DNA from: Actinomycetes bacterium | GTDB lineage: Bacteria; Actinomycetota; Acidimicrobiia; Acidimicrobiales; RAAP-2 | Direction of reading: 5' to 3' | Length of the DNA stretch: 64,000 bases | Assembly (NCBI GenBank): GCA_021793395.1 | Contig: JAJYSU010000003.1 | Span: 1-64,000 of the forward strand | Shown: in pieces, positions 1 through 64,000 of the stretch | How positions within the stretch are numbered: position 1 is the first letter of the stretch | Layout: the number at the start of each line of letters is the position of its first letter | Notes under the pieces: generated by a model | What the model was told of the DNA's origin: nothing | Databases searched by the model: none | What the model saw: only the letters and a program-made list of their open reading frames with translations | Made by a program: the position numbers and the translations under genes

Positions 1-1
1 G

Positions 2-1021
2 ACGATTTCGCAAACGATCATGGCCTTCGCCGCGGGCCCGGCGATCATCGACGCGCGCCGCGGTCCGGAGGAGTCGGGGTCGGGGCTGGCGCCGTGTTTC
101 ATCCTCGTCGTGCCGCTCTTTCACGTCACCGGCTGCATCCCGGTGATGATGTCGTGCTTCTCGTGGCACTTCAAGCTGGTGATGATGCACCGCTGGGACC
201 CCGATCGAGCCCTGGAGCTGATTGAGCGCCACCGCGTCACGAGCTTCGTGGGGGTTCCCACCCAGTCCTGGGATCTCCTCGAGAGCCCCCGATTCTCGCG
301 CTACGACACGAGTTCGCTCTCGTCGATCGGCGGAGGTGGTGCGCCCGCACCGCCCACGCTCGTGGAGCGGGTCGATCGCGCGTTCGTCAAGGGTCGCCCC
401 TCACTCGCCTACGGCATGACCGAGACCAACGCCTACGGCCCGGGTAACTTCGGCGACGACTACGTGAGCCACCCCATGTCGACCGGGCGCACGCCCACCA
501 TCGTCATGGACGTAGAGATTCGCGACGACGAGGGACGGGCGCTAGACGTAGGCCGTCGTGGAGAGATTTGGGTGTCGTCGCCGACCCTCATCCGCGGCTA
601 TTGGAATCAGCCCGAGGCCACGGAGGCGACTCTCGTGAAGGGGTGGCTGCGAACGGGTGACCTCGGTCGGCTCGACGCGGAGGGATTTCTCTATATCGAG
701 GATCGCGCCAAGGACATGATTATTCGAGCGGGCGAGAACGTGTACAGCGCCGAGGTCGAGGCGGCGATCTACGAGCATCCCGCGGTCTACGAGGCCGCGG
801 TGTTTGCTCTGCCCGATGAACGGCTCGGTGAGGAAGTGGCGTGCGTCGTGATGGTGAAGTCGGGCCAGCAGATCGAGGTCGAGGAACTTCGTGAGCATCT
901 GCGGGTGCGCCTGGCCGGCTTCAAAGTTCCCACGAGGATCGTGTTCACGCGCGAGCCGCTGCCGCGTAATCCCGCGGGAAAGATGCTCAAGCGTCAGATG
1001 CCCGAACAGTACTTTTCGTAA
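2..1021 (+). CDS. AMP-dependent acyl-CoA synthetase/ligase, C-terminal part (5' truncated by window edge)
   Basis: Frame is open to the window start. Motifs YGMTETN, GWLRTGDLGRLDAEGFLYIEDRAKDMIIRAGENVYSAEVE and the C-terminal PRNPAGKMLKR are typical of the ANL superfamily. Confidence 0.93.
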   Translation, partial: TISQTIMAFAAGPAIIDARRGPEESGSGLAPCFILVVPLFHVTGCIPVMMSCFSWHFKLVMMHRWDPDRALELIERHRVTSFVGVPTQSWDLLESPRFSRYDTSSLSSIGGGGAPAPPTLVERVDRAFVKGRPSLAYGMTETNAYGPGNFGDDYVSHPMSTGRTPTIVMDVEIRDDEGRALDVGRRGEIWVSSPTLIRGYWNQPEATEATLVKGWLRTGDLGRLDAEGFLYIEDRAKDMIIRAGENVYSAEVEAAIYEHPAVYEAAVFALPDERLGEEVACVVMVKSGQQIEVEELREHLRVRLAGFKVPTRIVFTREPLPRNPAGKMLKRQMPEQYFS

Positions 1022-1427
1022 AGGCGTCGATAGCGACGCTGGCGTAGTCCGCCACGCGGAGGGTCGAGAGGTCGCGCAGGGCGAACCAGCTGGCGTGATC
1101 CGTGGTTCCGTTGGCCTCGTGGCGTAGGGCACCCCCCGCGAGGTGCACCGCGTAGATCACGCGTACGGCGTGAATGCGATCGCCATTGTCGCGCCGACGT
1201 ACGTCGCTGGTCACGTCGAGCAGTGTCGGCTGGTGAACGATAAGACCGGTCTCCTCGAGGAACTCGCGCGTCATCGCGGCGACCGGCGTTTCGGCAAACT
1301 TGACGCCGCCGCCGGGGAGCCACCAGAGGGGCGGATCGTGATGCGGGTTGGACGAGCGCACTAGCAACACACGATGGTCCTCGACCAGGATGCCGTAGCT
1401 GCGCACGCTGGTGTGTTGGCGGCTCAT
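987..1427 (-). CDS. NUDIX hydrolase
   Basis: Nudix box GGVKFAETPVAAMTREFLEETGL (GX5EX7REUXEEXGU). Start chosen at MSRQHTSVRSYG; the longer ORF upstream runs into mmsA pseudogene sequence. Confidence 0.9.
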   Translation of the reverse strand: MSRQHTSVRSYGILVEDHRVLLVRSSNPHHDPPLWWLPGGGVKFAETPVAAMTREFLEETGLIVHQPTLLDVTSDVRRRDNGDRIHAVRVIYAVHLAGGALRHEANGTTDHASWFALRDLSTLRVADYASVAIDAFTKSTVRASDA

Positions 1428-1494
1428 CGATCCCCCGCCGTGCCGTGCCGTGCGACGCGTTCGTGACGAGGCGCACGGGGTGAGAGGAGACGTG

Positions 1495-2565
1495 AGTGAG
1501 CAGTCATGGCGTGCCTCGCGCGTGGCGGGAGGGCCGAGGTTGACGTGCGGCCGAGGGCTCGGGCCGTCGGCTCGTGACGACCGTCGCGCGGGTGTCGACG
1601 GCGATGCCGTCGGGTCCGTAGGTCGGGGGCGTGGCCGACGAGTGAGTTCGTCCAACCGCCGAAGGAGTACGACGTGATCGGTGCGGGAATGGGCACGTTG
1701 ACGCCAGTCATGGCGACCATGACGTCACGGGTGACGCGCCGCGTCGCGCGTCGATTGCGGGTAACGAGTGCGACACCGTTGCCGTAGGGGTCCGCGTTAA
1801 TGAGTCGCACGGGGTTATCGTACGTGGCGACGCGCGTGACACCCCGGACGGGCTCGAAAATTTCGTCGTCGTGGACCCGCGCTTCCGGGTGCGACCCGTG
1901 GAGGAGGCGGGGGCCGACGACGACACCGTGACCGATCATGAGTGACGTGCCGTCACGAGCGACCGTGATGTCGTCGGCCGCCGCGCACGCCACGCCGAGG
2001 CGACGCGGTGGCGATGTTCGCGGATGATGACCGGTTCGACGTCGCTCGTGGATTGGTCACCGGGGACCGCCGTAGGGTTCTGGGCCCCGTCGCGGGCCCG
2101 CACTCGCTGCTCGTTCGCGGCCGCGTACACGTGGCGTGCGACGGGAGCCGAGCCAACGATACTGATGGTGTTCACTCCCGGGTTCTCGAGGCGCCGGATG
2201 ATTGTGGTGGCGTTGGCGTGGAGCACGTTGAAGGCGCCGTTGGGAATCCGAGTGGAGAAGTCTCCCTTGAGTTCCGCGAGGCCGCGGGCGTCGTCGACGT
2301 TCTCGATACCGCGAGTGACGTCGTCCCGCGTGTCGGCCCGGGTTGTGCCGCGTTCGCTGGTCATCACCGCGGCCCACGCATCCGTGCGCTCAACCAGGAG
2401 GTGTCGGAACGTGACGAGGAGAAAGGTGCGCGCGGATTGAGTCGGGGTGCGCCACGTCACCGCGGCGCCCGTGGACAGCGCCACCACGTCCTCGGCGACC
2501 GTGGAGGTGGGAACGGGTACGAGGGTCGTGACCTCGCCGGTCGCGTGACGGTGCACGGGGCTCAC
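1495..2565 (-). pseudogene. Degenerate methylmalonate-semialdehyde dehydrogenase (mmsA-like) pseudogene, several frames, internal deletions
   Basis: Minus-strand frames carry successive MmsA-like blocks: HRHATGEVTTLVPV; TSERGTTRADTRDDVTRGIENVDDA; IPNGAFNVLHAN...NTISIVGSAPVARHVY; then in another frame DDEIFEPVRGV...LINADPYGNGVALVTRNRRATRRVTRDVMVAMTGVNVPIPAPITSYSFGGWTNSLVG; then in a third frame YGPDGIAVDTRATVVTSRRP. The nucleotide-binding and catalytic Cys segments are missing. Confidence 0.85.
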
Positions 2566-2751
2566 TTCCTCACCCTCGCGAGACAGTCCCCCCTCACGTG
2601 CGGAATCGTTCGCATACGGCCCCTTCTTTACGTGGTCAATCTATCTCGCGGGTCCCGCTCGCGGTGTCCGACCCCGTGACGTGAGCGCACACCGTGGGAT
2701 CGGTAGAGTGAGGGATCGCGCGACCGGTGTTGTTCGCCGGACGGCCAGTGA

Positions 2752-3195
2752 GTGGAAGGATGTCGAGTGATCGCTCGCGTCGGTGACGACGGTGAGTTGG
2801 TGCTGGGTAGGGGCGTCGTGATCCCGGCGAGTGAGGTTGGCCTGCGGATGACGACCTCGGGTGGGCCCGGGGGACAGCACGCCAATCGAACACTCACGAA
2901 GGTAGTGGCGAGTTTCGACGTGACGGCGTCGCGGGCGCTGTCGCCCGCGCAGCGTGGTCGGTTGGTGGACGCGCTGGGGCCGGTCGTTCGTTCGAGCGCT
3001 AGTCGCTTTCGCTCCCAGTCCCAGAATCGTTCGGCGGCGTGCGAGCAACTGGCCGTGCGGCTGTCGCGAGCGCTGGAGGCTCGCGCACCGCGGCGAGCCA
3101 CTCGACCAACCGCCTCGTCGCGTCGGCGTCGCGTGGACGAGAAGCGCGAGCGTGGCGCGTTGAAGGAGAGACGTCGCCCGCCGGTGGAGGATTAG
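2752..3195 (+). CDS. arfB: ArfB/YaeJ-type peptidyl-tRNA hydrolase (class I release factor GGQ domain)
   Basis: GGQ motif in TSGGPGGQHANRTLTKV, basic C-terminal tail, ~147 aa. GTG at 2767 is an alternative start. Confidence 0.88.
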   Translation: MEGCRVIARVGDDGELVLGRGVVIPASEVGLRMTTSGGPGGQHANRTLTKVVASFDVTASRALSPAQRGRLVDALGPVVRSSASRFRSQSQNRSAACEQLAVRLSRALEARAPRRATRPTASSRRRRVDEKRERGALKERRRPPVED

Positions 3196-4043
3196 CGGTA
3201 CGTATCGAGGTGTCGAGACATAGCGGCGAGAGCCCGCGCTATGGACTCATCGAGGGCGGTGTCGGTGTCTTCGTGGGGTCCGCGCAACGGCGTGAGCGAG
3301 GCGTACCCCGTGGCCAGTAACGCGCCGTCGTCGTCGGGCGCTTCGTCGCTGACGTCGCCCAGTTGTGGACTCGCCGCGCCGAGGCGAAGCGGAAGGTCGC
3401 CCTCCTCAGCCAGGGGCTCGCCGCCCGCGCGTGGACCGGCGGACCTGACCACTCCCGCGGTGGAAATCCGACCTCGCCGTACGCCGCGAAGCGCGTCGGC
3501 GGGAAGGTTGGGCACGTTGAGGTTGAACAGGGTGCGCGAGGGGGCGTTCATGAGCTCCTCGAGCACTTCGACGGCTACCGCCGCCGCCGTCTCGTAGTGA
3601 ACCTCCTCGCCCCACTGGACCGAGATCGCCATACCCGAGAGGCCGAGTTGGGCGGCGGTCAGGATGGCGCCGACGGTACCCGAGTGCAGGACGCTGCGCC
3701 CGACGTTCGCCCCCGCGTTGATCCCTGACAAGACGAGGTCCGGTTGGTAGTCGAAGCTGCCCAGGGCGCCGAGGAGCGCGCAGAGGGCCGGTGGGGCGTC
3801 CAGGGCAAAGGTGGCGATACCCTCGGCTCCGGCAATGTGGTGGCGTCGGTAGCGCACGGACGGATGATCAAAGACGTCGCCCACCGCGGCCGACATTCCC
3901 GAGTAGTTGACGTCGGGCGCCACGATTACCACGTCGCGAATCTCGTTGGCCGGTCCGCGTTCGATCCAGCGCGAGAGCGCTCGAGCGAGAACGGCGATGC
4001 CCGGAGCGCCGACGCCGTCGTCGTTGGTGAGCAGAATACGCAT
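3192..4043 (-). CDS. surE: 5'/3'-nucleotidase SurE
   Basis: N-terminal MRILLTNDDGVGAPGI, VVIVAPDVNYSGMSA, SGINAGANVGRSVLHSGTVGA. Confidence 0.95.
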   Translation of the reverse strand: MRILLTNDDGVGAPGIAVLARALSRWIERGPANEIRDVVIVAPDVNYSGMSAAVGDVFDHPSVRYRRHHIAGAEGIATFALDAPPALCALLGALGSFDYQPDLVLSGINAGANVGRSVLHSGTVGAILTAAQLGLSGMAISVQWGEEVHYETAAAVAVEVLEELMNAPSRTLFNLNVPNLPADALRGVRRGRISTAGVVRSAGPRAGGEPLAEEGDLPLRLGAASPQLGDVSDEAPDDDGALLATGYASLTPLRGPHEDTDTALDESIARALAAMSRHLDTYR

Positions 4044-4091
4044 ACTGCGTACGATAACTGTCGAGGGTTACGGGCCAGTGGACGAGGAGAC

Positions 4092-5009
4092 ATGACGATG
4101 CGACCATCGGGCGAACAGATAGCGATTGCCCATGGCGATCAGCGAGCGGTGGTCACTGAGGTAGGCGCCACCCTGCGTACCTACGTCAAGGGTGGCGTGA
4201 GCGTGATCGAGGGTTTCGCCGCCGAAGAGGCGTCGACCGGAGCCCGTGGCCAGATCCTCTACCCCTGGCCGAATCGCATGGGTGACGGGAACTGGTCGTT
4301 CTCGGACCGTACGGCGACGACGACGGTCGACGACCTCGCTCACGCGACGGCGCGACACGGTCTCGTACGGTGGCGTCCGTTTCACGTCGACTCCGTGAAT
4401 CAGAACCGGTGTGTCTTGTCACTCCTCCTGCACCCGACGCCCCAGTACCCATTCCTGAGCGAGGTGGCGGTGGCGTACCACCTGGGCTCGTTGGGTCTCA
4501 CGGTGACGACGACGGTGACCAATCGTGATGACGTGCCACTTCCGTTCGGTCTGGGTTTTCATCCCTACCTCACGGTTACCACGCCCACGATTGAGGGGGC
4601 GGAGTTGCTCGTCCCGGCACGGGCTTTCGTGGCGGTGAACGAGCGTCAACTCCCGACGGGAGAAATTCTGCCGGTCAGCGGCCACGCGCTGGACTTCACC
4701 CAGGCGAAGTCGGTGAACGGTCACGAACTGGACGTGACCTTTACCGAGTTGTTGCGCGACGACTTTGGTCTGGCGACGGTAGGGCTTACGGACCGCACGG
4801 GTGGGTACGTGGAACTGAGCATGGACCGCAACTTCCCCTACGTCCAAGTCTTCACGGGCGACTCACTCGATCGGGGACGTCGTCGTACGGCGGTGGCGGT
4901 TGAGCCGATGACGTGCCCCCCCGACGCGCTGCGCAGCGGTAAGGATATCGTCGTGCTGGAGCCGGGCCAGCACTGGGCCGGGTCGTGGCGAGTGCGGAGG
5001 CGCGAATGA
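4092..5009 (+). CDS. Aldose 1-epimerase family protein
   Basis: ILYPWPNRMGDGNW, ARHGLVRW, GLGFHPYL, FPYVQVFTGD motifs of galactose mutarotase-like proteins. Internal ATG start chosen. Confidence 0.87.
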   Translation: MTMRPSGEQIAIAHGDQRAVVTEVGATLRTYVKGGVSVIEGFAAEEASTGARGQILYPWPNRMGDGNWSFSDRTATTTVDDLAHATARHGLVRWRPFHVDSVNQNRCVLSLLLHPTPQYPFLSEVAVAYHLGSLGLTVTTTVTNRDDVPLPFGLGFHPYLTVTTPTIEGAELLVPARAFVAVNERQLPTGEILPVSGHALDFTQAKSVNGHELDVTFTELLRDDFGLATVGLTDRTGGYVELSMDRNFPYVQVFTGDSLDRGRRRTAVAVEPMTCPPDALRSGKDIVVLEPGQHWAGSWRVRRRE

Positions 5010-5731
5010 GCGAGCAGGTGGTGCTGGTGACGGGATCAACCAGCGGCATCGGTGAGGCGACAGCGCGTCGCTTCGCGCGCGACGGTGCCACCGTCGTTTT
5101 TAACTCACGCGCCAGCACTGAGGTTGGTGAGGCACTGGCGCGCGCCACACCCGGTTCGCACTACGTACGCGCTGACATTGCCGTCGCGGACGACTGTCGT
5201 GCACTCGTCGCGCAGGTTCTCGATCGCTGCGGCCGCCTTGACGTACTGGTTAATAACGCCGGCACCACCCGCGTCATTGATCATCGAGACCTGGCGAGCG
5301 CGTCGATAGACGTGTGGCGAGAAATCTTCGAGGTGAACGTGTTCGGCACGTGGCAGTTGAGCGTGGCGGCGATGGAGGCACTGCGCGCGACGAGGGGGTC
5401 GATCGTGAACGTGACGTCGATCGCGGGACTGCGCCCCACGGGATCGTCGATACCCTACGCGGCGTCCAAGGCGGCGCTCAATCACCTCACGGCATTGTTG
5501 GCCAAGGCGGTCGGCCCCGAGGTTCGCGTTAACGCGGTGGCCCCGGGACTCGTCGACACGCCCTGGACCGCGGACTGGGACGCCCAGCGTCGCTTCGTCT
5601 CCACCCACGCGCCGCTCCGTCGTAGTGGTGCGCCCGAGGACGTCGCTGACGTGATCGTGGCTCTCGCTACGACGTCCTACGTGACCGGTCAGGTAGTGGT
5701 TGTCGATGGGGGGCTGACGCTGTCGTCCTGA
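5006..5731 (+). CDS. SDR family oxidoreductase
   Basis: VTGSTSGIGEATARRF cofactor motif, NNAG, YAASKAALNHLT, C-terminal VVVDGGLTLSS. Confidence 0.93.
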   Translation: MSEQVVLVTGSTSGIGEATARRFARDGATVVFNSRASTEVGEALARATPGSHYVRADIAVADDCRALVAQVLDRCGRLDVLVNNAGTTRVIDHRDLASASIDVWREIFEVNVFGTWQLSVAAMEALRATRGSIVNVTSIAGLRPTGSSIPYAASKAALNHLTALLAKAVGPEVRVNAVAPGLVDTPWTADWDAQRRFVSTHAPLRRSGAPEDVADVIVALATTSYVTGQVVVVDGGLTLSS

Positions 5732-6605
5732 CGCTGTCGTCCTGAGGCTGGTAGGGCGGGACGGCGACGCGCATGAGCGCCGATAGGGCGTGCGTGGCCG
5801 CGTCGAGGGTGAGTTGGGCTGGTTCGGGGATCATTGGCACGTCCAACAGTCGACGCCCCCAGTTGGGGACGACGCCAAAGGCGCTGCGTACCAGGAGCGC
5901 GTAGGCCGCACGCTGTCGCGCGCCGCGCACCACGCCGTGTCTCAGGAAATCTCGGGCGATGATGGCCTCGTCGCTCAGGCGTAGTTCGGGGCGGAATCGG
6001 TCGAGAGCGTCGCGCAAGTGCGCGACGCAGAGCGGTGGGTCGCTCACCCCGAGATCCCGGGCGACAATAGCCTGCTCGGCGACGTAGTTGTCGTACTGGT
6101 GGCTCGTGAGCCGAGTCGCACCGAAGCGTTGGTGGGCGGCGAGGAACATCGCGGTACCCGCCACGTGGACCCACTCCAGTAGCCGTGGATCGCTCGCGCG
6201 GTACGCGACACCGTCATCGGCGACGCCGCGTACGTACTCGTGAATCGTGCGTACCCGTTCAATGGCCGCGAGCGCCTCCTCACGTGACCCGTACGTGGTG
6301 AGCCCGATGAAGTGCGCGGTCTGGCGAACGCGGCCGAGGGGGTCGTCGCGGTAGCGCGAGTGCTGGGCGACGCCCGCCATCGAGTAGGGGTGAAGCATTT
6401 CGAGGAAGAGCGACGCGAGACCGCCGACAAGCATCGAGGGGAGATCACCGTGGACGATGCGCGCGACCCCCTCAATCGAGCGGTAGGCGCGTTGGGGGTC
6501 GTCGCACGCCGCGGGCGGATCGTCGGTGAGACCGATGGCCCGTCGCAGGCTGTGGTTGGCGCGCTCGCGTGAGCGAGCGGAAATGGGCCACGTGACGGTA
6601 CTCAT
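5667..6605 (-). CDS. Oxygenase MpaB family protein (DUF2236)
   Basis: GGLASLFLEMLHPYSMAGVAQHSRYRDDPLGRVRQTAHFIGLTTYGSREEA resembles DUF2236. Start MSTVTWP, preceded by an AAAGGA Shine-Dalgarno-like sequence. Confidence 0.8.
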   Translation of the reverse strand: MSTVTWPISARSRERANHSLRRAIGLTDDPPAACDDPQRAYRSIEGVARIVHGDLPSMLVGGLASLFLEMLHPYSMAGVAQHSRYRDDPLGRVRQTAHFIGLTTYGSREEALAAIERVRTIHEYVRGVADDGVAYRASDPRLLEWVHVAGTAMFLAAHQRFGATRLTSHQYDNYVAEQAIVARDLGVSDPPLCVAHLRDALDRFRPELRLSDEAIIARDFLRHGVVRGARQRAAYALLVRSAFGVVPNWGRRLLDVPMIPEPAQLTLDAATHALSALMRVAVPPYQPQDDSVRTTASAPHRQPLPDRSRRTS

Positions 6606-6683
6606 GGCGTCCTTTCTCGTTCTCGAGGCCACTGTACGGGAGCGGTGCTTTTCTTCATGCGCCGAGTCTGGAACACTGGGGAG

Positions 6684-6989
6684 ATGCCCTCCGTCCAACC
6701 GCTGCGGACAACCTCGGAGGAGACCGAGGTTGTTACCTCCGAGACGGTCGCGACGCGACGGCCGTGGAACGTCGTGGTGTGGGACGATCCGGTGACGCCG
6801 ATGCCGGTGGTCGTGGTCATCTTTCGTAAGGTCTTCGGCTACTCCAATAACAAGTGCACGCAGTTGATGTTGACCGTGCACCACGAAGGGCGAGCCATCG
6901 TCTGGTCCGGAGCGCGCGAGCGCGCGGAGTCGTACTGCGTGAAGTTGCAGGTGGCGGGGCTGTCGACCACGATCGAGCAGGGTGACTGA
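6684..6989 (+). CDS. clpS: ATP-dependent Clp protease adaptor ClpS
   Basis: PWNVVVWDDPVTPMPVVVVIFRKVFGYSNNKCTQLMLTVHHEGRAIVWSGARERAE; followed by a DUF2017 gene. Confidence 0.92.
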   Translation: MPSVQPLRTTSEETEVVTSETVATRRPWNVVVWDDPVTPMPVVVVIFRKVFGYSNNKCTQLMLTVHHEGRAIVWSGARERAESYCVKLQVAGLSTTIEQGD

Positions 6990-7423
6990 TGGGCCTGGCT
7001 CGACTCTTCGTGCGCCGCCGTGACGGGCGGGTGGAGGTTCGTCTGGGCGACGCCGGGCGGTCCTTCGTGCACGACGCGTTCGCGCAGGTGGTGGCGGCCG
7101 AGCGCGACCCCGACCACGAGTGGCACGCGAGCCTGACGCCGCCCATCGACCCCGCCGTTGATCAGGACGATCCGGTGGCGACGCTGCGTCGCCAGAGTGA
7201 GATGACCACCAACGCCGAACTGGCGCTCGTGACTTCGGGTGAGCAGTTCCTCAACGCGGCGGAGGCGTGGGCGTGGCTCACCACGTTGCAGGTGGCGCTG
7301 CGCTCGGTCGCCGTCTCGCACGGTCTACTGAGCGACGAGCGACTCGCTCAGAGTGACGCGGCGACGCTGGACTACGTGCGTACCCTCCAACAGGTCCTCT
7401 TCGCCCTCGCGGAGTGCCTCTGA
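6989..7423 (+). CDS. DUF2017 family protein
   Basis: Immediately downstream of clpS, the usual actinobacterial arrangement; ~144 aa with C-terminal LDYVRTLQQVLFALAE. Confidence 0.75.
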   Translation: MGLARLFVRRRDGRVEVRLGDAGRSFVHDAFAQVVAAERDPDHEWHASLTPPIDPAVDQDDPVATLRRQSEMTTNAELALVTSGEQFLNAAEAWAWLTTLQVALRSVAVSHGLLSDERLAQSDAATLDYVRTLQQVLFALAECL

Positions 7424-7733
7424 CGCTACGGCGCAGCGTCCGCGGTCGAGTCGACGTGGCGGAATCGACGAGGTGGGTCGACGTGGAGGAGGCGCGACAG
7501 GACGTCGTGGAGCGTCACCGCGGCAGCGGCGCTCGTCGCGCGCCCTGCACGCTCGCGTGACGCGAGCGGACGCCACAGGCGGTGAGGTGATGATTGTGGC
7601 GCCGCCGTCGCGCAGGTTCGCGCACCGGTGCGCACGTGCGACACGGAGTGGCGGGTGATAAACCAGAGACGACGCCACCGCGTGGGTTGGCGTCGTATCA
7701 GTGTCGATGACGGATAGAGGGGTAGGTACGTAC

Positions 7734-9362
7734 ATGAAGCACAATGCACGGAGTACGGACGCGGGTCGCCGGTGGCGACGAACGTTGTCCTCGATTGTGT
7801 CACTGGTTGCCGGTGTGTCCTTGGCCGCTACCGGGCTGACGTTGGCGTCGACCACCGCGGCGTCGGCGGCCACTACGGCTACTACGGCGAGTGCGACACC
7901 GTGTGCGATCAGCGTCAGTGCGGGCTCCGGCACGGCCGTGGGCTCGCTCATCCTCGGTGTTACTGCCGGTACGACGCAGATTACGTTCGACTGCAACACG
8001 TCGTCGAACGCGGCCTTCGGCGTGGAGGCCTCGATGCTCAGCCTCGTGGGGGCGTCGTCGGTGAGCCAGGAGGCGTCGGCCGACACCTCGGCTCTAGCGA
8101 CCTTTAAGGCGAGTCCGACGGACACCAGTTGCCCCGCGGGAACCGCGGGGTCCTGTGAGACCGCGACCTTCACCATTCCGGCCTCCTTCAGCGCGGCGGA
8201 TCCCAACGCGCAGTGCCCGCCGACCCAGGCGCAGATCAACGCGGGCCTCTACGGCTGCGTTCTCGCGGTGGCTACGGCCGCGGGTGTCCCGGTCCCTGGT
8301 GTTAGCGCGCTGATCACCTACGCCAACTCGCCGGCGCCCGCCGCCCCCACCGTCGTGGCCACGCCGAACGTGGCGGTCGCGGGAAGTTCGGTTTCCTTGA
8401 GTGACACCAGCGCGTCGGGCGACTGGTGGGGTAACGCCGTGCAGACGAACCAGGCAGTCGCCCTGGGTACGACGCCCCTGGCGGCGCCAGCCACGTGCGC
8501 GACGGGGTACGGGACCGTACCGACACCCCTGGTCATGGTGAACTGGTTCGCGAAGGGTTCGACGACACCAATCCCGGGCAGTGCGGCGGGTCTCACGATT
8601 ACCAACGACTGCTACGACGGCACGACCCTGCACGGACCCACGATCGGTGGCTCGATCGCGGTGCCGTCTACTCTGACCGTCGGAACCAGCTACACGGCCT
8701 TCGTGTGTGAGATGAACATCACGCCCTACCCGAGCAACGACTCGAGTGCGGCGACGAACTGTGGCCCCGCGCCCCAGGGTGCCAGTTGGATCGACGCGTC
8801 ATTCCCGTTCACCGTGGCCACGGCCGCCATCACCCAGTCGGGTTCACAGACGGCCACCGTCACGGCGAACAAGTCGGCAACGTTTAGTGCGCAGTTGGCG
8901 GTGACCGGGAATAGTGGCGCGACGACCTTCGCGCAGGCGACGGGCTCGCCGCAGCTGGTCGTGTCGTCGAGCGGTGCCGTGAGCACGTCGGGGGCACTGG
9001 CACCCGGTACCTACCAGGCGACGGGGACGGTGAGTGACGCCAACGGGGACGGAGGGGCATTCACCTTCGCGCTGGTCGTGAAGAAGGCGCCACCGGTTGT
9101 CGTTGTCCCACGCGTGAGGCGCGTCGTGGGCGCGGCGGTGCGTGGTCGTTTCGTGATTCTTACCGTCCTGGGTTCCGGGTTCGTGGGTCGCCCGCGGGTG
9201 AGCCCTCCGTACGGCACGGTGGCGAGAGTCGTGGCGTCGAGCGCCACGATGTTGAAGTTGCGCGTGCTGGTGCGTGTGGGCGGGCCTCACGGTTTTCGCG
9301 TCATGGTCCTTCGATTCAACAATGGCAAGGTGCTACGCGTTCGCTACCTCTTTCGAGGGTAA
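7734..9362 (+). CDS. Secreted protein of unknown function with C-terminal beta-rich domain
   Basis: Signal peptide (RRWRRTLSSIVSLVAGVSLAATGLTLASTTAASAA), Ala/Thr/Ser-rich body, C-terminal VRRVVGAAVRGRFVILTVLGSGFVGRPRV...LRFNNGKVLRVRYLFRG. Start could be 7701. Confidence 0.7.
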   Translation: MKHNARSTDAGRRWRRTLSSIVSLVAGVSLAATGLTLASTTAASAATTATTASATPCAISVSAGSGTAVGSLILGVTAGTTQITFDCNTSSNAAFGVEASMLSLVGASSVSQEASADTSALATFKASPTDTSCPAGTAGSCETATFTIPASFSAADPNAQCPPTQAQINAGLYGCVLAVATAAGVPVPGVSALITYANSPAPAAPTVVATPNVAVAGSSVSLSDTSASGDWWGNAVQTNQAVALGTTPLAAPATCATGYGTVPTPLVMVNWFAKGSTTPIPGSAAGLTITNDCYDGTTLHGPTIGGSIAVPSTLTVGTSYTAFVCEMNITPYPSNDSSAATNCGPAPQGASWIDASFPFTVATAAITQSGSQTATVTANKSATFSAQLAVTGNSGATTFAQATGSPQLVVSSSGAVSTSGALAPGTYQATGTVSDANGDGGAFTFALVVKKAPPVVVVPRVRRVVGAAVRGRFVILTVLGSGFVGRPRVSPPYGTVARVVASSATMLKLRVLVRVGGPHGFRVMVLRFNNGKVLRVRYLFRG

Positions 9363-9371
9363 GTGACCGCA

Positions 9372-9400
9372 GGGGGCGCCGACTCCGGGTCGGCGCCCCC
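9372..9400. terminator. Hairpin, 12-bp stem GGGGGCGCCGAC / GTCGGCGCCCCC
   Basis: Perfect inverted repeat just after the stop codon of the 7734-9362 gene; no U-tract. Confidence 0.65.
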
Positions 9401-9434
9401 CACTACCCGTCGTGGGGCACCGCGACGGGTAGTG
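9401..9434. terminator. Second tandem hairpin, 12-bp stem CACTACCCGTCG / CGACGGGTAGTG
   Basis: Perfect inverted repeat directly abutting the first hairpin. Confidence 0.6.
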
Positions 9435-9475
9435 GGGCCAGCGAAGGGTGATGGCGTACGTGGCGGCAACACCAG

Positions 9476-9487
9476 TAGGCTCGAATA
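9476..9487 (+). promoter_or_regulatory. Candidate -10 (TAGGCT) six nt before the ATG at 9488
   Basis: TAGGCT-CGAATA-ATG. Confidence 0.5.
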
Positions 9488-10207
9488 ATGTTCGTGAATC
9501 GAGTCGTGCGACGTTCCCTTCTTGCCGTAGCCCTAGGGGTTGGCGTGTCCGTGAGTGTGTTACCCCTGGTGGCGCAGGCGACCACGAAGGAGCCGAGCGT
9601 GGCGTCGGTGCTCACGGCGGTGCGTGCCAACATGGCCGCCGAGCGTGGTGTGCACATCGTCGTGACGTCGAGATCAGCGACCGCGCAGGACAGCGTCGTG
9701 GCCGATCTGGGTCGTACTAGTGGCTCGGAGACGTTTACGTCCGGTAAGGCAACCGTGTCGATCGTGGTGACTCCTCACTACGCCTACCTTCGTGGTAACG
9801 CGGCGGGACTCATGACTCTCGTGGGCCTCACCTCGAGCCAACAGAAGAAGGTCGGAAGTAAGGCGATCTCGATGAAAGCGGGTACCTCGCCCTACGCGAG
9901 TTTCAAGTCGAATCTGACGGTGGGCGCCTTCACCGCGTTCCTGCCGACGCAGAAGGACGTGCGCCTCTCGCGTGACAAGTTCGGTGCGTACGTGCTGTCG
10001 TGGACGACCAAGGCGACGAAAACGACGACGCGCACGACAAGCGTGTTGACCATGTCCTCGGGCAAGAAGCCCTTGCCCCTGCGTGAGGTGGTGACGAGTA
10101 GCTCGGGTTCGGGGTCGACAAACTTTTCAAAGTGGGGCGAGTCGGTGGCGACGTCGGTGCCTTCCGCCCGTTCGCTCATTCCCTACACGGCGGTTGTCAA
10201 GGGTTAG
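9488..10207 (+). CDS. Secreted hypothetical protein
   Basis: Signal peptide FVNRVVRRSLLAVALGVGVSVSVLPLVAQA; no recognised domain. Confidence 0.7.
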   Translation: MFVNRVVRRSLLAVALGVGVSVSVLPLVAQATTKEPSVASVLTAVRANMAAERGVHIVVTSRSATAQDSVVADLGRTSGSETFTSGKATVSIVVTPHYAYLRGNAAGLMTLVGLTSSQQKKVGSKAISMKAGTSPYASFKSNLTVGAFTAFLPTQKDVRLSRDKFGAYVLSWTTKATKTTTRTTSVLTMSSGKKPLPLREVVTSSSGSGSTNFSKWGESVATSVPSARSLIPYTAVVKG

Positions 10208-10420
10208 AGGGCGCGCCGGGTCGTCGGTCGGACTCGTCGCGTGGTGAGGCTGAGGGAGTTTGCTCGGCGAGACGCGTCGCGACCTCACTGATGTGCCCGC
10301 GTCCTACGATGTGTGAGTGGAACGTTCGACACGTGGCGAGAAACGGCAACGGCGTCCACGCTCCGAATCGTCAGTGACGAGTGCGTGGGCTAGATCGACA
10401 GTGGCGGATGACGTGCGCTC

Positions 10421-12169
10421 GTGAGCCAGGTACGCTCGCCCTCGCCCTCGCCCTCGCCCTCGCTCGTAGTGCCCACTGAGCGTGGTGACCGCTACAAGTG
10501 GGTAGCCCTCTCCAACACCACGCTCGGGTCGCTGATGGCGATGATTGATATCACGATCATGCTGATTGCGCTACCCGACATCTTTCGGGGGATCCACATT
10601 AATCCGCTTCTACCCAAGAACAGTTTCTTCTTACTGTGGATGATTCTGAGTTTCATGGTGGTGACCAGCGTGCTCGTGGTGAGTCTGGGGCGCCTCGGCG
10701 ACATGTACGGTCGGGTGCGCATCTACAACCTGGGATTCGCCGTGTACACCGTTTTTTCACTGGCGCTGAGCGTGACGTGGATGTCGGGCACGTCTGCCGC
10801 ACTCTGGCTGGTGGTCATGCGGGTGTTTCAGGGGGTGGGGGCGGCGATGCTGATCGCTAACTCGTCGGCAATTCTGACCGACGCCTTCCCCGAGAACCAG
10901 CGAGGGATGGCGCTGGGCATCAATCAAGTGGCCGGTCTCAGTGGATCCTTCATCGGATTGATTCTCGGTGGCGTGCTCGCGCCGATCCAGTGGCGACTTA
11001 TCTTCTTGGTCTCCGTGCCGATCGGGCTCTTCGGCACGCTGTGGGCGTATCGCAAGTTGCGCGAGGTGCCTCGGCGATCGGCGGCGCGTCTGGACTGGGC
11101 GGGCAACGTCACCTTCGCGCTGGGACTGATCGGAATCATGGTGGGAATCACCTACGGTATTCAGCCCTACGGCGGCGCGACCATGGGCTGGTCCAGCCCC
11201 TTCGTTCTCGGCAGTCTCGCGGCCGGGGTGGTTCTGCTCGTCGCCTTCGCGATCATCGAGCAGCGGGTCGTGGACCCGATGTTTCGACTGCAACTCTTTC
11301 GAATCCGGGCCTTTACGGCGGGAAGTGTCTCCTCACTGCTGGCGAGCATGGGTCGCGGGGGACTGATGTTTATTCTGATCATCTGGCTGCAGGGGATCTG
11401 GCTGCCCCTGCACGGATACAACTTCACTCGCACGCCGCTGTGGGCCGGTATTTACATGCTGCCGATGACCCTGGGCTTCTTGCTCGCGGGTCCCGTGTCG
11501 GGGTTCCTGTCGGATCGATTTGGTTCTCGTCCCTTCGCCACGGGAGGGATGATCGTCGCCGCCGGTTCGTTCCTGCTCCTCGAACGACTTCCCATCAACT
11601 TCTCCTACGCGGAGTTCGCACCCATCCTTTTGCTCAACGGCCTCGCGATGGGCGCCTTCGCGGCACCCAACCGTGCGGGCGTCATGAACAGCCTGCCGGC
11701 CGAACACCGGGGCGTCGGCGCGGGAATGACCTCCACGTTCCAGAACTCCGCTCAGGTGTTATCGGTGGGCGTGTTCTTCACGCTCATCATCGTGGGACTC
11801 TCGGCCACGCTGCCGTCCGCCCTGTTTCATGGACTGGTAGCGCACGGCGTTCCCGTGTCGGCGGCGACGGCGGCGTCGCACCTTCCTCCGGTGTCGACCC
11901 TGTTCGCCGCCTTCTTGGGTTACAACCCGGTGCAGCACATCGTGGGAGCATCGGTCCTCGCGAGTCTGCCCGCCCACCAGGTGACTATTCTCTCGGGCCG
12001 GAGCTTTTTTCCCACCCTGATCGCGCACCCTTTCGCCAGCGGGTTGCACGAAGCATTCGATTTCTCCATCGCGGCGTGTCTGGTGGCGGCCGGTGCGTCG
12101 TGGCTGCGCGGTGGGAAGTATCACTATCCGACGTCGGACGAGTCAGCGGAGTCGCCGTTGGACGAGTGA
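10421..12169 (+). CDS. MFS transporter, DHA2 (14-TMS) drug:H+ antiporter-like
   Basis: Multiple hydrophobic TM segments; GSLMAMIDITIMLIALPDI, SLGRLGDMYGRVRIYNLGF, RVFQGVGAAMLIANSSAILTDAFPENQRGMALGINQ. Confidence 0.88.
   Translation: MSQVRSPSPSPSPSLVVPTERGDRYKWVALSNTTLGSLMAMIDITIMLIALPDIFRGIHINPLLPKNSFFLLWMILSFMVVTSVLVVSLGRLGDMYGRVRIYNLGFAVYTVFSLALSVTWMSGTSAALWLVVMRVFQGVGAAMLIANSSAILTDAFPENQRGMALGINQVAGLSGSFIGLILGGVLAPIQWRLIFLVSVPIGLFGTLWAYRKLREVPRRSAARLDWAGNVTFALGLIGIMVGITYGIQPYGGATMGWSSPFVLGSLAAGVVLLVAFAIIEQRVVDPMFRLQLFRIRAFTAGSVSSLLASMGRGGLMFILIIWLQGIWLPLHGYNFTRTPLWAGIYMLPMTLGFLLAGPVSGFLSDRFGSRPFATGGMIVAAGSFLLLERLPINFSYAEFAPILLLNGLAMGAFAAPNRAGVMNSLPAEHRGVGAGMTSTFQNSAQVLSVGVFFTLIIVGLSATLPSALFHGLVAHGVPVSAATAASHLPPVSTLFAAFLGYNPVQHIVGASVLASLPAHQVTILSGRSFFPTLIAHPFASGLHEAFDFSIAACLVAAGASWLRGGKYHYPTSDESAESPLDE
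10435..10464 (+). repeat. Hexanucleotide tandem repeat (CTCGCC)x4 plus CTCGCT, encoding (SP)n
   Basis: Read directly at the N-terminus of the MFS gene. Confidence 0.85.
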
Positions 12170-12226
12170 GGCGAGTGTCCGGGGCAGCGTGTCGTGGATA
12201 TCGACACCGCCGTGGGGAGGCGTCGT

Positions 12227-12769
12227 TCAGTTGCGTGGCGACACGGTGAGCGCGCCAATGATCTCGTCAACGATTCGCGCGACGTCGGTGTTGATGTCCA
12301 CCGTGACGCCGTGCTCGTCATCGCCTAGCGGCTCCAGGGTGGCTAGTTGGGACTCGAGCAGCGAGCGCGGCATGAAGTGATTCGTGCGAGCCCGGAGGCG
12401 AGCGTCGAGCAGGGCAGGGGTGCCCCGTAGGTAGACGAAGGGCGCCCCGGGGACGTACTCGCGCAGGACGTCACGGTAGCGACGCGTGAGGGCCGAACAC
12501 GCCACGACCGTGGGCTGGCGCCGCGCCGCGGCGTCTTTCATGTGCTGGCCGACGGCGTGCAGCCACGGGAGCCGATCGTCATCGTTCAGGGGGTGGCCGG
12601 TTGCCATTTTCTCGCGGTTCTCGGGCGAGTGCAGATCGTCGGCGTCGAGGAAGTCGGCGCTGAGCCGAGTGGCCAGTGCGAGACCCACCGTGGTCTTGCC
12701 CGAACCCGATGCACCCATCACCACGATGGGTGCATCGCCGTCGACGAGGTACGCCGTCATCATGTTCAT
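12227..12769 (-). CDS. gntK: Gluconokinase
   Basis: Walker A GASGSGKTTVGLALA; DADDLHSPENREKMATGHPLNDDDRLPWL; VACSALTRRYRDVLR; NHFMPRSLLESQLATLEPL. Confidence 0.93.
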   Translation of the reverse strand: MNMMTAYLVDGDAPIVVMGASGSGKTTVGLALATRLSADFLDADDLHSPENREKMATGHPLNDDDRLPWLHAVGQHMKDAAARRQPTVVACSALTRRYRDVLREYVPGAPFVYLRGTPALLDARLRARTNHFMPRSLLESQLATLEPLGDDEHGVTVDINTDVARIVDEIIGALTVSPRN

Positions 12770-12956
12770 GGTATGCGTTACCGTGAACCGCGACGTGGCC
12801 GGATGCTCATCGTGACCCGCGGCGCAAGAGCACCAGGAAGCGACGACGCGGCGAAGTAGCGTGGGCGTGTGTACTGAGCGACGGCCCTGGTCGAGGATTC
12901 ACGGACCCGAACGTGCAGGAATTTCGCTGAGGTCGGTTTGGTGAGAAGGTGAGAGG

Positions 12957-14366
12957 GTGACGACGTTGGTGCGAGGTCAGTTGAGCCCTGATCGACTGCT
13001 GCCGGCGGACCCGACCACGCGCGAGCTCGCGCGCGAGTTGCTGAGTTGTGTCGAGGACCTTCCGATCGTGTCGCCCCACGGCCACGTCAGCGCGTCGGTG
13101 ATCGCGGACGACGAGCCCTTCAGCGATCCCGCCGGGCTTCTCGTGACGCCGGATCACTACGTGACCCGCCTGCTGCACGCCAACGGCGTCTCGCTGGCGG
13201 CACTCGGCGTAGGCGGCTCGGGCGCCGAGCCGCGCGAGGTCTGGCGGGAGTTCTGCGCCGCCTGGCCCGTGTTCGACGGCACGGCGTCGGCTAACTGGCT
13301 GACGAGTGAGCTGTCCGACCTGTTCGGCGTGCACGACGCGCCCTCTCGCGAGAACGCGGACGTGCTCTACGATCGGATTGCGGCGCGCCTGAGCGAGCCC
13401 GACCTACGACCGCGGGCGCTCGTGCGCTCGTTTGCGGTCGAGGTTCTCGCGACCACCGACGACCCGCTCGATGACCTCGCGGCGCATCGCCGCCTGGCCG
13501 AGGATCCGTCCTTCGAGGCGCGCGTGGTACCCACGTTTCGTCCCGACGCGTACGTCGACGCCGCCACGCCCGACTTCACGCAGCGGGTGGACCGGCTCAT
13601 CGCCGAGGCGGGCGAGGGCGGCAGTGGGTACGACGGATACCTGAGCGCCCTGCGGGCTCGGCGTCAGTACTTCATCGATGCGGGGGCGACGGCGAGCGAT
13701 CACGGGGTGCGTACGCCACGCAGCGTGATACTCGATCCACTCGCCGCGTCGCGGCTCTTTGATCGAGTGCGCCGCGGGGGCGCGGGCGAGGACGATCGCG
13801 ATACGTTTGAGGCCCACATGCTCTACGAGATGGCTCGCATGAGCGTCGAGGACGGGCTGACCATGATGATTCACCCCGGTTCGCTGCGTAACTACGATCG
13901 TGAGACGTACGCTTGCTTTGGACCCGACACGGGCCACGACATCCCGGTGTCCGTGGAGTTCACGGCGGCACTACGTCCCCTGCTCGACGACTTCGGTAAT
14001 GCGCCGGGCTTCCACCTCGTTCTGTTCACACTCGACGAGAGCACGTTCTCTCGAGAGTTGGCGCCACTCGCGGGCTTTTATCGTGGTGTCTATTTAGGGT
14101 CCCCCTGGTGGTTCCTCGACGCTCCCGACGCGATGGCTCGCTTTCGTGCGGCGGTCACCGAAACCGTGGGATTCTCACGCTACGGGGGCTTCGTCGATGA
14201 CACTCGCGCCTTTTGCTCGATACCCGCACGTCACAACGTCGCTCGCCGCGTCGAGGCGTCGTTTCTCGCCCGCTTGGTGGCCGAACATCGCGTGACGCTC
14301 CCGCGAGCTCGTGAGATCATCGTCGACGTCATTGACGGCGCGCCGCGACGGGTCTTTAAGTTATGA
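12957..14366 (+). CDS. uxaC: Glucuronate isomerase
   Basis: SPHGHVSASVIADDEPF...LLVTPDHYVTRLLHANGV; adjacent to uxuB-like and manD genes. Confidence 0.92.
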   Translation: MTTLVRGQLSPDRLLPADPTTRELARELLSCVEDLPIVSPHGHVSASVIADDEPFSDPAGLLVTPDHYVTRLLHANGVSLAALGVGGSGAEPREVWREFCAAWPVFDGTASANWLTSELSDLFGVHDAPSRENADVLYDRIAARLSEPDLRPRALVRSFAVEVLATTDDPLDDLAAHRRLAEDPSFEARVVPTFRPDAYVDAATPDFTQRVDRLIAEAGEGGSGYDGYLSALRARRQYFIDAGATASDHGVRTPRSVILDPLAASRLFDRVRRGGAGEDDRDTFEAHMLYEMARMSVEDGLTMMIHPGSLRNYDRETYACFGPDTGHDIPVSVEFTAALRPLLDDFGNAPGFHLVLFTLDESTFSRELAPLAGFYRGVYLGSPWWFLDAPDAMARFRAAVTETVGFSRYGGFVDDTRAFCSIPARHNVARRVEASFLARLVAEHRVTLPRAREIIVDVIDGAPRRVFKL

Positions 14367-15793
14367 CGTCGACGTCGCGGCCGTTGACTCCGGAGGCGTT
14401 CGGTGTGTCCTCGCGGCCGCCGACGCGAATCGCCCATATCGGTTTGGGGTCCTTCCACCGAGCTCACCAGGTGTGGTTCACCGCTCACGCCGACGATGGT
14501 AACGAGTGGGGTTTCTGCTCCTTCGCGGGGCGCGCGGGTGGCCTGGCGCCGACGTTGCGCGCCCAGGGTGGTTTGTACACCCTCATCGAGCGCTCGGGGT
14601 CGGGCGATGCGTTCGAGGTCATGACCAACCTGGTCGACGTGCGCGAAGGCACCGACATCGCGGCTCTGACGGACGTGCTCTCGCGCTCGGAGACGGCCGT
14701 GCTCACGACGACCGTGACCGAGGCCGGCTACCACCTGGGTCTCGACGGTACCCCCGATCTCGCGGACGCGCACGTGGCCCGAGATCTCGTGCTCCTGGAG
14801 AAGGCCCTGCGCGAGACTCACCTCGAGGCGTGCGCCGTGACGACGGTGCCGGGGAGAATCTTGCTCGGCCTTAGCGCTCGTCGACGCGCGGGAGCGGGAC
14901 CGATCGCGATCGTTCCGTGCGACAACGTGCCGAGTAACGGACCCACTCTCCAACGGGGTCTAACTCTGTTGTCGCAGGGCCTCGACGCTGATCTGGCCGC
15001 GTGGATGGGCGACAACGTGGCGTTCGTGTCGACCAGTGTGGACCGAATCACGCCGCGAATCACGGATCACGACGTGGCGTTGGTGGCGCGCGAGACGGGT
15101 TGGCGAGACGCCGCGCCGGTCGTGACGGAGCCCTTCGCCAGTTGGGTCTTGTCCGGTACGTTCCCCGCTGGTCGGCCCCGCTGGGAGAGCGCCGGCGCGA
15201 TCGTCGTGGCGGACATCGAGCCCTACGAGCGGCGCAAGCTGTGGCTCCTCAACGGAGCGCACAGCCTGCTCGCCTACCTGGGATTGGAGGCGGGGCTGCG
15301 CACGGTGGCCGAGGCGATTGGCGATGGAGCGTGCCGACGCGCGGTGGAATCATTCTGGACGTCGGCCCGCCGTCACCTTCCGGAGTCGTTGAAGCTCGAT
15401 GAGTACTGCGTCCAGTTGGTCGAGCGATTCGCCAACGGGCGCATTGAGTACCAGCTCGAGCAGATTGCCTCGGATTCGGTGATGAAGCTTCGTACCCGGA
15501 TTGCCCCGGTCGTTGTCGCCGAGTCCCACGCCGGGCGGGAGTGCCCGGCCGGTGACGCGGCGTTGGCGGCGTGGGTGCGACTCGTGGCAGTTCGTGGTTC
15601 GTTTCCCGACGCCGAGTTCGACGCGGTGACGTCGCGACGCGAGACGACGTCATTCGTTACCGATTTGCTCGCTCTCGTGGAGCCGAGTCTCGCCGAGTCG
15701 CCCGTGGCGTCGCGAGTAGCGCGTCTGGTCGAGGGGGACGCGATCCCGGTCGGTGCCGTGACTCCATTCGCACCCATTTCAAGGAGGATCTGA
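14363..15793 (+). CDS. Mannitol dehydrogenase family protein (likely fructuronate reductase, UxuB-like)
   Basis: [56 protein letters not shown]. Confidence 0.9.
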
Positions 15794-15794
15794 C

Positions 15795-17033
15795 ATGGCC
15801 ATTGTCGCGGCTGACGTCATCGTTACCAGTCCCGACCGAAACTTCGTGACCTTGAAAATTACGACCGATGAGGGGGTGAGTGGTCTCGGTGACGGCACCC
15901 TCAACGGGCGTGAGCTCGCCGTGGTCGCCTACCTTCGCGACTACGTCGTCCCCCTGTTGATCGGGCGCGACGAGCGCAATATCGAGGACACGTGGCAGTT
16001 CCTGTATCGAGGCGCGTACTGGCGGCGCGGACCGGTCACCATGGCCGCGATCGCGGCGGTGGACGTCGCTCTGTGGGACATCAAGGCCAAGCAGGCCGCT
16101 ATGCCTCTCTACCAACTACTCGGGGGAGCATCTCGGCGAGGACTGCTGGCCTACGGCCACGCGTCGGGCAAGTCTCTCGACGAACTCTTCGACAGTATTC
16201 GTGCGCACCAGGCACTGGGCTATCGCGCCGTTCGCGTGCAGACCGGCGTCCCGGGCCTCGAGTCGATCTACGGGATCGCGTCGAACGCGACCGCCCCCGG
16301 TAACGCGGGGGTGCGCTACGACCACGAACCCGCTCAGCGTGGTTCGCTACCCGCCCAGGAGGACTGGGACACACGTCGTTACCTGCGTCACGTGCCGACG
16401 GTGTTCGAGGCGGTACGTCACGAGTTCGGTCCCGATCTGCCACTGCTGCACGACGGACATCACCGCATGACGCCCATCGAGGCGGCGCAACTCGGACGGT
16501 CCCTCGAGCCGTACAACCTCTTCTGGCTCGAGGATTGCACCCCGGCGGAGAATCAGGAGTCACTGCGCCTCGTTCGCCAGCACACCACGACGCCCCTCGC
16601 TATCGGGGAGATCTTCAACACGATCTGGGACTATCAACTCATCATCCGCGAGCAGTTGATTGACTACGTGCGTAGCGCGGTGACCCACGCGGGCGGCATT
16701 ACTCATCTCAAGAAACTGCTCGAGTACGCTGCCCAGTACCAGATCAAGTCGGGGATGCATGGTCCTACGGACGTGTCGCCGGTGGGGATGGCGGCGGCCA
16801 TGCACCTAGGAATGGCCATTCACAACTTCGGTATCCAGGAGTACATGACGCACGGGGAGCGAACCAACGAGGTGTTCGAGTAGTCCTTCACGTGGCGCGA
16901 CGGCTACCTGCACCCGGGTGACGCACCGGGACTGGGCGTAGCGCTGAACGTCGACGAAGCGGGAAAGTATCCCTACGTGCGCGCCTATCTCCCCTATAAC
17001 CGGTTGGCGGACGGAACGGTACACGACTGGTGA
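15795..17033 (+). pseudogene. manD: D-mannonate dehydratase (ManD/RspA, enolase superfamily) interrupted by an in-frame TAG at 16881-16883
   Basis: Residues 1-362 read as ManD. After the TAG the same frame continues [49 protein letters not shown], the expected ManD C-terminus. May be a nonsense allele, readthrough or a sequencing error. Confidence 0.88.
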
Positions 17034-17124
17034 GTACCGGGGGACTGACGCGGCGCGAGCGAGAGGACTCGGCGAGGTCGAGCGGCGCGGCTCGCACGAT
17101 GACGCCACGATCGCAGGACCGCCC

Positions 17125-19092
17125 GTGACCAAGCCCGCCAGTGCGCCACCGACCCAGGACAAGGGAGCACCGACCGCCCCGCCCCCGCCACCCGCGTGGC
17201 GCCACTACCTGTGGCTCGTGGCGCTCGCGCTCTTCGTTCTCCTGCTGTTCTTCGTTCCGGCGACGAGCAGCCAGACTCCGGTCACCCTGAGCTACTCCAG
17301 CTTCATGAGTGACGTCACCGCTCACACGGTGAAGAGTGTCACGCTGGAGACCAGCGGTGCGGCGACGGGCACGCTGTCTAGTGGCAAGAACTACACCACG
17401 GCCATCCCGCCTCAAGCCGGGCAGTCTCTCCTCGACGATCTACGCGCCAATGGCGTGCAGATCTCGGCCCAAACGACGGGAACCTCGTTCGGAACCGACG
17501 TCCTGTCGTGGCTCATTCTGCTGTCACCGTTTCTGGTGTTCGGTTACATCTGGTGGCGGATGTCGAGGGGGTCGGGTGGTCTGCAAGGGGCACTCGGGGT
17601 CGGACGATCCAAGGCCAAGGTCTTCGATGAGGAGCGTCCCACGACCACCTTCGAGGACGTCGCCGGGTACGAGGGGGCCAAGCTCGAGATTCGCGAGGTG
17701 GTGGACTTTCTACGCCGACCGGAGCGCTACGTGCGAGCGGGGGCCATGGCGCCTCGTGGCGTCCTGATGGTCGGCCCCCCCGGGACTGGCAAGACGCTCT
17801 TCGCCCGCGCCGTCGCGGGAGGGGCCAACGTCCCGTTTTTCTCGGTCACGGGCTCCAGCTTCGTCGAGATGTTCGTCGGCGTCGGTGCGGCACGCGTGCG
17901 CGATCTCTTCGCCGAAGCGCGCAAGCGCGCGCCCGCAATTATCTTCATTGACGAGATCGACGCGATCGGCCAGCGCCGTGGTGGAGCCATGGTCGTCGCG
18001 AACGACGAGCGCGAGCAGACCCTCAACCAACTTCTCGCTGAAATGGACGGATTTGATCCCGCCGAGGGAATCGTCGTACTCGCGGCGACCAATCGACCAG
18101 AGGTGCTCGATCCGGCGCTGTTGCGTCCGGGTCGCTTCGACCGTCAGGTGATCATCCCGCTGCCGACTCTCACCGAGAGGCTCGCCATCTTGCGGGTGCA
18201 CGCGCGCGGCAAGAAGCTCGGCCCCGACGTCGACCTCGAGGTCGTCGCACGAGGGACGCCCGGCTTCTCCGGAGCCGATCTCGCGAATCTGATCAATGAG
18301 GCGGCGATCGTGGCCGTGCGGTCGGATCGTGATGTCCTTAGTGCCCAGGACTTCGATCAGGCTCGTGATCGGATCATCCTTGGATTGCGGGAGGGTTCCA
18401 ACGTGCTGATGCCCGACGAACAGCACGCGGTGGCGGTGCATGAAGCGGGTCACGCACTGGTGGCGGTCTACAGCGACAAGGCAGATCCCATTGCCAAGGT
18501 GACGATTCTGCCCGCCGGCCAGACGCTGGGCGTGACCGAGCAGCTGCCGCTCTCCGAGCGTCACCTCTACGGCGAGGACTATCTCTACGAGACCCTCGCC
18601 GTCTTTCTTGGGGGGCGGGCGAGTGAGGTGGTCGTGTTGGGTCAAGGCTCAACCGGGGCGTCCAACGATCTGGCTAAGGCGACCGAATTAGCCACCAAGA
18701 TGGTGCGCGAGTTTGGCATGTCACCAGTGATTGGTCCCGTGGGTTACCCATCGGGGGGATCGGTCTACTTGGGCGAAGGGGGGAATGCCCTGTCGAGTCG
18801 ACCCTTCGCGGAGGCGACCCAGGCCGCCATTGACGCCGAGGTCGCGCGCATCGTGCACGAGGCCGAGCAGCGAGCGATGGCGGTGGTGAGGGAGCACCGT
18901 GACGTTCTCGATCAACTCGTATCACTCCTAGTCGCCAACGAGACCGTTGACGGCACGGTGGTGTACCAGTTGGCTGGTCGGCCCGAGCCAACGAGCGTCG
19001 GCGGTGTGACGATGGCCCCCGATCACGCGCGAGCCGCGACCGAGACAACTCGTGGTGCGTCGCCCGACGCGTCGCCCACCACGCCGGCGTGA
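17125..19092 (+). CDS. ftsH: ATP-dependent zinc metalloprotease FtsH
   Basis: [46 protein letters not shown], second region of homology, HEAGH zinc site. Confidence 0.97.
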
Positions 19093-19179
19093 CGCGACGC
19101 GGCGGATCGGGTGCTGGCGTTCACCGACTGACCTCGTTACCAGGGTGGTCGTGACGAGCACCTTCACGGAACGTCGCTG

Positions 19180-19297
19180 ATGCTTCACGAGGTGGTCACG
19201 AACTGACAATTAGCGGTACGGGTGTCCGTCGACACCGTCGCAAGGAAGTGGCGCCGACACGGGTGATGGGCTGGCGCCACTCGCACCCGAGCACTGA
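19180..19297 (+). pseudogene. Transposase helix-turn-helix relic (IS630-like)
   Basis: Frame reads EVVTN*QLAVRVSVDTVARKWRRHG then, after a frameshift, DGLAPLAPEH; resembles the HTH pattern ...SNqqIA.rvgVSvdTVrkWRrRf..dGLaGLad. Confidence 0.55.
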
Positions 19298-19358
19298 TGG
19301 TCACGACGTGTTCGTGCTCGGCGACTGTGGCCGGGCGACGAACGTCGTTGTCGCACTT

Positions 19359-19402
19359 GGTGCGCCGGCCGAGACGCGAACCCGGAACCTGTTGATGAAG
19401 AG
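19359..19402 (-). repeat. Truncated 3' half of tRNA-Lys (direct repeat of 22633-22676), candidate att site
   Basis: GGTGCGCCGGCCGAGACGCGAACCCGGAACCTGTTGATGAAGAG vs GGTGCGCCGGCCGGGACTTGAACCCGGAACCTGTTGATTAAGAG, 4 mismatches in 44 nt; the 5' half of the tRNA is absent. Confidence 0.8.
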
Positions 19403-20125
19403 GGGGATACGAACGGTCGGACCCGTCCGGTGGCGTTGGTCTGGTCCGTGAGATGAACGGTGGGATGTGTGGGGAGCTCGGGAGGCGTAATTTCGAGGGT
19501 GTCTCACGTGGCGTGGAACGTGGATGACGACCCCGAGTAACTGAACTAGGCGGCCGCCCCCTGTTCATCAGCGTCGTGGGGTGGCGTGACGGTGACTCGA
19601 CCGTGCTCGTCTGGTGCCACGCAGTGTGCAGGTGCGCGTGACCGTTGACGAGGCGTCACCGCATCGTCGCCTCGACGGGCGTGATTGCGAAGCGACTCGG
19701 AAGGGTCACCGCGACGATCACCCTGCGGGGATCCCGGGTCGCTGATCTGCTGTCTCACCCTTGAGGTGGTGCGGCGTGGACTGATTGGTAGTACTACGAG
19801 TGGGGGCCCCGCACGACGGACGAAGCGCCACTACGCGCCAAGCCCAGACGGCCTCGCGCTTGGCACGGACCCCTTCAGGTTGGAACATGTTGCGCTGATT
19901 CAGTGACACGTGGTGCTACGGCGTCTCCGTCTCACCCGGGCCGTACCGAGCGACCAGGGACCGGGCGCGAGACCGGTATCACATCAATTCCAGCCCGATC
20001 CCTCAAAGTGCTCGTTTGCGCCGAGGGCTTGAGGCAGTTCGATGCCGGCGGTCCGGAAGTGACCTAACCTCTAATTTGGTGGGCTATCTCTCAGGTTTGT
20101 TCGTGCGGCGACGATTGTTTTCATT

Positions 20126-21343
20126 ATGATCAGTGGCACCGACCCGCCAGTTTCGACGGGCGAATCACAGTCCCCAGGGGGTCCCGCGAGGCGCGTCCAG
20201 GCCACGGAGCGAATCGCCGAGCGCGTCGCACTGGGAAATGCCCTCGAAGAGCGAACGAATGACGTCGTGCGCTGGTGTCAGTTGGAGTTCGTGAAGCACT
20301 CGGGAACCACCTTCGACGAGGTGGCTGCGCAGGACGCTCGGTGGGAGACCACCTCCTTGGCGGTGCATTCGATCGCCCAATGGCTCACGAGTGGTGTGTC
20401 GGCCGATCACCTTGACCGTGAACAAATTGCTTCGCTGGGCCGGGTGGCAGTACAGCAACGAGGGGCTCGTATGTTGTCCGCCCGCGTCGGCGAGCAACCA
20501 GAGGTTGAGTCCGGTTCGCGACCTAGCCCGCATATCGACACGCACTTCCAGTTGTCGGTCGCTCTTATCACCAGGCTCAACCTCTGGTGGAGCGAAGCGA
20601 CTCGCACCGTGCTGGCCGAGGAGGCTGCCCGATTGGAGATCAGCACGGCCACGCTCGACGAAGCCTGCGACATGGTGATGAAGAGTTGTCGCTCAAGTTT
20701 GGTGCGCATGGCCAAGCAGTTCGACGCGGAGTTCGAATCGCTTTACGAGCGGATGTCGCACCTGGCGCGCTACGACGCGCTCACGGGCCTCGTAAATCGA
20801 GCCACGCTGGTCGAGTGGCTCGAGCGAGCGAACGCTCGACTGGCCCGGCATCCAGGAGGTCTGGTCGTTGCCTTCATGGACGTGGACAACTTCAAGGACG
20901 TGAACGATGCGTACGGACACGCGTGGGGGGACGAAGTGCTCGTCGAACTGGCATCACGTCTCGTCACCCAGATGCGTCCTGAGGACGTCGTCGCTCGTTT
21001 CGGGGGTGATGAATTCGTCGCTATTTTCGCTGACCTGACCGATCCGTTGGACGCGGCGCCGAGGATGGTCGAGCGCCTGCAATCCATCGTCACCGAGCCC
21101 GTGAGAGTGAATGGAGAGGATCTCCACATGACTATCAGTATCGGGATCGCCGTCGTTCAGGGACCCGGATGTTACACAGATGAGGTTCTGGCCCAGGCTG
21201 ATACGGCCATGTACTCGGTCAAGAAGACGGGGAGCAACAAGATCGTCATCGTGGAGAGCGGTTCACCCGACCGGTCCGTTGCGCCACGGTCAGTGGGCTC
21301 CACGCTGCGCCGCAGCAACCAGGGTTCCGACTCGTCTGCGTAG
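20126..21343 (+). CDS. GGDEF-domain diguanylate cyclase
   Basis: RFGGDEFVAIF active-site motif, upstream RPED matching an RxxD I-site, DVDNFKDVNDAYGHAWGDEVL; all-helical N-terminal sensor-like region. Confidence 0.93.
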   Translation: MISGTDPPVSTGESQSPGGPARRVQATERIAERVALGNALEERTNDVVRWCQLEFVKHSGTTFDEVAAQDARWETTSLAVHSIAQWLTSGVSADHLDREQIASLGRVAVQQRGARMLSARVGEQPEVESGSRPSPHIDTHFQLSVALITRLNLWWSEATRTVLAEEAARLEISTATLDEACDMVMKSCRSSLVRMAKQFDAEFESLYERMSHLARYDALTGLVNRATLVEWLERANARLARHPGGLVVAFMDVDNFKDVNDAYGHAWGDEVLVELASRLVTQMRPEDVVARFGGDEFVAIFADLTDPLDAAPRMVERLQSIVTEPVRVNGEDLHMTISIGIAVVQGPGCYTDEVLAQADTAMYSVKKTGSNKIVIVESGSPDRSVAPRSVGSTLRRSNQGSDSSA

Positions 21344-21599
21344 CCGAGGACCTTACGCTCGACGGGTTCGTGATGGCCCCCGTTTACCTTGATCAGCGTG
21401 TCGGATTGCGAATCACCAGAGCCACACTTCGACAGTAGGGGTCAACGGGAATCCCAGAACGAGCCCCGTGACCGCGTAGGACCTCGGTCCATTCTTTTGG
21501 CCGACGTCGTAACGATTAGCAAGATCGGGCAAGTAGAAGTTTCTGGCTGCGCGCACTGATTCGGTCCAGGTATTCCGGAGGCTCTCTGTCTTTGATCTC

Positions 21600-22483
21600 T
21601 CAGGCCGCGTGAGCCCGAGATTGCTCAGCGTAGTCTCCCTCGACCTCGCTCGGCGTTTGGTCGTTCAGTTCGCCGTGGAGTCGTTCGTCGTTAAACCACG
21701 ACACCCACGCGCAGGTCGCTATTTCGAGGTCGTCGAGTTCGTTCCCGTGGCCCCGGTCATGTAGGCGATGTCGCTTGTCCGCACGGCATCGAGACGTCCC
21801 TGGTTGACGTGTCGGCTCACGAGGCCCCCTGGATAGTTCGCGTTCGGGTCGGCCTTCGTGGTGACCCGGAACAGACGCGGACACGTTCCTGGTAGTCCCC
21901 GGGCGCACGCGCATCGCCACGGCCTTCTCGTTCACGGGCTGACCGGCCTCGCGAAGGTCTGTGGTGGCGGAGCCGTAGTTCCCATGGGGGTGTGGTACGA
22001 GTCCGTGATCGCCTCGTCGATCTCGTCGATCTCGTCGATCTCGTCGCGGCGCCACTTCGCCGGCGTGGTTCGTCGTTAGCTACGGCGCCACTGGTAAGGG
22101 CCCCAACGCGAGACCTCGAGCAGTCGCGCCACGCGGTCGACGTCGAAGGTCGCGCACTCCTTTCATCAGAGCGAACCTTGGCGCGGTGGGGGACTCGCGG
22201 CGACGTACGCGGCCGCTTCTTGTACGAACTCGTTGTCCTTCGCCTGTTCGGTGACCTGGCGACCAGGCGCACGAGCTCGGCTCGCTCGGTGGCGCTGAGG
22301 CTCGTCACTCGTTCCCTCGAGCGTCCGGGCGTCGACGTTCGTCACGGACCATCGCCGTAGCGAGTTCTCGGCCACCACGATCTCTCTCGCGACCTCGGTG
22401 ACGCGTGGACCCGAGTCAATGACGCGGTGGGCCGCCTCGATTCTGAATTCGAGAGTGATCTTCCTTCTGGTTGGTGGTGTCAT
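21600..22483 (-). pseudogene. IS3-family transposase remnants (OrfA and OrfB fragments)
   Basis: OrfA-like TPPTRRKITLEFRIEAAHRVIDSGPRVTEVAREIVVAENSLRRWSV; OrfB C-terminal LDDLEIATCAWVSWFNDERLHGELNDQTPSEVEGDYAEQ; intervening sequence frame-disrupted. Confidence 0.82.
22014..22046. repeat. 9-bp tandem repeat (TCGTCGATC)x3 plus TCGTCG
   Basis: Read directly; lies inside the broken IS3 OrfB. Confidence 0.9.
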
Positions 22484-22634
22484 GGTGACAACCTTCTCGC
22501 CGACTCAACGAGCTGGCTTATCGGGTGTCCACTTCCTCGGAAGTCTCAGACCGTCACGAAAGCGTGGGGGATTGCGGGGCTTCTCCTGCGAGCGCACAAC
22601 GCCAATGAACACCAAAGTACCTGATCAAACCCGG

Positions 22635-22707
22635 TGCGCCGGCCGGGACTTGAACCCGGAACCTGTTGATTAAGAGTCAAATGCTCTGCCAATTGAGCTA
22701 CCGGCGC
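22635..22707 (-). tRNA. tRNA-Lys (CTT)
   Basis: Cloverleaf GCGCCGGTAGCTCAATTGGCAGAGCATTTGACTCTTAATCAACAGGTTCCGGGTTCAAGTCCCGGCCGGCGCA, anticodon CTT. Confidence 0.95.
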
Positions 22708-22744
22708 GAGACGAGTCTATACCGGATCGTACGCGCGCCACGGG

Positions 22745-24181
22745 TTACGGTCGCTGAATGGCCTTCACCTCGAGGAACTCCTCGAAGCCGTAACGTCCCA
22801 GTTCACGGCCGATACCCGACTGTTTGTAACCGCCGAAGGGGGCGACGACGTTGAAGGCGCCACCGTTGATTTCGACTTGACCCGTTCGCAGTTGGCGCGC
22901 GACCTCGAGAGCCTTTTCGTCGCTGCCCGCCCAGACGCCACCGGCGAGTCCGTAGGACGAGTCGTTGGCGATCGCGATGGCTTCTTCTTCGGTGTCGTAG
23001 GGGATGAGGCAGAGGACGGGGCCGAAGATCTCCTCGCGGGCGATCGTCATGTCATTGGTGACGTCGGAGAAGATCGTGGGTGCCACGTAGTAGCCCTCGT
23101 CCAGGCCGACCGGTGGGGCAGTACCGCCGCAGATCAGGCGGGCACCTTCGTTGATCCCCGTCGTTATGTAGTGTCGCACGCGTTCGAGTTGGGCCCCGCT
23201 GACGAGTGGTCCCAGCAGGCTCGAACCAGTGACGGGATCGGCGGGTGCCAGGTTCGTGGCGGCGTTGACGGCGAGGTCTTCAATCTCAGCGAGCCGAGAG
23301 CGCGGAACTACCATCCGTGTCAGGGCCGAGCAGGTTTGACCCGAGTTCAGGTAGCACTTGAAGACACCGTCGGGTACGGCGCGAGAGAGGTCCGCGTCGG
23401 GGAGAATTACGTTGGCGGATTTGCCACCGAGTTCGAGAGACACACGCTTTACCATCTCTGCGGCGATCTGCATGACGCGCTTTCCCGCGCGCGTGGAGCC
23501 CGTGAAGGAGACCATGTCCGTCTTGGGGTGCGCGACGAGTGCTTCACCGACGACGGGGCCAACTCCGGTGATGAGATTGAACACGCCGTGGGGCAAACCG
23601 ACATCGTTGATGATGTCGGCGAGGAGAAAAGCGTTCACGGGGGCGACCTCGCTCGGTTTGAGAACCACCGTGCATCCCGCACCGAGGGCCGCGGCAACCT
23701 TGTTGGCGATCTGGTGTAGTGGGTAATTCCACGGAGTTATTGCCACCACCACGCCTACCGGCTCTCGTAGGAGGAGCGAGTTTCCGACGACCTCTTCCCA
23801 CACGAAATCCTTCGTGCGCTGGGCGTTGTCGGCAAAGGTCGCTGTCGGCAGGCCCACCTGGATCGCCTTGGCAAGGGCGAGGGGCATACCTACTTCGTGC
23901 GCGATGGTGAGGGCAATCTCGTCACCGCGTTGAACGAGCTGGTCGGAAATTCGCTGCAGAAAATCGGCTCGTTCGGCGGGGGCGGTACGGGACCACGAGG
24001 GGAAGGCCGCGGCCGCAGCGTCGACCGCGCGGTTGGCTTCGTCGACGGTACCTTCGGGAACCGTGGCGTAGGGTTCCCCTGTGCCCGACGTGGTGACGGT
24101 GAGCGCCGAGGGAGAGGCCGCGGGAACCCACTGTCCGTCAATGTAGAAGGACTCGCGTGCGATCATCATGGTCACCCCCAT
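22745..24181 (-). CDS. Aldehyde dehydrogenase family protein
   Basis: [86 protein letters not shown]. Start may be 15-18 nt shorter. Confidence 0.95.
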
Positions 24182-24272
24182 GAGCGCTCGTCGCGCTCAC
24201 CGCGCAATCTACTCGGCGTGACACCTCGCGGACTCGGTTCTTCGACGATCAAGTGCGATCGCGACTTCATGG

Positions 24273-24347
24273 GGTGAGCGACGGGGGTCGAACCCGCGAC
24301 CTCCAGGACCACAACCTGGCGCTCTAACCAACTGAGCTACGCCCACC
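24273..24347 (-). tRNA. tRNA-His (GTG)
   Basis: G(-1)GTGGGCGTAGCTCAGTTGGTTAGAGCGCCAGGTTGTGGTCCTGGAGGTCGCGGGTTCGACCCCCGTCGCTCAC-C, anticodon GTG, C73. Confidence 0.95.
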
Positions 24348-24426
24348 ACGTACGTGACTGATCCAGTATGGCACAGGTAATGAGGTGACCCAACGTGCGG
24401 GGCCATGCTCACTACGATGGCTCCGA

Positions 24427-24500
24427 GCCCCTGTAGCTCAACTGGATAGAGCAGACGGTTTCTACCCGTCAGGCTGCGGGTTCGACTCCTGCCGGGGGCA
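24427..24500 (+). tRNA. tRNA-Arg (TCT)
   Basis: GCCCCTGTAGCTCAACTGGATAGAGCAGACGGTTTCTACCCGTCAGGCTGCGGGTTCGACTCCTGCCGGGGGCA, anticodon TCT. Confidence 0.95.
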
Positions 24501-24669
24501 CAAGGCGAGGCCCGTACGATCACGGAGGCGTCGTGCGATGTTCGAATTTCGGCGCGCTGCAACGTCGAAAATCATGAAAAGTGACCATTTTTGATGCGCG
24601 GCCTTTGCTACTCTCTCACGGGTCATCGATGTTCGTGGGCGAGGGGTCTTCGGCTCGTGGCAGGGGGGG

Positions 24670-24681
24670 TAGAGTCGATCA
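24670..24681 (+). promoter_or_regulatory. Candidate -10 (TAGAGT) six nt before potA ATG
   Basis: TAGAGT-CGATCA-ATG. Confidence 0.5.
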
Positions 24682-25887
24682 ATGTCGAACCGCACCGTTG
24701 ACATGACAGAGGTCTCGAGTGGTTTCGCCGACGTGAGTGCGGGGCGTAAGCCCATCGTTACGATCGAGCACGTCACGAAGATCTTTCAAGACGCCCCCGC
24801 AGTAGACGACCTCAACTTGGAAATCTACGAGGGTGAGTTCTTCAGCCTTCTCGGTCCGTCGGGCTGCGGGAAGACGACGACGCTACGCATGCTCGGAGGT
24901 TTCGAGGAGCCAACGTCAGGTCGTATCTTTCTGGGCGGCAAGGAGGTTACCTACCTCGCGCCGTACCGGCGCGACGTGAACACAGTGTTTCAGTCCTACG
25001 CGCTGTTTCCTCACCTGAGCATCTTCGAGAATGTCGCCTTTGGGCTGAAGCGCAAGCGTATGGATAAAGCCGAGATTCGTCGACGGGTGTCGACGATGCT
25101 CGAACTCGTGGACTTGCCCCACATGGAGGGGCGGCGCACCTCGCAGTTATCGGGCGGTCAGCAGCAGCGAGTGGCGTTGGCTCGGGCTCTGGTGAACGAA
25201 CCCACCCTCTTGCTGCTCGACGAGCCAATGTCGGCATTGGACGCCAAGCTTCGTCACCAGATGCAGATTGAGTTGAAGCGCATCCAGACGCAAGTGGGCA
25301 TCACCTTCCTCTACGTCACTCACGATCAGGAGGAGGCCATGACCATGTCGGACCGCCTCGTCGTGATGCGACTGGGTCGTATTGAGGGGATCGGTTCGCC
25401 ACGCGAGGTGTACGACCGTCCCACCACCGAGTTCGTCGCGACCTTTCTGGGCGCCTCGAACCTCCTCGCGGGTGACGTGACCGCCCTCGAGGGTTCGGTG
25501 GCGACGGTGACCCTGACGAGTGGCACGACCCTGCGAGTGGGCGCTGAGCGACTACCCGAGAAGCGAGTAGGACTGAGCGTGAAGGTGGGCGTGCGCCCAG
25601 AGAAGATCACGATCGGTGCCGGCGACGGCGGCACGATGTCCGGTCAGAACAGCCTGCGGGGTCGTGTGAGGGTCTCGACCTTTACCGGCGTTGGCAATCA
25701 GTACATCGTGGAGACGTCGTGGGGAACTGACCTCACCGTCTACGCCCAGAACATCGGTCAGGCCGCGGCACCACGCAGTGGTGATGAGGTGGTGCTCACG
25801 TGGCCAGTCGAGCACACGTTCGCAGTGCACCCGATGGCGCACGGATCGGTAGAAGAAGAAGCAACAATGGGGGAAATTGATGAGTGA
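24682..25887 (+). CDS. potA: Spermidine/putrescine-type ABC transporter ATP-binding protein
   Basis: Walker A GPSGCGKTTTLRMLGG, LSGGQQQRVALARAL, LLLDEPMSALDAKLR, TOBE region VGVRPEKITI; followed by potD/B/C-like genes. Confidence 0.93.
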   Translation: MSNRTVDMTEVSSGFADVSAGRKPIVTIEHVTKIFQDAPAVDDLNLEIYEGEFFSLLGPSGCGKTTTLRMLGGFEEPTSGRIFLGGKEVTYLAPYRRDVNTVFQSYALFPHLSIFENVAFGLKRKRMDKAEIRRRVSTMLELVDLPHMEGRRTSQLSGGQQQRVALARALVNEPTLLLLDEPMSALDAKLRHQMQIELKRIQTQVGITFLYVTHDQEEAMTMSDRLVVMRLGRIEGIGSPREVYDRPTTEFVATFLGASNLLAGDVTALEGSVATVTLTSGTTLRVGAERLPEKRVGLSVKVGVRPEKITIGAGDGGTMSGQNSLRGRVRVSTFTGVGNQYIVETSWGTDLTVYAQNIGQAAAPRSGDEVVLTWPVEHTFAVHPMAHGSVEEEATMGEIDE

Positions 25888-27184
25888 CAACAACAACACT
25901 GGTGCGCCGTACGAGGGGATCGATCCCGCGCTGTGGCGTGGACTGACCCAACGGCGCCTCTCGAGGCGTCAAGCACTTGGTGTGGCCGGCGGTGGTATCG
26001 CCGCCTCGCTCTTCCTGGCATCGGGTGCCGCCTCGGGCGCCTCGTTACCCAACGCCAAGGTGGGTAACGCGACGTGGTGGAAGAAGGAGAAGTTGCACCA
26101 TACAGTGAACTTTGCCAACTGGCCGCTCTACATCGACACGCTGAACGGTAAGTATCCGTCGTTGGAGCACTTCACACAGACGACGAAGATCAAGGTGAAC
26201 TACTTCCAGGTGATTGACGACAACACGTCCTTCTACGCCAAGATCCGACCATCGCTCGCCGCGGGCCAGTACACCGGTTACGACATTGTCGTCATGACCA
26301 ACAACAACCCGCCGTTGGGCTACCTCATGGAGCTGGGCTGGCTGGTTCCGCTTGATCACTCAATGATGCCCAACTTTAAGAAGTACGCGGGCCCGCTCGT
26401 GAAGAATCCCCCGTGGGATCGGGGGAACAAGTACACGATGGCCTGGCAGTCGGGGTGGACGTCGGTGGCCTACAACTCCAAGCAGGTGAAGGACCCCGGC
26501 GATAGCGTGCATATCTTGTTCGATAAGAAGTACGCCGGGCGCGTCGGCATGCTGAGCGACCCCTTCGAGCTCGGAAGCGTCGGCCTCCTGGCTCTGGGCA
26601 TCGAACCGGCATCGTCGACGGAGAAGGACTGGTCGAAGGCGGCGACGCTCCTGCAGAAGCAGAAGAGCGACGGTATTGTGGCCGCTTACTACGACCAGAG
26701 TTACATCCAGCACCTCAAGAACGGCGACGTCTGGGTGTCGCAGGCCTACTCCGGGGACATCTACCAGGCGAACCTGAGCGCTAAGTACAAGGATCTCGTC
26801 TTGATGATTCCCAAAGAGGGTCTCATGATGTGGACGGACAACATGTGCATTCCGCTCTACGCCCAGAATCCGAAGGACGCCATGACGTTGATGGACTACT
26901 ACTACAGCCCGGTCACGCAGTCTGTCGTCGAGTACTACAACGACTACATCTGCCCGGTGCCCGATGCCAAGCAGCAGCTCCTGCACCCCACGAGTTGGAA
27001 CAAGGCGGCACTGGCCAAACTCAAGCCTGAGATCGGGCTGCCAACCTCGGCCACCGCTGATTCGCCTCTGGTTTTCCCGTCGGGTCGTGAGGCCAAACTG
27101 ACCAAGACGTACTACCAGTTCAAGAACCAAGAGGAAATCAACACGTGGACCAACTTGTTCATGCCGATCATCCAGGGGGCGTAG
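25880..27184 (+). CDS. Extracellular polyamine-binding protein (PotD-like), probable Tat signal
   Basis: LSRRQALGVAGGGIAASLFLASGAASG signal; VNFANWPLYID, YDIVVMTNNN, MWTDNMCIPLYAQNPKDAMTLMDYYYSP. Confidence 0.9.
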   Translation: MSDNNNTGAPYEGIDPALWRGLTQRRLSRRQALGVAGGGIAASLFLASGAASGASLPNAKVGNATWWKKEKLHHTVNFANWPLYIDTLNGKYPSLEHFTQTTKIKVNYFQVIDDNTSFYAKIRPSLAAGQYTGYDIVVMTNNNPPLGYLMELGWLVPLDHSMMPNFKKYAGPLVKNPPWDRGNKYTMAWQSGWTSVAYNSKQVKDPGDSVHILFDKKYAGRVGMLSDPFELGSVGLLALGIEPASSTEKDWSKAATLLQKQKSDGIVAAYYDQSYIQHLKNGDVWVSQAYSGDIYQANLSAKYKDLVLMIPKEGLMMWTDNMCIPLYAQNPKDAMTLMDYYYSPVTQSVVEYYNDYICPVPDAKQQLLHPTSWNKAALAKLKPEIGLPTSATADSPLVFPSGREAKLTKTYYQFKNQEEINTWTNLFMPIIQGA

Positions 27185-28062
27185 AGCGTACTCACCACCG
27201 CCGGGGCTCGTGGGGTAAGCGCCTGGCGCCGTACCTGCTGAGTCTTCCGGCGGTGGTGTGGCTGCTGTTGTTGTTCCTGGTACCACTCGCGATCATGTTG
27301 TCGCTCTCACTCAAGACGTGCAACCCCGCCTCGGGGACGTGCTACATGACGTGGAGTTGGGGCGAGTTACCGCATCAGGTGAACCTTTACCGCACCCAAT
27401 TCATCACCAGCCTGGAGTACGCGGCTGCCGCGACGATCGTCGATCTGGTCGTGTCGTTTCCCATCGCGTACTGGATCGCGTTCCACGGCGGGCGCAAGAA
27501 GAACTTCTTCTTGATGATGCTGCTTGTGCCGTTCTTCGTGTCGTTCGTGATCCGTACGCTGGTGTGGGAGTTCATCCTTTCCAACAATGGGTTCTTCATG
27601 ACCTTCCTGCGTCACGCGCACCTCATCTCGGCGAACTTCCACGTTCTGGGCACGGGGTACGCGGTCATCGCGGGGCTCTCCTACAACTATCTTCCCTTCA
27701 CTGCGTTGCCGTTGTACGTGGCACTCGAGAGAATCGATCGGCGGGTCCTTGAAGCCGCGTACGACCTCTACGCGTCGCGGCGTGAAGCCTTTCAACGAGT
27801 CATCGTGCCCCTCGCGATACCGGGTATCTTCGCGGCGTTTCTCCTCACCTTTATTCCGGCCTTCGGGGACTACGTCAACCAGCAGATCCTGGGCGGCACG
27901 TCGAGCACGATGATCGGTACCGTTATTCAGAACACCTTCCTTGTGACCGGTGATTACGCCGCCGGCTCGTCGTTGTCGGTGGTGCTGCTGGTGATATCGC
28001 TGTTGGGGATCTGGCTCTACGCGAGAGTGCTGGGGTCGAGATCGATTGAGGAGTACCTGTGA
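27145..28062 (+). CDS. ABC transporter permease (PotB-like); start uncertain
   Basis: Hydrophobic protein with EAAYDLYASRREAFQRVIVPLAIPGIFAAFLLTFIPAFGDYV permease motif. Confidence 0.88.
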   Translation: MDQLVHADHPGGVERTHHRRGSWGKRLAPYLLSLPAVVWLLLLFLVPLAIMLSLSLKTCNPASGTCYMTWSWGELPHQVNLYRTQFITSLEYAAAATIVDLVVSFPIAYWIAFHGGRKKNFFLMMLLVPFFVSFVIRTLVWEFILSNNGFFMTFLRHAHLISANFHVLGTGYAVIAGLSYNYLPFTALPLYVALERIDRRVLEAAYDLYASRREAFQRVIVPLAIPGIFAAFLLTFIPAFGDYVNQQILGGTSSTMIGTVIQNTFLVTGDYAAGSSLSVVLLVISLLGIWLYARVLGSRSIEEYL

Positions 28063-28922
28063 GCGTGCTAACGGAGTCCGCGCCCACCGCCGCGGCGCCA
28101 ACGGTGGTACCACCGGAGCGGCGACCTCGCCATTGGGGGCGTTTCGTCCTGCCCACGTACTCGTGGCTGGTCATCGCGTACCTGGTGTTTCCCATCGCCG
28201 TGATGTTCGTCTATAGCTTCAATAGGTCAGTCGGCGGCGTGCCGCAGGTGAGCTTCTCGTGGAACGGCTTCACGACCCTGTGGTATCGCGAATGGAATAG
28301 TGCTCCGGGACTAAGTGCGTCGTTCTGGCTGTCGATTCGCCTCGCGGTGATTGCGACCATCGTCTCGGCGATTCTTGGCACCTTGCTGGCGATAGCTCTC
28401 GTGCGCTACCGCCCGAAGCAGTTCCACGGAAAAGGGGTTATCGAGCAGATTCTTTTTATCAATATTGCGGCGCCCGAGATCGTGATGGGTGCGTCGCTGC
28501 TGGGACTTTTCGTGACTTTCAACATTGGTCGCGGCTTTCTCACACTGGTGCTCGCGCACGTGATGTTCTGCATTGCTTACGTGACGGTAACAGTTCGGGC
28601 TCGACTCGCCGGCTTCGACCGTTCTCTGGAGGAGGCGTCGTACGATCTCGGTGCCGGGCCGCTCACGACTTTTCGCAGGATTACTTTGCCCATGATCATG
28701 CCGGGTGTCTTGGCGGGGGCGCTGATGGCGTTCGCTCTGTCGATCGACGACTTCATCACGTCGAACTTCGTCAGCGGCACGAGTACCCCGTTCCCGGTAT
28801 TGATCTACGCCTCGACACGCGTGGGAATTCCGCCGCAAGTGTTCGTGTTCGGAACCGTGATCTTCTCGGTGGGGATTCTCCTCGCGCTGTCGAGCCTGGT
28901 GATTGGCCGCAAGGGGACCTGA
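28059..28922 (+). CDS. ABC transporter permease (PotC-like)
   Basis: EEASYDLGAGPLTTFRRITLPMIMPGVLAGALMAFALSIDDFITSNFVSG. Confidence 0.92.
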   Translation: MSVLTESAPTAAAPTVVPPERRPRHWGRFVLPTYSWLVIAYLVFPIAVMFVYSFNRSVGGVPQVSFSWNGFTTLWYREWNSAPGLSASFWLSIRLAVIATIVSAILGTLLAIALVRYRPKQFHGKGVIEQILFINIAAPEIVMGASLLGLFVTFNIGRGFLTLVLAHVMFCIAYVTVTVRARLAGFDRSLEEASYDLGAGPLTTFRRITLPMIMPGVLAGALMAFALSIDDFITSNFVSGTSTPFPVLIYASTRVGIPPQVFVFGTVIFSVGILLALSSLVIGRKGT

Positions 28923-28976
28923 GATGGTGGGTGGCCCACTCCCGCCCACCGGAGGCGGCGTCCCCGGTGGCTCAGT

Positions 28977-29054
28977 TGGTCGGGGCGCCCGGATTCGAAC
29001 CGGGGACCTCGTGCTCCCAAAGCACGCGCGCTAACCAAGCTGCGCTACGCCCCG
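28977..29054 (-). tRNA. tRNA-Pro (TGG), CCA encoded
   Basis: CGGGGCGTAGCGCAGCTTGGTTAGCGCGCGTGCTTTGGGAGCACGAGGTCCCCGGTTCGAATCCGGGCGCCCCGACCA, anticodon TGG. Confidence 0.95.
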
Positions 29055-29186
29055 CGACCTTCTACGACGACGTCGACGCTACTACGCCGCTCACGCAGTG
29101 GTTGTCCTGGTTCGCTAGGGTGACGCCGCTCGCCGGTGGTACAGTCACCTGCGCGTCATCGTCTTCGACACCAGAGGGGTGGGACT

Positions 29187-30005
29187 GTGGCAACACCGTA
29201 CGAGTGGATTGTGGACGCCCTGGATGAGACGTGGCAGGCGACGGACCGAGTGTTGCGCTCGCGACCGCCCGAGGCGTATGACGCTCCTACCTCGTGTCCC
29301 GGTTGGAGTGTGCGCGACGTGCTGAGTCACCTCGTGGGCTTCGAGGCGTTTCTGCAAGGTGAGCCCGTTCCACCTCACGACGGCGAGTGGCCCGAGTACG
29401 TGCGCAACTCGATCGGCGAGATGAACGAGGCATTCGTCGAAGCGCACCGTCGTGAGCCAGGTGACGCCGTACTCGATCAGTTTCGTGAGGTGACCCGCCT
29501 CGCGGTACGTCGTTTGCGAGGACTGTCGCTCGACGAATGGGAAGTGGTGGGGTGGAGCCCGGAGGGACCGCGTCCGTACCACCGCTTCCAGGAGACCCGT
29601 CTACTCGATAGCTGGATTCACCTCCAGGACATTCGCGACGCGCTTCTCGAGCCCGCCGACGACCATGGCGTCGGCGAGGAGGTCGTGGTCAATCGCTTCG
29701 AAGCGGCTCTGCCCTACGTGGTGGGACGGGCGATGGGCGCCCCCGACGGCACGGTGGTGCGAATCTCTCTGACGGGGCGACTCGCGCGTAGCGTCAACCT
29801 TGAGGTGACGGGTGGTCGAGCGAGTTCGGTGGCGTCGTCGTCGAACCCGCCCACGTTGGAGATCGTCACTCCCGTGGCCCTCTTTTGGCGTCGCGCCGCG
29901 GGACGGATCGACGCGGAAGCCTTTTTGCGCGCGTCGGCGACTGAGGTGCGCGGAGACCGAGAACTCGCGCGGGAGTTCTCGCGGGCGCTCGCGATTATGC
30001 CCTAG
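29187..30005 (+). CDS. Maleylpyruvate isomerase/mycothiol-dependent (DinB-like, TIGR03083-type) family protein
   Basis: SCPGWSVRDVLSHLVGFEAFLQGE; LLDSWIHLQDIRDAL. GTG start. Confidence 0.82.
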   Translation: MATPYEWIVDALDETWQATDRVLRSRPPEAYDAPTSCPGWSVRDVLSHLVGFEAFLQGEPVPPHDGEWPEYVRNSIGEMNEAFVEAHRREPGDAVLDQFREVTRLAVRRLRGLSLDEWEVVGWSPEGPRPYHRFQETRLLDSWIHLQDIRDALLEPADDHGVGEEVVVNRFEAALPYVVGRAMGAPDGTVVRISLTGRLARSVNLEVTGGRASSVASSSNPPTLEIVTPVALFWRRAAGRIDAEAFLRASATEVRGDRELAREFSRALAIMP

Positions 30006-30037
30006 AGGTCCGGGTGTCCGGTAGGCTAGCAACCCTT

Positions 30038-31372
30038 ATGGACGCCACCGTATCGAACCTGGAGAATCACCGCAGCAAGATCGTCGTCGAGGTGGACGAC
30101 GCGGAGATGGAAGCCGCAATGGACCAGGCGGCCGTTGCCCTCGGAAAGCAGATTGCCATTAAGGGTTTTCGACGAGGGAAGGTTCCTCGTAGCGTGCTGG
30201 TCGCGCACTTGGGCGGTGTGGGTGCGCTACGTGCCGAGGCAATTCGCTCCTCGCTTCCGGACTTTTACGCTCGGGCGGTGGCCGATACGCGTCTCGATCC
30301 CATTGGTCAGCCCGAGGTTGATATCACCGCCGGTGAACAGGAGGGCCGTCTGGTCTTTGAGGCGACCGTCGAGGTGCGGCCCGAGGTGGCGCTGGTGGGC
30401 TACGAGTCACTTCGCGTGGCGATACCTTCGCCCCACGTGCCCGACGATGAGGTTCAGGCGCAACTGGATCGTTTCCGCGAGACGGACGCGGTTCTGCGTG
30501 ACGTGGATCGTCCGATCGTCACCGACGACCTGGTGACGATGGACGTACGGGTGACCGAGGTGGGTACCGAGGCTGAGCCCTTGGAGATGAGCGACTTCAT
30601 GTACACCGTGGGATCCGAGGCCATTACCTCGGGCGTGGATGAGCTCATCGTGGGGTTGCGTGCGGGAGAGGATCTGCACTTGAACGGCACGCTGCCCAGC
30701 GGAGCCGCCGCGAGTTACGACCTCACTCTGAAGCAGGTGAAGGAGCGGGAGCTACCCGAGTTCACCGACGAGTGGGTGGCGGAGAATACCGAGTGGACGA
30801 CGGTGGACGAGATGCGCGAGGAAGTGATGAGCCAGCTGCAGCAGCGCAAGCTGGCGGAGTCGCGGCTGGCTCAGCGCGACGCGATGCTGGTGGCTCTGTC
30901 GGATCTGGTGGCACCGAACGAGGTACCCGAGGTCCTGGTGGCCGCGGAGACTGACGAGAGGCTGCACGACCTGGGTCATCGACTCTCGGAGCAGAAGATT
31001 GACCTTGAGACGTTTCTGCGCGTTACCGGCCAGGCCCCCGATGACTTGTTGGCGCGACTGCGCGAGGATGCTCAACGAGCGGTTCGCGTGGACCTCGCTC
31101 TGCGGGCTCTGGCGCGTGCCGAGGGTCTCGAGCCGACACCCGAGGAGGTCGCCGAGGAGTTGGAGAGTACGGCCGCCTCGATGGGCGTGGACGCCGAAAC
31201 CCTGCGCGCCAACCTGCGCGATAGTGGTCGGGTCGCGGCCTTTGACGCCGAGGTGGCCAAGATGAAGGCGTCGCGGTGGCTCGCCGAGCACGTGACGTAC
31301 GTTGACCCCGAAGGGGTGGCGATTGATCCTCGGCTACTCGCGCCGGACGAGTCGGATGACGAAGACGAATAG
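30038..31372 (+). CDS. tig: Trigger factor
   Basis: VSNLENHRSKIVVEVDDAEM, IKGFRRGKVPRSVL; upstream of clpP/clpX. Confidence 0.95.
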   Translation: MDATVSNLENHRSKIVVEVDDAEMEAAMDQAAVALGKQIAIKGFRRGKVPRSVLVAHLGGVGALRAEAIRSSLPDFYARAVADTRLDPIGQPEVDITAGEQEGRLVFEATVEVRPEVALVGYESLRVAIPSPHVPDDEVQAQLDRFRETDAVLRDVDRPIVTDDLVTMDVRVTEVGTEAEPLEMSDFMYTVGSEAITSGVDELIVGLRAGEDLHLNGTLPSGAAASYDLTLKQVKERELPEFTDEWVAENTEWTTVDEMREEVMSQLQQRKLAESRLAQRDAMLVALSDLVAPNEVPEVLVAAETDERLHDLGHRLSEQKIDLETFLRVTGQAPDDLLARLREDAQRAVRVDLALRALARAEGLEPTPEEVAEELESTAASMGVDAETLRANLRDSGRVAAFDAEVAKMKASRWLAEHVTYVDPEGVAIDPRLLAPDESDDEDE

Positions 31373-31381
31373 GGTAGGAGC

Positions 31382-31990
31382 GTGAACGACACTCTTCGCC
31401 CGCAGAACTATCTCGTCCCGACCGTTGTCGAATCGTCTAACCGCGGCGAGCGGGCTTACGACTTGTACAGCCGGCTGTTGCGCGAGCGCATTATTTTCCT
31501 CGGGACCCCGATTGACGATACGGTCGCGAATCTGGTCTGTGCTCAGATGCTCTTCCTCGAATCCGAAGACCCCGATAAGGACATCAACCTCTACATCAAC
31601 TCGCCGGGCGGCGACATCACGGGTCTGTTGGCGATCTACGACACGATGAAGTACATCAAGCCCGACGTGTCGACTTTCTGCTTCGGCCAGGCGGCGTCGG
31701 CGGCGGCCGTGCTACTCGGGGCGGGCGCGAAGGGTAAGCGCTACGCACTCCCGCACACGCGTGTCCTCATGCACCAGCCCTGGGGTGGCGTGGGTGGTCA
31801 GGCCTCGGACATCGAGATCCAGGCGCGCGAGATACTTCGAATGAAGGACATGCTTAATCAGATGCTCTCGCACGATACCGGACAGAGCGAGGAGCGCATC
31901 GCCAAAGACACGGATCGTGACTTCATCCTCGAGGCCGACGAGGCCGTCGAGTACGGCCTGATCGACGAGGTTATCTCGCGACGACCCTAG
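31382..31990 (+). CDS. clpP: ATP-dependent Clp protease proteolytic subunit ClpP
   Basis: [50 protein letters not shown]. Confidence 0.97.
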
Positions 31991-32058
31991 GTTCCCCGTT
32001 GCGGGGGGTACGAGAACCTAGAATAGATTAGGTCACTAGTCGCGTCAGAGGGGTAGTT

Positions 32059-33312
<1,254 letters not shown>

Positions 33313-34653
33313 GTGGTGCGCTTCGACTCCTACGACGAGGCTCTGAACTGGCTGGAGGGCCACGTTGATTTCGAGCGCGTCGCACCCAATCATCAGCTGA
33401 CTCCCACGCTGCAACCGATCCGTGACGTACTCGCCGCTCTCGCCGATCCCCATCACGACTACCCGAGCGTTCACGTCACCGGTACCAACGGCAAGGGGAC
33501 CACGACCACCCTGGTGAGCGCGTTGCTTCTGGCGACGGGGCTTCGTGTGGGGACCTTTACGAGTCCCGACTTGCACGCGGTGAACGAACGTATTGCGGTA
33601 AACGGGGAGCCACTCGGCGACGACGTGTTCGTGTCACTGATGGGTCGCTTGGCCGACGTCGAGTCGACCGGCGCGCCGCGCCTTACGCGTTTTGAGTTGT
33701 TGACGGTAGCGGGTTTCCTGCATTTTTCCGACGAGGGCGTCGATGTCGCCGTCGTCGAGGTGGGCATGGGCGGGACCTGGGACTCGACCAATGTGATCGA
33801 CGCACCGGTGGCGGTGTTGACCAATGTTGACCTCGACCATACGTTGGTTTTAGGAACGACGGTACGTGAGATCGCGACGGATAAAGTCGGTATCTTTCGT
33901 CCCGGTGCCGTGGCCGTTCTCGGTACTGAGGACGCCGTGGTCGTCGAAGTGGCGATGGACCGATGCCGTACTCTGGGCACCCGGCTACTGCGCCGTGGCG
34001 TCGAGTTTGACCTGGAGAGCAACGACCTGGCCGTCGGCGGTCGCGTGATCAGCGTGCGGACGCCCGACGCGCACTACGAGGACATCCTGCTGACTCTGCA
34101 CGGAATACATCAGGGATCTAACGCCGCTACCGCCATCGCCGCTACCGAAGCGTTTCTGGGCCGCGCGTTGGGCGAGCAGGTAGTGCGCGACGCGTTCGGC
34201 GCCGCGCGTATGCCGGGGCGTCTCGAGGTGGTGGCTCGCCATCCGATGATCGTGGTAGACGGTGCGCATAATCCCGCGGGCGTTCGCGCACTCGCGGCGT
34301 CGCTCGACGGAGCATTCGACCTCGCCGGCGTGCGACGATGCGTGGTCGGTATGTTGAGCGGGCGTGACGTTGACGAGATGGTGGCACCGCTCGTCACCAT
34401 GGGCGTTCGGGAGTTTCACTGCTGCGCACCCACGTCGCCGCGTGCGGTGTCGGCGTCGCAGGTGGTGGCGGCGTTGACGCGAGCGGGTGCGCTCGCCTAC
34501 GAGCACCCGTCGGCGAGCGCCGCGCTCGCCCACGCGCGCGAGCGCTCGAGCGACGACGACCTCATCGTGGTCACCGGCAGCCTCTACCTCGTCGGCGAAG
34601 TGCGCGGCGAGCTGTTGGGCATCGCGTCTCGTCACGTTCGCGGGGGCTGTTAG
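33313..34653 (+). CDS. folC: Bifunctional folylpolyglutamate synthase/dihydrofolate synthase
   Basis: VTGTNGKGTTTTLVSALLLATGLRVGTFTSPDL, VVEVGMGGTWDSTNV, VDGAHNPAGV. Confidence 0.95.
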   Translation: MVRFDSYDEALNWLEGHVDFERVAPNHQLTPTLQPIRDVLAALADPHHDYPSVHVTGTNGKGTTTTLVSALLLATGLRVGTFTSPDLHAVNERIAVNGEPLGDDVFVSLMGRLADVESTGAPRLTRFELLTVAGFLHFSDEGVDVAVVEVGMGGTWDSTNVIDAPVAVLTNVDLDHTLVLGTTVREIATDKVGIFRPGAVAVLGTEDAVVVEVAMDRCRTLGTRLLRRGVEFDLESNDLAVGGRVISVRTPDAHYEDILLTLHGIHQGSNAATAIAATEAFLGRALGEQVVRDAFGAARMPGRLEVVARHPMIVVDGAHNPAGVRALAASLDGAFDLAGVRRCVVGMLSGRDVDEMVAPLVTMGVREFHCCAPTSPRAVSASQVVAALTRAGALAYEHPSASAALAHARERSSDDDLIVVTGSLYLVGEVRGELLGIASRHVRGGC

Positions 34654-34664
34654 ATTTCTTCGTC

Positions 34665-35075
34665 GTGAACAGAACGCTGGTTATCGTAAAACCCGACGCC
34701 GTCGAGCGGGGGCTCGTCGGCGACATCCTTGGTCGACTCGAGCGCAAGGGCCTGCGACTCGTCGCGGTCCAGTTGCGCCTGCTGGATGCGCAGACCGCTC
34801 GACGTCACTACGCCGAGCATGTGGGGCGTGAGTATTTCGACGCGCTGGTGACCTTTATCACACGCTCGCCGGTTGTGGTGGTGGTCGTGGAGGGGCCCGA
34901 CGACACGTGGCGTCTCGTGCGCCAACTGATGGGAGACAAGAATCCGGCCGACGCCAGCCCCGGAACGATTCGCGGGGATTTGGCGTCGCGCATGGCGGAG
35001 AACCTCATTCACGGCTCGGATTCCTCCGACGCCGCCCGTCGTGAGATTGAAATCTTCTTTCCCGAACTGGCCTGA
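34665..35075 (+). CDS. ndk: Nucleoside diphosphate kinase
   Basis: NRTLVIVKPDAVERGLVGDIL, NLIHGSDSSDAARREIEIFF. Confidence 0.97.
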   Translation: MNRTLVIVKPDAVERGLVGDILGRLERKGLRLVAVQLRLLDAQTARRHYAEHVGREYFDALVTFITRSPVVVVVVEGPDDTWRLVRQLMGDKNPADASPGTIRGDLASRMAENLIHGSDSSDAARREIEIFFPELA

Positions 35076-35163
35076 CGCGGTCCAGTGGTGGCGTGGGGTC
35101 ATCTTGCCCTAGCCTGGTGGGTAGAGGAGGGGGTACGTGAGCCCCCCTCGCTAGAGAGTTCCT

Positions 35164-36195
35164 ATGGTTGAGAGTCGATTTTCATTGCTCGGTCGCGACA
35201 TGGCGGTCGATCTCGGCACGGCAAATACCCTCGTGTACGTGCGCGGTCGCGGCATCATCCTGAATGAGCCGTCGGTGGTCGCCATTGACGTCAAAGACGG
35301 CAAACCGCTCGCCGTGGGAGCTGAAGCCAAGCGTATGATCGGCCGCACGCCGAGCAACATTCAGGCGATTCGTCCACTCAAGGACGGCGTGATCGCGGAC
35401 TTTGAGATCTGCGAGAAGATGCTTCGCTACTTTATCCATCGCGTTCACCAGCGTCGTTTCGCGAAGCCGCGGATGGTGATCTGCGTGCCGTCGGGTATCA
35501 CGGGCGTGGAGCAGCGAGCGGTCATGGAGGCGGCGGAGTTCGCGGGTGCGCGTAAGGCGTATATCATCGAGGAGCCAATGGCGGCGGCGATTGGGGCGGG
35601 ACTGCCGATTCACGAACCCAGCGGAAATATGGTGGTCGACATCGGTGGCGGTACGACCGAGGTCGCCGTTATTTCGCTGGGCGGTATCGTGACCAGCCAG
35701 TCGATCCGCATCGGCGGTGACGAACTTGACGAGGCGATCGTGGCGTTCGTGAAGAAGGAGTTCCAACTGGCGCTCGGAGAACGAACGGCAGAGGAGATCA
35801 AAATTCAACTGGGATCGGCCTACCCTCTCGAGCAAGAGTTGCGTGCGGAAATTAGGGGCCGTGACCTCGTGACCGGACTACCCAAGACGGTGGTGATCTC
35901 GACGGAGCAGATTCGTCAGGCGATCGAGGAGCCGGTCCAAGCTATCGTCGACGCGGTCAAAGTGACGCTCGATCGCACTCCGCCCGAGTTGTCCTCGGAC
36001 CTGATGGAGCAGGGGATCGTCTTGACCGGAGGGGGCGCCCTGTTAAACGGGATCGCCCAGCGTCTCGAGTTCGAGACGAATATGCCGATCATCGTGGCTA
36101 ATGACCCGCTGAATTGCGTGGCGCTCGGTAGTGGCATGTGCCTGGAGGAACTCGAGAGTTTCGCCCGCATGTTGAAGTCCAGTCCTTCGCGATAA
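35164..36195 (+). CDS. mreB: Rod shape-determining protein MreB
   Basis: DMAVDLGTANTLVYVRGRGI, GGGTTEVAVISLGGIV, LTGGGALLNGI. Confidence 0.97.
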   Translation: MVESRFSLLGRDMAVDLGTANTLVYVRGRGIILNEPSVVAIDVKDGKPLAVGAEAKRMIGRTPSNIQAIRPLKDGVIADFEICEKMLRYFIHRVHQRRFAKPRMVICVPSGITGVEQRAVMEAAEFAGARKAYIIEEPMAAAIGAGLPIHEPSGNMVVDIGGGTTEVAVISLGGIVTSQSIRIGGDELDEAIVAFVKKEFQLALGERTAEEIKIQLGSAYPLEQELRAEIRGRDLVTGLPKTVVISTEQIRQAIEEPVQAIVDAVKVTLDRTPPELSSDLMEQGIVLTGGGALLNGIAQRLEFETNMPIIVANDPLNCVALGSGMCLEELESFARMLKSSPSR

Positions 36196-36198
36196 GAC

Positions 36199-37017
36199 GT
36201 GGCCAGCGACCGTACGAGGCGTCGCGCCTGGACCCTGGGAGTTGCCGCCACGATCGTGGTGACGATCCTCTACCTCACGGTGGGGGTGATGTCGGGCTTG
36301 CGCAGTGTCGCCAACTTGGTCGTGGCGCCCTTCGCGTGGACGATCGACCAGGTGGCTCGTCCGATTGGCCACTTCTTCGCGGGGACGATCAACTACAGCG
36401 ACGTGCTGGCACAGAACCAGAAGTTGCGCTACGAGTTGGGTCGGGCGCAACTCGCGCTGAATGAGCGGTGGCCCCTGTACCGCGAGCTGCAGCAGGTGAC
36501 GACGCAGTTGCACGTTCCGTTTCTCTCGACGCTGCCGGTGGTGAGCGCCCAGGTGACGTCGATCTCGCCCACGAGTTTCTCGGCGACGATCGATATCTCC
36601 AAGGGTCGTGACAACGGGGTGCTGTCGGGTATGCCGGTGGTGGCCAACGGGGGATTGGTAGGCAGTGTGATCGCGACGACCCCCTACGGCGCGACGGTGC
36701 GCCTCATTACCGACGCGAGCTCGTTAGTGGGGGTGACGTGGGGTAACGGCGCCACCTCTTTCGTTATCAGCGGTCGCGGTGTCAATAACGGGTTAGGGGC
36801 GTCCTCCGTGGTGCTGACCACGTCCCTGAAGCGGGGCACCATGCTGGTGACCAATGGTCTGAGCGGAGGACTGTTTCCTCCGGGGATCCCCGTCGCGCGG
36901 GTGCGTCAGGTCGCGTTGTCGCCAGGCGCCACGACGTACTCGCTCTCTCTCGAGCCGGCAGCCAACCTCACGCATCTGTCCTACGTGGACGTGGTGCAGT
37001 GGGAGCCCTCGACGTGA
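36199..37017 (+). CDS. mreC: Rod shape-determining protein MreC
   Basis: Between mreB and mreD; N-terminal TM; GRDNGVLSGMPVVANGGLVGSV. Confidence 0.92.
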   Translation: MASDRTRRRAWTLGVAATIVVTILYLTVGVMSGLRSVANLVVAPFAWTIDQVARPIGHFFAGTINYSDVLAQNQKLRYELGRAQLALNERWPLYRELQQVTTQLHVPFLSTLPVVSAQVTSISPTSFSATIDISKGRDNGVLSGMPVVANGGLVGSVIATTPYGATVRLITDASSLVGVTWGNGATSFVISGRGVNNGLGASSVVLTTSLKRGTMLVTNGLSGGLFPPGIPVARVRQVALSPGATTYSLSLEPAANLTHLSYVDVVQWEPST

Positions 37018-37523
37018 GTCGAGCCCTGGTCGTCGTCACTCTGGCGACGCTGTTCGTCGAAGGATTGCAGTTAGCGGTCTTTTCGCCGTGGCGGATCGAT
37101 GGTGTCGTGATCATGGTTGTCTGGTTGTGGCCGCTGGCCATGGGGCTGGCCGGCTACAGCGCACTCGGTCTGTGGAGCGCGATCGTGGCGGGCGTCTTCT
37201 TTGATACTCACGCCGTGACGCCCTTCGGATTGACCGCGGTGGTCGGCATGGCGCTGGCGTACGGCGCGTCGCGGCTGGGACGTGAGGGGGTCGGTGACCT
37301 GGACTCGGCGGCGTGGTGGGTCACGCCCGTCCTCGCGGGCGTCGCCGGGTTCGTCGCGCCGGCGCTGTACGTGGCGCTCGGCGCGGTCGCACTGAACTTC
37401 GGGCTGTGGCGCGGTAGCGTTCTACAGGTCATGGTGGTGAACGCACTCGCTTTCGCGGTGGTAGCTCGTCCGGTCACTCGGCTCGCGCGAGCGGTGGGTC
37501 GCTGGGGCGGCGTGCGTCGATGA
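37014..37523 (+). CDS. mreD: Rod shape-determining protein MreD
   Basis: Small polytopic protein after mreC; GTGA overlap. Confidence 0.85.
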   Translation: MSRALVVVTLATLFVEGLQLAVFSPWRIDGVVIMVVWLWPLAMGLAGYSALGLWSAIVAGVFFDTHAVTPFGLTAVVGMALAYGASRLGREGVGDLDSAAWWVTPVLAGVAGFVAPALYVALGAVALNFGLWRGSVLQVMVVNALAFAVVARPVTRLARAVGRWGGVRR

Positions 37524-39736
37524 GGCGCTCGTGGCGTGAGCGCCCGACGGGTTCGCGGTGGTCGCGGCTGTGGCGTCCGTGGGTGTCACTGAATCCGTGG
37601 CGCGGACGGGGTCGCAGCATCAATGAGCCGCGCGCCGTGGGCATCCGCGACCTCGTCGCGTCACCGGAGGAGATCACGGCACGGCCTGAGCGTCGGTGGC
37701 TGGTGATCGGCTGGTTCTTCGCCGCTTTGCTCGTGGTGCTCGTCGTGCGCCTCTTCACCCTCCAGATCCTGGAGTATCACGCGTCGGTGGCTACCGTGGA
37801 CGCCAACTCACTGCGGGTGAGCACGATTCCTGCTCCTCGTGGACTCATCCTCGATCGCTCCGGTCAGCCGCTGGTGAGCAACGTCACGACCACGGAGCTT
37901 CAGCTCTCGCGCGCTCAGGCGACGCTCGACCCGTCAGTGGAGGGCTCCCTGTCGTTACTCACCGGCATCAGCGTGAAGCAGATCACGACGGACCTCAACA
38001 ACCCGCAGTACAACCCGTACCAACCGGCGCCGATTATGCTCAACGCCCCCCCGCGTATCGTCCAGTACATCCGCCTTCACCCGAGCGAGTTTCCCGGCGT
38101 CACCACGCTGGACGTCTCACAGCGCTCGTACCCCTTTGGTGGATCGATGGCCGCTCAGGTGTTGGGCTACGTGGGCCCCATCACCGGGGCGGAGATTGCC
38201 GCCCACCCCCATCAGGGGTACCAGACGGACTCCCAGATCGGTAAGGCCGGGATCGAGGCCTACTACGAGTCGTACCTGCGCGGCCACGACGGTACTCAGA
38301 CGCTGGAGGTCAACGCCTTTGGCAACATCGTGGGCACGGTGCCGACCGCACCTCCGGTCAGCGGCGACTCGGTCGTGCTCAATATCGACGCCGGCCTGCA
38401 GCAGGCGCTTCAGCAGTACCTGATCGCCGACGTGAAACTCGTGCGCTCGTCGAACAGTCCGTACAACCCCGTGCCGCCGAAGGTACCCAACGCCGCCGCG
38501 CTGGTGATGAACGTGACCAACGGCCACGTGCTCGCGATGGCGAGTTATCCGTCGTACAATCTGAACTCCTTCACTCACGGACTGTCGACCACCACGTTTC
38601 ACCAGTTGCTGAACGAGGGGGCCTTCAACAACTACGCGATTCAGGGCCTCTACACGCCCGGCAGTACCTTTAAGCTGGCGACCGCGACCGCGGCGCTGCA
38701 GACCGGGATCTTCCCGGCGACCAAGTTGGTCGACGATACGGGCGTCTACGTAGTCCCGGGCTGCCTGCAGGGAGGGCACGGCTGCGTGTTCCACGACGAC
38801 TTGTCGCTGGGCGCCGGGTGGATCTCCTTGCCGATGGCGTTGACCGTGTCGTCGGACTACTACTTCTACAACCTGGGGTACCTCTTTTGGTCCCAGCGCG
38901 CGAAGTACGGGTTGACGCCGATTCAGAACGTGGCCGCCAAATACGGCCTCGGGCAGTACACCGGAATCGACCTGCCCGACGAGGTCAAGGGGCGGGTGGA
39001 CTCGCCGGCGGTGCGCCGCGAGCTGCACAAACTCGCCCCCAAGGCCTTTCCGACGGTGGCGTGGTACACGGGTGACAACCTGGAGATGGCTTTCGGTCAG
39101 GGAACAACCGCGCTCACCCCCGTCGAGATGGCCCAGGCGTACGCCACCTTCGCCAACGGCGGGACGCGCTACGCGCCCGAGGTCGCGGCGGCCGTGATCA
39201 GCCCGCACGGTCGGGTGGTGGAGCGTTACCTGCCGCGCGTACTCGGTCACGTCAGCCTTCCCCCCTCGGTGCGCGACCCCATTCTCCAGGGTCTGACCGG
39301 CGTTGTCGAGAATCCAGCCGGAACCGCCTACGGGACGTTCCACGGCATCATCAACTTCTCACTGGCGAGTTATCCACTCGCGGGCAAGACGGGTACGGCG
39401 AGCAACGCCCCCGGACTGGATCCCAACTCCTGGTTCGTCGCGTTTGGTCCTACGACCAATCCGCGCTACGTGGTCGTGTGCGTCCTGGCTCAGGGCGGCT
39501 ACGGTGCCGCGGCCGCCGCGCCGGTGGTCGCCGAGACCTTCAACTACCTGCACGCGCACCCGCCGGCGCCTCTGACTCTGCACCCGCACCTACTGGTTCC
39601 GACCACCACGACGACGTCGCCGCGTACGACCACCAGCACCACGACCACGACCACCACGACGACCACGACCACCACGACGACTCCCGCAAACGTCGCACGA
39701 ACGGGGACGACGTCCCCGGTAAAGGCGTCCGGCTAG
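37520..39736 (+). CDS. mrdA: Penicillin-binding protein 2
   Basis: STFKLATATAAL (SxxK), SSDYYFYNLGY, LAGKTGTASNAPGLDPNSWFVAFGP (KTG). Confidence 0.96.
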   Translation: MRRSWRERPTGSRWSRLWRPWVSLNPWRGRGRSINEPRAVGIRDLVASPEEITARPERRWLVIGWFFAALLVVLVVRLFTLQILEYHASVATVDANSLRVSTIPAPRGLILDRSGQPLVSNVTTTELQLSRAQATLDPSVEGSLSLLTGISVKQITTDLNNPQYNPYQPAPIMLNAPPRIVQYIRLHPSEFPGVTTLDVSQRSYPFGGSMAAQVLGYVGPITGAEIAAHPHQGYQTDSQIGKAGIEAYYESYLRGHDGTQTLEVNAFGNIVGTVPTAPPVSGDSVVLNIDAGLQQALQQYLIADVKLVRSSNSPYNPVPPKVPNAAALVMNVTNGHVLAMASYPSYNLNSFTHGLSTTTFHQLLNEGAFNNYAIQGLYTPGSTFKLATATAALQTGIFPATKLVDDTGVYVVPGCLQGGHGCVFHDDLSLGAGWISLPMALTVSSDYYFYNLGYLFWSQRAKYGLTPIQNVAAKYGLGQYTGIDLPDEVKGRVDSPAVRRELHKLAPKAFPTVAWYTGDNLEMAFGQGTTALTPVEMAQAYATFANGGTRYAPEVAAAVISPHGRVVERYLPRVLGHVSLPPSVRDPILQGLTGVVENPAGTAYGTFHGIINFSLASYPLAGKTGTASNAPGLDPNSWFVAFGPTTNPRYVVVCVLAQGGYGAAAAAPVVAETFNYLHAHPPAPLTLHPHLLVPTTTTTSPRTTTSTTTTTTTTTTTTTTTPANVARTGTTSPVKASG
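39601..39690 (+). repeat. Low-complexity Thr-codon tract (ACC/ACG) in the mrdA 3' end
   Basis: Encodes TTTTTSPRTTTSTTTTTTTTTTTTTTTTP. Confidence 0.9.
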
Positions 39737-40018
39737 GTGCTAGCCCGAGTAGCCTGGTGGGGTAGGGCGTTGTGGAGACGCGAGATGAACGCAGGCGAGG
39801 TAGACGAGAGCTACCAGCCGATTGACCGCAAGGACGTACCGTGGCACGAGACAGCGAGGGACGGCTTCTTCCGTGGACCCTCGAGTGGAGTGTCGATGGT
39901 CCGGGAATCCACGCCCCTCGTACTCGTCGCGGCGCCACTACGAGCGCGCGTGCCGTGACCCCCACCCGTGACGTGCGCGACGAGTCGCGCGCGGCGAAGA
40001 ACGCAAGGAGTACCCGTC

Positions 40019-41614
40019 GTGAACGACGAGACCACCAACCAGTCCCCGCCGGTGAACGGCCCTCGTATTGGTGATACCCGTCCAGCCCCCCAGATAGGCG
40101 ATACCCGGCCGGCGCCCGGCAGTTCCGTGGGCGACACGCCGCCCGCCGGCGTCGCACGAACCGGCACGCCGCGTCGGCGTCGTGGCGGACGAGGACGCGG
40201 ACAGGGCCAGCGCTCGGGTGCCCCGCGACCGGCCGGTACGCGCTCCGTCGAGGCACCCGTCGAGGCGTCCGCGCCGGAGGTGGCGGGGGACGGTGCTCCT
40301 CGTGAGCGGGCGCGTAAGCGCCGCGGCGGCGAGCGACGTACGCGGGCTCAGGGCCGCTATCTCATGTGTGTGCACACCACCGGCGACGCCACTCACATTG
40401 CCACCCTCGAGGGACGCACGATGGTTGAGTACACGGTGGCGAAGGCGGCCGACGAGACGAATCAGATCGACGGGAACATTTACGTGGGCCGGATTCAGAA
40501 CGTGCTGCCAGGAATGGAATTGGCCTTCGTCGATATCGGGATTCCGAAGAACGCCGTGTTGTATCGCGGTGACGTCTCCTTTGACGCCGAGGACCTGGAG
40601 GGCCCGTCGCGCTCGACCAAGCGCATCGAGGAGATGATTCGTGCGGGTCAGACGATCGTGTGCCAGGTCACCAAGAACGCGATCGGTGCCAAGGGTGCCC
40701 GTCTCACCCAGGAAGTGTCGCTGCCCGGTCGTTTTGCTGTTCTCGTCCCCAATTCGTCAACGGTGGGAATCTCCAAGCGTCTGCCCGACGGCGAACGGCG
40801 CCGTCTGCGCAAGATTATTGACGAGGTTAAGCCTGAGCACCACGGCGTCATCATTCGCACGGCCGCCGAAGGGGTCTCGGCCGACGACCTGGCCCGCGAC
40901 GTGCGCTCACTCGCGGAGAAGTGGGACGCGATAGAGGCGGAGGTCCGCCGCTCCTCGCAGCCTCGCTTGATTTATCGGGACCTGGATCTTGCGGTGCGCG
41001 TCCTGCGCGAGGAACTCAACGATGAGTACCGTGGCGTGCTGATTGACGACCGCGACTTGTTCGAGAAGGTTCGCGAGTACGTGATGGCGGTGAACCCCGA
41101 ACTCACTGACCGGATCGAGTACTACGATCGCGCGACGGAAGACCTACCGCTTTTCGAGCGTTACTTTGTGCACGAGCAGTTGCACCGGGCGCTTGACCGC
41201 AAGGTGTTCCTCCCGTCGGGCGGGTCACTGATCATTGAGCGCACCGAGGCCCTGACGGTGATCGACGTGAATACCGGCAAGAACGTGGGTACGACCAACC
41301 TCGAAGAGACGGTGTTCCGCAATAATCTCGAGGCGGCCGAGGAGGTGGCGCGCCAACTCCGCTTGCGCGACATCGGCGGCATCATCGTCATTGACTTCAT
41401 CGATATGGAGCCCAAGGCGAACCGCGACGCCGTGGCGTCGGCACTGCGTCAGGCACTGTCGCGGGACAAGACACGGTCCCAGGTATTCGATATTTCCGAA
41501 CTCGGTCTGGTCGAGATGACGCGAAAGCGAGTCAATGAGGGACTCTTGGAATCGGTGTCGACGGTCTGCAGCGTCTGTGACGGTCGTGGTTTTGTGCTGT
41601 CGACCGGTCTCTAG
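40019..41614 (+). CDS. Ribonuclease E/G family protein
   Basis: NIYVGRIQNVLPGMELAFVDIGIPKNAVLYRGDVS; DVNTGKNVG; IDFIDMEPKANRDAV; CSVCDGRG. Low-complexity basic N-terminus. Confidence 0.94.
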   Translation: MNDETTNQSPPVNGPRIGDTRPAPQIGDTRPAPGSSVGDTPPAGVARTGTPRRRRGGRGRGQGQRSGAPRPAGTRSVEAPVEASAPEVAGDGAPRERARKRRGGERRTRAQGRYLMCVHTTGDATHIATLEGRTMVEYTVAKAADETNQIDGNIYVGRIQNVLPGMELAFVDIGIPKNAVLYRGDVSFDAEDLEGPSRSTKRIEEMIRAGQTIVCQVTKNAIGAKGARLTQEVSLPGRFAVLVPNSSTVGISKRLPDGERRRLRKIIDEVKPEHHGVIIRTAAEGVSADDLARDVRSLAEKWDAIEAEVRRSSQPRLIYRDLDLAVRVLREELNDEYRGVLIDDRDLFEKVREYVMAVNPELTDRIEYYDRATEDLPLFERYFVHEQLHRALDRKVFLPSGGSLIIERTEALTVIDVNTGKNVGTTNLEETVFRNNLEAAEEVARQLRLRDIGGIIVIDFIDMEPKANRDAVASALRQALSRDKTRSQVFDISELGLVEMTRKRVNEGLLESVSTVCSVCDGRGFVLSTGL

Positions 41615-41635
41615 GCGCTGAGCCGGTGGTGACAT

Positions 41636-41650
41636 TTGCTAGACTAGCAA
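41636..41650. promoter_or_regulatory. Palindrome TTGCTAG-A-CTAGCAA overlapping the candidate -10 of rplU
   Basis: Perfect 7-bp inverted repeat, ends 4 nt before the rplU ATG. Confidence 0.5.
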
Positions 41651-41654
41651 TCCT

Positions 41655-41966
41655 ATGTACGCCGTCATTCGAGTAGGCACATCACAAGAGCGCGTCAGTG
41701 AGGGCCAAGTGGTCCGCGTTGACCGACGCGCTGAAGAGGTGGGTACTGCCGTCCAGTTCCAGCCAGTTCTCCTCGTGGACGGCGACCAGGTAGTCGCCGG
41801 TCCCGCACTGAGGGGGGCAACCGTGACCGCCACGATTGTGGGCGAGGAGAAGGGCCCCAAGATTCGGGGTCTGACCTATAAGCCCAAGGCGATCCAGAGG
41901 CGTCGGTGGGGACACCGTCAGAAGTATTCAACCGTCGAGATCACGAAGATCTCGGCGCAGGGCTAA
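41655..41966 (+). CDS. rplU: 50S ribosomal protein L21
   Basis: MYAVIRVGTSQERVSEGQVVRV...KPKAIQRRRWGHRQKYSTVEI; followed by rpmA. Confidence 0.97.
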   Translation: MYAVIRVGTSQERVSEGQVVRVDRRAEEVGTAVQFQPVLLVDGDQVVAGPALRGATVTATIVGEEKGPKIRGLTYKPKAIQRRRWGHRQKYSTVEITKISAQG

Positions 41967-41975
41967 GGAGAACTC

Positions 41976-42227
41976 GTGTCTAAGACCAAAGGTGGCGGTT
42001 CCACTCGTAACGGTCGTGATTCGCACGCGCAGCGCCTCGGTGTCAAGGCCTTCGACGGCACGCTGGTCCAGTCCGGCAGCATCATCGTTCGTCAACGTGG
42101 TACGCGCTTTCATCCCGGGCGCAACGTGGGAATTGGCAGGGATGACACGCTCTTCGCATTGAACGCGGGAACGGTGAAGTTCGGTTTTCGCGCCGGGCGC
42201 AAACTCGTCGACGTGCTGACTGACTGA
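41976..42227 (+). CDS. rpmA: 50S ribosomal protein L27
   Basis: [27 protein letters not shown]...[13 protein letters not shown]. Confidence 0.98.
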
Positions 42228-42258
42228 CGCATTGACGCCTTGCGCGCCCGCATCGGGC

Positions 42259-42299
42259 ACGACAAAACCCCCCGGACACTGTCCGGGGGGTTTTGTCGT
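42259..42299. terminator. Bidirectional intrinsic terminator between rpmA and hup
   Basis: 19-bp perfect stem ACGACAAAACCCCCCGGAC / GTCCGGGGGGTTTTGTCGT with a 3-nt loop and A/T tracts on both sides. Confidence 0.95.
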
Positions 42300-42304
42300 G
42301 AGGG

Positions 42305-42583
42305 CTAGAGGCCCTTGACCTGCTTCTTAAACGTTGATCCGATGGACACCTTGGGCGCGCGCGACGCCTTCACCTCGATCGGCTCGCCCGTCTGGGGGTT
42401 GCGCGCGGTACGCGCCTTGCGCTCGACGCGCTCGAACGAGAGGAAGCCCGACAGGACCACCTTCTCGCCACGCGTCACGTTCGAGACGACGACGTCCTCG
42501 AACGCCTTGAGGACCTCAGCCACCGTGTTCTTGGTCGCGCCACTCTCAGCAACAATTGCTTCTACCAACTCGGCCTTGTTCAC
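42305..42583 (-). CDS. hup: HU family DNA-binding protein
   Basis: MNKAELVEAIVAESGATKNTVAEVLKAFEDVV...ARNPQTGEPIEVKASRAPKVSIGSTFKKQV. Confidence 0.97.
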   Translation of the reverse strand: MNKAELVEAIVAESGATKNTVAEVLKAFEDVVVSNVTRGEKVVLSGFLSFERVERKARTARNPQTGEPIEVKASRAPKVSIGSTFKKQVKGL

Positions 42584-42739
42584 CGGTCGTCTCCTTGCTC
42601 TTGGTTGAAATGGACCGGGAGATTTCCCAGCTACCGCGTCTATCTTTATCGACGGGGTGGGTCCGGTTGGGGATTTTCCCTAAATTTTCACACATTCGAG
42701 GGTCTCCGAGGGTACGAAACTCCTCGTCAACGGAATTTT

Positions 42740-42755
42740 CACGAGGTCCCTCGTG
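42740..42755. promoter_or_regulatory. Palindromic operator candidate CACGAGG-TC-CCTCGTG
   Basis: Perfect 7-bp arms; centred just upstream of the expected -35 of the aminotransferase gene. Confidence 0.5.
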
Positions 42756-42784
42756 ACCGGCGAACCGCGTCCTACGATGGACTG

Positions 42785-44152
42785 ATGACCTACCTCGACC
42801 GTTCACGCGTGGCGGAGCTTCAGGCGCGCGAGGTCGCCACCTACGAGGCCGCGCATCCTCGCTCGCGGGCTCTGTACGAGGCGTCGACTCACCTCTTCGC
42901 CAAAGTACCCATGACCTGGATGTCGATGTGGGCGGGCGGGTTTCCTCTGTCCTTCGATCGGGCGCGCGGCGCCACGATCACCGACGTCGACGGTCACGAA
43001 CTCATCGACTTCTCCCTGGGCGACACCGGAGCAATGGCGGGACATTCGCCGGCTCCCCTCGTCGAGGCACTCGCTCGGCGCGCCGAGACGCTGGGCGGGA
43101 TTACGACAATGTTGCCGGACGAGGATGCCCAGTGGGTGGCGGCGGAACTGTCGCGTCGCTTCGGTCTCGCGCGGTGGTCCTTCACGCTGTCGGCCACCGA
43201 CGCGAACCGGTGGATGCTGCGCTTGGCCCGTCTCGTCACCGGACGGCCCAAGGTGCTGGTCTTTTCGTACTCGTATCACGGCACGGTCGACGAGTCGTTC
43301 GTCGTGATCGGCGACGACGGGCGTCCCGTGTCGCGCCCGGGCAACGTGGGCCCGGCCGTGGATCCGACTACCACCACGCGGGTGGTCGAGTTCAACGACT
43401 TGGCGGCCCTCGAGCGCGAACTCGCCGCGGGTGACGTCGCCGCCGTGCTGACCGAGCCCGCGATGACCAATATCGGCATCGTTCTCGCCGAGCCCGGCTT
43501 TTTGGAGGGAGTACGAGACCTGTGCGACGCGACGGGCACACTCCTGATCATCGACGAGACGCATACCTTCTCCGCGGGGCCGGGGGGTGCGACGCGTCGC
43601 TTCGGGCTTCGTCCCGACGCTCTCACGATCGGTAAGTCCCTGGGTGGAGGAGTGGCCTGTGGCGCCTACGGGCTCACTGCGGAGTTGGCTGATCGAGTAC
43701 TGGCCACGGTCGCGCGCGCCGAGGTCGACATCGCGGACGTCGGGGGCGTCGGTGGAACGCTCGCGGGTAACGCGCTCAGTCTGGCGGCGATGCGTGCGGT
43801 GTTGAGCAACGTTCTGACGGATGAGGCCTTCGTCCCCATGGAGATGCTCGCCACGTCCTTCGCCGAGGGGGTCACCTCCACGATCGAGCGCTTCGCTCTG
43901 CCCTGGTCGGTGCGCCAGCTGGGAGCGCGTTGCGAGTATCGTTTCGCCTCGCCCGCTCCACGCAACGGGGGCGAGTCCGCGCGTAGTGCCGACCCTGCTC
44001 TTGAGAGCTACCTCCACCTCTACGGGACGAATCGTGGGGTGTTGTTGACGCCGTTCCACAACATGGCGCTGATGTGCCCGGCGACCACCGCATCCCAGGT
44101 GGCCCGCCACCAGGAGGTTTTTGACTCCGCGGTCGGGGAGTTGGTGGGCTAG
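42785..44152 (+). CDS. Class III aminotransferase (glutamate-1-semialdehyde aminomutase-like)
   Basis: DVDGHELIDFSLGDTGAMAGHSP, LLIIDETHTFSAGPGG, LTIGKSLGGGVACGAYG (PLP Lys). Confidence 0.88.
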   Translation: MTYLDRSRVAELQAREVATYEAAHPRSRALYEASTHLFAKVPMTWMSMWAGGFPLSFDRARGATITDVDGHELIDFSLGDTGAMAGHSPAPLVEALARRAETLGGITTMLPDEDAQWVAAELSRRFGLARWSFTLSATDANRWMLRLARLVTGRPKVLVFSYSYHGTVDESFVVIGDDGRPVSRPGNVGPAVDPTTTTRVVEFNDLAALERELAAGDVAAVLTEPAMTNIGIVLAEPGFLEGVRDLCDATGTLLIIDETHTFSAGPGGATRRFGLRPDALTIGKSLGGGVACGAYGLTAELADRVLATVARAEVDIADVGGVGGTLAGNALSLAAMRAVLSNVLTDEAFVPMEMLATSFAEGVTSTIERFALPWSVRQLGARCEYRFASPAPRNGGESARSADPALESYLHLYGTNRGVLLTPFHNMALMCPATTASQVARHQEVFDSAVGELVG

Positions 44153-44179
44153 CCCACACCGTCCCCGTAGGATGGCGCT

Positions 44180-45553
44180 GTGTCATCCTTCGTCGACGCC
44201 GCTCAGTTGCACGCCAAGGCTGGCGACGGAGGTGCGGGGTGCGTGAGTTTTCGCCGCGAGGCGCACGTCGCCAAGGGTGGTCCCGACGGGGGTGATGGCG
44301 GCCGTGGCGGGGACGTCTGGCTGGTCGCCGATCCTAATCAGGCGTCGCTGCTGGGCTTTCGCGATCATCCGTTTCGTCGCGCCAGCGACGGTCATCACGG
44401 TACGTCGAAGCGTCAGCACGGGGCTCGTGGCGAGGAACTGGTCGTCAAGGTGCCGGTGGGAACAGTGGTGCACGATCGCGACGGGGTGGTCCTCGTCGAC
44501 CTCGCCGGACCCGGCGACCGGTGGCTGGCGGCGGAGGGGGGGCTCGGCGGAGCGGGTAACGCTCGCTTCTTGTCGAACCGTCGTCGAGCTCCGGCCTTCG
44601 CCGAGCAGGGCGAGCGGGGACAGGAGCGCTGGTACGACCTGGAGTTGAAGCTGCAGGCCGACGTGGCGCTGATCGGGTTTCCTAACGTGGGCAAGTCGAC
44701 CTTGATCGCACGAATTTCGGCGGCGCGTCCCAAAATCGCCGACTACCCCTTCACGACTCTGGTTCCCAACCTGGGGGTCGTGCGAGTTGGTCGGCGCGCC
44801 TCGCGACCTGAGGACGTCACGGAGTTCGTCGTCGCCGACATTCCCGGTTTGATTGAGGGGGCGGCGCAGGGTCGCGGACTTGGTCACGATTTCTTGCGCC
44901 ACGTCGAACGCGCCCGGGTCCTCTGCGTTCTGCTCGACCTGTCGGAGACGGCTCCCTTGAGCCCTCAGGGCCAACTCGACGTGCTGCTTCGTGAGCTCGG
45001 CGACTATCGTGGCGAGCTGCTCGAACGTCCTCGGCTGATCGTGGGCTCCAAGGGTGACGTCGCCGCGCAGCATCTGGCGGACGTGGCCGTCATCTCGTCG
45101 GTGACCGGTGAGGGCGTCGCCGCTCTCGTCACCGCGATGGCGGCCGAGGTGAGTGGTGCGCGTGAGCGCGAGGCCACCGAGGCGACTCACGAGGTGGTCG
45201 TGCATCGACCGGTGGCCGACGAGGTGGTCGTGGTGCGTCAGGGCCCTCACGAGTGGTGCGTGGAGGGTCGACCGGCGCTGCGCGCCGTGCGTTTCCAGGA
45301 CCTCACCGACGACGAGGCGCTCGCGGAGATCGTGCGTCGACTACGTGATCTCGGCGTGGACCGGTTGCTCGGTCGCGCCGGCGTGCACGACGGTGACGTG
45401 GTTACCGTCGGCGCCCTCTCGTTCGAGTGGTGGCGTGACGACGGGGGTGCGGGACTGGATCGAGGACACCACCGCGCGACGCGCCGAGAGCGCCTAGCCC
45501 GCCACGGGCGCCTGGACGACGTGGCTGGCGACCAGGAGCGTGATGACACCTAG
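44180..45553 (+). CDS. obg: GTPase ObgE/CgtA
   Basis: Glycine-rich OBG domain (AGDGGAGCVSFRREAHVAKGGPDGGDGGRGG), GFPNVGKSTLIARIS. Confidence 0.97.
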   Translation: MSSFVDAAQLHAKAGDGGAGCVSFRREAHVAKGGPDGGDGGRGGDVWLVADPNQASLLGFRDHPFRRASDGHHGTSKRQHGARGEELVVKVPVGTVVHDRDGVVLVDLAGPGDRWLAAEGGLGGAGNARFLSNRRRAPAFAEQGERGQERWYDLELKLQADVALIGFPNVGKSTLIARISAARPKIADYPFTTLVPNLGVVRVGRRASRPEDVTEFVVADIPGLIEGAAQGRGLGHDFLRHVERARVLCVLLDLSETAPLSPQGQLDVLLRELGDYRGELLERPRLIVGSKGDVAAQHLADVAVISSVTGEGVAALVTAMAAEVSGAREREATEATHEVVVHRPVADEVVVVRQGPHEWCVEGRPALRAVRFQDLTDDEALAEIVRRLRDLGVDRLLGRAGVHDGDVVTVGALSFEWWRDDGGAGLDRGHHRATRRERLARHGRLDDVAGDQERDDT

Positions 45554-46607
45554 GGCGGTGGTCAAGGTCGGAACCACGTCGGTAACCGATCGCCACGGCG
45601 ACGTCGACTACCCGACGCTGGTCCAGATCGCCCAGGACGTGGTCGACCTGCGTGCGCGGGGCTGGTCCGTGGTGGTGGTGACCTCGGGGGCCATTACCGC
45701 GGGATGGGCGGAGGTCGGAGCCGGTCGCGCGCGACCCACCGACGCGCAGACCCTTCAGGCGGTGTCCGCGGTGGGTCAACCGCTGCTCATGCACGCCTGG
45801 CGAAATGCGTTCGCGGAGTGCGCGACCAGCGTCGGTCAGGTGTTGCTGGCGCCGCTCGACTTCTCGCATCGTGGCCAGTACCTGCACGCGCGGCGCACGC
45901 TGAGTGCCCTGGAGGCTCTGGGGGTGGTGCCCATCGTCAACGAGAACGACGCCGTCGCCGACGAGGAGATCCGCTTCGGTGACAATGATCGCCTGGCAGC
46001 GCTCGTCGCCAATTTGGTGGCGGCGTCGCACCTCGTACTGCTCACCGATACGGACGGTCTCCTGACCGCTGATCCGCGGCTCGATCCGGCGGCCACGCTC
46101 ATCGAGGAGGTCACGAGTTTCGACACGACGATCCTCTCGCTGGCCGGAGCCAGCACCTCGGGTGTCGGCAGCGGTGGTATGGCGTCGAAGCTCGCCGCGG
46201 CGCGCATGGCGACCTGGTCGGGAGTGACCACCGTCGTGGCACCGGCGCGGGTCGAGGGTTCGTTGACGCGAGCGATTGACGAGGTCCCCGGGTCGGGCAC
46301 CGTGTTTCGCGCTCGTCGCGAGCGACTCTCGGCGCGCAAGGCCTGGATCGCGTTCGCCGTGGCCACTCGCGGAACGCTGCACGTCAACCAGGGTGCGATG
46401 CAAGCGTTGGAGAACCACGGGCGCAGCCTCTTGCGCGTGGGAGTGGTGTCGCACGAGGGCGCCTTCACGGAGGGTGACGCGGTGGACGTGCGCGGGCCCG
46501 ACGGCGCGTTGATCGCCAAGGGCCTCACGAGGGTGAGCGCCGAGCTCTTCGAGCAAGACGACGTCGTGGTGCACCGTGACGACTTAGTTCTCGTGCGTCG
46601 GGTGTGA
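45540..46607 (+). CDS. proB: Glutamate 5-kinase
   Basis: AVVKVGTTSVTD, NENDAVADEEIRFGDNDRLAALVANLV, C-terminal PUA domain; followed by proA. Confidence 0.96.
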   Translation: MMTPRAVVKVGTTSVTDRHGDVDYPTLVQIAQDVVDLRARGWSVVVVTSGAITAGWAEVGAGRARPTDAQTLQAVSAVGQPLLMHAWRNAFAECATSVGQVLLAPLDFSHRGQYLHARRTLSALEALGVVPIVNENDAVADEEIRFGDNDRLAALVANLVAASHLVLLTDTDGLLTADPRLDPAATLIEEVTSFDTTILSLAGASTSGVGSGGMASKLAAARMATWSGVTTVVAPARVEGSLTRAIDEVPGSGTVFRARRERLSARKAWIAFAVATRGTLHVNQGAMQALENHGRSLLRVGVVSHEGAFTEGDAVDVRGPDGALIAKGLTRVSAELFEQDDVVVHRDDLVLVRRV

Positions 46608-46626
46608 GCACCACTACGCTGATCGG

Positions 46627-47862
46627 GTGGTCGTGAGCGTACTCGAGGAGCAGGGCCGGGCGGTGCGCGCGGCGGCCGTACGGCTCGCCCGGGCGAGCGA
46701 CGAGATACGTCGAGGGGTCCTGCTCGACGTCGCTCGTGCACTCGAGCAGCACCGCGACGAGTTGGTGGCGCTGAATGCCGCCGAGGTGGCCCGCTACGAG
46801 GATGGCGGGGCGGGGCGTGACCGGCTTACCCTCAGCGACGAGCGCGTGGCGTCGATGGCGGAGACGTTGCGCGACGTGGCGGCTCTCGACGACCCGTTGT
46901 TCGAGGTGGTGGCGCGTGACACGCGTCCCAACGGACTGCGCGTGGAGCGAGTGCGCGTGCCTCTCGGCGTGGTGGGCGTGATCTACGAGAACCGACCCAA
47001 CGTGACCAGTGACGTGGCGGGACTGTGCGTGCGCAGCGGCAACGCCGCGTTCCTACGCGGATCAGCCTCGGCGCTGTCGACCAATCGGTTCATCGTGTCG
47101 CTGTGGCACGAGGCCCTCGCACGCCAGGGGCTACCCGTCGAGGCGGTGAGTCTGGTGGAGGATGTCTCCCACGAGACCGCGACCCAGTTCATGGGACTCA
47201 CGGGTGTACTCGACTGTCTGATTCCTCGGGGTGGGCCTAGCCTTATCGCGGCCATGCGCGAGCACGCGCGCGTGCCCTACGTTCTCGACGGTGACGGGAA
47301 CTGCCACGTCTACGTCGACGAGTCGGCGGACCTGGAGCGAGCCGTGGCGATCGTGCGCAACGCCAAGACGTCGCGCCCCGGCGTGTGCAACGCCGCCGAG
47401 ACCGTGATCGTCCACCGTGCCCTCGCCGCGCGATTCCTCCCGGCCATGGCGAAGGCCATGCCCGACGTGCAGTGGCGGGCCGACGAGGAGGCCCGCGTGG
47501 TGCTCGAGGGAGCGCGGCCCGCGAGTGAGGACGACTACGCGCGTGAGTTTCTCGACCTCATCATGGCGGTACGGGTGGTGGGCTCGATCGAGGACGCAAT
47601 CGATCACGTCGCTCGATACGGAACGGGCCATAGCGAGGCGATCGTCACCGAAGACCCCGAGCGAGCCGAGCAGTGGATCCGCCAGGTCGACGCCGCCGCG
47701 GTGCTGGTCAACGCCTCGACTCGCTTCGTGGACGGGGGCGAGTTGGGACTGGGCGGCGAGGTCGGGATTTCTACCCAAAAGCTGCACGCCCGCGGTCCGA
47801 TGGGCCTGCGCGAGCTCACCAGCGTGAAGTGGGTCGTGCGTGGCGAGGGGCACGTGCGATGA
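46627..47862 (+). CDS. proA: Gamma-glutamyl phosphate reductase
   Basis: RVPLGVVGVIYENRPNVTSDVAGLCVRSGNAAFLRG; TRFVDGGELGLGGEVGISTQKLHARGPMGLRELTS. Confidence 0.97.
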   Translation: MVVSVLEEQGRAVRAAAVRLARASDEIRRGVLLDVARALEQHRDELVALNAAEVARYEDGGAGRDRLTLSDERVASMAETLRDVAALDDPLFEVVARDTRPNGLRVERVRVPLGVVGVIYENRPNVTSDVAGLCVRSGNAAFLRGSASALSTNRFIVSLWHEALARQGLPVEAVSLVEDVSHETATQFMGLTGVLDCLIPRGGPSLIAAMREHARVPYVLDGDGNCHVYVDESADLERAVAIVRNAKTSRPGVCNAAETVIVHRALAARFLPAMAKAMPDVQWRADEEARVVLEGARPASEDDYAREFLDLIMAVRVVGSIEDAIDHVARYGTGHSEAIVTEDPERAEQWIRQVDAAAVLVNASTRFVDGGELGLGGEVGISTQKLHARGPMGLRELTSVKWVVRGEGHVR

Positions 47863-48806
47863 CGTCTCTCGACCCCCGCGACGAGGTGGCGCGTCGCCTG
47901 GGGCTGCGCGAGGCCACGCCTCTTCGTTTTGCCTCGCCCGGCGACGTGCGCGAGAGGCTGGCGACGCGAGAGTACCTGAGTGACGACGCGATCGCGTCAG
48001 TGGTCTACCTCGCCGACCGGCTGGCCAAGCCCGTTCTGGTGGAGGGGCCGGCGGGTACCGGTAAGACGTCGCTGGCGCAGGCTGTGGCGGACGCGACGGG
48101 TGCGCGGTTGATCCGCCTGCAGTGCTACGAGGGCCTCGACGAGTCCAAGGCACTCTACGAGTGGAACTACCGCAAGCAGTTGCTGCGCATTCAGGCGGGA
48201 CGAGCCGAGGGATCGGGCCCCGAAGAGTGGTCGCACCTGGAAGAGGACATCTTCGCGCAGGAGTTCCTGTTGACGAGGCCGTTGCTCGAGGCGATTTCGG
48301 CCACCGATCCCGTCGTTCTGCTCATCGACGAAGTCGATCGCGTCGAGTTGGAGACCGAGGCGTTATTGCTCGAAATCCTCTCGGAGTATCAGGTGTCGAT
48401 TCCCGAACTGGGAACCGTGCGCGCGACCCAGATCCCCATGGTTTTTCTCACGTCGAACAATACGCGGGAGCTCTCCGAGGCGCTGAAGCGTCGTTGCCTC
48501 TATCTCTATATTGGCTACCCCGACGTGGAGCGCGAGCGCGAGATCATTGAACGGCGGGTCCCGGGCATTTCGACGGCCCTGGCCGATCAAGTGGCGCGCG
48601 TCGTGCGAACGATTCGCTCAATGGACTTGAAGAAGGCACCGTCGGTCTCCGAGACACTGGACTGGGCGCGCACGCTCGTGATTCTCGGACGCGAGGAGAT
48701 CGGCGACGAGGACACCGCGGCGACTCTGCACATCCTGCTCAAATACCAGAGCGATATCGAACGGGCCACGAAGGAGCTCCTCGGTCGACCGGGGTCCCTT
48801 GCGTAG
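47859..48806 (+). CDS. MoxR-family AAA+ ATPase
   Basis: LVEGPAGTGKTSLAQAVADATGARLIRLQCYEGLDESKALYEWNY; paired with downstream vWA gene. Confidence 0.9.
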   Translation: MTSLDPRDEVARRLGLREATPLRFASPGDVRERLATREYLSDDAIASVVYLADRLAKPVLVEGPAGTGKTSLAQAVADATGARLIRLQCYEGLDESKALYEWNYRKQLLRIQAGRAEGSGPEEWSHLEEDIFAQEFLLTRPLLEAISATDPVVLLIDEVDRVELETEALLLEILSEYQVSIPELGTVRATQIPMVFLTSNNTRELSEALKRRCLYLYIGYPDVEREREIIERRVPGISTALADQVARVVRTIRSMDLKKAPSVSETLDWARTLVILGREEIGDEDTAATLHILLKYQSDIERATKELLGRPGSLA

Positions 48807-50232
48807 GGTTCTCGGTGAGTTCGTCCGCGAGTTGCGCGAGGCCGGAATCCCGGTGTCACTGAGCGAGCACGTCGACGCGGCTCGCTGCATCGGTTTCATC
48901 GACCTGGGGGACCGGGATCTGTTGCGCGCCGCTCTCGCGGCCACGTTGGTCAAAGATGGCGATCACCTGGAGGCCTTTCAACGAGCCTTTGACGTCTTCT
49001 TCTCACTGCGCGACGCCGACCCCGAGACGTCGGGAGTAGCCGACGGTGCCGCGTCGACCGGCACCGACGCGCCCGGCGCCGCGGGTCCGGGCGCGTCGCG
49101 CGGCGAAGGGGGCGGCGCAGGTTCGTCACTGTCGGCCGAGGAGTTGGCGTCGCTCCTGTGGCGAGCACTGCGCGACGCCGATCCGGCGTTGCTGCGCCGT
49201 GGCGCGGCCGACGCGGTGGCGCGCTACGCGGGAATCGAGCCCGGTCGCCCCGTGGGCGGGACGTACTACCTCTACCGCACGCTGCGTAACCTCGACCTCG
49301 ACACGCTCGAGGAGCGCCTCGCGCAGTGGGGTCGTGATCACGCGCGATCGTCCGGCGAACTCGGGGAGCGTCTGGCTCGCGACGACGCGCGAGAGCGGAT
49401 CGCCCAGCTGCGTCAGGCCGTCGAGCGGGAGATTCGTCAGCGACTCGTGGAGGATCGGGGCGCGGCCACTCTGGCTCGTTCACTGCGTCGCCCTCTTCCC
49501 GAGGATGTGGACGTGATGCACGCCAACCGTGAGGAGATGGCGCAGCTCCAGCGAGCGCTACGCCCCCTCAGCCGCAAGTTGGCGACGCGCCTGGCGCGCC
49601 GTCGCCGGCGTCGTCATCGTGGTGCGGTCGATCTGCGGCGCACGGTGGTGCGCAGCCTCTCGACGGGCGGCGTTCCTCTGGATCTGCGTTTTAAACCGCC
49701 GCGCCCCGCCAAACCCGAGATCATCGTTATCGCGGATATTTCGGGATCCGTGGCGTCCTTCGCCCGATTTACCCTGCACCTGGTGCACGCGATCTCGTCC
49801 CAATTCTCTACCGTGCGAAGTTTCGTGTTCGTCGACGGCCTGGACGAGGTGACGCGGCTCTTCGAGGGGGTGGATGATCCGGCCGACGCCGTGACCCGTA
49901 TCAACGCGGAGGCGGACGTCATCGCCGTTGACGGCCACTCGGACTACGGACGAGCGCTGTCGACATTTCACGATCGTTATGCTCGGGAAGTGACTCGACG
50001 CGCCACCGTACTGATCCTGGGCGACGCGCGCAATAACTACCACCACGCCCGACCGGAGATCCTGGCTGACCTGGCGGCGCGTGCTCGGTCCCTGTACTGG
50101 CTCAACCCCGAGCCCCGGGCGTACTGGGACAGTGGCGACTCCGTCATTGCCCAGTACGCGCCCTACTGCGATGGCGTGATCGAGTGCCGCACTCTTCGTC
50201 AACTGGAGGCTTTCGTCGGAGAGCTGGCGTGA
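48799..50232 (+). CDS. vWA domain-containing CoxE-like protein
   Basis: MIDAS-like IADISGSVASFARF; DVMHANREEMAQLQRALRPLSRKLATRLARRRRRRHRGAVDLRRTVRRSL-type region; follows a MoxR ATPase. Confidence 0.88.
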   Translation: MRRVLGEFVRELREAGIPVSLSEHVDAARCIGFIDLGDRDLLRAALAATLVKDGDHLEAFQRAFDVFFSLRDADPETSGVADGAASTGTDAPGAAGPGASRGEGGGAGSSLSAEELASLLWRALRDADPALLRRGAADAVARYAGIEPGRPVGGTYYLYRTLRNLDLDTLEERLAQWGRDHARSSGELGERLARDDARERIAQLRQAVEREIRQRLVEDRGAATLARSLRRPLPEDVDVMHANREEMAQLQRALRPLSRKLATRLARRRRRRHRGAVDLRRTVVRSLSTGGVPLDLRFKPPRPAKPEIIVIADISGSVASFARFTLHLVHAISSQFSTVRSFVFVDGLDEVTRLFEGVDDPADAVTRINAEADVIAVDGHSDYGRALSTFHDRYAREVTRRATVLILGDARNNYHHARPEILADLAARARSLYWLNPEPRAYWDSGDSVIAQYAPYCDGVIECRTLRQLEAFVGELA

Positions 50233-50927
50233 ACGAGGCGTGGCAGCACTTCGTGACGCGGGGCGCGCCGCCGGTCGGGACGTGTCTCGTCCTCGTGCGA
50301 CACGGTGAGGCCCGCTGTAACGTCGACGGTGTCGTGGGTGGAATGCGTGGTGACGGCTCGCTCACGGAGCGCGGCCGCGAGCAGGTTCGGTCCCTGCGCG
50401 ATCGGCTGGCTCGTTCGGGCGAGTTCGACGACCTTACGGCGATCTACACGTCGACTCTTCCGCGAGCGGTCGAGACGGCGGCGATTCTGGCGCCGTCGCT
50501 TCCCGAGGGCCTGGCACCGGTGGCCGACGACGACTTGTGCGAGTTGCGCCCCGGTGACGCCGACGGTCTCACCTGGGAGGAACTCGTTGAGCGCTACGGG
50601 TCGCTCTCGTGGCGCGAGGACCCTCACGCGCCCTTCGCGCCCGGGGGCGAGTCGCGCGTCGAGTTTTACGAGCGTTGCGAGCGAGCACTGGGCCGACTGG
50701 TCGAGCGTCACCCCGGCGAGCGGGTGCTCGTGGTCTCCCACGGTGGTGTTATCGAGCAGGCGATGAAGATCCTTCAGGGCGACGGCCCCGTTGCCCGACT
50801 GGGCTTGCGCACCGACAACGCCTCGGTGACTGAGATCGAGTTCGACGGACCGCGCCGCCGACTCCTGCGCTACAACGACGTGGCGCCGCTGGCGAGGTCG
50901 AATCCTCGTAAGAACTCCGCCACGTAA
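50229..50927 (+). CDS. Histidine phosphatase (phosphoglycerate mutase) family protein
   Basis: [15 protein letters not shown] (RHG), VVSHGGV. Confidence 0.9.
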
Positions 50928-52249
50928 AACGCGAGGTCCAGGCTCTGCGTCGCGTTGAGGCGAGGGTCGCAAATCGTCGTGTAGTTGAGATCGAGGTCGT
51001 CCTCGTGGAGCCGCGATCCTCCGCCCAGGCACTCGGTGACGTCGTCGCCGGTCAGTTCGATGTGCAGTCCCGCCGGCCAGGTACCCAGGGCTTGGTGGAT
51101 GGAGAAGAACTGCGACACCTCGTCCATGATCTGGTCGAAGTGGCGGGTCTTTTGACCACCGGCGGCGAGGAACGTGTTGCCGTGCATCGGATCGCACGTC
51201 CAGAGAACCCGTCGCCCCTCATCGCGGGTGCTCTCGATGAGGCTCGGCAGGTGCCGCGAAATTCGCTCGTGTCCCATGCGCGCGATCAGGGTGAGTCGTC
51301 CGGGAACGTTGTCGGGATTAAGGACGTCGATCAGCCGACGAAGTTCGTCCACGTCGACGCTCGGTCCGACCTTCAGGCCAATCGGGTTGGCGACGCCGCG
51401 CAAGAACTCGACGTGGGCACCGTCGAGCTGGCGAGTCCGGTCGCCGATCCAGAGCATGTGCGCCGAGCAGTCGTACCAGTCGCCCGTGAGCGAGTCGCGA
51501 CGGGTCAGGGCCTGCTCGTAGGGGAGGATGAGCGCCTCGTGACTGGTGTAGAAATCCACTCCCTGTAGCGCGCTGTCGTCGTGGAGGTCGATCCCGCAGG
51601 CCTTCATGAACTGCAGGGCGCGTTCGATCTCGTCGGCGACCATGGCGTAGCGCTTGCCCTCGAGGGAGTTGGCGACGAACTCCTGATTCCACGCGTGGAC
51701 CCTCGAGAGTGCGGCGAAGCCCCCTTTGGTGAAGGCGCGCAGAAGGTTGAGGGTGGCCACGCTCTGGTGGTAGGCGGTGAGGAGACGGTCGGGGTCGGGC
51801 CGCCGGGACGCGGCGTCGAAGCGGTCGCCGTTCACGATATGACCGCGGAACGAGTCCAGCCGTACCCCGTTGCGTTCCTCGTAGGGATCGGAGCGAGGTT
51901 TGGCGAACTGACCGGCGATACGTCCCACTTTGATGACGGGAACCCCCGACGCGTACGTGAGGGCTACCGACATCTGCAAGATAACCTTCAATTTGTCGCG
52001 AATCGAGTCAGCCGAGCCTTCGTCAAAGGACTCGGCGCAGTCGCCGGCCTGGAGCAAAAAGGCGTCACCGGCCTCCACCTGAGCCAGTTGTTCGGTCAGT
52101 CGGTGCGCCTCTCCCGCGAAGACGAGGGGCGGTTTGGTAGCCAGCGTCGCCTCCACGCGCGCGAGATGCGCCGGGTCGGGCCACGCGGGGCTCTGCGCGA
52201 CGGCGCGATCACGCCACGTCTGCGGCGTCCACGATGTCGGCGAACTCAC
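50870..52249 (-). CDS. Class II 3-deoxy-7-phosphoheptulonate synthase
   Basis: [86 protein letters not shown]. Confidence 0.95.
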
Positions 52250-52336
52250 GTCTGTAGCGTAGAGCCTGGCGCATCGGGGGGCAATCCGTCGCGTTGACGG
52301 TCCCCCGAGCGTGGGGCGGGCCGTTAGGCTCAGGAG

Positions 52337-52906
52337 GTGACTGCACGGCGGATCGGCCTCTTTGGAGGCACCTTCGACCCTCCGCACCTGGGCCACGTCG
52401 CGGCGCTCCAGGCGGCGGCGCACACGGGTCACTTCGAGCGCATTGAGGTGACCGTCGCCGGTGATCCGTATCGCAAACGCGACGTCGGGCCGGTGCTTCC
52501 GGGCGAGTGTCGCCTGGCCATGGCCCACGTCGCCTTCGACGGGTTGGATCTCGTGCACGTGTCGGATCGCGAGATTCGTCGAGCGGGGCCCTCGTACACC
52601 ATCGACACGGTGATGGAGCTGCGCGAGGAGTGGGACGACGTGGACCTGATCGTCGGTGCGGACCTGACCTCCCAACTCGACTCGTGGCACCGTGCGCGCG
52701 AACTGGCCGCTCTCGTGCGCGTGGGCGTGGTTCCCCGGCCCGGCGGAGCCGCGTCGCTGGGGCCCACGTGGCGGTCTTACGAGATTCCCATGAGCCCGGT
52801 GGACCTTTCCAGCACCTTTATCCGTCAACGGCTCCTGAGTGACGAGGATCTGCGACACGTGCTGCCCGCGGCGGTCGTGCCCATGTACGAGAACTTTCGG
52901 GAGTAG
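52337..52906 (+). CDS. nadD: Nicotinate-nucleotide adenylyltransferase
   Basis: [38 protein letters not shown]. Confidence 0.95.
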
Positions 52907-52918
52907 AGTCGGGTCGTC

Positions 52919-53098
52919 ATGGCGGTGCGACTATTCGATCTGACGGAGACGCAGCCCGTGAGGCTGGCGGTGGTAGAGGCAGCTCCACGGCGGCGACGGG
53001 AGTTGCGTCGGGTACGTCGGCGATGGGCGGCCGTGGCCGTCATCAGCGTGGGGGCGCCGTTCGTGGCGGCGCTCGTGGTGCTGGAGATGGTGCACTGA
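52919..53098 (+). CDS. Small (59 aa) single-TM hypothetical protein
   Basis: [59 protein letters not shown]; basic juxtamembrane region plus one hydrophobic helix. Absent from the supplied ORF track. Confidence 0.55.
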
Positions 53099-53496
53099 GC
53101 ACGACCGCGACGGGAGTCGCGGCCGATCCGGGACCGTGGGATCCCTACGTCGAGACGGTGGTGGAGGCCGTACTACGTGCGGTGGACGACAAGGCGGGAA
53201 TCGACGCGGTGGTGCTCGACCTGCGCGGGCTGGTTGACTCCTTCGACGCGTTGATTCTCGTCACGGGTCGCGGTGATCGTCACGTGCGCACGTTGGCCGA
53301 GCACATCGAGAGTGAGATCGCGCGCGCCGCGGACGTTCGACCGCGTCACGTGGAAGGATGGGCGTCGGCGCAGTGGATTGCCCTGGATTACAGCGACGTC
53401 ATTGTGCACGTCTTCGATCCCGTGGCGCGGGCCTACTACGACCTTGAGCACCTGTGGAACGCCGCACGGGTCCACTGGCCCCAGCCGACGCCCTAA
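53023..53496 (+). CDS. rsfS: Ribosomal silencing factor RsfS (start uncertain)
   Basis: AVLRAVDDKAGIDAVVLDLRGLVDSFDALILVTGRGDRHVRTLAEHIE...WIALDYSDVIVHVFDPVARAYYDLEHLW. Confidence 0.9.
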   Translation: MGGRGRHQRGGAVRGGARGAGDGALSTTATGVAADPGPWDPYVETVVEAVLRAVDDKAGIDAVVLDLRGLVDSFDALILVTGRGDRHVRTLAEHIESEIARAADVRPRHVEGWASAQWIALDYSDVIVHVFDPVARAYYDLEHLWNAARVHWPQPTP

Positions 53497-54071
53497 CTAT
53501 TCAGGAGACTCTGGTAGTCGCGGGCGGTCACCACGTCACTCGTTCCACCGTGGGGCAGGGGCGAATGCTGAACGACACCCGCCACGGTGATCTCGATACC
53601 GCGGGTGGCACCGACGTCGGCGGCGGTCAGGGCGAGTTGTCCTGTTGCGAGGATGTCGCGTCGAGGTGAGAGGGTGCTGAGCGGCGTGGCCAGGCCGATG
53701 TAGCCGACGTGCTGGCGCACGACCGCCTGAACGATGACGAGGCTGCGTGGTAGCGCGCTCGTAAAGCCGGTCGCCGCCTCGATGGGCGTCGGTCCCAGGG
53801 TGAGTTCCTGAAGTACCGACGCCAACGTGGGGGGCGAGGGAACGATGCGGCTCGACGGCGAGAGATGCCCCGTGGCGTCGACGATGTAGACCGGCTGAGT
53901 AATGAAGGTAACGTGACCGCCCGGTGTTCCCGGAATCGTCTTGCCCAGGAGCCCGAAGTGCACGGTCGTGGGGTTGATGACGACCGGGGTTCTGGCGGTC
54001 GGCACCAGGGTGCATCCGGCCAGCATCAGTCCCGCCCCGACGAGGATACCGGCCACGATGATTCGCTTCAT
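53493..54071 (-). CDS. GerMN-like lipoprotein
   Basis: Lipobox LAGC; VLQELTLGPTPIEAATGFTSALP resembles GerMN repeats; overlaps the histidine kinase gene. Confidence 0.72.
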   Translation of the reverse strand: MKRIIVAGILVGAGLMLAGCTLVPTARTPVVINPTTVHFGLLGKTIPGTPGGHVTFITQPVYIVDATGHLSPSSRIVPSPPTLASVLQELTLGPTPIEAATGFTSALPRSLVIVQAVVRQHVGYIGLATPLSTLSPRRDILATGQLALTAADVGATRGIEITVAGVVQHSPLPHGGTSDVVTARDYQSLLNS

Positions 54072-55459
54072 TCGGCGCTCTCCTCGCTGAGGGGAAGGCG
54101 TATCTGGAAACGGGCCCCACCTTCGGGACTGGTCAACGTGGTGATCGTACCGTGGAACGAGGTGACGTGCTCACGCACGAGCGCGAGCCCTAGCCCCGAC
54201 CCGTGCGCTCGCCCGCGATCGTGCGCGGCCCGGCCCCGGAAGAATCTCTGGTAGATCCGCTCGCGTTCCTCGATCGGTACGCCCGGTCCCTCGTCGTCCA
54301 CGTTGACGACGAGGGACGTTCCCTCGACGGCGATGCGTACCGCGGTGATGCCTCCGGCGTAACGCTCCGCGTTGGCGGTGAGATTCGTCATCACCCTCTC
54401 AAAGCGGCGCCGATCAACGCTGACTCGGGCTTCGTCTACGTCCGGTGCCACCTCGAGGGGCGGTGGCTCGGAGCCGAAGTGGCGCGCGGCGCTACGCACC
54501 GACTGCGCCACGAGTGGCCCGGCGGGTACGACCTCGATCAGCCGGCCCGCCATTCCCGCGTCGGCGCGAGCCATCTCGAGGAGGTCCTCGACGAGTGCCT
54601 GGAAGATGGCGAGGTCGGCGCACAGTAGGTCGAGGCTCTCGCGTCCGACGGCTGAGAGCTCGTGACGATGTTCGCGTAGGACCGCGGTTGTCGTGGCCAT
54701 CGTGGTCAGTGGCGAGCGCAACTCGTGACTGACGTCACTCGCGAAGCGGGCGTCGCGCTCCATTCGCTCGACGAGGCGGCTGACCATCGTGTTGAAGGAG
54801 TTCGTGAGTTGTTGGACCTCGGCGTCGGCTCGCCCCACGACGAGCCGCGTGGTCAGCTCGCCGTCGGCAATCGCCGCCGCGGTCGCCGACACTTCCTCGA
54901 GGGGCCGCACCGCACGCCGAATGAGCCATAGTCCGCCGCTGATTCCCAGGACCAGGGTCAGGAGCGCCCCGAGGATCAGCACCAGTAACAGCGTGTGCAG
55001 CGTGTGCTCGAGTCGACCGAGCGGGAAGACTTGAAAGACCTGGGTTTCCACCGCGGGGATTGGCACGCCGACGACGAAAATCAGTTGGTGGCCGCGCAGC
55101 AGCGTCTGGTCCACGACTCGTCCATTGTCGACCATCGTGACGATGTGAGTGGTCACGTCCGTGGTGGCCGCCCCGTGGCTCTTGGAGAGCCATTGGTGGT
55201 GGGTATGCACCAGGACACTGGATCCCGTGGCGGTCTCGATGGAGTTCAGGATGCTGGGCAGTTGGGGCGGAGCGCTATACAGCGTGCTGCGTATCAGCGC
55301 CGCGTTCACGTAGCTCTGGTGCAGGTCGGTCTGCTGCTGGTTGTTGATCAGCACTCGTTGGACACCGACGAAGGTGAGTGAGGCGAAGATTGAACTGAGC
55401 GCGAGCGCGCCAATGCCGAACGTCACCAGAAGGCGGACCCGCAGGCTGCGCAGGCGCAC
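54068..55459 (-). CDS. Sensor histidine kinase (HAMP-HisKA-HATPase_c), MtrB-like
   Basis: SDVSHELRSPLTTMATT H-box; VNVDDEGPGVPIEERERIYQRFFRG; GSGLGLALVREHV. GTG start chosen next to the response regulator stop. Confidence 0.93.
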   Translation of the reverse strand: MRLRSLRVRLLVTFGIGALALSSIFASLTFVGVQRVLINNQQQTDLHQSYVNAALIRSTLYSAPPQLPSILNSIETATGSSVLVHTHHQWLSKSHGAATTDVTTHIVTMVDNGRVVDQTLLRGHQLIFVVGVPIPAVETQVFQVFPLGRLEHTLHTLLLVLILGALLTLVLGISGGLWLIRRAVRPLEEVSATAAAIADGELTTRLVVGRADAEVQQLTNSFNTMVSRLVERMERDARFASDVSHELRSPLTTMATTTAVLREHRHELSAVGRESLDLLCADLAIFQALVEDLLEMARADAGMAGRLIEVVPAGPLVAQSVRSAARHFGSEPPPLEVAPDVDEARVSVDRRRFERVMTNLTANAERYAGGITAVRIAVEGTSLVVNVDDEGPGVPIEERERIYQRFFRGRAAHDRGRAHGSGLGLALVREHVTSFHGTITTLTSPEGGARFQIRLPLSEESAE

Positions 55460-56133
55460 TACAGCACCAACTTGTACCCGGCGCCTCGGACGGTCACGAG
55501 AAAGACGGGATTCCCCGGGTCGGGCTCGATCTTCGTGCGCAGGCGACGAATGTGAACGTCGACGAGGCGACTGTCGCCAAAGTAGTCGTAGCCCCACACA
55601 CGCTCGAGGAGGTCTTCGCGGGACAAAACCCGGCCGTTGACCGACGCCAGGTCGGTGAGGAGGCGGAATTCAGTTGAGGTGAGGTGCAACTCGCTGCCGT
55701 CGGCGTAGCGCGCCACTCCCTCGTCGGGAATGACCTGCAGATCGCCAAGGACGAAGGCGTTCGCTGCATTGTGGGGGCGCCGGCGTAGGTGCGCTCGCAC
55801 TCGCGCGAGCAGTTCCTCGGGCACGAAGGGCTTGGTGACGTAGTCGTCCGCTCCCGACTCCAGACCTTGGACGACGTCGGTCGTATCGTCGCGCGCCGAC
55901 ACGATCACGATCGGCACGTCGCTGCGCGAGCGCAACTCGCGGCACGTGTCAAAGCCGCTCATACCCGGCAGCATCAGGTCGACCACGGCCACGTCGGCGT
56001 TGAGGCGGGTGAAGAGATGGATGCCGTCCTCGCCACTTGGGGCGTCGTCGACCTCGAAGTCGTGGCTCTCGAACATGAGTCGCAACGCACCGCGGATGTG
56101 GTCGTCGTCCTCTACGATCAAAATACGCGGCAC
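55459..56133 (-). CDS. OmpR/PhoB-family response regulator, MtrA-like
   Basis: RILIVEDDDHIRGAL, VVDLMLPGMSGFDTCRELR, KPFVPEELLARVRAHLRR, C-terminal winged helix. Confidence 0.95.
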   Translation of the reverse strand: MPRILIVEDDDHIRGALRLMFESHDFEVDDAPSGEDGIHLFTRLNADVAVVDLMLPGMSGFDTCRELRSRSDVPIVIVSARDDTTDVVQGLESGADDYVTKPFVPEELLARVRAHLRRRPHNAANAFVLGDLQVIPDEGVARYADGSELHLTSTEFRLLTDLASVNGRVLSREDLLERVWGYDYFGDSRLVDVHIRRLRTKIEPDPGNPVFLVTVRGAGYKLVL

Positions 56134-56217
56134 GTTACCTCCCTGGTAACGCCCAGACTACTGAGGTGCTTCGCCGTGGTGGCGGTGCTCGCGTGCCCGG
56201 CGACCTAGCCTGAAGGC

Positions 56218-57123
56218 GTGATCCCACACGGCGTGGTGCAGGTTGGTCCGCAGTGGCACCTCGAGGAGTTCGCCGCGACGCTGCGGGTGCAGGATCGCTC
56301 GCCCGCGACGCAGCGGGCGTACCGAGCCGACGTCGAGCGTTTCGTTCAGTGGGCACGTGACGGAGCGGTTGAGAGCCCCTCGGCAGTGACGCATCGAGTA
56401 CTACGCGCCTACCTGACGGACATGACGACGAGGGGTGACGCCCGATCGTCGATCGCGCGTCGTCGGGCGTCGCTGCGCCGCTACTTCGCCTGGCTGGTGG
56501 AGCGCGGTCACGTGGAGCAGAGCCCCGCGGCGCGTCTCATGGCGCCACGGGCGCCGTCGCGGCTTCCCACGCTGGTGGTGCGCGAACAGCTTGACGTTCT
56601 GCTTGATGAGGACTGGGGGGATGACGAGTGGGCGATACGCGATCGGGCGGTGTGCGAGGTTCTCTACGGAGCCGGCCTTCGCGTCAGCGAGCTGTGCGAT
56701 CTCGACCTGGGAAGTATCGATTTCTGCGGTGGCCTGTTGCGGGTCATGGGCAAGGGTCGCAAGGAGCGCGTGGTGCCGCTGCACCAGCGCGGGCTACGCG
56801 CCGTGACGCGCTGGATCGAGGATGCTCGCGATGACGTGCTCACCGCGGAGTCGCCGCGCGAGGCCCTCTTCGTGAATCGGCGCGGGCGGCGCCTGGGACC
56901 GCGCGACGTGCGCCGCATGTTGGATCAGCGTGTCGTGCGGGGTCACGTCAACCCCCACGCGCTGCGCCACACGTACGCGACCCACCTCGTCGAGGGTGGC
57001 GCTGATCTGCGAGTGGTCCAGGAACTGTTGGGTCACGAGAGCCTGACGACGACCCAGCTCTACACGCACGTGTCCAAGTCCCGCCTTCAACGGGTCCATC
57101 ACGAGACCCATCCCCGGGGGTAG
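56218..57123 (+). CDS. xerC: Tyrosine recombinase XerC/XerD-like
   Basis: LYGAGLRVSELCDLDLGSID, MGKGRKERVVPL, HALRHTYATHLVEGGADLRVVQELLGHESLTTTQLYTHVS; located upstream of rpsB. Confidence 0.93.
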   Translation: MIPHGVVQVGPQWHLEEFAATLRVQDRSPATQRAYRADVERFVQWARDGAVESPSAVTHRVLRAYLTDMTTRGDARSSIARRRASLRRYFAWLVERGHVEQSPAARLMAPRAPSRLPTLVVREQLDVLLDEDWGDDEWAIRDRAVCEVLYGAGLRVSELCDLDLGSIDFCGGLLRVMGKGRKERVVPLHQRGLRAVTRWIEDARDDVLTAESPREALFVNRRGRRLGPRDVRRMLDQRVVRGHVNPHALRHTYATHLVEGGADLRVVQELLGHESLTTTQLYTHVSKSRLQRVHHETHPRG

Positions 57124-57201
57124 CGCTCGTCCACTAGCATGGTTGGGCTCTCTCAAGGCGGGGGAGCGGAAGAGTGCTTTCGGGGTTTCGTACGGTCGCC
57201 G

Positions 57202-57221
57202 CTTGCGGTGCACCCCGCAAG
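57202..57221 (+). promoter_or_regulatory. Leader hairpin upstream of rpsB (CTTGCGG-N6-CCGCAAG)
   Basis: Perfect 7-bp stem 32 nt before the rpsB start; candidate -10 TAGCAT lies at ~57136. Confidence 0.4.
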
Positions 57222-57252
57222 TTGAGTAACCGAACGGAAGGATACGCAGGAC

Positions 57253-58206
57253 GTGGCACTAGTAACTCTGCAGGAATTGTTGGACTCGGGTGTGCACTTC
57301 GGGCACCAGACTCGTCGGTGGAATCCCAAGATGCGCCGGTACATTCTGGGCGAGCGCAACGGCATCTACCTCATTGACCTGCGTAAGACCCTCGTGGGGA
57401 TCGAGTCGAGCTACGCGTACGTCCGCGACCTGGTGGCCAGTGGTGGCGTGATCCTCTTCGTCGGAACGAAGAAGCAGACACAGGGTCCGATCGCCGACTA
57501 CGCGCAGGCGTGCGGAATGCCGTACGTGAATCAGCGCTGGCTCGGCGGCATGCTCACTAACTTCGCCACCGTCACCGGCCGCGTGAAGCGGATGGTGGAA
57601 CTGCGCGCGATGCAGCGTTCGGGGGACTTCGACAACATGCCCAAGCGCGAGGCGCTGCGCCACACGCGCGAGCTGGAGAAGCTCGATCGCAACCTGAGCG
57701 GCATCGCCAATCTTGATCGGGTGCCGGACGCCATCTTCGTGATCGACACGAAGAAGGAGCACATCGCGGTGACCGAGGCTCGCAAGTTGGGCTTGCCCGT
57801 GGTTGCGGTGGTCGACACCAACTGCGACCCCGATCTCATCGACTACGTCATCCCCGGAAACGACGACGCCATTCGCGCGGGCGCTCTGCTGTCGCGTCTC
57901 GTGGCGGACGCGGTGGTGGAGGGGCGCTTCATTCGTGCCAATCGCCCCGCCCCCCGTTCGGCCGCGGCGCCCGCCGGTGCGGCGTCCGTGGCGACACGTC
58001 CCTCGGAGTCGCCGGTGCACGAGACTGGTGCCGCGCCGGACTCCGTCGCTGGTGACGTCATCGTTGAGGATGCTCCGGTCGCCGTCGAGAACGCGACCGT
58101 CGCCGCCACGCCGGTGGAATCTCCCGTCGCCGCCGAGTCCGTGGAGGCTCCCGTCGCCGAGGAAAGTGTCGTGACGTCCGCGGACGGCCACGGTTCCCAG
58201 ATCTAG
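57253..58206 (+). CDS. rpsB: 30S ribosomal protein S2 with long A/V/P/E-rich C-terminal extension
   Basis: [43 protein letters not shown]. Confidence 0.98.
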
Positions 58207-58229
58207 TCGTAACAACGAGGAGAAACAAA

Positions 58230-59021
58230 GTGGCTATCACCGCCAAGGATGTACAGCGGCTGCGCCAGATGACAGGCGTAGGGATACTGGATGCGAAGAA
58301 GGCTCTCGAGGCCAACGGCGGCGACATGGAGGCGGCCACCCAGTGGCTGCGCGTTCAGGGGCTGGCGTCGGCGGCGAAGCGCGCTCATCGTGAGGCGGGT
58401 GAGGGAGCCGTCGCGGTGGTGCGCGACGGCCACGTCGCCGCGATTGTCGAACTGCGCTGTGAAACGGACTTCGTAGCCAAATCCGAGGAGTTTGTGTCGC
58501 TCGTCGACGAAATCGCGGCCCGAGTGGCTGCCGAGGGCGAGGACGCGGCCGACGCCCTTCAGGATCGCGTCGAGACCCTACTGACCACGCTGAAGGAGAA
58601 CATCTTCATCGGCCGTGTGTACCGTTTAGAGGCAGGCCCCGGTGAGGTAGTCGAGACCTACATGCACCATCAGGCGGGGCGCGGCGTCAACGCGGTTGCG
58701 GTCGTGGTCGCGGGGGCGAGTGCCGAGGTCGCCCACGAGCTGTGCGTCCACATTGCGTTCGCGAAGCCGCTCTACTTGAGCCGAGCCGACGTACCCGAGG
58801 ACGAGGTGGCGGCCGAGCGGCGCACCGTGCAGGAGATCTCGCGTAACGAAGGTAAGCCCGAGGCGGCTCTCCCCAAGATTCTTGAGGGCCGTCTGAACGG
58901 ATGGTTCCGCGAACGGGTTCTCCTGGAGCAACCGTACGTGAAGGATGAGAAAGTCACGATTGAGCAGTTCTTGGCGGGGGCGACCGTACGGCGCTTCGCC
59001 CAGGTCGTGGTGGGCGGTTAG
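58230..59021 (+). CDS. tsf: Elongation factor Ts
   Basis: AKDVQRLRQMTGVGILDAKKALEANGGDMEAATQWLR; ELRCETDFVAKSEEF. Confidence 0.98.
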   Translation: MAITAKDVQRLRQMTGVGILDAKKALEANGGDMEAATQWLRVQGLASAAKRAHREAGEGAVAVVRDGHVAAIVELRCETDFVAKSEEFVSLVDEIAARVAAEGEDAADALQDRVETLLTTLKENIFIGRVYRLEAGPGEVVETYMHHQAGRGVNAVAVVVAGASAEVAHELCVHIAFAKPLYLSRADVPEDEVAAERRTVQEISRNEGKPEAALPKILEGRLNGWFRERVLLEQPYVKDEKVTIEQFLAGATVRRFAQVVVGG

Positions 59022-59029
59022 GACCGCTC

Positions 59030-59740
59030 ATGCGCCGCGTCGTGTTGAAGCTTTCCGGTGAGGCCCTCGCGTCGCCGGCGAGCGACGAGACCATCGACGC
59101 GTCGACCGTGGACTTCCTCGCGCGCGAGATAGCCGGGGCGATGCAGCGCGGCGGCCTGGAGTTGGCCGTGGTGGTCGGAGGCGGGAACATATGGCGGGGT
59201 GCCACCGGGGCGATGGCCGGAATGAATCGGGCTAACTCTGATCTGATGGGCATGCTGGGGACGGTGATCAATGCGCTTGCTCTGCAGGACGCGATTGAGA
59301 GCCACGGGCGCGCGACGCGGGTGATGTCGGCCATCAGTATGGATCAAGTGGCGGAGCCCTACATTCGTCGCCGCGCCGTTCGTCACCTCGAAAAGGGCCG
59401 CGTGGTGATCTTCGCGGCCGGCATGGGCAATCCCTACTTCACCACCGACACACCCGCGGCGCAGCGCGCCGCGGAGATTGAGGCGGACATTGTGCTGAAG
59501 GGGACTCACGGAGGTGTCGACGGCGTCTACGACGAGGATCCTCGGGTCAACGTGAAGGCCTCACGCTTCGACGAGATCTCTTTCGACGAGGTGATCGCGC
59601 GCGATCTTCGCGTGATGGACATGACCGCGATTACCTTCTGTAAGGACAATCGGCTACCTCTTCGTATATTTGACCTGATGGCGCCCGGTAATTTGGGACG
59701 CGCGCTCGACGGCCACGCCGTCGGTACGCTGGTGCAGTAA
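59030..59740 (+). CDS. pyrH: UMP kinase
   Basis: RRVVLKLSGEAL, VVVGGGNIWRG, DGVYDEDPRVN. Confidence 0.97.
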   Translation: MRRVVLKLSGEALASPASDETIDASTVDFLAREIAGAMQRGGLELAVVVGGGNIWRGATGAMAGMNRANSDLMGMLGTVINALALQDAIESHGRATRVMSAISMDQVAEPYIRRRAVRHLEKGRVVIFAAGMGNPYFTTDTPAAQRAAEIEADIVLKGTHGGVDGVYDEDPRVNVKASRFDEISFDEVIARDLRVMDMTAITFCKDNRLPLRIFDLMAPGNLGRALDGHAVGTLVQ

Positions 59741-60309
59741 TGGAGAACGAACTGGTTGACCTCGTGATGGAAGAGACGCGAGAGCGCATGGCGCACGCGA
59801 TCGAACGGGTGAGGGCGGAGTTCGCCGCCGTCCGGACCGGTCGGGCATCGTCGGCGCTGATCGAACACTTGAACGTTGACTATTACGGCACGGAAACCCC
59901 GCTGCGTCAGCTCGCGAACTTCTCGGTACCCGAACCACGTTTGCTCGTGGTGGCGCCCTTCGACAAGGGCGCACTGAACGCCATCGAAAAAGCCATCACG
60001 AATGCCGACCTGGGTCTCAGTCCCTCCAACGACGGCAACGTGATTCGCCTCGCCTTTCCCGCTCTGACCGAGGAGCGGCGCAGGGAGTTCGTCAAGGTGG
60101 TTCGTACCAAGGCGGAAGAGGGCAAGGTCGCGCTTCGCGGCGTGCGTCGCCACGCGCGTCAAGAACTCGAGACGTTGGCGAAGGATCACGGTCTATCGAG
60201 TGACGACATCGAACATCTCGAGAAGGTCCTCGACAAGATGACACAGGACGAGGTGGCGGCAGTCGACGTGCTGCTTCACCATAAGGAACAGGAACTTCTT
60301 GAAGTCTGA
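59740..60309 (+). CDS. frr: Ribosome recycling factor
   Basis: [41 protein letters not shown]. Confidence 0.98.
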
Positions 60310-61621
60310 CGACGGCTCCTTCTTTGACGAGCCCACCGGCGAGACGCCGGTGGTGAGCGCGACGGACTCGAGAGTCACGGTGACGGGGGCGGAAATCGCC
60401 GCCGAGGCGGCGGAGGTCATTCCGGTGATCGACGAAGCGACGCTGTTACCGCATTGGACCGACGCACCAACCGGACAGGTCCCGATCGTCGTGGCGCGAG
60501 AGACGTCTGTTTCCAGCGATCCCTGGGATGCGATACCCGCACCGGCGTGGCGCGAGGGAGAAGCCGACTGGGTCGCTCACGAGGAGCAGTTCGACGCGTC
60601 ATTCCTCGCCGGAGCGGTACGCGCTGACGACGCTCGTCCGTGGGAGTTCGTCGAGGTCGCGGAGTCGAGCGAGACGATCGAGGACGTGACGCTAAGTGAG
60701 GTGCCCGCGCCGGAGGATGTGCCGCGACCCCAGCCGCGCGCGCAGCGTACTCGTCGCACGCTCGGCCACGACCCGCTGGCGGGACGGGCGGCGCGTCAGG
60801 CGACGCGGTCGAGTGTGCCCATGGCGACGCTGACCGGTTTAGTGCTGGGTGCCGTGGTCGGTGCCGTCTTCTTGGCCGGGACGATTCCGGTGGCGGTGAT
60901 GGTGCTCGTGGCTCTGGTGCTGGCGACGGCCGAGGCCTACGCGGCATTTCGCCACGCCGGCGCCCATCCCGCGACCCTGCTGGGCCTGGTGGCGGTGGTG
61001 ACGCTAGGCGTCGCCGCGTACAACAAAGGTGTGGCGGCGCTCGGCGCCGTGACGGTGCTCGTGCTGATTTTTGGGTTCATCTGGTACATCAGTGCGAAGC
61101 GAACCATTGACGTCCTCGACGGGTTGGGCGCCACGATCTTCGTGTACTTGTGGGTAGGGCTCTTGGGGTCGTACGCGCTGTTGTTGATCTCTCCGCGCTA
61201 TTCGATTGACCGCCACGGTTTGGCGTATCTCTTCGGAGCGATCGTTCTCGGAGTGGCCAACGATACGGGCGCACTCTTTATGGGACGCTGGCTCGGACGC
61301 CACCCCCTGAGTCCTACTCTCTCGCCCAACAAGACGGTCGAGGGAACGATCGGTGGCACCCTCCTTACGCTGATCGTGGCCGCGGTCGTCCTGCCACTGA
61401 TCACCCCGTGGACCCTGCACGCCGCCCTAGAAGTGGCCGTGGCGGTGGCGATCGTCGAGCCGCTGGGTGATCTCTTCGAGTCAATGGTCAAGCGCACGCT
61501 GGGTGTCAAGGACGTCGGCCGTCTGTTGCCGGGTCACGGGGGACTGTTAGACCGCATTGACGGACTGCTGTTCGTCCTTCCGACTGTGTTCTATCTCACC
61601 CACGTGCTGCAACTCCACTGA
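60299..61621 (+). CDS. cdsA: Phosphatidate cytidylyltransferase with ~170 aa acidic N-terminal extension
   Basis: C-terminal [15 protein letters not shown] and [30 protein letters not shown]. Confidence 0.94.
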
Positions 61622-61623
61622 CC

Positions 61624-62796
61624 ATGGGGACGGTGCGACGCAGCGTCGCGCTGTTGGGCGCGACGGGATCAGTGGGTACTCAGACGCTCGATGTGCTGCG
61701 TCGTGAACCGGATCGCTTTGAGTTGGTGTCGGTGGCGGGTTCCTCGCGTCTGCGCGAGCTCGCGGCGATCGTTCGTGAGTTTCACGTCGCGCGCGTGGGA
61801 ATTTCTCACGAGCAGGACCGGGCGGCCGTGGTCGAGATGGTGGGGCCGGCCGTCGAGATCGTGGTGGGGCCCGAGGGGCTGGCGGCCCTGGCGGCGAGCG
61901 CCGACATCGTGGTGAACGCCGTGATGGGATTCGCGGGACTACCGGTGACGATGGCGGCACTGGCCAATGGGCGGCGACTGGCGCTCGCCAACAAGGAGTC
62001 ACTCATCGCGGCCGCTCCCTTGGTGGAGTCGGTTCGCAGAACACCCGGTGCCCAGATACTTCCTATCGATTCCGAGCACTGCGCGATTCATCAGTGTCTC
62101 GCCGGATCGATCGATCACCCGGGACATCCCGACGTGCGCCGGTTGATCCTGACGGCCTCCGGTGGGCCCTTTCGCGGCTGGTCGCCGGAGCAACTGGCGA
62201 CGGCGTCGACCGCCGACGCGCTGCATCATCCGACGTGGTCGATGGGGGCGAAGATCACCATCGACTCCTCCACCCTGATGAACAAGGGCCTGGAAGTGTT
62301 GGAAGCGTCGGCGCTCTTTGGTGTGGCGGCGGATCGCGTGGCGGTCGTGGTGCATCCGCAGTCGATCGTCCACTCGATGGTGGAGTACGTCGACGGATCA
62401 GTCATCGCCCAGCTGTCGCGACCGGACATGCGCTTGCCCATTGCGTACTGTCTGGGAATGCCCGATCGCCTCGATCACGCGTGGGGACAGCTCGACTTCT
62501 CGACCGCGTTCGCCCTGACCTTTGAACCCCCCGACGTCGCGACCTTCACGGCGCTCCCGCTGGCCTACGAGGCCGCTCGCCTCGGGGGTGCGGCGCCGGC
62601 GTGGCTGAGCGCGGCCAACGAGGTGGCGGTGGAGGCGTGTCTCGACGGTCGCGTGGCGTGGCGCGACATCGTCCCCATCGTGTCCGCGGTCATGGACTCC
62701 TACGAGGCGGGTTCCCTCTCGTCGATCGAGGATCTCTACGCCCACGACGCCCGCGCCCGCGACCTCGCCCGCGCCTTAGTGGAGGTCTCGTCGTGA
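61624..62796 (+). CDS. dxr: 1-deoxy-D-xylulose-5-phosphate reductoisomerase
   Basis: ALLGATGSVGTQTLDVLRR; ALANKESLIAA; LPIDSEHCAIHQCL; LTASGGPFRGW. Confidence 0.97.
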   Translation: MGTVRRSVALLGATGSVGTQTLDVLRREPDRFELVSVAGSSRLRELAAIVREFHVARVGISHEQDRAAVVEMVGPAVEIVVGPEGLAALAASADIVVNAVMGFAGLPVTMAALANGRRLALANKESLIAAAPLVESVRRTPGAQILPIDSEHCAIHQCLAGSIDHPGHPDVRRLILTASGGPFRGWSPEQLATASTADALHHPTWSMGAKITIDSSTLMNKGLEVLEASALFGVAADRVAVVVHPQSIVHSMVEYVDGSVIAQLSRPDMRLPIAYCLGMPDRLDHAWGQLDFSTAFALTFEPPDVATFTALPLAYEAARLGGAAPAWLSAANEVAVEACLDGRVAWRDIVPIVSAVMDSYEAGSLSSIEDLYAHDARARDLARALVEVSS

Positions 62797-64000
62797 CGGC
62801 TTCGAGTTCTCGACGTTCGCTGGCGGGCCTTCTGGTGGGAACCGTGGCCCTCATTGCGTTACTGACCTGGTGGGGAGGGTGGGCACTGCCCGTCGTCATC
62901 ATTGCGCTTCTGGTAATGATCATGGGTCACGAGTTCGGGCACTTCGCGACGGCTAAGCGTCTGGGCATGAAGGTGACCGACTTCTTCGTGGGTTTCGGTC
63001 CCGTGGTCTGGGCGACCACGCGCGGCGAGACTCGCTACGGTATTCGGGCGCTGCCCCTCGGCGGCTACGTCAAGGTACCGGGCATGAGTTGGCTCGAGAC
63101 GGTCGATCCCGAGACCGAGCCACGCACCTATCGCGCCGCGACGTACCCACGCAAGGTTCTGTTCGCGAGCGCCGGGTCGCTCATGCACGGGGTGATGGCG
63201 CTGCTCTTGGCGTGGGCGTCCCTGTCGCTGGTTGGTCTGCCGTCGGCGAGTCACGTGGGTGTCGCGAGCTTTACGCACTGGGACGGCTACGCCCACAACG
63301 CGGCGCAGGTGGCGGGACTGCGGATCGGTGATCGCTTCGTCTCGGTAGACGGGCATTCGGTCACTAACGCCACGATGCTGGTGAACTTCGTCCACGATCA
63401 CACGGGGGATCGACTCACCATCGTCGTGAGCCGTCACGGGCGTGACGTCACGCTGCACGCAACGCCCGTGGACGGGCGAACGCTGAGGGTGAACGGGGTG
63501 CCCTACGTCCACGCCAGCCATCCCGTGGGGTACCTGGGCGTGGAGTTGGAAGCCCAGGTCGTGCGCTCGTCGTGGTGGGCGGCGGTACCGGCCTCGTTTT
63601 CCCAAGTCGGATCCATGGTGGTGGCCGCGCTCCACGGAATCGTGCACGTCTTCTCACCCGGGGAGTTCGCCAGCCTGTTTCATCAGGTGGCGTCACCGTC
63701 CGCGGCGGTAAGCCCGAGCGCGCAGCTCTCGCGGCCCCAGTCCATCGTGGGCGTCGTGCGCATCGCCGTGCAGAGCTCCGGGGCGGGCGTGGGAACGCTC
63801 CTCGAGATCTTGATGATGATCAATATTTTCGTCGGCGTACTGAACATGCTGCCCATGCTGCCGCTGGACGGTGGTTACGTGGCCGTCGCCACCTACGAGC
63901 GCCTGCGCGGACGGCGTGATCGGCCCTATCACGCCGACCTGAATCGGCTGGCGCCGGTCATCTACGCCTTTGTCGGCGTGCTGCTGGTGCTCTTCGCGTC
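62793..64000 (+). CDS. rseP: RseP-like M50 site-2 metalloprotease (3' end beyond window)
   Basis: Open frame from GTG at 62793 (GTGA overlap with dxr stop) to the window end; MGHEFGHFATAKRLGMKVTDFFVGFG, PLGGYVKVPGM, PDZ region, NMLPMLPLDGGYV. Not in the supplied ORF track because no stop is reached. Confidence 0.93.
   Translation, partial: MTASSSRRSLAGLLVGTVALIALLTWWGGWALPVVIIALLVMIMGHEFGHFATAKRLGMKVTDFFVGFGPVVWATTRGETRYGIRALPLGGYVKVPGMSWLETVDPETEPRTYRAATYPRKVLFASAGSLMHGVMALLLAWASLSLVGLPSASHVGVASFTHWDGYAHNAAQVAGLRIGDRFVSVDGHSVTNATMLVNFVHDHTGDRLTIVVSRHGRDVTLHATPVDGRTLRVNGVPYVHASHPVGYLGVELEAQVVRSSWWAAVPASFSQVGSMVVAALHGIVHVFSPGEFASLFHQVASPSAAVSPSAQLSRPQSIVGVVRIAVQSSGAGVGTLLEILMMINIFVGVLNMLPMLPLDGGYVAVATYERLRGRRDRPYHADLNRLAPVIYAFVGVLLVLFA

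Follow-up and report, generated by a model that had tools for sequence, protein, structure and literature searches.

On the evidence of its sequence, the segment at 19359-22632 of the window (the whole stretch of 64,000 nt analysed here, from contig JAJYSU010000003.1 of an Actinomycetes bacterium, genome G000) is very probably a dead module that a phage-type tyrosine integrase delivered to the 3' end of a tRNA-Lys(CTT) gene. We read it as a dead member of a family of tandem, mostly integrase-less modules, each built on a tRNA 3' half (the core) and an adjoining conserved arm.

The starting point is a repeat. The 44 nt displaced to the left junction match the tRNA-side copy (22633-22676) at 40 of 44 positions (91%, four mismatches) on the same strand; in 20 dinucleotide shuffles of the window, the 44-mer matches at 24-28 positions at best. 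A sequence-only reading of this DNA had picked out the repeat, and its length, mismatches and orientation stand. The copied segment begins at the 5' edge of the anticodon loop and includes everything to the tRNA 3' end, with 2 nt beyond it. A tRNA-targeting integrase that crosses over at the anticodon loop is expected to copy just this piece. With the tRNA 3' end duplicated at both junctions in one orientation, as in tRNA-targeted tyrosine-integrase elements, we take the duplication to be an integration footprint.

Features of the tRNA-Lys(CTT) locus (positions in the window, strand as listed)
Feature	Positions	Strand	Basis or remark
Left flanking gene of empty site	9488-10207	+	ortholog 38-46 bp from tRNA-Lys in G030, G057
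Remainder of insert relative to empty site	10208-19358	.	MFS, kinase, sugar-acid genes, FtsH; no second core
MFS transporter	10421-12169		
Small kinase	12227-12769	-	
UxaC (sugar-acid gene)	12957-14366		
Mannitol dehydrogenase (sugar-acid gene)	14363-15793		
MR/MLE enzyme (sugar-acid gene)	15795-16883		
Accessory second FtsH gene	17125-19092	+	80-86% homologs in 3 of 60 sampled congeners
Displaced 44-nt core, left junction of module	19359-19402	+ (as listed; orientation same as tRNA-side copy)	40/44
P-type arm adjoining displaced core	19403-19470	+	homologous to arms in L144 and L183
Decayed module part, apparently non-coding (~650 bp)	19471-20125	.	sequence
Intact GGDEF (diguanylate cyclase domain) gene, cargo	20126-21343	+	PF00990, 6e-44
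Shattered IS3-type transposase remnants	21600-22490	-	rve_3 at 21603-22055, HTH_Tnp_1 at 22169-22483
P'-type arm adjoining tRNA-Lys	22563-22628	.	homologous to tRNA-to-integrase spacer of G115
Intact tRNA-Lys(CTT), target gene	22633-22707	-	ARAGORN; tRNA-side 44-nt core at 22633-22676
Conserved right flank: aldehyde dehydrogenase, then tRNA-His and tRNA-Arg	22745-24181	-	

Both ends of the unit carry arms with counterparts in congeners. The left arm contains a direct repeat of 12-bp period, GTGAGATGAACG GTGGGATGTGTG, at 19448-19471. It aligns with the arm at locus L144 (z 10.7, 0 of 500 shuffles) and, in a gapped alignment, with that at L183 in genome G034 (z 7.9, 1 of 5000 shuffles); ungapped, the L183 match is 30 of 66, and the best of 5000 shuffles likewise reaches 30. 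Relative to L144, the window arm seems to be without a segment that lies between two internal repeats. The right arm matches the spacer between tRNA and integrase gene in G115 (z 11.4, 0 of 500 shuffles). This is its one close counterpart; against a general set of module right ends its score is not significant, nor is the score obtained when the sequence left of the 19359 copy is compared with module ends. The window's short arm goes unreported under the stricter filters of the arm model described below. Because the left arm matches L144 and the right end matches the G115 spacer, we take the unit to have both ends of an element of the family.

Between the cores, as the sequence-only reading had listed, lie apparently non-coding DNA (about 650 bp; it had given ~700 bp), an intact GGDEF gene and shattered IS3 open reading frames. 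Its statement that no integrase is left also stands: neither a profile search with all filters off nor sensitive tblastn found an integrase remnant in 19000-23000, and in this respect the unit is not an autonomous tyrosine-integrase element. Composition, proposed earlier as a comparison with the flanks, turns out to be uninformative, since the tetranucleotides of the 3.3 kb are not unusual and therefore neither support nor oppose a foreign origin. The picture of a fossil island is right as to decay and the missing integrase; the unit is not isolated but one member of a genus-wide module family. The GGDEF gene recurs elsewhere on its own, and in G034 its homolog comes first after a tRNA-Lys(TTT) core and a homologous short arm, which suggests that the same cargo and arm have been used with two tRNA cores. 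A short tandem repeat of GATCTCGTC-like units is found at 22010-22045, within the IS3 remnant, with similar short matches in G000:C47.

Comparison of the locus with relatives shows where the insertion begins and ends. In most of the relatives examined, the homology on the right side (tRNA-Lys, aldehyde dehydrogenase, tRNA-His, tRNA-Arg) starts exactly at 22633. It extends further left by 84 bp at L052 (G028), by 70 bp at the integrase-bearing L169 (G115) and by 21 bp at L168 (G053), and this extra homology is the arm. The site is occupied in the window and empty in G030 and G057, as for a tRNA-targeted tyrosine-integrase element: G030 is collinear with window 1-10.2 kb and its ortholog of the gene at 9488-10207 ends 38 bp from tRNA-Lys, while in G057 that ortholog lies 46 bp away. 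The full insert is therefore 10208-22632 (12.4 kb), with ftsH inside it. The empty site had been foreseen with ftsH directly beside the tRNA; the site is there, and the neighbour is another gene. The 3.3 kb is shared at this locus by no congener compared, so that the syntenic conservation that might have told against an island is not seen. Integration at the tRNA-Lys 3' end with the old 3' half left at the far junction, as first proposed, agrees with the arms, the synteny break and the empty site.

The 3.3-kb unit is the tRNA-proximal module of this insert and probably the latest. Further core copies above background are absent from 9.9-23 kb of the window, and the left ~9 kb of the insert has an edge without a recognisable core; this part may consist of older modules with eroded boundaries, or may be another insertion. 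The ftsH homolog in G028 lies between two core copies.

The same construction recurs through the genus. In 99 genomes, G000 included, the 44-nt core within 3 mismatches is found in up to 10 places per genome, with two or more matches in 26 of the 99. The GTDB records with non-tRNA core copies are MAGs of Acidimicrobiaceae or Actinomycetes, and most of their isolates are named palsa, bog or fen, which we take to refer to Stordalen Mire. Nearly all copies stop at the same end base, after which comes a conserved non-coding arm of about 120-140 nt. A model of the arm alone, whose E-values are rough, finds 306 sites in 43 of the 99 genomes, up to 27 per genome. In 148 genomes across the order it finds none; this sample had no positive control, and so the negative result is a suggestion only, that of a genus-specific arm. 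Larger genomes have more arm sites (Spearman 0.75 over the 99 genomes and 0.81 in the 59 that are at least 90% complete, both uncorrected for phylogeny).

The same arm also stands 3' of the 3' halves of tRNA-Lys(TTT), a core present up to 9 times per genome, and of tRNA-Met(CAT). At L127 (G039:C35:45000-60000), several modules have a tRNA-Met(CAT) 3' half as core and an arm of the same family; they adjoin intact tRNA-Met and tRNA-Asn genes, and the contig also has a module with a tRNA-Lys(CTT) core. Between cores, modules measure about 0.8-14 kb, and their cargo includes transporters, ABC/FtsX exporters, Fic, AbiEii-like proteins, GGDEF/EAL proteins, enzymes and regulators. Module exchange can be seen in G058 and G015, where related modules share 92% identity over 2.5 kb; each stops precisely at the core, and what adjoins on the right differs. 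Phage_integrase is outside the 25 most frequent Pfam families among 82 module ORFs and has no match in 30 module ORFs scanned singly, and none of the matches to it listed for 27 genomes lies within the bounded modules examined. At L171:11239-11411 and L173:5418-5575, arms sit on the last 16 nt of the core only, with unrelated DNA opposite; these may be secondary sites or deletions.

Partial tRNA copies are common in genomes, and the identity of the window repeat is 91%, not 100%, as might be expected of unrelated debris of a tRNA gene, or of a copy made by ordinary duplication or by homologous recombination. However, dozens of copies have the same endpoints and the conserved arm attached, the paired repeats are shared by the integrases described below, and synteny breaks at the tRNA end, all of which makes such an origin extremely improbable. 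Debris, in a genus lacking empty-site genomes, was the alternative that the sequence-only reading had set against itself; the arm homology contradicts it, and G030 and G057 have the empty site. Since some 120-140 nt of conserved non-coding DNA adjoin the cores, it might also be thought that core and arm work as a functional RNA or as a folded site of the attC kind, and not as an attachment site bound by protein. The consensus fold has no pairs in the arm, and pairs inside the tRNA core only, one of them compensated; the paired direct repeats fit protein binding better, and we regard the RNA or folded-site explanation as very unlikely. The preferred reading, of an attachment site used by an integrase, can be followed further with the integrases themselves.

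In G053, G115 and G109, a tyrosine integrase of ~400 aa begins ~100 bp downstream of tRNA-Lys(CTT) and has the orientation of the tRNA. These proteins have SAM-like and arm-DNA-binding domains and match phage integrase families; paralogs adjoin tRNA-Lys(TTT), tRNA-Met and tRNA-Val. At E <= 1e-70, an integrase homolog is present in 17 of the 99 genomes, and the cognate family is not found in G000. Most of the relatives are draft genomes or fragmented MAGs, and many of them break at these repeats; integrase-bearing elements may therefore be more frequent than they seem. Beside tRNA-Lys(TTT) at L174, L175, L179 and L181, integrases of four species are 97-99% identical, which suggests recent transfer. 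The window has a tyrosine recombinase of its own at 56623-57081 (304 aa), which is not the island's integrase; it looks like a housekeeping Xer protein, with a ~305-aa match in most congeners searched. Three consecutive tyrosine recombinase genes, recombinase-in-trio-like, are found at G000:C31:1317-3402 and on C8, C14, C15 and C58 of G028.

A direct-repeat pair of 11-bp period lies between tRNA and integrase at 9 of 12 loci, and one of 12-bp period at the end of the module arm in 83% of 52 arms. The repeat types recur on the arm side and the integrase side, and the prediction that arm repeats are of the type on the integrase side of the same genome held in all three cases: G115 (GTGGGTTTT), G053 (TGTGGTGTT) and G049 (TTAGGGAT). 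In G115 and G053, the arm may mark where the integrase-bearing element itself ends on the far side. For G109, the L171 site was considered as the far end and rejected, its repeat type being different from that beside the G109 integrase. In G049, a tRNA-Lys(TTT) core with matching arm lies about 51.6 kb from the tRNA and integrase; this prophage-sized element, the sole integrase-bearing one with both ends on one contig, is likely to be intact and autonomous. Most module right ends are without the integrase-side repeats, and module sites therefore look one-armed.

That last observation also bears on whether the window unit was once a full integrase-bearing element, whose integrase was lost when IS3 landed in or replaced that part. 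We give this possibility serious weight, at somewhat less than an even chance: the unit has a right arm like the G115 tRNA-to-integrase spacer where most non-autonomous modules have no integrase-side repeats, and its IS3 debris occupies the position of the integrase gene in integrase-bearing elements. Against it, no integrase remnant appears at any sensitivity, and, with the G049 element at ~51.6 kb, a very large deletion would be needed as well. Packaging of the modules as phage satellites by integrase-bearing prophage-like elements seems to us unlikely. The G115 element has a RecE-like exonuclease, DNA methyltransferases and a weak terminase match, and phage satellites often share attachment sites with their helpers, but modules go down to 0.8-3 kb with transport, signalling or enzyme genes, the Pfam matches listed for the 82 module ORFs include no phage structural family, and the exact core pattern is absent from IMG/VR.

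For the module delivered to tRNA-Lys(CTT), which remains our preferred reading, the following course can be proposed. The paired direct repeats of the arms would be arm-type sites for the N-terminal domain of the integrase. The integrase of a rare autonomous element would bind a circular module at its core and arm repeats and insert it at tRNA-Lys, recombining the chromosomal 44-bp tRNA 3' half with an identical core on the incoming circle; the tRNA would be rebuilt, and at the far junction the old 3' half would remain, with the incoming arm behind it. Repeated insertions would build tandem arrays of modules with varied cargo. As nearly all of these lack an integrase, most would have been mobilised in trans, or else in cis together with an element that has one. 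Later, cores would drift and insertion sequences accumulate; in G000 the core has drifted, the arm has probably lost an internal segment and an IS3 element has broken up.

More tentatively, and with rather more doubt than confidence, the modules may form a tRNA-based cassette system, analogous to integrons and unrelated to them. Its one-armed sites (the 44-bp tRNA 3' half plus the arm of ~120-140 nt with its 12-bp paired repeat) would let rare phage-type integrases insert integrase-less modules in trans, serially, at tRNA-Lys(CTT), tRNA-Lys(TTT) and tRNA-Met, with an exchangeable tRNA core, and the process could account for much of the genome expansion of one genus.

Islands without an integrase are common at tRNA genes, and most go without an explanation. 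In this genus, with its large genome-size gradient, each step from the target through core, arm and paired repeat to the cognate integrase and the exchange of cargo can be read from sequence. A single integrase and one module site make it possible to test directly how such islands move, and core plus arm can serve as a marker by which modules of this kind are located and dated in uncultured bacteria of soil. The literature searched contained no report on this genus, though one may exist.

Among known systems, the closest likenesses appear to be with ssrA islands, additive islands and CIMEs. Dehalococcoides has 31 ssrA-specific islands in tandem, bounded by short repeats of the RNA gene's 3' end; 15 of the 31 are without integration genes and have been proposed to be cis-mobilizable, and the integration genes adjoin the RNA gene (PMC3146451). 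The tandem order, the RNA-gene 3'-end repeats, the many members without integration genes and the place of integration genes beside the RNA gene are common to both. Those islands, however, use a serine recombinase and a 20-bp repeat in tmRNA (PMC3146451), whereas in this genus the enzyme is a tyrosine integrase with an arm-binding domain, the cores span 44 bp and occur in several tRNAs, and the arms are long with paired repeats; the window unit, with tRNA-Lys as target and tyrosine integrases as cognate enzymes, is thus not of the Dehalococcoides type. In the additive island fGI-2 of Methylophilaceae, tRNA-end repeats at tRNA-Lys(ctt) likewise mark variable, mixed additions; the repeat there is 20 bp, and the parts of that report consulted describe no conserved arm or cognate integrase repeats (PMC10872708). 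CIMEs share with the genus modules boundary attachment sites, tandem accretion and the lack of integration and transfer genes (described in PMC3146451). The window unit, like a CIME, has attachment sites at both ends and no integrase or transfer genes; tandem accretion is seen in congeners, and the window keeps only one recognisable displaced core. Unlike CIMEs, most genus modules keep repeats in one arm, and the arm-repeat types vary within one array. A Tycheposon is a tRNA-bounded element with a tyrosine recombinase, and the window unit has no recombinase. Integron arrays and CALINs also string together serial modules with one recombination site each, usually without an integrase in the array (PMC11389934), but the site in this genus is a tRNA 3' half plus an arm with no pairs predicted and no attC-like fold, the modules are often multi-gene and the integrase is phage-type. 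The genus modules differ from these precedents in scale and in using several tRNA genes; nearly all of them, moreover, have a long arm with typed repeat pairs, and this appears to be their only arm.
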